Source: Pholiota molesta | Lineage: Eukaryota > Basidiomycota > Agaricomycetes > Agaricales > Strophariaceae | Reading direction: 5' to 3' | Length of the DNA stretch: 64,000 nt | NCBI GenBank assembly: GCA_014925825.1 | Contig: JACGCK010000199.1 | Span: forward strand, 17,887-81,886 | Shown here: piece after piece, positions 1 to 64,000 of the stretch | Position numbering within the stretch: position 1 is the stretch's first letter | How the letters are laid out: each line of letters begins with the position of its first letter | Notes under the pieces: generated by a model | The model's database searches: none | What the model was told of the DNA's origin: nothing | The model's input: only the letters and a program-made list of their open reading frames with translations | Translations under genes and position numbers: made by a program

Positions 1-58
1 TACTAACGCGGTTATTCAAAGCTTCTGGGAGAGCGTTGGAGAACTTACTGGTCAATGA
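1..58 (+). CDS. Last exon of a carboxylesterase paralogue (partial)
   Basis: The window opens at the 3' end of a gene on this strand. Bases 1-7 are a perfect TACTAAC branch site, an AG acceptor ends at 21, and the exon reads S-F-W-E-S-V-G-E-L-T-G-Q then TGA at 56-58. The complete carboxylesterase at 2794-5221 ends almost identically (F-W-E-G-V-G-E-L-T-G-Q, stop), so this is the tail of a tandem paralogue. The upstream exons lie outside the window. Its 3' region has been split by a transposon; sequence after that element (about 1880-1960) still resembles the 3' region of the second copy (about 5240-5315). Confidence 0.8.
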   Translation, partial: TNAVIQSFWESVGELTGQ

Positions 59-309
59 GTTTCGCGTGATTTATGCTAAGATGTTTAGGTATGAAACTAG
101 GTGGACTTTGTTTAAACCTCGCCTTACCCATAGAATTTCGTTTGAACTACGTTTGAACATCACCTTTGTTAAACAAACCTCCTTACCCTCAGGCCTTGAT
201 TAAACAAAGTTCTTTACCAACAAGACACTGCTGATCAAACACTTGTGTTTAAACATGATTAATGGTTGTTCAATCATACAATAAATTATATTATCTACAC
301 TTGTTTAAT

Positions 310-535
310 CAAGCTACTGTTGTTTGAATGAACTTCGTTTAAATGAACAAACCTGGTTTAAATGAACAAACTTCGTTCAAACGAATGAACTTCGTTTAAA
401 TGAACAAACCTGGTTTGAACGAACAAACTTCGTTCAAACAAATGAACTTCGTTCAAACGAACGAACTTCGTTTTAAACGAACAAACTTCGTTCAAACAAA
501 CGAACTTCGTTTAAACAATGAGCTTCGTGTTTGAA
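310..535. repeat. Degenerate TTTGAACGAACAAACTTCG-type internal repeat
   Basis: Runs of GTTTAAA/GTTTGAA-CGAA and AACTTCGTT alternate through this stretch. Because the motif and its complement are mixed, it can fold on itself. Similar words recur near the other end of the element (about 1660-1800). It is probably subterminal repeat sequence of the transposon. Confidence 0.6.
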
Positions 536-952
536 TGAACGTGTTCACCGAGGTCGTCGTGGCCGCCCCCTACGCACCTGGATGCCCTGCGCTCGTCGCC
601 GTCGTCATCATCTCCATTGTGCTCGCACCACCTACTGAGATGCCCAATCAGAGTGGGTGGCTCACCCCTACGCACTGACCGACCCCCCGTTGTCCTTGTC
701 GTGCTCGGCATCATACTTGCTGTATGAGAGGGGGAATAGGTCAGTTAGGGACAAAGGGCAGAGGGCAGTGACGTACTTGGCGTATTGCCCACTGCTGGGG
801 TCTTCCCTGCCTATCCCAACTCCCATTAGGCCATGGCCTTCGATGTCGTGCACAGATGTCGTTATCGAGCACAGATGTTGCGGGTGTTGACGAGAGCAGC
901 TGGGCGGGTATGTAGGCAGAGGTGAAGTAGGGTGTTGGCGATGCTTTGCGTC

Positions 953-1020
953 CGAACAATCAACAAAGAATTCAAGCTCCGCTTGCCTAAGCGGAGCTTG
1001 AATTCTTTGTTGATTGTTCG
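953..1020. repeat. Perfect 32-bp-arm palindrome inside the transposon
   Basis: Bases 953-984 pair without mismatch with 989-1020 around a 4-base loop (GCCT). Arms this long and perfect imply a recent fold-back event or an active structural role. It sits near the centre of the TIR element. Confidence 0.9.
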
Positions 1021-1850
1021 ACATTGAACTTCAGCGTTCTGTCATCCTACCACCACCTCACCTCCTCCACTGCCCCTTTAGCCCCTCGCCACTCGCATAC
1101 GCCCATCAAGATCCGCCCTCCATAGTGATGAATGCCGGGGGATGAAGAGTTGAGGGAAGACCCGACGAGAGGGAGATCCCTAAGGTGCGTGGCCCGCCGT
1201 TTCTGCCAGCCCCCATCTGACACTCTCCGCCTTCCAGCTCCTTGCCCCCTGCCGAGCGCGACGACGAGCATGCCTGCCTCACACCTCCCCCTCATCTTCT
1301 CTGCTGTCGCCATCATCATTCACCACTGCCGTGCCCATCGCCATCGCCACCCACCCGCGGCTTCATGCATCGATGGAGGGCCATGACGGGCCATCCCACT
1401 CGCCATTGTCTCCCACTGACACCGGGGGCAAACTACGGCCCAATGAACACGACAAGCAGCCTGTACATCAGCACCTGCGCCCTTCCGCGGCATTTGACAT
1501 GAAAGGTGAGGTGCGCCGCCCGACAGCAGACAAAATAGCAAGCGCGAGAGCCGACATGATGCAGGGGTGAATGTAGTAGGTCTGTTAGAATAACTGTAGA
1601 TTTAAATTAGTATTAAACTATGTATTTAATTTGGATACTTGAATATATAATTTGTTTAAACAAGCCTTTTTCGTTTGAACATGATTTATTAGTTTGAACA
1701 GGTTTAAACGGGTTAAACCTGTATCTAACAGCAAGAGACTGATTAAAAGAAAATTATGTTTAAACATGTTGAAACAGTGTGAACACGTACAAACGAAATT
1801 CTATGGGTAAGGCGAGGTTTAAACAAAGTCTACCTGGTTACGGTTTAGGT

Positions 1851-2793
1851 TGTTGATTTATTGATAATGATTGAGCTTGAATGAATTCCGCGTTTCGATA
1901 GTTCCGTGATCATAATAGACGTAGATGAAAAATAGTTGCATTGGATGCATTTAGAAATAACACTCTGAATATTGGACCACCCGTTGCCAAAAACCTTTGA
2001 TACGATTGACAAATATAGTAAGAAAAGCCATATATGGTGTTGTGGCTGTTTGCAAAGTGCAGATCTCTATTAATGGCGCAGGTTGTACATCAGGTACGTG
2101 CTTCATTGCTTTGGATAAATCTTCGTGGTGAATAAAAGGAGAACGCTGAGCTTACACGTTATATCTATATCTTGACTTTCTCCTTGCTCTCTCCTCATTA
2201 TTTTCGGTACCTATGTCATACTGGCTAGTAGGATTGTAACCGGACTCGGAGATCTCATACATATCCACCGCGATTCCTGTACCATACGTTAATCAAGATT
2301 ATTGGGAAGGAGACCGATGATTTAGCTGTGTGGAGCAACGGGGCATAAAGCTTAACTTATCCAGCTTGTCTTGTGACGTTCGACCACACTAGCGGCTCCC
2401 GAAATAATAACCGCTCACGCGAAAGTCCTAATCCAGAGTACCTATGCACACTACTCGAGTATATGATTGTCTTGAATCATGACTGGTTTGCATAAACGTT
2501 CACAAAGAATAATTGAAAATAATGTATCTCCCAATCGGAGTTTTGACGGAAATATATACTGATGAACTTTGAGCTACTGTGCGTACAATCGCGCGACAGG
2601 TGTTGGCAACCTCAAATCGCACCTTCCAGACTAATGCGTAGACCCAATACACATATATCTCTTCTGTCGAGAAGCAAGTATAGATACGAGGCAAATTTCT
2701 CCTCCCTTGTCGACCTTCCAACTTTTTTACCAACACAGATATCGGAACATTCTCAACCAAGATCATTCTACTAATCGTCGTCGGTCGAGAAGA
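1851..2793. other. Intergenic, paralogue 3' flank and carboxylesterase 5' flank
   Basis: No convincing gene. The first about 110 bases resemble the 3' flank of the second carboxylesterase copy. The rest is presumably the promoter and 5' UTR of the gene that starts at 2794. I see no clear TATA box. Confidence 0.5.
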
Positions 2794-5221
<2,428 letters not shown>

Positions 5222-5465
5222 GTCTTAAAATCTGCCCGTCGATGCTACTGTTTGTGTGATCCATATAGGTGGAAAATAATTACACCGGACGCTATCTTTG
5301 AAAAAAGTAGTTCGAGATTTATAGGCGAATTTCTAAATGAGCAATGAGGAGAAAGGCTGAGGTAAAATAAGACGACTAATATAATCGAGCAGAAAAACGA
5401 CATAAATCTGGTGAACTTGGAAAAAAGAGAAACAAACGACAAAGGATTTGATACGTTGGTTGGGT

Positions 5466-8146
5466 TTAAAGAGCAATACCACAGCTGACTGCAGTGTCCG
5501 AGGTCGGATTATTTTTGTCGAGGTCCTCGATATCCGTGGTTGTGGTGAACAAATAGGAAGAAATAGAATGATCCGGTGGATTGTCAGCAACGGAACAGAG
5601 GTGCAAAGCCTCTAGAAGATCGCCGTAAGGACCTTGGGATGTTGCTTGCGCATTCGGATTGTGTTCGCGGGCAGGAGTTTTGGAGACAGTAGTATCATCA
5701 AAGTCAATGGAGGAAGATAAAGCATTCTTCTTGGCGTCCCAGTTGAGATTGATATTAGAAATACTTTCCAGTGAGTCCCGGAATGTCAAACGCGCTGGGA
5801 GCATCAGCGGTCTCAAGGCAGACATATCTGAGGTACGCCGTTCGCAGAGGTATATCACAGACGAAGGACGGCCTTCCAGAGCAATGTCCAGAGCACGAGT
5901 CGGAGCTGGAAGTGACCCTAGAGATTTAGGACGCCGGGATGGAATATGAAACGGATTCGCGGGCGCCTGAAGCTCAGCCTGAAGCTCGTCTCGATCAGTA
6001 GAGACGCCATCCACTGCTGCAAGTAAATTGTTGGGCCCTGGAGTAACGTCCGAGAAAAGACTAGAGTTGACCATAGATATCCAGGCCTGGACTTCGGCGC
6101 CCCGGTTGAAGAAAAACACCGACTCTGCGCGGTGGTCACATCCAGAAAGGGCTGTGGCAGCTGAGATGCGCGAGGACTCTGCTGGAGACCCGGAAATGTT
6201 CTCGGATTTCGAGACGATCATGGCGGTATCCGTTCCACTCAAGATACCGAAATCATCGAACGATAAATCGAGCGATCGAAAGAGATCGCCATCGAGTTGA
6301 GGAATAACATTGGGAGTGGGAACGCAAAGACCCATATTGATAGAGACTGACTTCGCCGAATTCACTGGAACAGTATCCCGAGGAAGCAGAATCCGATCGG
6401 TGTTTTCGAATAAACCAGAGCAAGACATGGGAAAAATCCCCGAGACGCGGTTGGAAGCTTCGTTGATGGCTGGGGTAAGCTTAGCACTGGCACTCCACCC
6501 TTGAATGCCTTTGCGAAAAGAATAGTAGGGGAAGGAAAAATGCTTGTACGAGTAGACATCTACGTCCCCGCTCTGGTGGGTCAGATCAACGAAGTTGGCA
6601 AAGTTGCCGTCCGCTACAACCAACGTCGATCTGTGAGTGTGCGTTTGGGGTCTACGTGCTGGCGGTCTAGGAGCGCTTTTGCTGATATCATGTTTACAGA
6701 GCGTCGAAGCAGAGATATGAGAGACACGACAACCTCCTTCAGCTAAATAATAATAAAAATACAATATTGAGACATTCCAAAACGAAGATTTAGAGGGAAC
6801 TGACTTACGAGATACTTCAACTTCACTTGTAAGACAAGCATGGGCAGCATCGGATGTAGCGACGTCGATAGAAAGTGGAGAAGAAAGATGAGATCGTTTC
6901 AAACCCTTTGGTCGAGTCTTCCTCCCCTTCGAATGAAGACCTTCATGAGAGATGTAAGTGGAAATATCATAGATGTTCGTGGTAAGGGGACGTCCGTTCG
7001 CTAATCCCAGAATATTGGGATCGTCATTGTGTTCGTGATGAGGCCTGAGAAGAGAATCCGTATTCTCCTCCGTCTTCCCATTTAGCGTGTAAATCGTTAG
7101 ATCGTTGACATCTTCTCCAGATTGGAAGAAATCAGTGCAGTAAAACGAATCTCCGTGAGTTGAGAAAGGATCCGCCTCATCGCATGATTTGGACAAGTTG
7201 GTCCTGGAGCTTTGTTGAGAGGAAGAAATGAAAGATCTAGGAGAACCCAAAGAAGTTGTACTGGTGAAAGTAGGACTTGTCATACAAGAAGAATTGTGGC
7301 CGGGGGACCTTCTGGGGCTGGAAGGTTGGAAAACGACTGACAGAGGGGAAAGAAGCATGTGTGATGACGGAAACGAGGTGATAATAGGAAGTCCCTGAAA
7401 TCCACGCCGCCGAGCCAGTTTTCCGAGATTCGGCGCAGCTGCGAATGAAGAGAAGTCGTCTTGTTCAGCGTTGGCATGTATGGGGTTGGGTGATTCGTAT
7501 TGAGATTTGCCCTCATCGTTTGGTTGGTGGTTGGTTCCGTCTTCTTGAGCAGAGTCGTAGTCAAAATCCACTTCTGCTGGGCCAGTGACGGTGATGACGG
7601 GAGTGTGCAATATTACAGAGGGCGGAGGAGTGGAGTAGACAGAACGAGATTCCAGAGATATAGAGGCGCTGATGGTAGTGTTGTCGAGTGTACTACTCGA
7701 CGATATAAATGGCAGGGACTTCGATTCTGCGATATGACGTTCGGACCACGGTTTTTCAGTGGGCGTAGCCTGTTGGCATCCATCACGGATATCTTTGACC
7801 TTGGACAAGCTATGTTCTCTATATAAAGCGTGTCTGTGTCGAGCTATTCGTGGAGCGCGAGCGAATCCAGCATTCATTCCACCTATTCCAGAGTATCAAA
7901 TTCACATATTAGAGATACAGAGACGACATTCTTACCATAATTTAGGATGTTATTTGCGCTTGCTATTCCGGGTCGTCTGGAGATAGGAGTGGTGACAGGG
8001 AGTTCCATTGCGGGTGATTTTCTGCACTTGCGGTGAAACAAGGAAACGGCCAATAGAATGAAGCTTGACATTGAGGTCCAAATGGTAGAGAGTAGGACAT
8101 AGCATCTTTGATACCATGTTTTCGTTAGAGAAGTAATGTTAGACAT
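5466..8146 (-). CDS. Ser-rich single-pass membrane protein of unknown function
   Basis: I do not recognise the family. Three exons (8146-7936, 7882-6809, 6742-5466) sum to 2562 nt, 853 aa, with clean GT-AG introns. The second intron (66 nt, 6743-6808) contains no stop, so it would also read through. An N-terminal hydrophobic segment around residues 19-36 (YVLLSTIWTSMSSFILLAV), followed by basic HRKCRK, predicts one membrane anchor. The rest is low-complexity, Ser/Thr/Pro-rich and probably disordered, with many candidate phosphorylation sites. A conserved-looking patch near the C-terminus reads RPSSVIYLCERRTSDMSALR. The gene is convergent with the carboxylesterase. Confidence 0.7.
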
Positions 8147-9207
8147 TGCAAGCTCAGCGAGCGCAGTTTGTCACCCACCTCAAAATTAATATTCAAGAAG
8201 TGCTTGGCTGACCTCTTTCACCATGCCTGAGGCTGACGACGCATAGAGAGATCCAACCCGCCCGTCCAGCAGAAGGTACCTAATCAGAGGCCATGATGAT
8301 GAAATCGTTATGGAATAACGAACCGATATAATTGAGCCAGAATTCTGCTCAAAGTGATAACGATGCTTGGACATTTTCGCTGTGTTGATTGACAGTTTGC
8401 AAAACCACGTGAACGTGTAATGTAGACGATATGAGAAGAGCTCATGATGTTGTAGAACACTATGCCAAAGTAATATCCATATGGCCAGCCGGTGGAACCA
8501 AGGTGGAACTTTGTAAGATGCGCATTGCGCACGCGCGTCGCGCGTTGTTGGGATTCGGGAACATGATGTATCATGACAGCGAATCACGTCGAGCGGCTCT
8601 CTCCGAAAAGCCGGTCCGTTTCATCCGATGCCACTGAGAGAGTCGCCACCCGTCATTTTAAGAGTTAACGTTAACGTTCATCGACATTCGACAACACACA
8701 CCGAATTCCGCACATCAAATCTGTATCGCAGAATAACTTTTGAAATGCGTAATTTTGCATCCAGGATTCACAGAGCCGACCAAAAAGAAACTTCCGTTCT
8801 CTGTTTATTCGAACTTCGAAGCAGCCACTTAATGTACGCCGTCCAATGGGACTATCAAGCAACGTTTGCTTCATATCACCGCATCCATCAATGAAATCGC
8901 CGCCAGAATGCTAAGGGTCTGCCTGGATTTGGCGTCGATTCTATTGTGTTGAAGGTAATTAAAAACACCCTCCCTTGCTTTCGAACCTAATGCAGCGTAT
9001 AGAATACACTAGAAGGCCAAGATATTCCCGCCGCCAGCCTGAGGTCGAACCTAGCTGTACACTCCGGGATATCTGAAGGTGTGTCCTTGTTCCATATCTG
9101 TCGTAATATTGACAATAAGGTGCTATCGCCGCCTTACACTCTCCTGTCGTATGATCTTTCCTTTTCTTCAGCGTCTGCACTTCAGTTGAGCTACTCCCCG
9201 AGCGCAA
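8147..9207. other. Divergent intergenic region
   Basis: Lies between the divergent starts at 8146 (-) and 9208 (+). It holds only short overlapping ORFs without family resemblance, and presumably both promoters. I see no TATA box that decides a start. Confidence 0.5.
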
Positions 9208-10065
9208 ATGGCCCCCAAGAAGTACATGTGGATAACGCTTTGGTTCCTCATCACTGCGCCCATTATTATGTGGGACGCAGGGTATGTACTTATGCGGTGA
9301 GCGCTACAAACATCTCAAGGGTTTTTCGACTTTTGCTTATGTTCATTCGATACTGAGGCCGCGATCAATGGAGGGCGGCGACTTACGATGGTTCTGGAGT
9401 AAATTCGACATGTACGAACGAATTGACAACGTTCGTGGTGCTGGGGAGGAGGTTCTGAACACGTCGTTGACTTACATCTCCACAGGTATATAGCGTCAAA
9501 GGATATCATGAAAAGGCAGGGTTTGCGCCAGCAGCAGGTACGAAATCCTCTTATTTTCCTACCAAACGGTTCAATGCTCACTCAGTAAACTTGTCTAGCT
9601 GTATCCAATCTGATTGAGACCTCATTCAATGTATGGTTTACATATTTTTCGCTCCTACGGTTTCTTCTCTCCAAATTTCAATGACCCCTGCTAATCATCT
9701 CTCTTTAGTTGCTTTACGTATATTTGGTGCACATTTCTCCCAAGAACATTGCGCCACTTTTTGGCTTCACAGGCGCTGGTCTCACCTTGTTGAAAACAAC
9801 TATCTGGATCCTCCAAGAACATTTCTGTGGGCATTGTTCGCAGTCCTCTATGGGCAGTTTTGACGAGACTCTCAAATTCTGGATCGCACCAAACATGTAA
9901 GCATCACCTCCTCATAACAATGTGCATGTGGACTGAAAGCGGGTTCATTGTTGAAGCGTTTGGGTCGCGTTCTGTTCCATGATTGTTACAAAGCTCGGAA
10001 ATGACATTGCAGCATCCCTCAATCGACCTGCGCCTGGAAAAACGGGAGAGAAGCCTGCGAACTAG
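9208..10065 (+). CDS. EXPERA/emopamil-binding-like multi-pass membrane protein
   Basis: Six exons (9208-9296, 9358-9430, 9486-9537, 9599-9630, 9709-9896, 9957-10065) sum to 543 nt, 180 aa. The protein starts MAPKKYMWITLWFLITAP and has about four hydrophobic helices. The early signature WDAGYVLMRPRSMEGGDL, the IETSFN helix, the WILQEHFCG segment and a late FWIAPNIVWV match a fungal family related to EBP/EXPERA sterol-isomerase-fold proteins. The substrate is unknown, and the relation to EBP is from recalled family pattern. Reading straight through the fifth intron would give an early stop just after APN-M; splicing to the acceptor ending at 9956 continues a hydrophobic helix and a basic tail. 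Confidence 0.72.
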
Positions 10066-10145
10066 ACCATAGATGATTTTTTTTTCTCTCCTTTCGGCAG
10101 TTGGTAAAAGGCTGTTTATTAGACCCCTTGGCTTATCTTCAATGT

Positions 10146-10169
10146 GGTTCAAGCTTAAACGCTTGAACC
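10146..10169. terminator. Short perfect hairpin between convergent genes
   Basis: GGTTCAAGC pairs with GCTTGAACC around a 6-base loop, in the gap between the convergent stops at 10065 (+) and 10418 (-). It could help separate the two transcripts, but a 9-bp hairpin may also be chance. Confidence 0.3.
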
Positions 10170-10417
10170 GTGTATGATATGTGCGCTCTAGCTCCGATCG
10201 TGAATTTTCACGACCTGTTCAATATTAATGTCGGATGCAATGCGATCGATTTTTTATGGTCGCAGCATGTGGACTTGCGATGAGGCGTTCATAAAGTCTC
10301 CTCAATTCTAAGATCCATATTTCGTTAAGATGGTCACAAATATTAATATTCTCAGCATGTTGTTATTGACTTCCAAACACTGGATATGTAAGATCCTGCT
10401 CCTCCGGAGTCTCATTA

Positions 10418-13400
10418 TTAATATCTTCTCCCAAGCCAGTCCGCCAGGTCCGCTGTCGAGTGCTACAGTGTATGATGTCAGCTTTGTCCCCACACTCGAG
10501 CGCAGACACGTACATCTATGTAGGCGCTCCTTTGAAGGATGGTGTCCAGCGCCTGTTCCAGTGACTCGTCATATTCAGACGTGTCCTTGTCCTATGCATC
10601 ATGCGTGTCAGTGGTCGAAATATAAAAGTATACACTATCACGCATATCTCTTACCTCGAAAAATGCTTTAACCGCCTCATAATCCTTTTCGCTCGAATAA
10701 TACTGTGTACAGTTCTATCCCTGTGTCAGCTGCCTAGTTCCTCAGCTATATATCTTTCGCTCACCTTCACAAGGTCGCCTAGGAGTTTAAAGTTGGCCTG
10801 CAGCCGCTCGTACAGCTGTAAATCGACGGCATATTTACATACGGTATAGACCTTCTGATTGACCTCAATGACACCTACCGTATCGTATTCTTCTTGTAAA
10901 TATTTCGTCAAGAGCCTCCGAGCTTTGATGTTAGAACCTAGATGAAAGGAAAGGTATACAATGTCCGGATCCTGCGCCTTGGTCGACATGTACCGAATCA
11001 TTTCCTCAAGAAGTGCTGGATCTTGCGAGGAAGCCAAACCACAACTAGCATTAACGTAATTCAGTCGCCGCCTGCTTCTAGTGTCTATTCAACGACTCAC
11101 ACAGCAGCCTTCTTCTCTTCCAGCGTCCTAGGATTGTCGTAGATTTTGACCACTGCATCGTACTCTGCGCGACCTCCGTATTTCACCGCCTTTGCAAGAC
11201 AAATAGATCAGCCTAACTCACAATTACTAAAATAATGATGTACACACTGCATAGAAAATAGTGCCTCGGATTTCGGCAGGAATCTTCGATTCGTCTCCAG
11301 TCTCGATGTAATATTTGAATCGACTCTGCAATTCTTTGATGACTCTATATAAGAAAAATTTACTACTTCATTACAAAAACAATATTGCAGATAAATTACT
11401 TACCCTTCAGCGCCTGAAATTGCAGCCTGTTCGATAGCAAGTATCCTCAAAGACGTTGTATCAAGTGATTCTTTTTCCGCGTGTTCATAGCCCAATTTTT
11501 CGATCAAAGGAACGAACAAATCCTATGGTGAGTCGATGTCAGGTCAACAATGAAGGCCAGTCAGCGCAGTCTGTCGCTGGAGCTAACTCACGCAACAGAA
11601 GACATTAAGCTTTTCCACGATTTCGGGATGCTCCCACCAGATAGAGAGTATATTTTCAATATAGCAGCCGATAGCCTGCCAGACCAAATCTACACAGAGA
11701 GGGCAAATATTAGTTAATCTGTAATTATGTTGTTGAAACAAAGGATGCCCACTTACTCTCTTTCTCATGCTTCCATAGATCGACCAGAGTCAAAACACTG
11801 CTGAGCTTTGCAAGTCCAGCTTGGGCGAGAGCGAATGCGTCGTATACTAGTCCCATCCTGTCATCCAAAGAGAATACAGAATCCTCTTTTGCTGCTTCAG
11901 CAGCGATCTTCGAAAGACGCTCGGGGGTATAGAGCACACGGACTGAAATTGATTGATAAAATATGTATAGAGAATAAGAGAATACTACGCACAAAGACCG
12001 GTAGTGCCCGCGTTTAACTTGTATGGCTTGCTAGTGTCGAGAGCGATTGTGATGTGACGCTCCAGGAGGATAGCCGTCGCATCCACAGACGACTTGCCGT
12101 CCCGAGTCGATAAGAGGCTCAAGGGAATATTCCTAAAGGCGTATAGTCAACATGACAACAGCATTGAAAAACAGCGATTGCCTACCAAATCGTCTCATTA
12201 TCCTCGGGATCTGCAGGGCCAGTCACTAGGAATCGATCTTGACGGACATGGATGCTATTTTCATTCTCAGTAACAGTGAGAACTGGGTATCCGACCTTCG
12301 TGATCCAGTTCTCTATAAGCAGGCTGATGTTAACACCCGTTGCTGTGCTGATATCTTCCCAAAGATCATGGGCGACGCCGTTCCCAAACGGCCTCTTCTT
12401 CAGATAGAGAGTAGCCCCATGCAGGAACCTCTCCTCGCCTACGTATTTAGAGAGCATGCGAAACACTAGATAGTCTTGTTGAATAGAATACGGCTAAAGA
12501 GCTAGTTTAGACTAACCTGAGGCTGTTTTGTGATGCAACAATAAGCCATAAATCTGTATCCATAAGTCAATACATTACACCAAAGGACCCATCAAGTTGG
12601 ATAAGAACCTCGGAGATGTCGGTGGCGTCAGGGCACTCAACCTCGATAGGATCTGAGGAGAGCGTAGAGTCCAAAGCCAGCGCTTTGTTAAGAATAACCA
12701 AGATGAATTCAGAGGTGTGACGCCCCAGTGGGAACATTCTGTAAACAGGAATCAGTATGGAGGAAACTGGAAAAGCGGATATATTTACTTGTCCATGATA
12801 AAATTGCCTATCTAATAAGTAATAGGTGTAAAAATGTGAACTCTTCAGACATATGATGTCGTGACATACCACACTCGCTACCCCTATGTAGGTATTACTT
12901 AATTGCCTTATTTTTTTAAGGACGAAAGTTCATACCGTGATTTAAGTACAGGTGATTCCACCATTCCACAGTGGTGGTGTTTCCAAACCTATAGAAGGGA
13001 GTCACGGTATGTTACGAGTTATGAAGCAAGACTACATACCACATGTGAGCTACTTGGTGACTCTGAACTTTAGCAACAAACCTCTTGTCTTCTTCTAGTT
13101 CGTCTACGCGGGAAGGATCAAGGAGCAGGTTATCCGAGTGGCCTGTGATCAGACCCCAGTTTGCCATTGCGCCTGTATAAAAATCCCTCGCCGCCTAGAA
13201 AGCGATCAGACAAATATCTGGGGGTTGGATCTTGATTGAATAAAACTCACAATGAGGGTGTCAAGCTTAGGAAGAGGATATTCGATGTTGAAGACTTTCT
13301 CGCAGAGAGGCAAAATAGCTGCCTTGACGTCAAGAGCGAATTGCGCCTGGTCGATAACATCAGAAGTCGCTGTAGCCCAAGTGAATGACGTGACAGTTCC

Positions 13401-14364
13401 TCTGCAGGAATTAATATCAACCCACCGTAAATGCGAAGGGGGACGACCTTTCCGCTCAAATGCATCACGACAGATGTCTCCAAAAATTCAAAGTGGCCGT
13501 TGGCAAACGCGACAATATAAGTCGACATTGGTGGAGTCGTTTCGAACTTGGTAATCTTCCATTTCTCGTGCTGAGTGGTTGGGACGATATCGGCAAGCTC
13601 GGAAGAGATGTTCCCACCAGGGTCGAGGACCTCTTCAGTAATAGCAGGCATGTTGCTCAGATTGACAGTATCCAAGCGCGAGATCATGGTAATCGAAAAT
13701 GTTGCCTTGAGAAGGGGCTCGTCCCAGCAAGGGAACGCGCGGCGAGCATAAGTAGGCTAAGATTGAAGAGATTGTTCAGATCGGTGGACCACTGCCGTAC
13801 AGATATAACAGAGGTCGGGTGGACGTACTTCAAAATGGGTGAGGACATAGTTCTGGGTCTTTCCGTCCTTCTCCCAAGAAGACCAGAAGTATCCTTCCGA
13901 GCTTTCGGTTAGCTTGCCTGAAAACACAATAATGAGCTCAGCCTTGGACTCTGCTGGGAGTGTATCGGCCAGTTGATATACAGTTCTATGTTGTTTTTCA
14001 TCAAAAGAGGCGAATATGGCAGGTTGTGCCGATTTGGAAGCATCAGAATAGATTGATCTAACAGAAATGGATATTATTTTAGAGTCAAAGAAGGATAGTT
14101 GTAAAGACACTTACGCTTTTCCGAGTTCTATCCCAGATGTATTGAGGGTGATCTTTGAGGTATTGTCCTTGACATCGAGACTAGAATGAAATGAAAAGTC
14201 AGTTTTGTAGTGTAGAAACAACATTGTGATACATACGTGACTTTGACTAAACCTTGGAATGTGAGTGCTTCAAGATCGGTCTTTATAGTGATATCATAGT
14301 GAGTGGCCTTGACGTTGGTTGGCAGTCGGTAGGGATCTTCAGTGGGTGCGACGGCGGTTGACAT
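10418..14364 (-). CDS. M1-family aminopeptidase homologue with the active site replaced (putative pseudoenzyme)
   Basis: Homologue of puromycin-sensitive/Ape2 aminopeptidases, in many short exons. Start MSTAVAPTEDPYRLPTNVKA at 14364. The N-terminal saddle domain is intact, with YARRAFPCWDEPLLKATF around 13.7 kb, and the gene ends in an ERAP1-C-like helical domain with the stop at 10418-10420. The thermolysin-like domain keeps its surroundings but not its catalytic residues. GAMEN reads GAMAN (13159-13173), HEXXH reads HQVAH (13045-13059), and the third zinc ligand in the LNEG motif is His (LNHG, codon 12937-12939). The segment expected to be SYSK reads LHHK, so the transition-state Tyr is probably lost. 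Splice sites and downstream frame look maintained, which argues for a retained non-peptidase role. Exon borders near 12.5-12.9 kb are my reconstruction. Confidence 0.85.
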
Positions 14365-15824
14365 GGCAGTAACTTTGACTCTTGAGATGGTTCAATGGTT
14401 TTGCTCTTAGAGGTGAGCGCAAGATAAAGAGGTCTTGGAAATCAGCGATTTGGGAATCCCTTCACATCTCGCATCGCGGCTTTTGAGCATATGACGCTTC
14501 TGATGATATGCCGATTGGTGTCTTCTCGCATTGTTCTCGCAGCCCCATTCAGTGATGGAAATTTGGACGGCACACATGGTCTAGTAGCGGCGTAACGTGA
14601 TTGGGTGGGCACTAGACAAAGCACGAATACACTGTACAACAGGATACAGCTCTTCAGATACACATACCACTACTGGAGGTAATCACTGTTTCATGTTGGT
14701 TTCATGCGGAACAGGAAGGAAACAGTATACTTTGAACAAGTATTATTGGCTTTACCGAATTAAGAACTTCGGGGACGGTCATTATACTTGTTCAAAGTAG
14801 ACTGTTGCCAGCATAAACACCCATGGTCTGAGTCCAGCTGTGAGATGGTGCCACGCAGTTCTTGTAGGTTCCCGACAACAGACCAACTTGAAGCGACCTG
14901 GGTCGAGAGATATCAGTACATTTTCAAGATAGACTGAATGAATGCATTAACCCAGAGCAATGACCATCGAAGTCAAGACCCATATTACTCCCATTCGCTG
15001 GTGCACTTGTTGAACTTGGGTTGAACGTATCTAATGTTGCGCAATTGAAGGGAGCGCGAGTGAATTGAAACTCAAGATCAGCGGAGTTTTTAAAATTCAA
15101 GCACCGATTTGTCACCAGTGCTCAGAAGATCGAGGACATCTGGGATACTGCACATATTGCGGCACGCAGATGCTACTGGTCATCAGGCTCAGCATGCTCT
15201 CTCAGGAATAGGCTGTGTTTCAAGTTTTAAGTAGTAAGTATCATCAGGGCGTCTAGATATTGGCAGTGCATGTCATTTGCACGGCTCCCCGCCTTAAATC
15301 TTTTGGCTTGAGCAACGGTCTCAACGGTCTCAGCTAAGTATTCCTAGCTCTGATATTTTCGACTTGATTCTTGACGATCGCGAGCATGAGCGATTTGTGA
15401 ATGATGCTAAAAATCAATAAATTGATTGCCTTGTGATTGCCATTCAATGTTGATTGGCCATTAAATATTTCACGGATGGGCGAAGAATTTTTGGCAGCAC
15501 AACTCCCCTCAAAACTTGGTCTTCAGTTGACAGAGAAGCTCTCACACATTGCAAACTCTCACTGACCACCAGTCAACCTCCAGCTGCCACCTTCAGTGCT
15601 GCTGCATAGAACGGAGATGCCAGTGTGGCCTTATTTGGCTGCAACCTTCCGGTGCCGAGCGGATCTTGCCGAGGCCACAGGCCACAGGCCAGCTCGCTGG
15701 ACGCGACGTTCTCCAGACTCCCCAGTGCTTAACTGCTCGACAAAACCTTGATTCTCGAGATCGTCTGTCCTCAGCCCGACCTTGTGTCATATCTAGACTA
15801 GATGTTGACGCGAGAACTAGCTCT
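14365..15824. other. Divergent intergenic region with a small inverted repeat
   Basis: No supported gene. A 15-bp perfect inverted repeat (14729-14743 with 14784-14798; ACTTTGAACAAGTAT) extends imperfectly to about 25 bp and could be a tiny MITE of about 95 bp. The minus strand at 14924-15115 has a coding-like ORF with a plausible donor, but I recognise nothing in it. The last few hundred bases should hold the promoter of the gene starting near 15825. Confidence 0.45.
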
Positions 15825-18800
15825 ATGAACATAACTCTTCCCCAACTCACCATCCAGACCTTTCTCAATCCCTTTGAAATCTATTCTGACCAACGAGAGC
15901 ATGGCTACAAGAACAGATCGCGTTATGTTCGTCTGCCTCGAGTCACCCCCGCAGGAGGAGGCTTAATTGCCAGAAGTGAAGATGCAGTTCGATGTGCAGT
16001 TACTGGAAAGGAATGTAAGGGGAATGCGTGCTGAAATCCCGTGAAAGCGCTGACAATATCTGTGTTAGCGCTCAGAATCTTGCACGTATCAGAGCCGTCC
16101 AGGGAGGCCCCAATGAACACAAGTTTGCGATTGGGAAAGGAGGTTACCGAATCGACGCGTCGCGCAACTTTTGGGAATCGAGTGGGTTGAAGATCGACAG
16201 TGCAAGCACCGACATTGCATGGGCGCATGGCCGTATGTTTATCTCTCATTTCTGCGTTGTGTTTCTGATGACCCAGTCAGCTTTATCGAATAAAATCCTC
16301 ACGACTGCTCGGAATGGTGAGCTCATAATGTGGGACATCAATAAATCTGGAGCGAGCAAGCTTGGTGCGTCAGCTCCCTTTGATTTCGAAACGACCTTTC
16401 TCAAGGGCTTCAAGAACGGCGAACCAAGGACCATATTCGTTCCATCAACAAGATGTCGTTGTCCCATGTTGTGGACCATTATTGCATAACTGGTTCTGCC
16501 GATGGACACATGCGAGTCTGGGTAAGAACCCATAGTTTTCTTTGTCGAATTCAGTCTCATGGGATTGTAGGATCTGCGAACAATGTCAAAATCTATCATG
16601 CGTATCGCCCATCCGACATCCATACGAAGTCTTGTTTTTTCGCCAAGCCTCCTGCAACCACTACAGGCTGTAGTGGGTCTCGACAATGGGTCCATTTATC
16701 GGTCAGTAACCTACCCTTTCTCTCGAACTTTCCTGACTCGTATATCAGATGGGATTTGAAAATGGGTCAACGAGGGCAGCTAGATAAACTTCCCGTGGCG
16801 CACAGCTCCTCTGTTACAACTCTCGACTGGTACTCCGGCAGCGGCGTAGCGGGATCGATTGGCGTTCCTGGCCCAGTCGACACTGCTGGAAATGGTCTAG
16901 GATGGCTCGTAAGCGGAGGGTTAGACAGATGTGTCAAAGTGTGGGACTTGACAGCTCCAAGCGCAAATGTCCACATCCCACACAAGCCTACGTATACCCT
17001 CCACGCTCCGTTCCCTATCCGCCGCCTAGCCTGGCGCCCGGGCTACGAATGCGAGCTCGCCATCGTCTCGAACACCGACTATTCCACGCATACGCTTGAC
17101 GTCTCATCAAGCAATCCTGCCGCCAACCCTCCGGGGTCGCTTACGCGAGTGAACAGCGGCTTGGGACTGGACGCGATCATGCGCAGTGGAGGCGCGGCTC
17201 CAGGACATCACCCCCATCAGCACGAGTATTCGCTAGGGGGAAAAGATAAACCACAGCACCTCGGTGTCCCAGGACAAACTGGCGCCGGTGGAGAAGGGAA
17301 AGCGTTGTTTGCATCTTCGGGAGACGCGGTGGAAATCTGGGATGTGCGGCGAGGTTGGATTGCCAAGTGGCGCGTAACAGGATCAGCGAATGAGGGCGGG
17401 GCTACTGGTATGTCTCTAGCCTTTGCTGAGAATATGCATGCTGACCATTCTTTACAGATATTGCATTTGGCGATTCACATGCGCTCTGGACTCAACATGC
17501 AAGTGGAGCCTTCTCCCAGCTTGACCTGCGCGACGCGACGAAGCCTATTGATTCGATACCCCGTGCGGCCGCGACGTGGGACGTTACGGGATCGATGGCC
17601 TTCGTTGTTGATAATGTCGAGCGATGGGAAGTGCCCTATGATGATATGTGCGTGATTCAAGTTGGCTTTATCCAATGACGTTGCTTACAAGAAAAATAGT
17701 CTTCCAGAGCAACGAATATCCACAGAACTGCGAAAGCCTGCGGTTAAAGGGCTGGGTGACATTCCAGCGAGGATTACGACGCAGGCAATTGCGACGTATG
17801 CAAATGAATTTGCGAGCTTTGATACGGCGATATTCACGACTCTTGCCAAGAGGTATATTTTTGAAGGTCGTGATCGAAAGGATATTTGTGCGTATAACGC
17901 CGGAGTACGTATTGATTTTTTTATTTGTGTTGAAGCCAGAATCTACAACTTCATGGACAGGTTGCAATGTCAGCGAATCACCCATCCGCAGCGCAAGCAT
18001 GGCTCCTCCTTGGCACATGTCTCGCACAATACATCCCAGCTTCACCTTCGCCTCCACCTCTCAACACATCCAAAGCCCAGCCCGACAATTTTCAGAAAAT
18101 CTCGACACAATCAGAGCCTTCTCCGCCTTTTTACGCTTCCACGAGTAACTATAAGTTTCCTGCGTCTGCAAGTGCGGGTGCCTCGCCTGACGCTACTAGC
18201 GGTAACACCCCCAGTCCGGTCAGACGACCCGCAAGTGCCTCTGTTTCTGGTTCCCGACTGTCCAGTTACACAAGCGCCCTCTCCACCTCTGCCACCAATT
18301 CTCGCTCACGAACTACCCCGACATCCTCCACTGCCTCCTCTCCGCACCATCATCCTGTCCCCCTCCCAGCTCTGACCTTAAGTGCCCGACGAAGCTCTGT
18401 CTTCACGCGCCGAGGTTCGATCGACACCAGTGCCCCGGGGAGTGCAGGATCTCCACTAGTGTCATCGTCTTCATCGATGCTGCTCCGCCGCCCTTCGCTG
18501 CCAGTCACTCCGCTGCAGGGTACAAGCCCCAGTGAAAGAAGTAGCAGCAGCATGCGCCATATTGGGGAAGGCGTTCTGGATGACTCGGACTCGGACGAAT
18601 CCGAGTTTGCTGGCGATGGAGAGGATGAGGGCGAAGAGACTGCCGGCGCCAATTCGAGCGATGATTACAACGACGGCGCGAATGCGCAAGGAGTAGGCAA
18701 CAGGGTGTCTTTGCTTGGATTGAGCGCGCCGAGGCCATTCCCAACTCCAAGTCCGTTGTCGAGGGTCATGAGACGTCGAGCGTGGACAGAGGATGAAGAT

Positions 18801-20523
18801 GGCGAGGAAACCGCGGAGAGCGATGAAAACAGGAGCAGGGACAGCGATGCAGATGATAGTGATATTGATGAGGGGCACGAGATGTTTAAGGAGGTGAATG
18901 GAGGGGACGACTATATGCCGTCTTCGCAGTCGACGGACTCGGATTCGACAGGGGAGGACAAAGATGACGATCGCCCGCTGCAGAAACGACCGAGAGGGTC
19001 TTCGAATGCGCGCCCACGCCGCTGGGGCGCGACGCATAGTAAAACGCGCAGCAGAAGCTCGACGGTCGCCTCTCTCGCTGCGCCTCCGCGAGGGCTCACA
19101 CACCAAGATTCGCAAAGCAGTATACGCACCGTCACTGCTGCAGGTGGTGACACACCCCTCAACGACAGAGCCAACGACCGCGAAGGCGGCGATAGCACAG
19201 CTGATGCCAAGGATTTTGCGACGCGGTATCGATCTCCGGGGGATACGACGGTGGTCCATACCCGGGTGAAGTCGCATACGCCGCTAGATCTTATGTTGAA
19301 CCCAGTGGCGGCAAAAGTTGCTGCGAGTCTAACGAATGCAGGCGTGGGTTCTCTTGGTGGCTCTGGAGCGGACAAGGCACACGATAAGGAGAAGGACAGG
19401 GCTGCAGGAAAAGAAGTAGGAGCGGATAATTCACCGAATCGCACTCAAATGACGGAGCGCCGCATAGAGAGTATACGTGCAGAGGATAGGCGGTTTAGGG
19501 AGACGACTTTGCGCGCTTTGAAGGATGCGTTAGAGGAATTTGCTGATGAGGTAATTCAATCCTTTTTAGCTTTATCGGGCAGGATTCTGATATCTTTTTC
19601 TACAGGGAGACGTTCAGATGTGTGCAATGCTGGCTCTGGTTGCACCCAAAGAGCTGGATCTTTCACAAGCGCGCGTGACACGCTTCCTAGACTCCTATAT
19701 TGGTGAGCAATTTCTTGTTTTAATGACATTTTGAATGCATACCGACGCCTTTAGGACGCATCGCAGAACTTCTTACACGCCTACAATTGCATACATGTGC
19801 CGCATATTTGCGTAAATATTCAGGTATCGAAGATGTTCGCAAGGCAACTATGGTGCGTTCAAGTTATTTGGCTCTCTAGTGTGAGATTTTCTCTTATTCA
19901 TTCACCTTCTCTTTTCATTTCTAGCTTGAGACGATAATCTATACTTCGTGTGGAAAATGCCGGAAGCCGCTACTGAAATCAACAGCAACTATGAGAGGTA
20001 TGATCACAAACAAAGGCGCGTTCTCGTACTGTGCAGCTTGCAAACAATCTGTCATGGCTTGTTCCATCTGGTTAGTCTCGTGCTCTCTGCGCACAATCGC
20101 ACCTCACTCATCTTGTCTCCTTTCTACAGCCGCCTCCCCGTTCGTACATTGCTTTTCCAATGTTCCGTGTGCAATCACGGAGGCCATCAGGAGTGTTACG
20201 TCCAATACTACGCTCAGCACCAAATGGTTGAACTACCCAGCTCTTTTTTGCCGTCTGATGATCGGGGCCGGTCGCCAGTGCGCCAACCCACACAGACAAC
20301 CTCGGCTCAGGATGATTCGGCTTCAACGATCAGCGATAACCAAAGCATTACAACTGAATCAAGCACGACGATTTCAGTGCAGAACAACCCCGTTGAGACG
20401 ATGCCTGCGCTGAGCCCTGTTAGTAGTAATGCTCGAAAATTGGAAGGACGTCCGTGTGCAGCTGGGTGCGGACATTTCTGCTGGGCAGCCAACGCGTCTG
20501 ATCGTGTTACGGATATTGCATAA
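15825..20523 (+). CDS. RTC1: WDR24/Rtc1-type GATOR2 (SEACAT) subunit: WD40 repeats plus C-terminal RING-like zinc domain
   Basis: Subunit of the vacuole/lysosome-associated SEA complex (GATOR2), which relays amino-acid sufficiency to TORC1. N-terminal WD repeats carry the family signatures NGELIMWDINKSG, ITGSADGHMRVW, VVGLDNGSIYR|WDLKMGQRG and GGLDRCVKVWD. A long Ser-rich, acidic, disordered linker follows (18.0-19.5 kb). The protein ends with a helical stretch and a Cys-rich domain (CGKCRKPL, YCAACKQSVMACSIC, FQCSVCNHGGHQECY, CAAGCGHFCW) typical of WDR24/WDR59. At least nine introns; the start at 15825 (MNITLPQLTIQTFLNPFE) is the likeliest, though in-frame ATGs exist upstream. Anomaly: the frame breaks at a C4 run (16108-16111), between SLRILHVSEPSRE and NEHKFAIGKGGYRID. 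One extra C restores it. A 17-nt GT...AG excision would also do so but is implausibly short. Confidence 0.88.
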
Positions 20524-20726
20524 TGTTTCGTGTATCATAGTTGTATCTTGTATTCTTATGGATGTACTGATAGTCTATAGATGTCATCAAATTTTTATCC
20601 CTGCTTCAAAACGGAGGTTGGAAGTGCCTATAAACTAAGGCAGGATATATGTAGCAACCATACAAAATGTTATACATACATTTTGTTTTACATTAATAAA
20701 GCGATTCAAAGCCAAAAAATCTATGG

Positions 20727-23054
20727 CTAGGTCATTGAAAAGAATATGCAAATCAGACTTGTCAACAAGGTCCAGTGGGATGAACTCGACGACCTCGCCA
20801 GAGAACCTGAATGAGTCGTAGAACTTGAGGAAGTGGTTCCTGCTGGTGCGCTTTGTCCCACAATAGTGAAGTCCCTAAACATTTGCGCAGCAGCTTGGCC
20901 GTAATCTAAATTTCCGGACTTACATGCAGGTGATAAGACAAAGTATGTATCATCGAATATTCGAATCGACTCACTTTATACGCTGGAACTTCATGACCGG
21001 CCCCGAAAACACGGATGTAGGTGAAATTGCCAGACTGTTTAAATTGGCCGGCTACTTCGCCAGATACATTGTAATCCTGGAATTTTTGGTTGTTATAATC
21101 TGAAGAGAACTTGGTATTAAGGTTTGCGATCTGGAATTCAGGAGTTAATCACGGTGTTGCTTTGATGCGAGAAAGGCTTACCATGTCCTCAACCCCCATG
21201 TAATTGACGATATAGTCCTACGATGCGATCAGCGATGGAATGCGGATTATAGAAAAGATAATATCATACAGCATCTCCATTGTAGATAAGAGTTCGAACC
21301 TGCCGAATTTTCAGACAAAAAGCATCTTAGCGAGTAGAGGAATCCACCTACACCGGCATTGATCACGGTTTCAAGATCGGGGCGAGAATTTCTCATCCAA
21401 TCACCTATCATGAGTGTCAGATACCGAAGGCAATAGGAGATACCTCAACGCGTACCGGTGAGAGCAAATTGATCATAGACTGGCATGCTAGATTCGGTGA
21501 AGTTGAAGGCTGCATCAGCGCCTATCGAACTCGCAACAGAAGACAGATAGTTATCAAATTCAGGAGGGTAGGGATCGGGATTAGCTGCCAGCACGAAATA
21601 ATACTGAGTTTCGGGGTGTGAGAATCAAATGTGAAGTGAAGGTTATGGAAAGAAAATCGCTCACATCGAAATCACCCGCAAGAGGGCCAAGAACGTTATT
21701 GTTGCAGCTGTCCTGGGCAGCCGAACACACTGTGTTGTTGCCATTTGCATAGCATGCTTTGATCTAGCAACTAATATAAGCAAGATGAATCTTTATTATC
21801 ATCGAAGATTGGCCTACCATGTCTTCGCAGCCATTTGGTTCCGTCAATGATTTATTAGCGGACGCGATGATAGAGGAAGAGACTAGAGGGTGGTACGGGT
21901 TATTAGCTGCGTACGCGACGTATCCCGGATATTGCGACAGAGGGTCCTATTTGTTCAGCTTGTAAGAACAGTATCCTACTGGCTTCCATATGGATTTGAA
22001 GCAGGTCTTCACTTACTGTAAGACCGTTGCCGATCGCTAAGGCTTTGAGGTTGAGCGTTATTCCCGAAATCGTTCCATTAGCAATAGCGGCGTTCTGGTC
22101 CAAAAAATGTCTGAAATAAAGATGTGTCTTGAGCCAAAGAGGCGATGAACACAGGTTGAAATATTCTTACGCCGCAAACGTTGGCGCATAATGCCCACCA
22201 TAACTGTAGTCAATGTGTTTGAAGGAGTCATTCATATTTTAGTTATAATTTTCTACTCACGACTCGGCCCAGATGGCAAGGTCTCTGGTTTGATACTTGG
22301 TGAATTTCGGGTCCGACAAAAATATCTGTAAAAACGACCAAATATCTGCGGCCGCTTGCTGTGAAGTCCCCACTCGGTCGAGACTGCCATGCGAGAACCC
22401 AGTACCGACAGGTTGATCAATATAGATGATATTTGATTCATTGTTCCATGAATAAGGATTGAGAACGACCGTAGAGCTATCATTCGTGATTCGACATGGG
22501 CCGTGCTCTTGAAAGAGGCCGATCATACTTGAGCTTCCGGGCTATGAGAGTTTTCATGAGTCGATGTCATGGAAACGTTAGGTAGTTGGGCATATCACTG
22601 ACTCCTCCGTTAAACCAGAGGGTCAATGGGGCTGTATCGGGACTATTACGAGCCGCGAAGAACCAAAACCTGGAAAGAAAGAGATTGTAATGATCAGAAT
22701 TATCGAGAAAAAACCTAGGCGTACCAAATACTGTCCGTTACGGTAAGATCTCCATATCCTGAAGCTTGATAAACATTGGGAGTCGTTTCTGACAGAGTCG
22801 AAACGTCATCATTACATGTGTAAAGGAACGAGTAGAGCAGATGTCATACCGCAGATTCCCGAATTTTCGACAAAACGAAGCTTGCCAGCGGTGACGTTTG
22901 AGGCTGCCAGTCGTGACGGCGACGTATGTGTCTGTGAACGTTGTGGGACGCCCCCCAAGATACCACCAACCACGGGAACCTGTCCGCAGAGTACAGAAGA
23001 AGGTCCCAGACTCAGAGCCAGCAACGTTAGAAGAGGGAGCAAAGGGAGCAACAT
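20727..23054 (-). CDS. Secreted, probably GPI-anchored serine carboxypeptidase (peptidase family S10)
   Basis: Removes C-terminal residues from extracellular peptides at acidic pH. The start at 23054 (MLLPLLPLLTLLALSLG) gives an ideal signal peptide. Upstream in-frame sequence has only a TTG. S10 landmarks: ENSGIC|ETTPNVYQASGYGD, WFNGG|PGSSSMIGLF (oxyanion), IIYIDQPVGTGFSHG, and the nucleophile elbow AES|YGGHYAP split by an intron. The catalytic Asp lies in LIYNGDA|DYIVNYMG (about 21.2 kb) and the His in FGAGHEVPAY (about 21.0 kb). The triad is complete. About ten introns. The C-terminus is a Ser/Thr tract followed by a hydrophobic tail (LLTSLICIFFSMT), as in GPI-anchored proteins. I see no frame break. 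Confidence 0.87.
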
Positions 23055-24639
23055 GGTGGGTAATGCCCACGTCGTGATGGTCGTACAGAAGGCCCTTGCC
23101 AACTTTGTAGTTGAACTTCAGTGATGGGGACGATGTACTTGGCACAGCATAGTAGCATTTCATCCAGATTTCATCACATTCCGAGCGACGCGGAGTCGCG
23201 GACTACGGCAGCGCGGATAATTATAGCCGATGAAAAGCCAAGGCAGTCTCATTGTTTCAAGATAAATTCACATCCTGTTCAATAGCATTGGAGCTTTCAA
23301 ATTCGAGGTTTGAGAGCGAACTTACTAATGCAAGGTTCCTTGAAATCAGCGAGAATATAAGCTGCAACTAGTTGAGTTGATGCACAGTCGATGTCGGTGA
23401 CAGAAGCAGACTCGGACACAATGTTACGGTAGCTTGATTGGGGCGCTGCTGGAGCATAATTCTCGGGCGAGGCATTATGCATGAACGTGAATATTTCGCG
23501 AATGCACAGCGCGCAAGTGAATATTTCTGCGTACGAGCCCAGTGGGTGTATTGAATGCTTGAGCGCTTGCATGCTGCAGAAATTATAACCCTGGAACGCG
23601 CATGTGCGCCATCAGCAAAAAAGCAGTTTTAATATCGCCTAGATATGATCCATGCATAATGAATTTCAGCTTGAGTATAAGTATGCGAACACCATGATGT
23701 GAGCTTTTACCCATCTTGTAATGTAGCTACGGTTATTATACCCGTTCGGATTGCATTCTGATGCCTCAGAAATATTGTGTACCCATACAAGGATATTAGA
23801 ATTATTTCATTACCATTGCAATGAGGGTAGTCACAACTCCAATACAAACGTTTCCAAAGTACCACAAGCTTAGGAGACAAAGTCTGTTAAATCTTAATTG
23901 GGTTAGAAGGTTTCCTGGGATTACAACTACCATAGTTATCTTCATAAGCTATTTGGACAATATTTGGAATGACTTTTACGGACTGTATTTCACAGTCCAT
24001 CCAATTTACAGTGTTGCATGGGATTTTACAGCTACAAGATAGAGAATACAATGGAATTTATTTGTAAAGTTTTCGAAAGCTTTTCAAAGACTTGTAACTC
24101 TCAAATTCCTCGCGTAGAATTCCAGCTCAACAAACCCTTGTAATGATCACTTACATTCTAATGGATTCTATTATAGAAATGCCTTGCAAACGTCAGAAGT
24201 GTTCCGAGAATTTTATGACATTGTGATAAAGCCTCTATTACCCTACGTTTGTGACCAATGTATGGGATCTTAGCAAAACGTACAGGATTCCTTCAGGCGC
24301 TTTTTTGGCGATGGCGCACGTCGAGCAAAAACGCCTGACTTGTTGAAATAAGGAAATTATGACGCAGTGTGACGCGTTGACGCGTGACATTATCCCTCGT
24401 GTTTGGTTTCCCTGGATTCTCATTCCCAGCAGCGTCCATCAAGCGTCCATCTCATTCTCATCTTGCTCTCATCTTTTATCTATCGCGACTCTAATCTAAT
24501 GACATCCGCTGCTTCATAATTTGACGACAAACTCTGACGACTATCTATTATCTTGGTGTTGCTTCTGCGTGTTACTTTCTCTATTCCTTGTTCGACTCGT
24601 TCTTGTCTCTGAATCGGTTAAACCCAACATCGAGGATTC
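23055..24639. other. Intergenic region, mostly AT-rich
   Basis: Contains the promoters of the divergent neighbours. A 91-codon ATG-initiated minus-strand ORF (23572-23297) lies just upstream of the carboxypeptidase, but it has no recognisable domain and splicing from its possible donor reaches a stop at once. From 23.6 to 24.3 kb I see nothing but AT-rich sequence. An ACGCGT word, the MCB-type motif, occurs near 24380 (TTGACGCGTGACA). Confidence 0.4.
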
Positions 24640-27620
24640 ATGGCAGCCACTGCCATATTTCCCAGTTCACCTTCTCGACACTCGGCCAAACCATCCCCAA
24701 CACCCCCAATGCACATCCATACGCAATCAAGACGACCTCAACCACACTTCTATCGCGTTCAAGCTCCAATCCCGCGCATGCAGCCAATGCCATCCATCGC
24801 TATGTGCCCCCAGCATCACCTTCACCTTCCCCTATCTCTCCCACTTCGGGGATGGATGGGATAGAGGACGTAGAACGGAGCGCAGAGTCGCACAGATCCA
24901 ACGGAAGCATGGGGATGGGCAGGAAGGGAAAGCATAGATACAGCAGGAGTCTAACAGATGGGCCCATGCCTGTTCCAATACCACCCGGAGTAGTCAACAA
25001 CGCCACGAAATCGTATACGGGCTACTCGCGTTCCACGACGCCTTCTCACCATATCCGCGAACGCGCCAGGTCTCTCGTCAGCGAGCCGGATGACGACGAG
25101 ACTCCACGCCGTCGACCCAATTCGGCTGCCTCGAATGGCGCAAGCCTTGATTTCAACTCGAGACAAAGCCTCAATAACGGCGACCTTTCCGATGACGAAG
25201 GCGAAGGCGAGTTCGATGTCGAAGGTGTCACTCTCCGCCGCCGCGCTGCACGCATCAGGCCTCGCACGCGCAGCCGTCATTCCAGCATGTCCAGCAATTC
25301 CAGTATTTCCAGTTCTGCTTCGGGAAGAGTCCGCGAGATGGTCGTCGAGCTCGAGCGTTCGTCGTCCTTGTTGACCAACGGGCAGTCACAGGGCAGACTG
25401 GACGAGGAAGGTACCGCGTCGTCGCGCTCCAGCTCACCGACAAAGGCGTCGTTCATCCGGCCGACTGATGGCTCGCCTTCGAAGCATGCTGGGGGCCGCT
25501 CGCTCCCGCAGCGGCCTAGCGTGAATGATCTCTTTGCGGATAGGGAGGTAGAGGCGAAGGAGACGGATGAGACTATCATGCGTGTCGCGAAGAAGAACGT
25601 GAAAGGCCGCGAGCCGCGATTGCTTCCCTTCCCACCTACCGCCTCTGCGAATCCGGGCATGATGCCAGGTGGTATCTTAACACCAGTGCATACCGGTATG
25701 TGATTCCAGACCGTACAATAATATTAAACATTAACGATACTTGCATTGACCTAATAGGCGCTGAATATCCGCTCCCAGGCAGTCCCGAGCAGCAGTACCT
25801 CCAGCAGCAATACCACGGCCCCGGGACTACGAGCTCGGCTTCCGCCACGCCGCGTCCCCACACGCGCAGACCTTCGTCGTGCGGCACGCGCCCAGCCCGT
25901 CGCACCGCGCCCCCACCGCCACCGCCGACGGCGCCGGCAGACCGACGCGCCTCCTCCCGTACCCGCCCGTCACCGCGGAGACGGCGCTGCACCACCCGCG
26001 CCCGCGGCGCGCCGTCGGCGTGAGCGACCGCGATGCGGACGGCGGGGACGCGGACACGTCGCAGACGAGCGTGGAGGGCGACGGGACGTACGTGACGCCG
26101 CCGGAGTCGCTGGCGTCCGCGTTCACGTCGGACTCGAGCCCGCTGGGCGGCGCGGACGACGAGGGCGGCGAGGGCGAGCGGAGCATGGCGGAGCTGCTCG
26201 CGGCGCAGGCGGAAGGCGCGCACCGCCCCGCGGCGGTCTCGGGCGCGGAGGCGTGGGAGCTTGCGCTCGGGGACACGGTGAAGCGCGTCGGCGAGGCGCA
26301 GCAGCCCGGGCCCGCTGTGCGGAAGGCGCGCGCGAGTGTGGTGGGGTCGCAGAGGGAGATCGGGAGGAAGGCGGGGCGCGCGGGGACGGGGGGGACGATC
26401 CCGGCCGCCGTGGGCGCGGGGACGGGGCGGGAGAAGGAGATTCTGCGCCGGCCGGGGATCCTGGGCCTGTTCGACGAGGTGCATGCGGAACCAGCGGAGG
26501 ATGAGGTTGATGGGCAGAGGGCGGAGGGCGAAGCATGGAAGGAGGCTATCGATGAGCCTACCGACGACGCGGACGAGAAGAGACGGTTGGACGAGAGGAG
26601 GCGGGAGCTCGAGGCGCAAGCGCAGGATATCGATGGCAAGTCGAAGGCCGTCGACGAAAGGTTTAAAGCTATGGATGAAATGAGGGAGGAAGTCGATGCC
26701 AAGGGCCGGGAGGTTGAAGAACGAGCAAAGGATATCGAAGAGCGGATGAAGAAGCTGGATGATCTCCAAATCGAACTGGACGTCCGCGAATGCTCCCTCG
26801 TCTCACGCGAAGAGACCGTCTCGCACAGAGAGCAGTGTGTCGACGAAGAAGTGGAACTGAAGACTCAATTGAAAGCGGCCGACCGCGACCTCAGCATCCT
26901 GCGCGCGGACGATATGGAAGCGGCTCTGCGCGTCCGTGAGGAGGCGCTGGAGCAGCGTATCCTTGTCGTCACCGCGCGCGAGGAGGCCGTGAGGCTCAAG
27001 GAGGAGAGCTTCGTCGAACGGGAGGAGATGCTCCACAAGGCTGAAGAGAGTCTCCAGACGGCGGAGAAGCAGCTGGACGATCGCGAGAAGGGTTTGGCGG
27101 ATGCTGAGCTGGACTTGACTGCCAGGGAGCTTCGTTTACAGGCCCAGAAAACGTTGGGCGAGGAGGAAGAGGAGAAAGGTGTGTATGCCGCTGTCGATGG
27201 AGAGATCCAAACGCCAGGAGCACCCCCACACCGGAGCAGATTGAAGAACGTCCAACTGATCGGCACACGAGTATTGGCATCGATATTCTTCGCCGATGCT
27301 GGGGAACTTTTTTCCTCCCTGTCATTGGGGAGGGACGTACTCCTGCGTTCCTGCGCGCACCCTCTACCCCTTCCACCGCGGCCTCTTCCAGCTCAGCCTC
27401 ATCTGCTTCGGCTAGGGATGCTGCTGGTTCACCAAGGTCAGGGTCCTTGCACAATCGACATCGGACGCCCACATGGGCTGTCCGACGTGATGCGTTCCTG
27501 GGTCGCTTTATGGGAGGCCCCGGTGGGCTGACAGATGGATATTTGGTGCTTATGGGTATTGGAGTGTGCGTTATCGTTTTACGCGTTCTTGGAAGGAGGG
27601 GTTGGCCCATGCGCCGCTGA
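24640..27620 (+). CDS. Large coiled-coil protein with C-terminal transmembrane segment, function unknown
   Basis: Two exons (24640-25695, 25758-27620). The N-terminal half is Ser/Pro/Arg-rich and disordered (RTRSRHSSMSSNSS). The middle, 26.5-27.15 kb, is a heptad-like coiled coil of repeated RE.L..R segments (VREEALEQ, AREEAVRL, EREEMLHK, DREKGLAD). The extreme C-terminus, in another frame, reads GYLVLMGIGVCVIVLRVLGRR, a membrane anchor, which would make it a tethered coiled-coil protein. The continuous protein requires one extra C at each of three C runs: 24703-24707, 25819-25822 and 27223-27227. Both exons plus three bases total 2922 nt (973 aa). The first correction depends on the start; the alternative ATG at 24852 avoids it. 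GC content is very high around 25.9-26.5 kb. Confidence 0.7.
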
Positions 27621-30600
27621 ACACCCCTGTTGTTTCTTTTTCCTATTTTCTTTCGTTCGTCTCTGCCTTAGTTTCTAATTTCTTCCAGTCTCTTAATCCC
27701 AAGTCTTATCCGTGCCGGTTACTCGTCATGACTCCTCATTTCACGACCCTTCATGTTTTGATCTCTGCGTTGTGTAACCCTCTTCCTTACGACCCCGCGA
27801 CGACACCTTTATCATTATAGTTCCGTAATTCTTCAACTTGTCCTCTGGCTCAATAATACTGAAATTCTCACACGGTTCAATGTTGAATGTTTGAATGGTC
27901 ATGTTTCACGGAATTGCATTGTCAGATCATCAAAGTATTCAGTGTTATCACTACGAACTATCAGAAGGAAGTTAGAAGCTACATGTGCGATGGGATGCAG
28001 ATTACAAAGTTAGTTGTGCTAAACTGAAGAGCGATTTTTGGAGATATACTTAGTGGGATAAAACCAAGAAGGAAGAAAAATCAAACCGTGACAAATGGTA
28101 GGTATATAATACTAGAATAGCCATGGGTTCTTCAGGTCAGTCTTCGATGATGTAGTTCCAGAACCCCAAATGTTGATATCATAGCAGCATGGCGCTTGAC
28201 CATAAATTGACAGCTGAATCTTGTCAAAAAAGAAACAAACAGGCATGTAAGAAGAAAGAATGAAGTTATGTAGCAGGAACAGATAAAGTTCAAATAATGT
28301 ACCTACTTTGGCACGTACCTACTTTGGCACCAACAGGTACTATCAAACTTTCTATTTTTTAATGGTATCGCATTGCATATGATTAAGTATCTGAGAAAAA
28401 GATCGGACCAAAGGTATTAGCGAACGACTGGATGACTTTTCTCAACGCTTAGAAGGCACTCCCGGATCCAGACTTCGTTTTTAAAGTTCCTTTGTCGCCT
28501 GGGTGGGAGTATTTTTCCGTTGTTCCACGACTCGTACCTAGGTAACATGTTAGCAACCTGAAAATTGCGACTTCAGAGCGCGTTAACATACCGAGAAAAG
28601 CATTCCGTGAAACAGGTCGAAGGAGAACTAGTAAAAATACCGAGATGGCAAAAAGCTTGTCTATGATGCTAGAAGTATCTACAGTGCGCTGGTTTCTTAA
28701 AACATGACTTTGGCCTGATGCTAGTGCACACTTCCAGTGCGTTCAGTGCCACTCAATGGAAATGATCCTATTTAAGGCGCCGCGACCCACCACAGAGCCT
28801 CATGAGGATTACATACTACTCTCTTGTTATCCCGGCCTGTCATCCGTGCGCATTGCCACTGCTTAGACTAAAGACACGCTCAAGCGATATCATATTATCA
28901 TCTCTCTGCTGCTTTTATATAGAATTTCCGTGGCAACTGCCTTTCGAGAAATTCTTGAAGCTACCAGATTGAACCCAGAAACGACATCATTCAAGTGTTT
29001 ATGTTATTAGCCATTGGCAGTTTTGTTGTAAATAGCTACAATAAGAGGAAGCTATTCTTCGATGTAGACATGGCCCACGAGTAAGTCTTAAATTTATGCA
29101 ACATTGATGCTGCGCAACCGAGGCTCAACCCTGGCTCAACCTTCCTGTTAAAATAAGTGTCATGGTCGTTGCATTGGAGTACTAGACAGGCTATTTTGAT
29201 GGTGGTGCCGGATGGCCATCGGATGCCAAAAATATTAGACTCGCTTGCCAGTCGTTCTGGGAGTTCTTCCCGCGGTGATTTGTTTGTCCTTTGTTGTGGT
29301 TTTGTTATGCGGTCAAACATCAAGCGGACTGTGAAAAGGAAGAACATCCCAGAACGACTGGGACAAACGAACACGTTTTGGCGGGGACCCCTCCGTGTGA
29401 CGCGGGACTTAGTGAAATTTCCGCGTTTCGTCGTTAGACTCTGGCCACACTCACTCATAACATCACAAAAAATCATCCCTCTAGGAACCCTTTTAAACAG
29501 CTTATTTGACTTGAATAATGTGAAATACATAGACTTGAAAAAAGTGATTTTTTGCATAAAAATGAACTTGTACTTGCCACACAACAACTTACTAGGACAA
29601 TGATGGTAGGTCAGCATTAAGGTGGGGTGTTGCGTTTATAGGGTTCAGCGGAGCCGTTGTGCATGCATTACGTGTTTGTGCACCTCAGAGGTTGCAAAAT
29701 TGCAGCCCTCCTCAAGCCCTCCTTGTATGTCCAGACAGTTAGATACAAGGTCTTGCGGAGTTTGAAGAAACGGCTGGTCACGAGCCTACAAAAATATCAT
29801 CGCCGTGATATCCGGCATCCGCGGGGTTAGTTTCGGCTTGGCTTTCTCCGAAGTTAGTACTTCGCACATGGCATTCCAAAACTAGTCTCGGTGCCAGCCA
29901 CTCTTAACGGTCGAATTTGGATCTCCCGCTAAGAGAGTCTGGGACCCTTCCAACTAAATAACCAGGACATTCCCTTATGCCCATTCCCGAAATTATGTAA
30001 GCTTTTTGGCGTGTTTTTTTGTCATTTGACATGGCCGGCTTTGTTCGTTCCACCATTTCCTTCATTTTCTTTCGTGTATTCTCCCCTCAATTCTACTCTA
30101 CAACTATTATAATGTCTGAAAATACATTTGGTCAGCTTCCCATACGAATTGGGACGGTTAAGAGAGAGGCTGGCACTGAGACTATTCCAAAACTGGAGTT
30201 CTTTGTGCGCCTACTCCTGATTTTACACCCTTGAAATTTGGTGAATCAATTAACCAGCCCATGGAAATCGACCGTAAAGGACATTACAGGACTGAAATTA
30301 GATTGCTATTGCAAGCATGAGACTCGTCAATCATGGATCAGGTTTCATCTAAGTACATCTACTCGAAGTTATCAATGACTATCTTCAGCATCGACAGCCA
30401 TAGTGCTCGACAAAAGATGGTCGAACACGATGCACGATTAGATTTAGCTACTAAGATTCCGCAGCAGCTCTTCTTACGTTGATCAAATCGCTGCTGTATC
30501 ACTCCGAAGACGAATACCGAAAACAAGATACCTGATCAGTATCCATTTTTTTAAACCGTAGAGCTGATTTCCAATATTTCCACGAAATTTTGGTTAGTTA

Positions 30601-31164
30601 GGAACTGACTGTATATACCTTCTACTGTCCTATTTTGTAGAAAGTTAGTAATCACATACAAGTAGACGGCTTAATGATTTATGTAGTAGCTGATATGACC
30701 ATTCACATACCTGTCACCAACCTACGCGAGAAAGAGCAGGATGGGGGTCTATGTTCTCAACTCGAACTGGATATATATAGGCCTTTAGATCAGACAGCTT
30801 GACCGTCATGGTTTCCCGGGAACGAATACCTCTTTATGGACTCGAGGATGCAGAATGATGAAAATTTTGACAGACATCTTTGCACGTTCCCTAAAGCACA
30901 CTACATTTGGCGCATACTTTCATCAACATCGGACGCCACTTTTAGTAGTAATAGAATATCTTCATTGTGGATGTGGCAGTGTCAATAATCGATCCATGAA
31001 ACCTTTCGTTGAAAGGCGGTGAGCTGTAAGGGAATGTAATATACAATCTTAAAAATCTATAACGTCTGTCACCATTGCGAAGGGGAGATGCTTGCCTAGG
31101 AAAACCAAGTACAGACATTCTACTGACATTGGCATCGATATAAATAATAATTGGCGCAATTATA
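27621..31164. other. Gene-poor stretch of about 3.5 kb
   Basis: No confident gene. Noted: a direct repeat GTACCTACTTTGGCAC (about 28300-28330); a possible small secreted peptide on the minus strand (about 28660-28449, intron with CTAAC branch site, hydrophobic LFAISVFLLVLL) that lacks an ATG; a 57-codon plus-strand ORF (28802-28972); and overlapping unrecognised ORFs on both strands at 29.0-29.6 kb around an inverted repeat. From 29.7 to 30.9 kb I see nothing. It may be an old, eroded insertion zone. Confidence 0.4.
29248..29361. repeat. Inverted repeat, 23/24-bp arms with about 67-bp spacer
   Basis: CCAGTCGTTCTGGGA plus GTTCTTCC (29248-29270) is complementary to 29338-29361 with a single-base bulge. 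It could form a stable hairpin RNA or be a remnant of a small fold-back element. Confidence 0.6.
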
Positions 31165-31440
31165 TTACACAGCAGTACACCTGATTGTAAGTACTTTTGA
31201 CCTATCTTTGCGAATGGGTCCAAAGTTCTGGATGGAAATCGGATGATCATGGAACAAACAGAGACTCCTTTCGGAGATGCCTATTATGTTACATTCTGAT
31301 CTTGGGCCTGAGGCCAATGATCGCTTAAAAAACGTGAGTGCTTGAGCGAACATTTCGCAGGGCCCACTTACCTTTTCATCCTCGGGAGGTTCTACTGTAA
31401 TACGCAAGCCATAATTATTTGCAATGAATATGTTTGCCAT
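31165..31440 (-). CDS. Possible small protein, unrecognised
   Basis: ATG at 31440 opens MANIFIANNYGLRITVEPPEDEK. A consensus GTAAGT donor follows (31371), and an acceptor ending at 31324 leads to a second exon ending at 31165, giving 75 aa. No known domain. The alternatives are a longer spliced transcript or chance. It would share its promoter region with the 7-TM gene. Confidence 0.3.
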   Translation of the reverse strand: MANIFIANNYGLRITVEPPEDEKVSGPCEMFAQALTFFKRSLASGPRSECNIIGISERSLCLFHDHPISIQNFGPIRKDRSKVLTIRCTAV

Positions 31441-31493
31441 ATTTTTTACATGACTTTGAGCTTAAGATCGGAGGTCGGAAGAATCACACGTAG

Positions 31494-31502
31494 CTATAAA
31501 AG
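31494..31502 (+). promoter_or_regulatory. TATA-like box upstream of the 7-TM gene
   Basis: CTATAAAAG about 220 bases before the ATG at 31723, in the divergent intergenic region. It is a good TATA match, but the distance is long and no transcript start can be seen. Confidence 0.25.
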
Positions 31503-31722
31503 TGTATAAGTATAGGCGCTAAATATGACCATGAGAAATCAAAGGGCAGAAGACGATTGAATGGGATGGTGACAGGCAAGTTGTAACCAACTCACATACT
31601 CAATACCCACATTCAATGCCTTCCACTTCCACGCTGCCAGAATACTCGGAAATCTAAAAATAAACATGGGCTGGAACTGTACTTAATGGGCCAAGAGGGG
31701 TTTGCAGCGTAAGCAAACCGCC

Positions 31723-33066
31723 ATGTCCGATAACTCTACTGCGCTATCCGTCCCAGATGCAGAGGCGGCGTATCAGGCTTCAATTTCTCTATATATCACG
31801 GTAGCTTCACTGGCGGTAAGTACGATCGTTCATACACTGGCAGAGAATTCGTTATTCATCTACACTGCCACCGTGTTCAGCTCATAATTTGGGACGTTTT
31901 GGACAACATAACAAATGAGTATATTGTCATATTCAGGTCGTCTTTTACTGTGAGTACGATTGCATATTTGGGATCTCGGTACGTTGTTTTTAATGCTATC
32001 ACTTTCACTCACTGTAAATGCTTATAACCCGCTAGTATTGGGACATTGGGATACCTAATATCGTCCACCATCTTTGAAAGTCAGCCCAATCATTCCAATA
32101 TAGTCACAAAAAAGCTGACTGAACGCTCCGTCTTAGCTGCGCCAACTGGACACTGTGCTGCATTCGAGAAAATTACGGATGCATGGTATCCTATCGCTCT
32201 GGGTTTCAGCGCTCTGTTGTTCTTCTTACGGCTGCGCGCCATCTACAATCGAAATCGCGTGGTCGTCGCATGCTTTTTTGTGTTATGGCTCGGACTCCTG
32301 GCCTGTACGATGTTCATCCCCATTGGCGTTATTGGGGACAATGTACCGGGTACGAAGATGTGCGAAGATGCAGCTGTCCCTATCACCGCATTTGCCGCTG
32401 TCACTGCTCCGCTCGTCCACGATACTTTGGTGTTCATCGCCATCTCGTGGCGGTTGGTTCAAAATGCACATATTCAAATGAACGTCAAAGATGGATTCAA
32501 AGTCGCCTTATTTGGCGAAAATCTCCCCAGCTTTACCAAGGGACTTTTACTAGACGGCCAACGTTACTATCTGTGAGTGACCTAGAATTCCTTGTCTCCA
32601 TGTCCATATTGAGACTGACTGGGGCATTTTAAGGGTAACGCTGGTCTCCAGCTTGGTGACCGTGATCATGACTTTCGATACTAGCGTGCCCCCGCCTCTA
32701 CGGACCATGTGCGCCAACCTCAATGTCGTCCTCGTCAATATCATGGCCTGCCGCGTCTACAGGCGGACAAGAGCGGGGCTATTCAGGGAAACCGAAATCT
32801 CTACGGCTCATATAACTGCGTCTAGCAAAATTCGCACACCGGTCATTTCGGTGCACACGAATAGAACAAGGACGATGGATGATCCTTATCGAGTAGACAT
32901 TGAACTGGCGAGCCGCAAGAATACGAGTACCAATGGTGACGGTTCTGTCCGCACGAAAACGTTGATCTCCAGTGTCCGCCCTGCCTCAGACGTTGATATC
33001 GAGTCGAAGGCCGGATTGGAAGCTGAAACCAAGGAGTATCCAAGATCGTTTGGGGATTCTGAGTAA
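31723..33066 (+). CDS. Seven-transmembrane protein of a basidiomycete-expanded family (DUF6533-like)
   Basis: Five exons (31723-31815, 31881-31978, 32036-32079, 32137-32572, 32634-33066) sum to 1104 nt, 367 aa. The protein has an N-terminal YITVASLA|LIIWDVLDNI signature and further hydrophobic segments around YPIALGFSALLFFLRLRAIY, VVACFFVLWLGLLACTMF, LVHDTLVFIAISWRL and VTLVSSLVTVIM. A cytosolic Ser/Arg-rich tail follows. The arrangement resembles orphan 7-TM proteins that occur in many copies in mushroom genomes. The family name is from memory, and ligand and signalling role are unknown. The start is chosen at the first ATG; upstream in-frame codons lack one. Confidence 0.75.
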
Positions 33067-33250
33067 TAGTCGCAAAAATTAATGCATGTACGTTGTATTT
33101 CATATGTAATCTCAGTGTTGTACAGAATGCACGAAACCTAGTTGTATTTATGTCTGAATCTCGGTAGTTCCCAAACTAGATGATAATCGCCTGATAAGCT
33201 GTAATGTGTTATACAGTTTGCGATGCGTTTATACTTATTACCGACAGGTC

Positions 33251-34505
33251 TTAAAGAGTTTCCTGAGGATGTACGACGAGCTTCAACCTCGATACTTGGT
33301 CGGATTGCATTCTTGCGAGGCCCTCTGCAATACCGGCTAGACCACCAGGCAGAACCTCAATATTGTTGGGCTGGAATTGAAGCAGTGTTAATAATTGACG
33401 TAATTGAATATGAACAATAAATACCTTCAGCCAGCCCTTCTCAATAAAGCCAGAGATTACATCATGGTAGAACTTTTCAAGCAGCTCTACGTTGGGTGGC
33501 GGTCTTAACATACCGATCGAGTTGATCACGATTTTGTCCTGTTCAGGTTTGACGGTGGGCGTCAGCACTGTGATCAGCTGTCCCCCGGGTACCAGGATAT
33601 CGATACCGGTTCTCTGCGTGCTCTCCGAAGAAACAGCATCGAAAACAATCTTGATCGGAGCACTTGTAATCTTGGCGATTTCACTGGCGAGGTCGGGCGT
33701 AGAGAGATTGCGATCCAAAACTTCTGTCGCCCCAAGAGCCTTGAGATAATCCCTGTGCTTGAGAGACGCCGTTGTTATAATAGGCGAGAAGCCAGAAATC
33801 TTGGCCAGCTGGATAGCTAGGAGAACATAAGCATGCGCATTACTTGAAGATGCGAACGCTACGTACCGTTTTGCCCTACAGAGCTAGCGCCCCCGAGAAT
33901 AATTATGGCAGTACCACCATAAATACCCTGAGTATCCGCAGAAATAGGGGGTGCAATTCCGATCCCATACGGATGTTTGTTGTAAAGCCCAACATAAACG
34001 ACGTTTAACGCGACTGGGAATGTCGAGGCTTCGTCGAAAGAGGTGTTGTCTGGAATCTAAAAATAGATAAAAGAAATGAGCGAACTGCCAGACAAAATCG
34101 CGAACGAGACCATACTCTCGCAAGAGTGGTCGCCAGAGTTATGGCGTATTGCTGGAAACTGGCTCGTCCGTTGACGAACTGTCCTTGAGTAAAGCTAAAG
34201 CGTACCCTCAGTATCTGTGTTCAAAATATATGCCAATTGAGAACATACACTCGGTCTCCCTTCTTGAATTCGATGACACCTTCTCCAACTTCCTCAACTT
34301 CGCCTGAAACATCCGTTCCGAGGATGGCCGGGTAATCTTCGAAGAAGATGCCATACTTTTGAATCTTCCAGTCGACAGGATTCAAAGAGGTGGCTATTAT
34401 CTTGACTAAGACTTCTCCGGCCCCTGGCTTGGGTACTGGTATTTCATCTATGACAAGATCTCCGAATTTTTTGGTGAGAATCAAAGCTTTCTGCGTGGAA
34501 GGCAT
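33251..34505 (-). CDS. Zinc-type alcohol dehydrogenase/quinone-oxidoreductase-like protein (MDR superfamily)
   Basis: NAD(P)H-dependent oxidoreductase of the medium-chain dehydrogenase family, in the enoyl-reductase/toxD-like branch. The GroES-like N-terminal domain reads KPGAGEVLVKIIATSLNPVDW and LGTDVSGEVEEVGEGV. The Rossmann part has IILGGASSVGQ as the nucleotide-binding loop. The C-terminal exon after a short intron ends RLKLVVHPQETL. I see no cluster of zinc-binding cysteines, so it is probably zinc-free. The start is the ATG at 34505 (MPSTQKALILTKKFGDL), and several short introns are present. It is convergent with the 7-TM gene. The substrate cannot be predicted. Confidence 0.82.
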
Positions 34506-35217
34506 TGGACCGAGTAGTTTGCGAGTAGACTTGGGAAGAAGGAATGCGTTTGCAATTTTCAAGAGGTTGCATTATTTATACGTCGCTCAAAAAAAGATGG
34601 GAAATTTGGGTCATTCAGTTCAACTTGGCAGGTTCAAGGTTGCTATTGGGTTGCTGACGCAGCGCACAGACCTTCCTCTCGCAGTTGGTGAATCAGAGAG
34701 AGCAGAATCGAAGAATAATAAGCGCTAAGCGCTAATCAATCTAATCAACCATAGTAAATTCTTATCAAGCAATATGCAGCCTGAGAGAATGTCCTGATGA
34801 TTACACATTTTCGCCTTACCGATCATTGATCACAGCCTGAGCGCTGAGCACTCAGTTGGATAATTATTAATCCAAAGTTTGGGTTTTCCAGGAGCGCGGG
34901 TGCACACCGCGTGGCCATCCAAAAAATTATCTGGCTGCGACGAGCGCCTTGACCTCATAGGAGGCAGCCGTCCCATGACATGGTCTTAGAACCCAATGAG
35001 GTCGATTCTGGGATCATCAGGTAGACAGCGAAGACCATAAGGCTCTAGCAACATGGATATTGTAGATGATTGGAAATAGAGGATGGTACGCTGGACTGTG
35101 CCAACCCACCCACCCACCTGCAGGCGTATCTCACAGCCCTTCCAGCATCGCCCCAGCTGCCTCCCACGTCTAAATCATTTAGGCGCAGCTAAGCTTTCAA
35201 CAAAGCACGCCAAAATC
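34506..35217. other. Intergenic region
   Basis: Promoter of the dehydrogenase and 3' flank of the SET/MYND gene. I see no further gene, repeat or RNA. Confidence 0.5.
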
Positions 35218-37631
35218 TTACTTCCTAACAGCTCTCGGCTGATCCAGCAACACATTCCTCACTCCCGTCTTCCACACCGCCATCTCCTTTTCCAAGTCCG
35301 CCAGCAGCTTCCTCACATTCTGCCCGACCTCCCCGCCCTCGTTCTTACCTCCCCCAAATCCAATGAGCAGCTCGGCCCTTGCCCGCAGGAGCGTCTCGTA
35401 CGCCAGCTTCAGCCGCGGAGGCCCAGAAGGCGGGTACGGCGCAGGACCGTCCACGCTGAACCGCGACGCAGGCGGGGTGCCCATGCCCGGCGTAGAAGGC
35501 GCGCCCTCGCCAGGTGCGCGCGCGTGCGCCGGGTCCGGCTCGTCGACGCTGAGGAGCTTCCCCAGTTCCGCGAGCGCCACGCCGCGCACGGGGTGCCCTT
35601 CGACGAGGACCTGGCTCAGGCCCGTGCTGGCGCGCGTGGCGGCGCGGATGACCTCGTCCAGCGCCTCCTGGGCCTCTTGACGCGCTGTCGGGCGCTGCTG
35701 CTGTGCCGGCTGTTGGGCCTGTACTCCGGGAGATACGATCTCTTCCACGTTCATGTCGGAGGTGGATGGGAGGTGTGTGATGAGGAGGGACGAGTTCAAG
35801 CGCGAGAGAGCAAGAAGAGGATGAGAGCCAGGGACGAGGCCGGCTGATATCAAAATTGGGATAAGTTTCGTCGTGAGCTGGATAGATTTTTCGGGGTCTG
35901 CAAGAGGGAAGTCAGGACACTCTCAGAAGAGGCGACGTGAAGGCACACACCTGAGGCCTGCAAAGATTCTGCTTTATCTAGCGCCTCTTGCCCAACGCGT
36001 ACCGCGTCAAGCACAGCGTCAGTGTCCTTGACAGGCGCCTTGCATCGGCTACATCGCGTGAAGCTATTTTCTGCACGGGCATTTTTTTTCAGCAAGTGTA
36101 AAATATATTTTTGATATGTTCCTGACCTTCGGTAGGTAATGGACATACACCACCACATTTCTTGGGACACCACATCGCTTCTCTCATGTCAACGGGTGCT
36201 TCGGGTGGAGGCGAACACAATCGGCAAACGCAAGTGAAGTGATACGTCTCCTTCAAGAATTTTTGTCGCCTTTCTCGTGGAAGAGTTGCGTCAATATACG
36301 AAGTAAGGATCTAGAGAAAAGATAAGCCAAGGTAGAGAGTGAACAACAAGAACGTACTGACCTCCTCATTAGGGGCTATGTATTTCAAGGCGATCACTTG
36401 CATTAGGGGTTCATCGTCTTTCCTTGCCTCCCCTCCTGCACGGGGAAATACAACAACCGCATTTGGGTCGCACGAATGATTAATAAGAGCGACGGTCGGC
36501 GATACGCATGCGCCCAAGGGTTCCAAAGAGGGAGTAGAGATGGTAAATGTGTTCGTGGTGAACTGAAAAAATTGGATGAGAGAATGTATGGGAGGATTGA
36601 AGAAAGACAAACCCGAGATATAAGATCGACAAGATCAGCAGCGCTCTGCATGCCAAAGTCTGCCATGTCTTGAGGAGATGTCATGCCTAGAAAGTTGACG
36701 AGGGCATGGGCGAGCTGCGCATACATTTGCGAATCTTGAGAGTTGGGGTCCTTGCTCAATGATGCACGATCTAAGAAGCTATCAGAACCATTCTTCACAG
36801 TTCCACAAAAGTAGGACCTACGTGATTCCAAGGCGTCAATTTCTCTAGCCTATAGTGAATGTCAGATTTAACTTGCCCAAGGAAAAAGAATCCGCGTACC
36901 CAGATACTATCCTGCCCCAATTTTTGTTTCCTCCATACAACTCTAGCCAGGCATCGAATGGCGTCCGCGGGAGCAACCGGAGCGTCTGAGCTGGAGTCCC
37001 CTGCTGAAGCAGACCATCGTTGAATCGCCGCACACTCATTTCTATGGAACGTCCAATCCCTGCTTTGACATTTCTGCCACAAACATCAATCAGAAGGGTT
37101 CCAAGTAAACAAGAACGTGATGTACTGAATCGCAATAGCATAGTACTCTGCAGCCTGTGCAACGTTGCAGGGTGCCTTTTTTCACTGCAAAGCAGCTTGA
37201 ACAATAATCTTCCAGTTTCTTGGTAGAGAGCGCGGCGACGTGTGGTTTTACAGATAGTAAGACATCGCCTGCCCTTGTGCCCGATGTAAGAATTGGAGAA
37301 ACAAGGACAAAACATTCAACTCACCAGGCCTCCGCGCGTACGTACTGTAAAGTCCTCTCCCACTTTCTTTACTCTCGCGAACATCCAGACTGGGAGGAAT
37401 CGATCTGTAGAGACCATTGCGATTCATGCTGACTGGTGTCGTTTTGGGGACTGGGGCCTCGTCAACGTCCATTTTTGACTCAGAATCTCCAGTGACAGCA
37501 TGTTCTGACGTCGATGTCGAAGGCTGAGTGGTACTGACGGAAGATGGGCCATTCTGTGATTTTGGTGTCGCGACGAAAGACCGCGTTTCCTTGGCTGTGC
37601 GATTGCGCTTAAGAGCGGCAAAGTTAGACAT
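35218..37631 (-). CDS. SET and MYND domain protein (SMYD-like lysine methyltransferase)
   Basis: Start MSNFAALKRNRTAKETRSFV at 37631. An MYND zinc finger interrupts the SET domain as in SMYD proteins (CSSCFAVKKGTLQRC, CRVLCYCDSKCQSRDW, HRNEC; 37.2-37.0 kb). The SET core includes LINHSCDPNAVVV and YIAPNEE|ILTSYID, with a post-SET cysteine cluster (CVCRLC, MWCPKKCGG, CSRC). The C-terminal helical domain ends LLDQPRAVRK at 35218. By family it would methylate lysines on histones or cytosolic proteins using S-adenosylmethionine. At least five introns. The first about 80 residues are a disordered extension. Confidence 0.85.
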
Positions 37632-38217
37632 CTCGTACTTGTGTAGAATGAAGCTCTTGCGATTTCAATGTCGTTGACGGTGGTCCGCGACGGTGACGGC
37701 GGCGTGCAAAACGTCGCGTTCGACCTTTGGCCTGTTGTCCTCCGCGGTCTCGGCATAAATCCGGCAGAGCTGAACGATGTGTAAGATGTTCCCACAGTAT
37801 GTTGAAATTACATCAGAGTCATAGTTTGGCGCCCATGATAGGTCTCCATCTTCCCTCCACCATTCTCCATACGAGAAGCTCTCCGTGACGCCATCTCTGA
37901 CATCTTAAAAATACAGAGTTTCACGAAGTAGATGACGTATCATCGCGGCCCAAAAATGACGTTTTAAAATTGGTGCTCAGACTGACAACAGCCCGTGCCA
38001 AGTCTAAGTACCCCACTGCAGCGCAGCAGAACGAGTTTGACAATGATTTCAGAATAATAGGAGGTGAGATTCATGCATTTATGACGTATATTCCTACTTT
38101 AGGAAAAGAGAGAGAAGACGGCGTATAAATACGGCTTCGAGGAACGACAGCGCAGCACTAATTTCCATTACCACTACACAACAACCAACCCAACCAACCA
38201 ACCAACACATACTTGAA
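37632..38217. other. Divergent promoter region with a small open frame
   Basis: Lies between the SET/MYND start (-) and the HMP1 start (+). A 42-codon plus-strand ORF starts at 37668 (MSLTVVRDGDGGVQNV) and carries a GTAAGA donor at its end. It looks coding in composition but matches nothing I know. Just before HMP1 there are CAACCAACC repeats at 38180-38207 that probably belong to its 5' UTR. Confidence 0.4.
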
Positions 38218-38670
38218 ATGTCTTCTTCTACAAACAACACCGCTTCTGGAGCGCCCAAGTAAGCCGCTTCTTGAGACATTCCGTTTAATACCTACTGACT
38301 TACTATATTTTACCACCACAGCAAGACCTCAGGTCAATTCCACTCCGTGAAGGGCAACGCCGTCGAGACCATCGGCAACGCCACCGGTGCTTCTCATGGC
38401 AACAATCCGGAAAGGAGGAGCATGCAGCAGGCGAGGGCGAATACAAGGCGGCGCAGGCCAAGGGATACGCCGAGGGCGCTGCTGACCGTATCACTGGCAA
38501 GAAGATGCTGTCGTCGGCGCCGTTACTGGCGACAAGGCCCAGCAAGCCCAAGGTCAGTCTATCTCCTCTTCGAAAGGCGGTTCGAAATAATGACTTGATT
38601 TGGAAATTTTGTAGGTAACGCACGACACGACAAGGGGGAAACGCAACAGGACATCAATCGCAATGTCTAA
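38218..38670 (+). CDS. hmp1: HMP1-like mismatched-base-pair and cruciform-DNA recognition protein; frame broken twice
   Basis: Small basic/acidic repeat-helix protein related to Ustilago Hmp1 and bacterial CsbD-like proteins, reported to bind cruciform and mismatched DNA. Three exons: 38218-38258, 38322-38552, 38615-38670. The expected segments SGQFHSVKGNAVETIGNATG, KEEHAAGEGEYKAAQAKGY, GAVTGDKAQQAQ and GNARHDKGETQQDINRNV are all present but lie in different frames. One base is missing near 38395-38397 and one near 38501-38505. With both restored the length is 330 nt, 109 aa, normal for the family. Splice sites are intact, so sequencing error is likelier than decay. Confidence 0.8.
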
Positions 38671-38964
38671 TCATAGACCCTCCCTTGTTGATCTCGTCTT
38701 CACAATTCTATTCAATAATTGTAAAGTAGAATTAATGAACCATTGAAACAGAGTATGATCATATTGCTACGAATCGACAACAAACTCTCACTCCCAAAAC
38801 ACAGAATGAGGGTGTCAAGGTTTGCATTACAGAAATATATCAATGTAAGATGATGGAGATACTAGAAGATACCAAGGCCTTCCGCGTGCCGTGAATCCGA
38901 ACCTTGAGAAGAAGAGTATGTTGCATTGTCTGAATCCGAAATAGCGTTGGGGAAAGGTTCAGAA
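38671..38964. other. Short convergent intergenic region
   Basis: The 3' flanks of HMP1 (+) and the NACHT gene (-). No gene or repeat seen. Confidence 0.5.
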
Positions 38965-40755
38965 TCAGGAGGAAGACATGGCAAAGAGCCACATGGAATT
39001 TCTGGTAAACGTTGGTATCGTTCGGGCCCAAGGAGCATGCTGCAACATCCAGCATATCGCCGACCTCAGGAAGGATACTAAAACATCGTCGCCAAATCCC
39101 GAGAGCGATGCTGGAGGAAATGATGGGCTATTGGTATTCTCCAACACAGAAGCGCCAAGAAATACGCTGCAAATGATACATTCGTCGATATATGGCTGAT
39201 AGTTGTGTTTATGTTCCAGAATGGGACACCACATCTCTAGTGGTACCAACAAAAATACCTTCCATTAGAGTAAAACCAAAATTTTACGATCTAATTACTT
39301 ACTTGGATATATTTTATGCTTGCTTCAGCAACTGTTCTTCTTGCGGCTACGGCTATTGGAAATTCTGGAGGCCAGGGCTCGCCGCTGCCATATTGTACGG
39401 CTTGCTCGAGGAGAAAATGAGCCAGGTCCAAGTCTATCGAAGCATTTTCGAGTATGTTTGGGAACCAGGAAAGCTTTGGGTCAAGCAGTCGAATCCGCGT
39501 GTTTGAAGGAAAACCCTCTCCTAGGTAACGTTTGTCTTCCTTATTGATCTTCTCAAAGCTAAATCGATAATTCCCTGTAACAGTCCTGCAAAGCGGAACG
39601 AGTAAGCACTCAATGACGAAATATCTAAGTAACAGTTTGACTTACTTGGAGCACAGTACACTGACTATTGCCTTAGCCAATGCCGCATAGCTTCCACTGT
39701 CTACAAAGTATTTTCCGGCTCTGTATTCGTCCTGGAGCAAGTTATTTACAAATAATTTCCCTTCGTCGTCATAAATGGCGTTGACTACGCCCAATAACCG
39801 TTCGTCCAGCTGGCGGAGATCATGAAGTTCCTTTGCTGACCTACTAACAGCATGAAGTAAAATATCGAAGATATCGGTAGGCGCACAATCACGCGTGAAT
39901 AATCGTAGAAGAATAGGAATGAAAGTCCGGAATGGTGAAGGATATTGTGAGATGGTATCCAAGATGAATCCATCGAACTCGTTCCGTAATCGAGGGAAAA
40001 TATCATCCCGGTCTCCTCCCTACCAATAAATTAGTTCGTTGTATTGATTGCAATTTTTTCAACTCACTTGCTGTTTTATGCACTCAAAGAAAGCAGTCCA
40101 GTTCGGTCTATACAGATCCACATCTAAGTTTGAAATCCCTTCCAAGCCCGCCCTTAGATTAAGATGTGCCAGGTTGTCAGCTATTTCTTTGCTAGGTTCA
40201 AAATCTTTGTGATGGTAGATAAAGGCCGATATTGGAAGTGATAAGTAGGTATACTGCGAATGTCGAGACCGAGGACGACTGGAAATGACTTTCAACCAGC
40301 ACCGGCGGAGGCTAGCATGTCCTTGATTTGCGTCGATGTGATATTCGAGTGATCGCGATGGGTCTATTAGGAAGTCGTATAGTGAGGCATGATGGATGCG
40401 TAGCACGTCGAAATCTGAATCTCTATATCTAGCGTGACGGTTTCCGCGTTTACGAGGTCTCTCGCTGACCGGCGGTGGAACAAACACAAGGGCATGCATA
40501 TCTACCAAAACTCTGCGGACGTCGAAGCCCAACAACTCCTCAACCAGATCAACAGTTAGGTCTGAGCTGTATTTACCTGATAGCAAGAGCACCGTCAAAA
40601 CCTCGAGGACCTTTCGAACATCAGCTACGGAGGCCAGAATATGGCGGTATAATGCGTCCAGGAGCGCGAAAGGTGTTTCGTTTCCGGCACTGGATAAACC
40701 CAAGATGATGTTTAGCCGGTCTGCAGGGCTAAAACGAGGGGAATCAATGAATTTC

Positions 40756-40760
40756 GTAAC
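40756..40760. repeat. Target-site duplication, left copy (GTAAC)
   Basis: GTAAC directly precedes the 5' LTR and is repeated directly after the 3' LTR at 46742-46746. A 5-bp duplication is the size Ty3-type integrases make. Confidence 0.93.
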
Positions 40761-40942
40761 TGTCATGATACACGTGACTCATTCCCTCTTTACATTCCGT
40801 AGAGTACACTTTTCCCTCTTTACTTTTGACCACTTCGTTCTTAGGTACGTTCGTTTGTACATTCGACGACTACGTACATCTATACACTTCGTTCTTAGCG
40901 TCTGTCGGTCCCGCGTTGCGCCATCTCGCCAGCACCCTAACA
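40761..40942 (+). repeat. 5' LTR of the chromovirus (182 bp)
   Basis: Starts TGTCATGATACACGTG and ends AGCACCCTAACA; identical by eye to 46560-46741. Short for an LTR but within the range of fungal chromoviruses. It contains repeated TTCCCTCTTTAC and CTTCGTTCTTAG words that may be transcription signals. Confidence 0.95.
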
Positions 40943-40944
40943 CT

Positions 40945-40957
40945 TGGTCAAAAGTCT
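40945..40957 (+). promoter_or_regulatory. Primer-binding site for minus-strand synthesis
   Basis: TGGTCAAAAGTCT begins two bases after the 5' LTR. The leading TGG would pair with a tRNA CCA end. The tRNA identity is not determined; Tf1-style self-priming is the alternative. Confidence 0.5.
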
Positions 40958-41004
40958 CAAACACACGAAAATTTTTTTCGCACCTCGGAGACTCTCGGAA
41001 TCCC

Positions 41005-42216
41005 ATGGACAGCGAGCCTGCACAGCAGCAACACCTGCCCCCGGCTTCAGTGGTGCAGCAGGGGGCCTCGGTGACCTCGCCTCCTCGCCCCGAGCCGCTG
41101 GCTCCCGAAATACTTGCTATTGGCCGGGTTGTCTTCGATCAGGTCAAGGCGCAGTTTAGCGCTCAGTTTGCCGAGCTCCAAACGGACCTGGGTGATGCGC
41201 TTCATCGCGAGGCTCGGTCTAGCGCCCAGTTGGCTGAGCTCCGGACACAGTTGGGTGATGCACTTCGTCGTGTGGCCGTCTTGGAGACCGAGTTGCAAAG
41301 CACCCAGGCACATGTAGCGCGTGGTATTGCTTCTCATGCCCCGAAAGTCTCGCCACCAGCCAAGTTTGATGGAAAGCCGCCGAAAGACCTTGCCGACCAG
41401 TTCGTTCGCCAGATCTCGAATGCAGCCCTGTTCGAGAACTTCGTGAGCGATGAACAGAAGATTCTGTGGGCGGAGTCTTTCCTTACCGGGCAGGCATTCA
41501 GTTGGTCCTCAACTCTTACGGCCCACGGCGATCGCGACTCCAATCCGGCTCGGTTTGTTTGGGCGGAGTGGATTCGCCTGTTCAAGGAGACATTCTGTAC
41601 ACGCGATGCAGCCGCGGAAGCGCTTCGGAAGCTCTCGGTCCTTGTACAGGGGTCAAAGTCCATTACTCAGTACTGCACGGAGTTTAAGGAGCTCACCGTC
41701 AAGCTTGCAGCTGCGGACCAGGGGAGCGAGTTTGTGAAGGAGAGGTTTTGGGCAGGGTTGAACGTGACTGCGAAGGAGGCCTTGGTGAATACCGACTATC
41801 GCACGGTTGACGAGGCTCAGGACATTCTGCTCCGTCGTGAAGCGAGGTTGGCGGATATTGAGGCAGCCAAGCGCCAAGGGAAACAGGCGGGCTCGCAGAA
41901 CTCCGGCACTAAGCCAGCAGTGCCTGCGCGTCCCGTGGGCAACCAGTCAGCCGCCTTGCCGGCAGCGGTGAAATCGAATCCGCCGGCTTCGAAGGACCCG
42001 AATGCGATGGATGTGGATGCGGCGAAGCGTGGGTCTGGGCGTTCGCGGCGGACATGCTTTGCTTGTGGTGGTGAAGGTCATTTCGCGGTGGACTGCCCCA
42101 CGTATGCAGCATCTTTGAAGGCGGCGCTGGTGAAGGAAGTTCTGGCTATGCAGCAGGCGGCGTCGGGCTCTGGTTCGTCGCCTTCTTTGGAAGAGCCTGG
42201 GAAGGGTTTTTCTTAG
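41005..42216 (+). CDS. gag: Chromovirus Gag polyprotein
   Basis: 403 aa from MDSEPAQQQHLPPASVV. A coiled-coil N-terminus (residues about 40-100) and a retrotransposon-Gag capsid region (KFDGKPPKDLADQF, WAESFLTGQAFSW, LFKETFC, QYCTEFKELTVKLA) are followed by one zinc knuckle, CFACGGEGHFAVDC (CX2CX4HX4C). It packages the element RNA in cytoplasmic particles. The stop TAG lies 11 bases before the pol ATG, in another frame, so Pol is expressed by reinitiation or frame change. Confidence 0.93.
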   Translation: MDSEPAQQQHLPPASVVQQGASVTSPPRPEPLAPEILAIGRVVFDQVKAQFSAQFAELQTDLGDALHREARSSAQLAELRTQLGDALRRVAVLETELQSTQAHVARGIASHAPKVSPPAKFDGKPPKDLADQFVRQISNAALFENFVSDEQKILWAESFLTGQAFSWSSTLTAHGDRDSNPARFVWAEWIRLFKETFCTRDAAAEALRKLSVLVQGSKSITQYCTEFKELTVKLAAADQGSEFVKERFWAGLNVTAKEALVNTDYRTVDEAQDILLRREARLADIEAAKRQGKQAGSQNSGTKPAVPARPVGNQSAALPAAVKSNPPASKDPNAMDVDAAKRGSGRSRRTCFACGGEGHFAVDCPTYAASLKAALVKEVLAMQQAASGSGSSPSLEEPGKGFS

Positions 42217-42227
42217 GACTGCCTCGT

Positions 42228-45200
42228 ATGGTCGCACCGAGTGCAGTCAACAGATTCTCTGTATTGGCCCCAACTAGTAATCAGACACTTTTGCTTGGTC
42301 CAGATGAAGAACGACACCTACGTAAGCGACGACGGCGACGGCGCAGGCGTGTCGCAGTTATTCATGCGCGGGCACCTCATTCTCCATTTTCGTCCTTCGA
42401 GATTCCGATTACTATCCACATACAGGATCCTGCGGCTCTTCTTCAACTTCGCATTGTGGTCTCCCTTGCAATGCTCGATTCCGGGGCAAGTTGTTGCTTT
42501 ATCCACCCCCGCTTTGTGGAGATGCACAATTTGCCTGTTATCAAGAAAAAGCGCGGACTGCGTCTGCGCACTGTCGATAATTCTGAGGTTAGGTCTGGCC
42601 TTATCACACATGAGGTCCACCTACGAATATATATTGGCGATCACTCTGAGGTATTGGTCTTCGAGGTCGCTGATATTGGTGATGACAATATGATTCTTGG
42701 CTTGAACTGGCTGCGGCGTCACAATCCGGCGATCGATTGGGAACGGTCTTTGCTGGATTTCCACTCCGCCTTCTGTCGCGAACATTGTTTGCCTGCTTCG
42801 GCGCCTACGGGGCGGGGTGCGGCAGCTGTGGTGTCAGCACCACATGGTGGGCCACGCTGTCCGCCTCGGAAGTCTGTCCTGGAGCGTGCTCGGCGCGAGG
42901 CGCGCAGGCTTGCGGCGGCGTTGAAGAGGGGGGAGGAGGTCGTGTCTGCAGCTGATTTGGAGAGATCGAGGCTGCTGGATAGGTCAGTGGGACCTTCTGT
43001 GGTGCCGCGTGTTGCGCGTGCACGGAAGACGAACCGGAGTGGGAGTGGGCAGCGTGTGCGGGCACCTCGTGAGGCCTTTGCGTCACTGAAGCGGTCCCGG
43101 ACAGGCCGGAATCAGTTGCTGCGAGGGCAGCGTGCTGAGGCTGTTCGTGTGGCAAAATTGGCGATCGACGAGGCGATTCTCGCGCAGGAGAGTGTAGCGG
43201 GGCCAAGTGATGGGGGTCGGCGATCTTCGTGGATGTTCGAGCAGAGGTGGGATGGCGAGTCGGTGTATAGTGTGCGAGGGCCGGAGATTAGGGGGGCGGC
43301 TGGGCGGTCATTTGCACAGGAGCTGGCTGAGGAGGCGGCACAGAGGGAGGTGAAGCCAGAGAAGTCTGTGGAGGAGATGGTGCCGGAGGAGTTCCATGAA
43401 TTCTTGGACGTGTTCGACAAGAAACGGTCCGAGCGTCTTCCACCACACCGCCCGCACGACCTCGCGATTGATCTGGAAGGGGATGTTCTGCCGCCTACTG
43501 GGAAGTTGTACCAGCTGGCTCCGGCGGAGCTTCGGGCGCTGCGGGAGTTCATTGACGAGAACCTGAAGAAAGGCTACATTCGTCCTTCTAAGGCACCATG
43601 CGGGGCTCCGGTGTTTTTCGTGAAGAAAAAGGATGGTTCGTTGCGCTTGGTGGTGGATTTTCGGGCACTCAACGCCATTACGCGCCCAGATTCCTATCCT
43701 ATTCCATTGACATCCGAGCTTCTGGACAGGCTGAAGGCTGCGAAGGTGTTTACGACACTGGACATGCGCTGGGGGTACTATAACGTCCGCATCCGCGAAG
43801 GCGACGAGTGGAAGACGTCCTTCCGCACGCGCTACGGCCAGTTCGAGTTCTTGGTAATGCAGTTCGGGCTTCGTAATGCACCTGCGGCTTTTCAGCGGAT
43901 GGTTAATGACCTATTCCATGATCTGGTGGATGTTTATGTTGTGCTTTACCTGGATGACATAATTATCTTCTCTGAGGACCCCAACCAGCATGAGGCGCAC
44001 GTCAAGGAGGTTTTGCGGCGCTTGCGCGAGGCCGATCTGTACCTCAAGCCCGAGAAGTGCTCCTTCCGGACGACATCAGTCGACTACTTGGGCTTGAAGA
44101 TAACGCCCGGGCACATTGGCATGGACCCCGTCAAGATTAGTGGTGTTACAGACTGGCCAGTTCCACAGTCAGTGCGCCACGTGAACCAGTTTCTGGGTTT
44201 CTGCAACTTCTATCGTCGATTTGTGGAGGATTACGCGCGAATTACGAGGCCGTTGGAGAGGCTGAAGCGGAAGGATGTTGCGTGGCGGTGGGGTGCGGCA
44301 GAACAGGGGGCGTTTGAGGGGTTGAAGACGGCGTTTGTGGAGGCACCGATATTGATGATGCCGGATATGGAGGCGCCCTTCCGGGTTGAGACTGATGCCT
44401 CGGACTTCGCGATGGGTGCTATCCTGTCTCAGCGTGATGCGTCTGGCGATTGGAGGCCGGTGGCCTACTTTTCGAAGGCTATGCAGCCTGCCGAGCGGAA
44501 CTACGACATCTACGACAAGGAATTGTTAGCAATCGTTCGCGCACTGGAAGCTTGGCGGCCTTACCTCGAGGGGAACCCACATCAGGTGGAGATCTTCTCT
44601 GACCACAGGAATCTGGAGTTCTTCATGACGGCGAAGGATTTGAATCGTCGTCAGGCGCGGTGGAGCCTCTTTCTCAATCGCTTCAATTTCGTGATACGCC
44701 ATCGTCCTGGGCGCTTAAGCGCCGGACCGGACGAGTTGTCGCGACGTGCCGATCATGAGGTGCCGGCTGGTGAACGCGACAATGGGGGTGTACAGGTGCT
44801 CCCTCCCAGCCGAGTTGCGAAGCAGGTTGAGTCAGGTGGCGATGAGGAGGTACGGCGAGTGCGGCGGGCGGTTGTTGTGGATTGGAGACAATGCGGGGAG
44901 TCGGAGGTGGTGGCTAGGGTGGGGCAGGTGGTCCCTAATGATGCGGCGATCTTGCAGCGGGTTCGCGTGGCGTCGAAGAAGGATCCTCGCCTGGATGTGA
45001 TGTGGGATCTGGCGGCGGCGCCGGCCTCCGTGCGCTCGCGCTTGAAGGACTTTGTGGTTGACGACGGGGTGGTTCGCTTCCGTGGGTTGGTCTATGTGCC
45101 CAATGACGACGAAATCAAACGCCAGGTGCTTCGGCTGTACCATGATTCCATCCCAGCAGGGCACCCTGGGCGGGCCAATACCTTGGCACTTATTGCGCGG

Positions 45201-46427
45201 AACTACTACTGGCCGCGTATGTCCGAGTTCGTCAACCGCTACGTCGATGGCTGCGAAACTTGTCAGCGTACGAAGCCGCGTCGGAGGAAGCCTCACGGGC
45301 CTCTGCAGCCACTGGAGGTTCCAGATGGGCCGTGGCAGCACATCTCGACGGATTTCGTCGGGCCTCTTCCGCTGTGCAGGGGGTACGATATGGTGCAGGT
45401 GGTTTGCGACAAGTCGACGAAGCGTGCGCATTTTATTCCAGCTCGTCAGGCGGACAGTGCAGTGGACGCGTGTGATCGGTATATTGAGAGGGTGTGGTGT
45501 TTGCATGGGACGCCGAAGAAGATCATCAGCGACCGGGACCCGAAATTCATAGCGGCGTATACCAGGCGGTTGTGGGAGCGTATGGGCATCAAGCGCGCTC
45601 TTTCGACAGCGCATCATCCTGAAACTGATGGTCAGACGGAGCGGGCTAACCAGGAACTGGAGATTTACCTGCGCGCGTACGTCGATTACTACCAAGACGA
45701 CTGGGTGGACTGGCTGCCGTTCGCCGAATTTTCGTACAACAATCGCGTTAATTCGTCCATTGGCATGTCGCCGTTTTACGCCGAGTACGGGTACAACCCG
45801 ACATTCTCCATCGATCCTGTTAACTCGCAGTCAGTTCCGAAGGCGGATGAGAGGCTAGATCGCATACACGAGGTCCAGGAGGAGCTGAAGGTGTTGTTGG
45901 AGTTAGCGGCGGAGAGGATGAAGCGCTTCCATGATGCGTGGGTGGATGAATCGCCCGATTTCGTCGTTGGCGACCGTGTCTTTTTGGAACGTGCAGATTT
46001 GCGCTCGACGCGCCCGAGTCACAAGCTGGATTTCCGGCGCTTCGGGCCCTTCAGGATTGCGCAGAAATTGTCCGACACCGCGTACCGCCTGGAGTTGCCT
46101 GATGGGTGGTCGATTCATAATGTGTTCCATGTTTCCTGCCTGATTCCTGTGAATGAGGACACGATTGTCGGCCGTCGCCAAGAGCCGCCCCCGCCTATTG
46201 TGGTCGAAGGGAGCGAGGAGGTCGAAATCGAGCGCATATTGAAGGAACGGCGCTCGAGGGGTGGTGTGGCCGAATTTTTGGTCCGCTGGAAGGGCTACGA
46301 TGAGAGCGAGGACGAATGGATTAAGGAGTATGATATGGGGCACGCGCGTGAGGCGGTTGAAGAGTTTAGGGCGAACGAGGCGGCGAGGGGGAAGAGTAAG
46401 AGGCGACGGCATGGTGGGGGAGCGTAG
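42228..46427 (+). CDS. pol: Chromovirus Pol polyprotein: PR-RT-RH-IN-chromodomain
   Basis: 1399 aa, uninterrupted. Aspartic protease LDSGASCCF near residue 85; an Arg-rich linker; reverse transcriptase with VVDFRALNAIT, QFGLRNAPAAFQ and catalytic YLDDIIIF; RNase H with VETDASDFAMGA; integrase with an H2C2 zinc finger (HPGRANTL...CETCQRTK) and a DDE core (STDFVG, SDRDPKF, TDGQTERANQ). The C-terminal chromodomain reads FLVRWKGYDESEDEWI. The ATG at 42228 is the first in frame after gag. The protein copies the RNA and integrates the cDNA; the chromodomain should bind methylated histone H3. Confidence 0.95.
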   Translation: MVAPSAVNRFSVLAPTSNQTLLLGPDEERHLRKRRRRRRRRVAVIHARAPHSPFSSFEIPITIHIQDPAALLQLRIVVSLAMLDSGASCCFIHPRFVEMHNLPVIKKKRGLRLRTVDNSEVRSGLITHEVHLRIYIGDHSEVLVFEVADIGDDNMILGLNWLRRHNPAIDWERSLLDFHSAFCREHCLPASAPTGRGAAAVVSAPHGGPRCPPRKSVLERARREARRLAAALKRGEEVVSAADLERSRLLDRSVGPSVVPRVARARKTNRSGSGQRVRAPREAFASLKRSRTGRNQLLRGQRAEAVRVAKLAIDEAILAQESVAGPSDGGRRSSWMFEQRWDGESVYSVRGPEIRGAAGRSFAQELAEEAAQREVKPEKSVEEMVPEEFHEFLDVFDKKRSERLPPHRPHDLAIDLEGDVLPPTGKLYQLAPAELRALREFIDENLKKGYIRPSKAPCGAPVFFVKKKDGSLRLVVDFRALNAITRPDSYPIPLTSELLDRLKAAKVFTTLDMRWGYYNVRIREGDEWKTSFRTRYGQFEFLVMQFGLRNAPAAFQRMVNDLFHDLVDVYVVLYLDDIIIFSEDPNQHEAHVKEVLRRLREADLYLKPEKCSFRTTSVDYLGLKITPGHIGMDPVKISGVTDWPVPQSVRHVNQFLGFCNFYRRFVEDYARITRPLERLKRKDVAWRWGAAEQGAFEGLKTAFVEAPILMMPDMEAPFRVETDASDFAMGAILSQRDASGDWRPVAYFSKAMQPAERNYDIYDKELLAIVRALEAWRPYLEGNPHQVEIFSDHRNLEFFMTAKDLNRRQARWSLFLNRFNFVIRHRPGRLSAGPDELSRRADHEVPAGERDNGGVQVLPPSRVAKQVESGGDEEVRRVRRAVVVDWRQCGESEVVARVGQVVPNDAAILQRVRVASKKDPRLDVMWDLAAAPASVRSRLKDFVVDDGVVRFRGLVYVPNDDEIKRQVLRLYHDSIPAGHPGRANTLALIARNYYWPRMSEFVNRYVDGCETCQRTKPRRRKPHGPLQPLEVPDGPWQHISTDFVGPLPLCRGYDMVQVVCDKSTKRAHFIPARQADSAVDACDRYIERVWCLHGTPKKIISDRDPKFIAAYTRRLWERMGIKRALSTAHHPETDGQTERANQELEIYLRAYVDYYQDDWVDWLPFAEFSYNNRVNSSIGMSPFYAEYGYNPTFSIDPVNSQSVPKADERLDRIHEVQEELKVLLELAAERMKRFHDAWVDESPDFVVGDRVFLERADLRSTRPSHKLDFRRFGPFRIAQKLSDTAYRLELPDGWSIHNVFHVSCLIPVNEDTIVGRRQEPPPPIVVEGSEEVEIERILKERRSRGGVAEFLVRWKGYDESEDEWIKEYDMGHAREAVEEFRANEAARGKSKRRRHGGGA

Positions 46428-46542
46428 AAGGGTGGGAAGAATGAGTGACAGGCCTGGGAAGACCTGGGCTGAGGGCTTTTTTTTTCTTCTTCTTTCCTTC
46501 TTTTTGCCTGTCCGGCGCTTATTTTTAGGCGTCTCGTGTCTT

Positions 46543-46559
46543 GAGAAGGAGGGGGCGAG
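46543..46559 (+). promoter_or_regulatory. Polypurine tract next to the 3' LTR
   Basis: GAGAAGGAGGGGGCGAG lies directly before the 3' LTR, all purine but one base. This is the expected plus-strand primer. Confidence 0.75.
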
Positions 46560-46741
46560 TGTCATGATACACGTGACTCATTCCCTCTTTACATTCCGTA
46601 GAGTACACTTTTCCCTCTTTACTTTTGACCACTTCGTTCTTAGGTACGTTCGTTTGTACATTCGACGACTACGTACATCTATACACTTCGTTCTTAGCGT
46701 CTGTCGGTCCCGCGTTGCGCCATCTCGCCAGCACCCTAACA
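46560..46741 (+). repeat. 3' LTR of the chromovirus (182 bp)
   Basis: Same sequence as 40761-40942 by eye. Followed at once by the second GTAAC target copy (46742-46746). Confidence 0.95.
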
Positions 46742-47828
46742 GTAACCGTCGCTGCGAAAATAAACTGGCCAGAGGCTTTCAGAACGAGAAGATCGACATC
46801 GCTTTGAGCTGGCCAGGGCGATGGGAGACGACTCCCTAGCCGTAAGTGTTTGTTGTGGATTTCTTGAAAAATGTCGTTAAAAAAGAGCCTGATGTCTTCA
46901 TCTGGCATATAGTTGTGGTCTAGGACAAGCCGTTTGACAAGAGGCCGGAGATGGTTCCCAAGAAACGCCTCGCGAATTTCATATTCTGGGCGGCTAGCGA
47001 GAAGGATGATGAAGGGAATATGCTGCAGCTCTGACATTGCTGTGGCTAGTATGTTCAAAATGTCGGCCTGCGATCGGAAATCGGGTCCACATTCGTCAAT
47101 GCCATCTACGAGTAAGAAAATTGGCCTGAGAAAGGATGGGGCTGCTTTGAGAGGTTCAATCACAAGCACTCGGATTTGGGTGGAAAGAGAGCGAGAGAAG
47201 ATTGTTGGATCCTGTTCAATTGCCGTGAACAAGTTATCTTCAATCTGAGGGACAGATCGCGAGAGTTGGTAGGCAAGAGTTGCAATGAAGCGAGTGGTAT
47301 CGTTACGCCCAGCGGCGGTGCGTGAGAAGAAGAAAGACGCAGCAAGGAGGCCTTCCCGTTCGCACTCCTCGGCAATGCTCTGCGCGATGGCCGTCTTTCC
47401 AGCACCGGCTGGGCCATACATCCAAAGAATCAATTTACGCATGGATTTTGGGGCTTTGATCCATTCCATGATTTCTGCACGGATGGCTTTTCGAGTATGT
47501 GGGTGGCACCGAGGCGGATCTCCTCGTTCGGCAGCGTTGTGGAAAGCACCTTTGGCGATATTCTCCAGAAGAATTTGTAAACCTACACACGCAACGTTTG
47601 ATATTCAAGCTTTGAGTTGGCACAGCTAAAACAAGTGATATGCTCACCATAGCGTTCCCTATTAGAAGAAGTCACGTTGGTGAATGTTCCACCTAAGATG
47701 ACGGGGTTCTTAGCATTGGGAAACATATGCAAGCCCCCTTGGGGTGGCATGTCGGGTGAGATGGAGGGGCAGTTTGAGGTGAAAGTCAACAGGACGATTT
47801 CCTTTGACGTACCAAATATGTAGGCCAT

Positions 47829-49264
47829 TTTTAGTGCTGTGCGTGTGTCCGTGCGCACACCGCCGCATAACCAGCTGCAGTGTACACTGCCTCAAATTAC
47901 AAGGACCCCTTAAATAGACACAGATAACATGTTCACGGGTGATACGCATGTACATGTTCGAAATATGAGTATTCCAAGTCATGAATCATTGATGAAGATA
48001 CAAGGCGATGTAAGAAAGCATGAGCCCGCCACAATTGTAGTGAAAAATCTATTAGTGTCAGCATGCAAGAAAGGGCACGATGGAAGCTGTCCAAAGAATT
48101 GCGCAGATGATGTATCCCACAAGAATCAAGATAGACAAAGTTCTTGAATAAAGCGAACGCGGAACTCTTGGTTAGAGCTCATATTGATAAGTATAACGCT
48201 AATGGAGCCGCGATAGTGCGAGTTCCGGCTCATGTGATCGGGTCAAGATAGTTCTGGATGTTATGAGATGTACGGAGATCTGTTTTTATGTAACATGAGG
48301 GTTACAGCGCCGACAAGGAAGAATCAAAGAAGCGAGGCGCCCAGAACAAGCGCCTATCAGCGTTTAGATATAAGTGTGGATGCGAGGCAGAGCCTGAGCT
48401 CAGAGGCACGCATGTGGTGAGGTCTAAGAGCCCAGTCGCGCTGATGGATCATCCGTGCGTGGCAGCTACGGTTACACACCACAGTGTGCCCAAATAATGG
48501 ATGGCAATCAGATACGGTCCTATGGTATTGCTGCCAGCACTTCATCATCCCGCCCTCCATTGAAAAGCCCTGCGCGTCTCCCAGCCTACACAAATCTTCA
48601 CTTCCACATGCGTAAGGCGCGATGTCGAAGCAAACAGGTTGCGTGGGGAGTAGCCCGAAGAAATTGGAGCTGGACCGCGTTATAATTGCATGGGCGGGTA
48701 GGCAGGTGAGGACAAGGAGGGTGCGGGCCTTGTACCATATCCGACTGGTACAAGTGTGAGGCCTGTGTGGCTTTAGGCCTTAGGGAGGACGACGTCAGCG
48801 ACGGAGTAATATGAAGACAGAGGAGGAGGACAGTGGACAGGACAAGGAATCCGGAATCCGGATGTGACAGAATAAGTTTCCAATAATGTCACGTGCCATA
48901 TTATATGTCACTGGTGACGCGTGACGCTCATGAAATTTTGTGCATCAACCAAGAAGATGACAACTGTCCAACAACTGTCCTCTTTCTTCTCGAACTCTTC
49001 AATTCCTTCTGTTTGAACGTTGCCGTCGGATAGCGAAGGATCAGACTGAAGCGCGATATTGAATTGGGTTTTGAAAAGGACTATTAGACTGGAACTTTAC
49101 AAGTTACAATCATAAGGTAAGTACATTTCGCAATCACTAGCATGTACCACTTACATCCTATGCAATAAATTAGGTATCTACCTGAAATATTCTTCGCGCC
49201 ACGAAGCCAAAGGCTATTGTACATGCACAAGGCAGAGAAGTCCATCTTTTGCTACCTTAATATC
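47829..49264. other. Intergenic region, NACHT promoter side
   Basis: No gene supported. Presumably includes the NACHT promoter. A GC-rich tract (48.3-48.9 kb) carries only short ORFs, and near 48915 there is a TGACGCGTGACG word. Nothing else stands out. Confidence 0.45.
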
Positions 49265-50445
49265 TTACTCTGTGTGCTTGTCGCCACCACCATTAATCTG
49301 GAGGCATTCACAGATAAACCCTCTGATCAGATCAAAATGCCTGCCCCATTTCTCCTCTGCGTCCGGTGCGAAATCGAATAGATGGTTCTGCTCTGGGATC
49401 TTCAACAATACCGTGGGCACCCCCGCGTCCTCCAACAGCGAATGGAGGCGATACGACTCCTCCGGAAAGACGGCAGTGTCCCCGGTGCCGTGCATCAACA
49501 ATGTCGGGGGCCAGCTCGCGTCCACGCCCAGCTGTGGGAAGAGACGCCTATGCTGCTCCGGAATAGCATTTTCCAAATCGCTTAGGGTCTTGGTATCATC
49601 CAGTAAGATTTGACGCAAGGTCAGGCTGAGACTAGGCTCGTGTTGGCCTGTGAGATAATCGAGGTAGGTACCAATCTGGAGATATAAGGCGGCCATCGCT
49701 GCTCGTCGACTCTTAGGAGGTGCTCCGAAAACCAGGGGGATATCAGACGTAGGTTGGATAGGACCGTTGGGGAATGGGTAAATGAAATCCTGGAATTTAG
49801 ACGTATCGAGGAGATCTCGACCAAGGAAAAAGGGCTTTGTCTTCTCTACTAGATATTGAGGGATCTTAAAGACGGGACATCAGTACAGTCACAAAAAAAA
49901 ATTGGAGGATATAGTAACTTACTAGGAAATTACCAGCGGGAGAATATGCGCTGAACACTCCTCTAGGCTTTGGCGATGCGTGCATCGCCGCCAAGTAAGC
50001 ACAATAGCCACCAGCGCTTGATCCAGATACGACGATCCTATTTTCGTCGACCTTGAATTTCCAAGGACCGAAGCTGAAAGTCTCCTTGCCCACGAAAGTG
50101 AAAAGGTCTTGAATATCTTGGATGATGTCATGCCCAGACGCTGGTGGGATGAGCTGATAATTGACCGAAATAAAGGCGCATCCGGCGCCAATAACGCGGT
50201 CTGCAACAAGTGAGCTGATTTCGAGCATCCGAATGGATATTGGACTTACTGAAGAGCCAACGAGGGAATGAATCCTTGTTCCCAATATGTAATCCTCCTC
50301 CATGGAAGTAAACAACTGCTGGTACGCGGTATTCTTCGCTCCCATTTATGCGGTCGGTTTGGTTGATCGGCTTGGGCTTGTAAAAATCAAGGTAGATTGG
50401 TGTTCCATCTTGAACCTGTTTGTAGGCAATTGTATGAGGATGCAT
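49265..50445 (-). CDS. Alpha/beta hydrolase, hormone-sensitive-lipase-like esterase
   Basis: Intracellular-type esterase: no signal peptide (MHPHTIAYKQVQDGTPIYLD). Three exons; the introns fall after RWLF and after AGNFL. The oxyanion motif is VVYFHGGGLHIGN, the nucleophile GSSAGGYCAY, the acidic residue probably in HGTGDTAVFPEES and the catalytic His in PEQNHLFDF. About 340 aa, the normal size for family IV/HSL-like enzymes. It would cleave short acyl esters; the natural substrate is unknown. Confidence 0.85.
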
Positions 50446-51310
50446 CGTTATTTTGTTGTATGAGTGGTAGTGAGGTTTTTTAACTTGAAGTAGGAAATGA
50501 GAGGGAAATGTTTGAATGTTGGACGTTTGATCACCCAGCTATTTAACTGGAAGTTTTCTAGTAATCAGATGCGAAGTATTCAGACTTCAGCGACTCATTT
50601 TCGAGTCTCTCATCAGTTACTATGCCGCTCACTATGATGACCAACCTGTGACCAACCTCTCTGTACTTTGGCAAATTCAATTACGAAGTCGCTATTCTAT
50701 GGCAGATGGTCGCGAAACGGACAACTTGCGCAGCAGTTAGCGAGCACCGCTCTAACTCACTTCGCCATTAAGCGCTTGATATGTCAGTTCAAGCTGTGAA
50801 CATTGATGGAGGTTGACGTTGATAATCAAATACAACAGTCAGGCGAGTTCCCCGACTGCTCCGAGCTCCAGTTTCATCGACTCGCACAATTCAGATCTAT
50901 GTATATCAGGTTTACTTATAATTAGCTTGACACACTGCATTGATTTTTAGTATGCAAGTTTCCGTTGAGTGTCCGCACAACCGATGCCGCTATTGTCAGT
51001 GATTTGGTAGATTAGACCTCGTAATACGACTTGAATAAGCTTGTGAATATGTAGCTTCCTTACGACACCCAAGTTTGAATATATGATAGTTAATTAGTGA
51101 TATTGTGCCTACGCCTCGGTTCAGTTGTGTATATGTAAGTGAGTGTACCTCAATTTAGAATGTGGATACACAAGATTGGCAGTACCGTACACGACTTCAA
51201 TGTTCCGACGCTTCCAGTGGTACCCGACGCACGAACTACATGTACATGGGTTGCAAGGGTGGCACGCGCTTGAATAAGTCCAGAAATCAAAAGCTTTACT
51301 TCGGATATGT
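50446..51310. other. Intergenic region
   Basis: Promoter of the esterase and 5' flank of the tRNA gene. No other gene seen. Confidence 0.5.
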
Positions 51311-51382
51311 AGCAGCATGGCGCAGTGGTAGCGCGCGGGGCCCATAACCCCGAGGTCACTCGATCGAAACGAGTTGCTGCTA
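51311..51382 (+). tRNA. Initiator tRNA-Met (anticodon CAT)
   Basis: 72-nt cloverleaf without intron. The acceptor stem AGCAGCA pairs with TGCTGCT with discriminator A. The anticodon arm CGGGG-CCCATAA-CCCCG carries CAT. The stem with three G:C pairs below the anticodon loop and the A-rich T-loop word ATCGAAAC, in place of TTCGAATC, are hallmarks of eukaryotic initiator rather than elongator tRNA-Met. Internal A and B boxes are present (GGCGCAGTGGTAG; GATCGAAAC). Confidence 0.93.
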
Positions 51383-51391
51383 TCCTCCTCA

Positions 51392-51399
51392 TTTTTTTT
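51392..51399 (+). terminator. RNA polymerase III terminator (T8)
   Basis: Eight T residues starting nine bases after the tRNA end. Confidence 0.85.
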
Positions 51400-52339
51400 G
51401 TAGTGCGATCATCCTCCAATAAAGCTTCGCAATGCGCATGGCCGCAAGGAGCGCCGCAGAGCCCATTACAACATCTCGGGCCAGCAACTGAGTATTTTGA
51501 ATTGATTTGTTTGTCCTGTTAATTCTGTGCCATCCCTATATTCGTGTTCTTTCTTATTCTGGTCGACCCAATAATGTATATGTGGTTCAGATGGATGTCG
51601 GCGCACGGCAAGCGCACAGTACTGAATTGCAAATCAAGAGAACAAGCGCCGACTGAAAACTTGATCCTCGTTACGCGTTACGCGTTACCGCTACTAGGCT
51701 CTAGCTAGCGCACCGTCTCTCCACCCTCCCTCGCCTCCTTCGTCGTGGTGGTTCTTCGTTCAATTCTAGCCTGCTTCCCTTGTCGCTGAGCACACTGTCA
51801 ACCAGCAATCATTATCACAGATCTAGGGCCCTCTATGGGGACTCATTCTCTGGGGACTTAGTTTCTGGCATCCCCACCGATCCTGCCTCCCACCACCGCG
51901 CGTCAACGACATCTCGTACCTGCAGCAGGCGGAGATCGATACGAGGCAAATGAGTGCAAGCTGGCTGCAGAGATGGTATCTGTGACGGCGGGCCGAGCTG
52001 AGAGTCTGGTGAACTACGTCAGCCCAAGCGGCAACCGATGCTGTCAGTCCCGCAAAGTTTACTACCTTCCTCATGGTCACCTTTGTACAGTTTTTGTGGT
52101 CAGATTCCTAGCAGATTCCCGGGCACCGGGACGAGCAGCGTCAGAACGTGCCACACTGTATTAACAGTGCCGACATCGAGCTGTTGCCCCGACGTGTCCC
52201 CAGAATGGCTGATCGAAGCATACTTATCTATCATTGTACTCGAGCTTTCGTCTAGTCTCATATCTTTCCTCATCAACTCTATCGTTTCTATGCGTGTTCC
52301 AGCTCCTTTAGTGCAGGCCTAGGAAGCCTTCAAGTTTGC
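51400..52339. other. Intergenic region with unassigned open frames
   Basis: GC-rich 51.7-52.2 kb has overlapping ORFs on both strands that look partly coding (for example ISYLQQAEIDTRQM near 51.92 kb) but no coherent model. It could be upstream exons of the gene at 52340. Confidence 0.35.
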
Positions 52340-52780
52340 ATGGTGGAAACTACCGCTTATTTCATACTTTCTCTAACACCCTATCGCTTTTCCATGGATT
52401 TGGTATCGCCAAACTCTGGAATTGTATCATTTCATTTGCATAAATCTTTACCCGGCTTTGCAAATGCTCAATCTGTCGACGAGGGTCCAGTTTTGTCACA
52501 TAATTTGCCAGGAGGCGTGGAAGTCGCGGTACGTCTTTGCTGCCTATCACCGAAGTACCTAGAATTATGATGTCAACAGGAACTGCGTTTTTGTGTAGTA
52601 TCTTTCATTGAACTATCCTCTTATTTGACAATAACTTTTCAAAATGGCAATCGTGGTGCAACATCAATATTCGAACTTGGGCGCCTAAATACTGGTTCAG
52701 TCGGGGCACGACAGCGACCGCATGTGGTGTTACGTCCCGTCGCGGCGGACCTCTGGTGGATCAAAATTCTACAGCGGTAA
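52340..52780 (+). CDS. Small unrecognised protein, 129 aa
   Basis: Two exons: 52340-52528 and 52580-52780, joined in phase 0 by a GTACGT...CAG intron; 390 nt with stop. The protein begins MVETTAYFILSLTPYRFSMD and looks beta-strand rich (SGIVSFHLHKSLPG, YLTITFQNGNRGATSIFEL). It ends VAADLWWIKILQR. No signal peptide, no known domain, and no homologue that I recognise. Exons further upstream are possible. Confidence 0.4.
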
Positions 52781-53463
52781 TGCTGGTAAGTTGATAATTT
52801 TGATTTTCGTACCATTGTCCGACTAAACTATCATTATTACCATATTTTTGCGCGCTCATCCCTGTTCGTCCTTGCACGAGGCCATGTTTTTCATCTTGGT
52901 AATCGCCATGTAAACATTTCCTTGTTCTTCGAGAGTCCAGAATGCGATAGGGAAGAAGACTGATCTTTTTTGCTACTCAACACACCCGTGGTATCCCGTC
53001 CTAATTTCAGAAGTAACGGAAGTGTTGGCGAAAAGGAAGTCCAAACACGAGGATGTGAGTGTCAGCAGCAGGTCAGCAGCTTAAGGCGCACACCAACTAC
53101 ATATCACACTGCGCTTTGGGATAAGTCTCGATTTCCATGTACAATGCTTTGTGCCCGGGTTTTTTTGATTCCGTGCTAATATTGACATCTTGTGTGAGAG
53201 CTGAAGGTCTTATTACTTATCGTGTAGCCGTTCTCTCTCATATGGGCTTCTGCTGTGCGAATTGCGTACTGAAGAACTGGATATGTATAATCGAGTACGT
53301 ATTTTGATACAGAGATGACACCACTTCCATTGAAGCTGTCACTGTACAGATAGTCAGTGAGGAATCGAAAGGAATGAGACGTATATAAATTGCAACGATC
53401 TCAATCTAAGAAACAGCCAAAACTTGAAACATCCTCTCGCATACCTTACTGCTCAGCTTCAAC
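52781..53463. other. Intergenic region
   Basis: 3' flank and the promoter of the next gene. Nothing else supported. Confidence 0.45.
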
Positions 53464-54632
53464 ATGGTTGCCACCACCGCCCAAACATACAATGATCTCG
53501 TCAGCGCGACCACAAAAAACTATGCAGAATCCGTGCCTGCGATGGGTCTGTTCTACCAGAACGGTGCCAACTCTAGGACCGGCGTGCGACTCGAGTGTCC
53601 TGGAATCAGGAAAGAGTTCTGTGATCAAATTCCTTTCGGCCGGGGTAAGCAACTATTATGAATGTTCTCTGGATGTCGATTGTCATGATATATGTTTTCT
53701 ATCCAGATCCCGAAGGGACTCTGTTCTTTGATTCTGTGAACGACTTCCCCGACAACGGCCAGGACAGCTTCTACAATGTCTTCCATAACACGAGCACTGT
53801 CGCAACCGAGAAAGCCGTGGTTGTTCAGTTCTACACTGGCACCGCGTCCCAAGGCCCGTTCTATGCCGAGGTATGTATAATTTGCAAGTACTGAATTTGC
53901 ATAACTATTTTACTAACTGAGTCAATCTGCTATGCAAGTTTGTTGCCAGAGATCCTGTCAGTATAACTGATTGCTACCCCAACCACAATATAGAACTGAA
54001 TTATTATGTTCGCAAAGACCGCCGCAGTGAACTATTGTCGATGGCGCCGCTCTTGGCAAAAAAGGCACATGGAACGACCTCAACATCGCCAGTGTGACTT
54101 CAGTCATACAGAAACAGACCAAGGCCAAAGAGTTCACGCTGACCATGAACGCCATCTCAAAGAAGGCGACGTTCAGCCTTCCCCCGACCTTAAACTTACC
54201 GAATGCTAGCGTCAGTGAGTGCTTGCTAAACCCCTGTGTTATCCGAGATGTTGATGTAGTACGATGGCCCGCTTCCAGAGGCCTATGGCACGACCTACTT
54301 CAAGGGCATTAAGAATATCAAAGACGGGTCTAAGACGTATATCGATTACAGCAACGATAGGATCGTGTTCTTCCAAGGAACGGATTTTGCGCATGCAAAT
54401 GACGCAGTCGCATATGTACGTACGTTGTCGTTGGGCTTCGGCGTGTACTAACCGATCGCATTTCATTCCACAGTTCATTCGTAAGGCCTTCTTTGTTATC
54501 CTACATTGACGAATCGATAGATACTAACATCTCGTTTAGCTGAAGAGAATAGCACAGCTGATGCTACAGCCCTTGGGAATATAGTTTCACAAGCCAAACC
54601 GCCACCGATGTTGCGCTCTGGAAGGATATCTA
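53464..54632 (+). CDS. Unrecognised beta-rich protein; model has a stop and a frame break
   Basis: Starts MVATTAQTYNDLVSATTKNY. Exon model: 53464-53644, 53707-53870, 53939-53956 (FVARDP), 54028-54210, 54260-54415, a 7-nt exon 54474-54480, and from 54540. Coding-like segments include KGTWNDLNIASVTSVIQKQ, KEFTLTMNAISKKATFSLP and RIVFFQGTDFAHANDAVAY. Exon 4 would begin with TGA (54028-54030) right after its acceptor. The last exon needs one extra G in the G3 run 54575-54577 to reach the coherent end TATDVALWKDI. The intron before the last exon has a perfect TACTAAC branch site. No signal peptide is visible and I cannot assign a family. It may be a young pseudogene. Confidence 0.5.
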
Positions 54633-55077
54633 AAGGCCTATCAATGTAGGTGTTTCCCTTGGCGAAGACGTGGACAGTATGCAAATGTGAACTTTGAGGT
54701 CGATGATATCCTAGTCAGATTACCAAATACATACAATGCAGTCAAGTTCGATAACTGATGAAGCACTGATTTGGGACTACTTATACGAGCGCCTGATGGT
54801 CAAAAAAGTTATACTCGGAGGTTCAGTCCCCTCTCTGTCTTGTTGGTTATGATTTGCCAGGTGTTGAATAAATGAACAGGCTGTATTTTCCTGTCCATCG
54901 TTCCTCCCTACATTCTACGCCGTACAGGCCGTAACGAACTCATGACCTGGACTGCATGTGGTCATGGGCGCCTAATTCCGGACATGAGCCTACGCTGACA
55001 TCTGACGTTTCGAGCCACTATTCTGGTGTGAGTGCTGTCAGGTGAATTTTGGAATCCGGTCAAACCTAGGCATATAG
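54633..55077. other. Intergenic region
   Basis: 3' flank and the promoter of the HET gene. A possible alternative tail of the preceding gene (54690-54759, ending LPNTYNAVKFDN) lies here. Confidence 0.4.
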
Positions 55078-57301
55078 ATGGAGAAGTCCATCTCGATTGA
55101 GAAAGCCGCTAGAATCCCATCTGGTGTGTGCGATAAAGGCAAGTTAATGATAGAACTACTCTCGCACCTGCTCTTTACCATTTAACTCATCGTCGACTTT
55201 TGAACCTTCAGACTATAGTCCAATGTTTTCTTCCGGTATGTTGTATTATGCGCTATTCAATGGATCCGACTGTGACCTACTAATGCCTTGACAGATCCCA
55301 ATACCCAAGCTCGCACTTTGTTAGTTCAGACGATGCACAACTTACTTCTGCCCTCAATTCAAACAACCGGCGGACGGGCCACAAAAGGTATATGATCTTA
55401 ACACTACAATTAATATGAGTCTAATAACTTCTTCTCAATCTCCTCAGATTCGAATCCATCCACAACTCATTTGCGGAATAAAGCAGAGGAGTTCGTTTGC
55501 GCACTGGAGAGTTTCATATCCGGCATGATATCTAGTGCTCAACCGGGTAGCAGAGATATCGGTATCGACGTTACGTTTTCAGGTGGGGTTTCCGCTTGCG
55601 GGCTGCAATCTAAAGCTGCTAACAATGAGTGGATGGCGTAGATGTACAGTCGGATGATGACTTGGAAGGTGTCTATCCACATGAATAAATGGACCATAAT
55701 GCTCCGAACTGACCCCGGGAATGCAGCAGCAGAAGGGAAAGCAAGAATTGATGGCGTCTCAAATGAGAACAAACACTCTGGACACCCCTTTAATCTGTCG
55801 GTACCTCGTGGTCTGATCGTTCAACGTGAACAAGGAGGTGAGAAAGAACGCGAGCTTGCTTTCATCTAATGCCAAGTTACTCAATGACCATTGTCAATTC
55901 AGGCAATACGCTACTATGCCCAGTGCGTCCAGTGGCCTTGGATGCATTGAACAACCACCTGGCAAGATTGCGCCGCGATACTCAGGCGAAGGAAATGCCT
56001 ATACGTCTACTGTGCTATGAATCGCATAATTCGAAGCCGAGAATCTCTCTTCTAAGAAAGGGCGACATTTATCCCTATCTCGCCCGCAGACTCGAAGCTG
56101 ATTTTCGCACCTCGCACAACCCTCTTCGGCAAGAGCCTCTCTGGGGGGATAGGTGGATCAAACGACATGCTGGATATGCCATCCTATCAAATCGCTGGAC
56201 CGACAAACCCGGCGAGTTGACTTACAGCGACTGGAAAAAAGGCTCCGTTGACATCGAGAATGCAAAATGCCAGAAACTTGTCAATTTCTGCAAAGCCGCC
56301 TGGGAAAACCACGGACTTACTCTTGGTTGGATTGATACAGTCTGCATCAACAAGGAGAGCAGCGCCGAGCTCGACGAATCGATCCGCTCCATGTATGCGT
56401 GGTACGCCAATTCTGACATCTGCATCACCTATCTCGCCGGGACCGAAAGTCTTGTGGACATGCATAACGACCTTTGGTTTCGTCGCGGATGGACGTTCCA
56501 GGAGTTGCTCGCGCCTAATTGCGTCAAATTCTACAACAAGCACTGGATGAGGCTTAGTCCTAAAGACTCGAACGATCTTTCGCAAAGCGCCAAGGAGCTT
56601 GGACCACAACGCAGGCTGTCTCTCTTCGGGAGTGACAAGGAGGATCCCTCAATTCTCAAGGTCATTCACCGTGCCACGACGATTACGCCGGATGAGCTAC
56701 AGATATTAGGGCCACACCCATCTCGCGCAGGATGCAGTTAGCGGCCAAGCGCGAAGTGACGCGGAAAGAAGATATTGCATACTCATTGATGGGCATCTTC
56801 GACGTCAGCATATCCACCGCGTATGGCGAGGGTCCCGAACGCGCATTCTATCGCCTAGTGAAGGAGATATTTGACTCTACGAAGGACGTTTCCGATATCT
56901 TCAACTGGGGAGGCCGCCGTACTTTCTCATCCGATGCCCCTTGGACGCCGATCACCTCTTTATTTCCATCCGGGCCATCAGATTTTGAATCGCGCTCCTC
57001 GAGGATGTATCCGTGGCATCCTATAGAGCCACTAACCCTTACGCACGTAGGGTTGCGCACGCCGATCCTGCTCATGCCTGTGCTTGCGTTGTTGCGAAGT
57101 GCCCAATCAATGGATTTACATGCAATTGGAGACTACTACGCCACGGTAGCGATCCCTGGACGTGCGGTGGACGTGCGGCGGCCACGAAAGAACCGTCAGC
57201 CCATTGTCGAATTTCCTGATATTGATACGTGCTATGCCCTGGCGAAGAGGGTTTTTCATCCTGAGTTGAAGGAGGTAATATTCGGGACATTGGGGGTATA
57301 G
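55078..57301 (+). CDS. HET-domain protein with micro-exon N-terminus; one frame break
   Basis: HET domains act in fungal vegetative incompatibility and programmed cell death. Seven exons: 55078-55123, 55212-55235, 55295-55387, 55448-55582, 55642-55668, 55730-55837, 55903-57301. All six introns interrupt codons after the first base; the first four junctions and exon 5 code Asp. Exons 2 and 5 are only 24 and 27 nt. The HET core reads HAGYAILSNRW, LGWIDTVCINKESSAELDESI and SMYAWYANSDICITYLAG, then RRGWTFQELLAP. The C-terminal KEDIAYSLMGIFDVSISTAYGEG block lies in another frame; one extra G in the run 56709-56711 joins them, giving 611 codons. No NACHT or repeat domain is attached. Confidence 0.8.
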
Positions 57302-58990
57302 TGCAACATAAACAACGTTATAACGCACGGGACATACCACCCAAGCCCACCCTGTGCATTTCCCCAACACTCACCCGGTACATGTCCCCAAGACTCGCCC
57401 GGTACATTTCACACAGTGGGGAGGGGCAACTCCGGTTCTAAAAGCGTGCTGTTGACGTTTGTTTGTCCCCTGCCAATTTCAGAGACTCGATGGTCCGCTC
57501 GCCTTTCCGTGCATAGGTTGGAACCTCAGCCGTCCTCAGACACTCTGAACCAGGAACCTTACAATATAAATATATATGATTTATATAGGATATATTCAGC
57601 TGATATTATTTCTGATATTAGCACTGAAATTGCAAGTTGAGTGTTGGTGTCAAATCAGAGCAAAACCAGAGGTGGCCTCAGAGTAAGTATAGATTATTAT
57701 GGATCTTGATGTGAAGCAAATACCGGAATCCATTGAGGTCCGCACCAAAGGACACCGCTCTCCACCGATGATGTGCCAAGTGTCGTGTAAGGTGCGGAAT
57801 GTGGCGAATAAAATCTAAAACCACAAAACCAAAAGCCACGACGTGAGGGGCTACGAGGTCGCGAGTACGGGGTTCAAGGGTGTCCCAATCAAGGTCTATC
57901 AGTGGCGAAAGGTGCGACGAGGTGTGTGACGTGGCGCGACGGTGTTTACGGTGTATATTGAGTTGCGAGAGCGATGGGATGAAGGAGTGACGGAATTTAG
58001 CTAGAACTGTGCGACGAGAGTGAAATAAAATACGAGAGAGACGCAGCGCAGAGTGGAATGATGGGGAATGCAGTGGGGACGAGGACGCGACGAGAGACGA
58101 ACTGAAACTGAGCTGAAAACTTGGGGGGGAAAGTGTATTATTTTTCTTTTACTGAGTTACAGGGATTTAAATACTACGGAAGCTATAGCTCGGATTTAAT
58201 TTATCTAAAACGGTAGGAAGGTGCGAGGTAGACTGTCCGAAAGGCTAGATACGAAAGGCATGTGGAAAAGGACGATAGGGGCACAGGGGAGCGCGGCGCG
58301 CACATGCGACGGCGAGCTAGAGAATGAGAAAACTAAAAATAGAGCGCTTAAGCGCACACTCGAGCGCATGTGCGTGCGGACGGAATTCCAACGCAGTAAG
58401 TTGTCCAACAATATTTGGAACGAGCTCCGTACGTATTCGAAACCTTTCTAGACCATGTAGCGACGTCCCGAGAGTGCTGTGTGAGCCCGTATACGGCGGC
58501 GCGCGACTTGCGTCCAAGTTCGTCGGGTCACGTGACTACCCGCGGCTCCTGTTCTGAGTGCGTACGCGGTGCGGCGCGGCGGCTCTGTGCGCGTTCGAGC
58601 GCGTGCGTTGCGTGTGTGTCGTAAAGTGTTCTGGTGTATATGGAGGTGCTATGGGTACGTTTCGCGTGCTTGAGCGACTTCGAGCGAGGCGGCGCGAGGC
58701 GAGGCGTCCTGTTGCGTCGTGTATGACCTAGCGCATTCGAGCGCGTGCGTGCGCGTTCTGTTCGTGTGCGTTGCGCGTGCGTCTGGGCGTATTCTGGCGC
58801 GTTTTCAGAGCGTATACGGATGCGGTGCGCATCATCTCCTCCCTAACGAACTTCTGACTGTCCGCAGTCAGCCGGAATCGCGGCGAAATGGTTTGCAATG
58901 GAAGCGACGAGCAGCGGCGCCGAGGGAACGAGAGTTGCGTGTGTGTCGACGGCGTAAATCCAAATATAGAACGGGCGCTAAACGCGCGTT
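57302..58990. other. Repeat-rich flank of the minisatellite
   Basis: No gene. 57.33-57.42 kb holds three degenerate copies of a CACCCGGTACAT-type word. From 57.7 kb composition shifts to GCG/CGA-rich, with GCGACGAG words that foreshadow the array. A direct repeat of GAGCGCGTGCGT-type sequence occurs at about 58600 and 58740. Confidence 0.5.
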
Positions 58991-61427
58991 GCGCTGAGCG
59001 AGTGAGCGGCCAGCGCGGCGGCGTGAATTTACAGCGCGGCGGTGTAATTTGGGCTCGGGAATCGATTCGGAGCACGGCTAGATGAGTTAGAGCGCGGCGA
59101 GACAAGCTGGAGTGCTGGGAGACAAATTGTGAATTGGATACGGCTCGGCGCGGCGAGACGACAGCGGGCGCGGCGAGACGAACTGGAGCACGGCGAGACG
59201 AACTGGAGCACGGCAAGACGACTGCAGGTGCGGCGCGGCGATCTGGGGTGTGGCCAGTTGAATGTACGTGCGGCGAGACAACCTGAACTTCTGAGAGACG
59301 TCCTAAAGCACGGCGAGACGACAGCGGGTGCGGCGAGACGAACTGCGGCGCGACGAGACGAACTAGAGCCTGGGAAATTAAATGCGCGCGCGGCGAGACG
59401 TCCTGGAACGCGGCGAGATGACCTAGAGCGCGACGAGACAACCTGTGGTCTGGCGAGTTGAATCCACGTGCGGCGAGACGACTGCGGGCGCGAAGAGACG
59501 AATAGGGCACGGGGAATTAAATGCAGCCGCGGCGAGACATCCTGAGCGCGGCGAGACGACTTGGAACGCGGTGTGACGACTTGGAGCTTGACGAGACGAC
59601 TTGGGGCGCGACGAGACGAAGTACCGTGTGGCGAGACGAACTACGGTGCAACGAGATGAACCAGAGCTTGTGGAATTAAAATTTGAGCGCGGCGAGACGT
59701 CCTGGGGCGCAACGAATTGAATATACGTTCTGCTCTACGAATGCAAGCGCGGCGGAGACCGGACCAACGGGCGAATATTCATACTACTGTACGGATGCGG
59801 GTGCAGCGGACCAAAGCTAGCGCGGCGAGACGAATTGGAGCGCAGTAAATGGAATACGGGTGCGGCGAGTTGTCCTGAAGCGCGGCGAGTTGAATATACA
59901 TGCGGCGAGACGACTTGAAACGCGGTGTGGCGACTTGGAGCTTGACGAGAGGACTCGAGGCGCGACGAGACGAAGTACCATGCGGTGAGACGAACTACGG
60001 TGCGACGAGATGAACCAGAGCATGGTGGAATACATTAAGGCGCGGCGAGACGCATGGGACGCGGTGAGACAACCTGAAGCGCGGCGAGACGACGCAGGGC
60101 GGCGCGGCGAACTGGGTTGCAGTTAATGTACGGCGGCGAGACAACCTAAATTGAGAGACGTCTTAAAGCACGCGAGACACAGCGGGTGCGGCGAGACGAA
60201 CTGCGGGCGCGACGAGACGAACTAGAGCCTGGGAAATTGAATGCGCGTGCGGCGAGACGACCTGAAGAGCTGGGAGACGTCTTGAAGTGTGGCGAGATGA
60301 CAGCGGGTGCGGCGACTTGAATATGTCCTGTGAATTGCGGCTGGACGAGCTGCGGCGCGACGAGACGAACTAGGCATGGGGAATCAAATACAGGCGCGGC
60401 GAGACAATCTCGAGCGCAGTCAGTTGACTTTAAGCCCGGCGAAATGGATACGGTGCGGTGACGAGCTGGGGCGCGACGAGATGCCTTGGGACGCGACGAG
60501 ACGACCTGGAACGTGACGAGACGAAGTACAGTGCGACGAAATGAACTAGAGCACGATGAATCTAATTCGGGCGCGGCGGGCGAGTTGAATATATGTCATG
60601 CTGTACGAATGCAAGCGCGGCGAGACGACAACGGCCGCGGCGGGCGCGGTGGACTAAAGCTAGTGCGGCGAGACGAATTGGAGCGCAGAAAATTGAATTC
60701 GGACGCGGCGAGATGCCCTGGAGTGTGGCGAGACGAAAGCAGGCGCGGCGAGACGGACTGGAGTGCTGCTGTACGGATCCGAGCGCGGCGAGACGCCCTA
60801 GAGTGCGACGAGACGACGTGGGGTCCGGCGAGGCGTACTGACGTGCGGCGAGACCATCTGGAGCACGGTAAATTGAATCCAGGCACGGCGAGACGACTTG
60901 GGGCGCGACGAGACGAAGTACTGTGTGGCAAGACGAACTATAGTGCGACGAGATGAACTAGAGCACAAGGAATCAAATGCGGCGCGGCGAGACGTCCTGG
61001 GGCTTGGCGAATTCCATATACGTCCTGCTGTACGAATGCAAGCGCGGCTAGACGACAGCGGGCGGCGCGGCGATCTGGGGCGCGGCGAATTGAATCCAGG
61101 CACAACGAGACAACCTAGAACGCGGCGAGACGACTTGGGGCGTGACGAGACGAACTGGAGCGCCGTGAATTGAATATGGCGCGGCGAGACGCCTTGAGCG
61201 CGACGAGATGACTGGATGTGCATGCTGCTGTACGGATCCGAGCGCGGCGAGATGCCCTAGAGCGCGATGAGATGTCCTGAAGTGCGGCGAGATGAACTAA
61301 GGCGCGGCGAATCCAATTGGGGCACGGTAAATTAATTAGGGGCGCGACGAGCTGAATATACGTGCTGTGGAGCGTGGCAAGACAATCCTGAGCGCAGCCA
61401 GTTGACGTTAAGCCCGGCGGAATGGAC
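58991..61427. repeat. Minisatellite array of a degenerate 20-bp unit, about 2.4 kb
   Basis: The unit is close to GACGACYTGGAGCGCGGCGA. Clean consecutive copies show the 20-bp spacing, for example at about 59175-59215. About 120 copies fit, with substitutions, indels and interspersed variants such as AATTAAATGC. Longer blocks recur (GCTGTACGAATGCAAGCGCGGC near 59737, 60600 and 61028; TGCTGTACGGATCCGAGCGC near 60768 and 61224), suggesting higher-order duplication. Because 20 is not a multiple of 3, the Arg-rich ORFs through it are artefacts. Confidence 0.88.
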
Positions 61428-61545
61428 TTGTGTTGTGGGCCATTGCTTCGCATGGCAATACGAGTCTTTACACAAATTAAACTTAACAGTTGTAATAAAT
61501 GTAAAGACTGTATTGCCATGTGAAGCAATGGCCTATTAACACAAT
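61428..61545. repeat. Near-perfect inverted repeat at the array edge
   Basis: GGCCATTGCTTC plus about 25 more bases (from 61438) is inverted at 61497-61533 with about two differences, around a spacer of about 25 bp. Weaker pairing extends outward. It may be a fold-back element or two abutting transposon ends. Confidence 0.8.
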
Positions 61546-61614
61546 TACTAAAATACATGACCTACTCATACAACTACTAAAATACATAAATTGTAACTAT
61601 ATTTTATTCAGTTT

Positions 61615-62025
61615 TTATTTTCTGTATATGCAATATGCCATATGCTTGTCATCTGAATTTTTAAGCCATTTGGTATCTGATAGAAGATCAATGGTTTTCT
61701 CTTTCTTACATTTGCCTTCATTAAGTAAACCATCATGAAACCAAACTGTACCTGATTTATCAATAAATCTTGATTGAAAGTGTCCTCCTCCACCATATAT
61801 TATCCCGCATAGATACCGATAGTTTGGTTGTCCATTATGATTTAAAATTATTTCTACATCAGGTTCAATATCATTGTCATCCAGAATTTCACATACAATT
61901 ATATCAGGTATATAATCAGTTATCCATGTTTGTCTATAGTATCCCTGCTCATTATTAAGTATACAATTTTGACATTCTTTGGTAGTTATATGATCAATTT
62001 TCCATCGAATGAAATTTGATATCAA
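61615..62025 (-). CDS. TE-like ORF fragment with a USP/C19-peptidase-like His box
   Basis: 136 codons, AT-rich, unlike the GC-rich neighbours. It reads NYRYLCGIIYGGGGHFQSRF followed by GTVWFHDG. This spacing resembles the His box of ubiquitin-specific peptidases (GHYxAxx...WYxFDD), and such ORFs occur beside transposases in mushroom genomes as far as I recall. The N-terminal part has CQNC in a short zinc-ribbon-like setting. No Cys box is visible, so it is a fragment or one exon. Family assignment is tentative. Confidence 0.4.
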   Translation of the reverse strand: MISNFIRWKIDHITTKECQNCILNNEQGYYRQTWITDYIPDIIVCEILDDNDIEPDVEIILNHNGQPNYRYLCGIIYGGGGHFQSRFIDKSGTVWFHDGLLNEGKCKKEKTIDLLSDTKWLKNSDDKHMAYCIYRK

Positions 62026-62486
62026 TCGCCTTGGTGATCCGGTGTGGGCATCATCTATTTCAGAATAGGTATTTTATAATCAATTTTTCTACTAAGCAGG
62101 TTATGACTGTCATTACAGTTATTACACGTTTCACAAATGTGGGCAAAGTATATCAGTGTATCTCAATCTGAGCGTGTAATCCGTGGAAACATGTTATATA
62201 AGCATTGCACAAATGCTATGCTTATATAATAAGTGGGATCAAAACATCACTGATGGGAACAAACACACTATTTAAAGCAAAGAAGGACTGGCATCAGTAA
62301 TAGGGATAACAGAGCGGACTTTTTTTTTGCTGGTTGAAAAGAACTCACTTTACTGCAGTAGAAACTAGACTACTTGACCACATTTGCCTATACATCAATG
62401 AATTTACGCAAATATTAAGTAAAAAGGCTTGTTACACAGCAAATTTAATATACTTAAATCTCAACTACATAGATTGTAATCTACCC
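62026..62486. other. AT-rich flank with a short hairpin
   Basis: No gene. TTATATAAGCAT (62194-62205) is inverted at 62218-62229, forming a 12-bp hairpin. It probably belongs to the same mobile element as the ORF before it. Confidence 0.45.
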
Positions 62487-62764
62487 GCGGGTGTGTGCCG
62501 GCGTGGTGTCGGGTGGACCTGCATGCACCGCGGTGGGCGTGCTAACGTGGCGGCGCTGGGGCACCTTTGCCGTCGGAAAGGGCATATGGGTGGATGATGG
62601 TGATGGGGTAGAAAGTGGGTTAGGGTTAAGACCAATTGGCAGGGAGCGGGGGCGGACACATTGGGTCGCGGTGCTCGACGGCGCTTCCAAACCGACAAAA
62701 TCATTGCAGTGTGCCCTCTTCTGCGCGAAGGGAGCAGGGTGGATGGAAAGTGTGTCTTAGACAT

Positions 62765-62824
62765 TATGACGTATACGCGTACAAAACACCCAACTTTGGG
62801 GTTTTTGTACGCCTATACGTCATA
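62765..62824. repeat. 29-bp-arm palindrome within the long inverted repeat spacer
   Basis: TATGACGTATACGCGTACAA with nine further bases is inverted directly after a 2-base centre, with two or three mismatches. It may be a fold-back element or a junction of two element ends. Confidence 0.8.
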
Positions 62825-62871
62825 AACACGTGTCATAATAAAATAGCCCAGGTTAGGTCATTATAGATTAC

Positions 62872-62928
62872 GATTCCGATTTATAGGAATCGTTTATTTT
62901 AATTACGATTCCTATTTAAGGAATCGTT
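62872..62928. repeat. Tandem pair of small palindromes
   Basis: Two copies of ACGATTCC...GGAATCGT lie back to back (about 62872-62899 and 62905-62928). No coding potential. Confidence 0.65.
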
Positions 62929-63537
62929 CTTTTAAACCGATGTTTTGCACGTTCTCTGACGTCGTTCCAAATTAGGAATACCGCGGGAATCGCCTTTTTT
63001 GGCGTTTTCTTTGTTTTCCCTTTGCCATTTGATGCCGTGTTGGCATCAAATAATCAATCACATCCGTGTCGTCGCCTCTTTATTTCCCGCCACAACCGTC
63101 CCCACTGCCACGCCATCCCCCTCCCCGCCTATGTCCATCTCGCGTCCAGCAGCTACGGTGGCTGGAACCGCCGAACACGCGCACTGCCGCCAGCCGCCAA
63201 CCCACACGCGCCACGTCACCACCAGCCGCTGACGAGCGCGAACGCGCAGCCCACCCCACCCAAAACCAACGCGGGGTGGGCCGCAGAGGGTGACGGAGGC
63301 ACCGCGGAGGACAAGGACCGCCCCCACGAGAGCCGTAGTAGAATGTGGAGGCGCCATCGAGCACGGCGCCCCAGGTGCATGCGTCGCCGCTCTCCTCCAA
63401 TTGTGCTAACCCATATCCACAACACCGTAGGCCCTTTCAGGCGGGAAAGGCGCCCCAGCGCCGCCACCTTAGCACGCCCACCGCGGTGCACGCAGGTCCA
63501 CCCAACACCACGCCGGCACACACCCGCCGCGCGTGAC

Positions 63538-64000
63538 GGCCCAGCTCGTTGCCGGCGCAGTTTGACGGCGACGCCAGAGCTCGCCGCCCCATTCAAACTG
63601 CAATTCACCCGAGCCACGGCGCCATCTCTGCATACGCCGCGCCCAGCGCATTCAGTTGCGACCCGCATACGTACCTCAGGAGTTTCCTGAACGCGTCCGC
63701 GTATACCCCCGGCGCCATCGTGCGCGCAGGCGTCACGGACCTGCTAGCAGGCCGGAGTGGAACGACGACGGCACTTTACCGATCGCTGACGCACCGAACG
63801 AGCGTCACAGGAGCAAGCCAACAATGGTCCACAACGGACCACCACTCTCGACCAACGCCGGAAAAGGCGCGCCACAGACGACCCTACATGACGGGCGAGG
63901 TGGCACACGAATGGGTGGCGCGCACAACAGCGGCACGAACATCGCTTCGGGATGATGACACGAATGGCGGTGGTCGAACAGCTGACGCGTGAATGGTGGA
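63538..64000. other. GC-rich sequence to the end of the window
   Basis: Open frames exist on both strands because of high GC, but none shows a domain or a spliced model. It may continue the repeat unit. Confidence 0.4.

Follow-up and report, generated by a model that had tools for sequence, protein, structure and literature searches.

A gene of the basidiomycete Pholiota molesta encodes a protein of peptidase family M1 that has lost all of its main catalytic residues and is probably a pseudoenzyme with a remodelled pocket kept by selection, most likely to hold peptides, nascent chains or partner proteins uncut. The gene lies on the minus strand of the window, the 64,000-nucleotide stretch of DNA that we analysed (contig C111, bases 17887–81886; genome of 65.6 Mb in 625 contigs). 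Its ATG is at 14364 and its TAA ends at 10418, exactly the limits given in an earlier note on this DNA. The exon model was fitted by eye, guided by homology to paralogues and independently of transcripts. It gives a coding sequence of 2694 nt (897 aa) without internal stops, interrupted by 22 introns of 50–72 nt that all have GT-AG borders, which bears out the earlier description of a long, cleanly spliced and open gene. The models of two paralogues (C444 and C604), fitted by the same procedure, also have 23 exons, in matching order and of similar lengths. The main parts of the gene are as follows, with nucleotide differences counted against a second haplotype.

10418..14364, minus strand: whole gene from ATG to stop, 23 exons, encoding an 897-aa M1-type protein
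13426..14364, minus strand: exons 1–4, M1 N-terminal domain (PF17900) and the beginning of the next part; E141 retained
13040..13194, minus strand: exon 6, GAMEN replaced by GAMAN (A302) and HEXXH by HQVAH (H337, Q338, H341); haplotype differences at 0 of 155 nt
12936..12988, minus strand: exon 7, third metal ligand Glu replaced by His (LNHG, H360); haplotype differences at 0 of 53 nt
12870..12883, minus strand: exon 8 (14 nt), GFATL replaced by GVASV, the conserved Phe becoming Val362
12609..12738, minus strand: exon 10, SSHP replaced by SSDP, the conserved His becoming Asp402; haplotype differences at 2 of 130 nt
12517..12553, minus strand: exon 11, IFDxLSYSK replaced by IYGLLLHHK, the catalytic Tyr becoming His423, followed by His424; haplotype differences at 0 of 37 nt
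10418..12465, minus strand: exons 12–23, end of the catalytic domain, linker and ERAP1_C-like domain (PF11838, residues 559–875)

The window also contains a Ty3-type retrotransposon (40438–46424) with long gag and pol frames, chromodomain included, an ORF for a NACHT domain (NPHP3_N-like) on the minus strand (46675–47604) and, on the plus strand, one for a HET domain (55842–56735). Degenerate tandem arrays at 59011–61310 have a unit of about 20 bp and are rich in GCGACGAGACGA-like sequence, and a AACTTCGTTTAAACGAACA-like tandem repeat with a 19/57-bp period occupies positions 327–515.

Three Pfam profiles match the protein above their cut-offs: Peptidase_M1_N (PF17900, residues 21–222, E 1.2e-44), Peptidase_M1 (PF01433, E 1.8e-52) and ERAP1_C (PF11838, E 3.9e-78). 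Judged by these profiles, the protein is a member of family M1 by descent. The solved structure nearest by sequence is puromycin-sensitive aminopeptidase (PSA; PDB 8sw0 and 9o5k), which has the same domains and aligns over residues 7–893 (E 2.4e-129). According to the accessible part of a PSA study, Glu353 serves as the general base, Glu375 binds zinc, Glu319 holds the substrate N-terminus, Glu180 is a second Glu near that N-terminus and Tyr438 stabilises the transition state (PMC10343166). The spacing of positions 341, 360 and 423 in the window protein equals that of positions 356, 375 and 438 in PSA, so that the roles of the PSA residues can be assigned to the fungal positions. PSA retains Glu319, Glu353, Glu375 and Tyr438, as reported in the same excerpt (PMC10343166), whereas the window protein replaces all four.

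The motifs GAMAN, HQVAH and LNHG read by the earlier note are all present, and its statement that every main catalytic residue is replaced turned out stronger than it had been put: the position of the catalytic Tyr (PSA Tyr438), absent from that note, is also a His (H423). In place of the HEXXH-X18-E, GAMEN and transition-state Tyr of an active M1 aminopeptidase, the protein has HQVAH-X18-H, GAMAN and H423. All 79 prokaryotic homologues compared have Glu at positions 302, 338 and 360 and Tyr at 423, in a set biased to PSA-like proteins by the patterns used to gather it (AFPCWDE and H[QE]VAHMW); 80 of 540 relatives were fetched and one (L107) was dropped for a mismatched longest ORF. The same residues are found in the canonical paralogues of the P. 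molesta genome (C444, C604 and C532), which also conserve positions changed in the window gene by F362V, H402D, F418Y, D419G and M350V, among others. E141, which aligns with PSA Glu180, is retained.

The effect of such replacements is known from related enzymes. In PSA, the accessible text reports that Tyr438Phe lowers kcat 1000-fold (PMC10343166). The replacement of the HEXXH Glu by Gln abolishes the activity of endopeptidase-24.15 and, as an unpublished result, that of ACE, according to the part of the source available (PMC1925091). By analogy with these mutants, we infer that the window protein would have lost its activity. The loss of peptidase chemistry that the earlier note proposed is thus well supported by the sequence, the four chemistry and anchor residues all being replaced. 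That the protein is still an M1 aminopeptidase with an unusual chemistry would agree with its retained domain set and E141, but we regard this as very improbable because the general base, the third ligand, the Glu for the N-terminus and the Tyr, each kept in 79 of 79 homologues, are gone.

Two of the four replaced residues (E302, E338, E360 and Y423) became His while H337 and H341 were kept, a combination that brings up a different use of the site. A three-His metal site, as the earlier note had suggested, is possible by spacing (341–360 and 360–423 match 356–375 and 375–438 of PSA), and would have four His if H423 were included; the comparison of the three-His site with carbonic anhydrase is speculation. 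H337, H341 and H360 would then bind the metal, and H423 could be a fourth ligand or an acid-base residue, in line with the position of PSA Tyr438 at the place of thermolysin His231 in the portion of the PSA study available (PMC10343166). The lack of haplotype differences in exons 6, 7 and 11 agrees with such a site. However, with 21 of 30 conserved active-site columns retained, the survival of both His of the HxxxH motif is not unusual; taken alone it says nothing for a metal, and we discarded it as uninformative. The neighbouring shell is altered too (D419G, F362V and H402D), which speaks against the new metal centre. We therefore consider it unlikely, if worth keeping in view, that a gluzincin site was rebuilt as a His-rich metal centre and then frozen by selection for a new, non-peptidase function. 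If this were true, the new function might be a metal-dependent reaction, metal sensing or storage, or metal-gated peptide holding.

The four replacements recur on contig C31 (L021), whose copy has no coding indels and no internal stops. C31 is colinear with positions 1843–33210 of the window (28.5 kb aligned; main blocks 93.7–95.9% identical, smaller ones 80–98%), a colinearity that points to C111 and C31 being two haplotypes, with a segmental duplication as the alternative. The replacements are common to both copies whether C31 carries an allele or a segmental duplicate. The same substitutions on C31 are also a strong argument against miscalled bases. Frame breaks do occur elsewhere in the assembly, in two exons of C444 and near the end of C532, yet those are length changes, whereas the replacements in the window gene are substitutions, several of them at two bases, on two contigs. 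With C111 and C31 in agreement we rejected an assembly or base-calling error, to which we give a negligible probability. The C31 allele has CAA for the final TAA, with a stop codon directly after it, and two of its introns have GC donors, one of them in a context that is weak in our judgement.

A six-frame search of the genome, scoring the best candidates only, found at least five PSA-type loci (the window gene, C31, C444 and the pair C604 and C532) and one fragment beside C444. The second, canonical M1 copy for which the earlier note had recommended a search is thus present as C444 and as the C604/C532 pair, which is 95% identical and is taken as a haplotype pair. C444 is the closest canonical paralogue of the window gene, with 72–78% DNA identity in aligned blocks and 66–80% protein identity, depending on the domain. 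The two frame breaks of the C444 locus (L022, C444:387500–393500) may be real or sequencing errors, and the fragment downstream of the gene (about 655–963 of the locus, C444:388154–388462) is a partial copy of the C-terminal exons with internal stops. C604 and C532 (L023 and L024), canonical in other respects, carry RFQ at a QFE motif whose Q and E are shared by 79 of 79 prokaryotic homologues and whose F occurs in 74. In this pair, Gln thus takes the place of the N-domain Glu that lies near the substrate N-terminus, and the specificity of the pair may differ. We also identified a gene on C223 with the motifs HEATH and LNEG, which we take to be LTA4H-like. A separate gene on C112 is TAF2, with Taf2 as its best match in the PDB (E 3.6e-48). 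TAF2, a subunit of TFIID, shares the M1-like fold, and HEXXH is absent from the stretch of C112 that was read. However, the window protein is nearest to canonical C444 and to PSA, and we rejected an identity with TAF2.

The canonical paralogues allowed the changes to be placed by lineage, with C604/C532 as the outgroup. In the active-site segments (74 columns picked by us around known motifs), 17 amino-acid changes fell in the window lineage vs none in C444, compared to 77 vs 44 in the rest of the protein (Fisher p=0.0014). A plain tally of altered conserved columns showed no significant active-site enrichment (p=0.12); limited to columns also kept in C604/C532, it gave p=0.04. Codon models over 881 of 902 alignment columns gave a stem omega of 1.02 in the active-site segments and 0.46 elsewhere, with background values of 0.044 and 0.102, respectively. 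The active-site value is not above 1 (p=0.96 against 1), and positive selection on the stem was thus not shown; within the catalytic domain as a whole the stem omega is 0.74, not different from 1 (p=0.40). Relaxed constraint accounts for the active-site change on the stem as well as adaptation does. For the dN/dS check that the earlier note had proposed, the omega of the whole gene on the stem is 0.34–0.50, depending on the model, vs 0.095–0.149 for the remaining branches, and, where it was tested, lies below 1 (2dlnL 9.76, p=0.002). Furthermore, about 25 stops were expected on the stem under a neutral estimate and none was found.

Divergence between the haplotypes (one genome, two haplotypes, 54 coding differences) describes the more recent history. 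Exons differ at about half the rate of introns (54 of 2694 vs 55 of 1253 positions, p=4e-5). The catalytic exons 5–11 differ at 2 of 531 positions vs 11 of 429 in their own introns (p=0.004), and the remaining exons at 52 of 2163. The catalytic domain has one nonsynonymous and three synonymous codon differences. At the local intron rate, 12.0 nonsynonymous and 4.5 synonymous nucleotide changes are expected there, so that nonsynonymous change is depleted (P=8e-5) and the synonymous count fits expectation. For comparison, the catalytic domains of C604 and C532 differ by 9 nonsynonymous and 11 synonymous codons. Omega between the haplotypes is 0.07 in the catalytic domain (p=0.0001 vs 1), 0.21 in the active-site segments (p=0.049) and 0.72 outside the catalytic domain. 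This codon-model test assumes a shared neutral rate, and the local intron rate yields the same result. For the whole gene omega is 0.56, borderline against 1 (p=0.044 and 0.047) and no different from the 0.40 of the canonical C604/C532 pair (p=0.35). The counts outside the catalytic domain, 14 nonsynonymous and 5 synonymous codons in residues 1–261 and 14 of each in residues 483–897, indicate that constraint there is weak. The selection for another role suggested by the earlier note therefore stands for the catalytic domain, is borderline for the whole gene and is weak outside that domain.

These figures also bear on whether the gene is an enzyme copy that lost its function recently and is drifting before any breakage becomes visible. 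Its raised branch omega, the stem omega of about 1 in the active site, the haplotype omega of 0.72 outside the catalytic domain and the two GC donors of C31 would all agree with drift. Against it, constraint between haplotypes is strongest in the catalytic domain, and exon divergence is about half that of introns. The disabling mutations sought elsewhere in the gene, another check proposed earlier, were not found: internal stops and coding indels are absent from both haplotypes, with 4.2 stops expected between them (P=0.015). In addition, codons 360, 362, 419 and 424 are changed at two or more bases relative to every canonical copy (codons 302 and 423 at two bases relative to C444 and at one relative to C604), so that the replacement is more than a single recent hit. 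We rejected a pseudogene on the open frame, the splice sites and the haplotype constraint, weak as the latter is outside the catalytic domain, and hold recent loss with drift to be a doubtful explanation. The frame is open with the catalytic residues lost, and selection after that loss is seen in the catalytic domain across the two haplotypes. A stem omega near 1 in the active-site segments followed by low values between haplotypes indicates that constraint was lost in the active site and returned afterwards. Change followed by such a freeze is better explained by a dead pocket put to new use than by decay.

Pseudoenzymes comparable to the window gene are already known, among them Tma108, ACE3 and TAF2. 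Tma108 of Saccharomyces cerevisiae is likewise a fungal M1 protein, a nascent-chain binder with a pocket thought to bind and not to cut; as far as the accessible part of a 2024 review of pseudometallopeptidases describes it, Tma108 retains HExxHx18E and departs from the active site at a single residue (PMC11266112). Unlike Tma108, the window protein lacks the general base, the third ligand, the GAMEN Glu and the Tyr. The available text of the review gives Tma108, with its zinc motif retained, as the one M1 case (PMC11266112), and an Aspergillus niger degradome study, in the portion available, assigns a single canonical motif to its three M1 proteins (PMC7804941). Zincin pseudoenzymes of other families, as described in excerpts of the sources, include ACE3 (M2) with HQMGH (PMC1925091), Gone early (M13) with all key positions replaced and ADAM7 (M12) with HQLGHNLGMQH, in which Gln stands for the base and three His are left (PMC11266112). 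The third His of ADAM7 comes from the metzincin motif, whereas in the window protein a His replaced the Glu ligand. A fungal M1 protein with a fully replaced site is not named in the listed titles and abstract openings of the literature on M1 pseudoenzymes and fungal M1 proteins that was covered, which leaves most subscription journals outside.

Glu-to-Gln mutants of such enzymes serve as substrate traps, and HQxxH resembles this laboratory mutation. Because HQxxH kills activity in related enzymes and such mutants trap their substrates, a holding or binding role is favoured for the pseudoenzyme, as proposed for Tma108; by analogy, we infer that it binds. A PSA-type M1 aminopeptidase gene would have been duplicated, and one copy would have lost the general base, the GAMEN Glu, the Glu of the third metal ligand and the transition-state Tyr, its active site taking an excess of the change. 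The M1 domain set and the open frame would have been kept, and the catalytic domain would now be under purifying selection. The peptide channel may still be used to hold a peptide, nascent chain or protein partner without cleavage; alternatively, the protein could associate with the active paralogue, or compete with it, without itself cutting. The canonical sister genes within the same genome offer a ready comparison. With all main catalytic residues gone, change focused on the active site and constraint between the present haplotypes strongest in the catalytic domain, the pattern is the one expected where a dead active site became useful.
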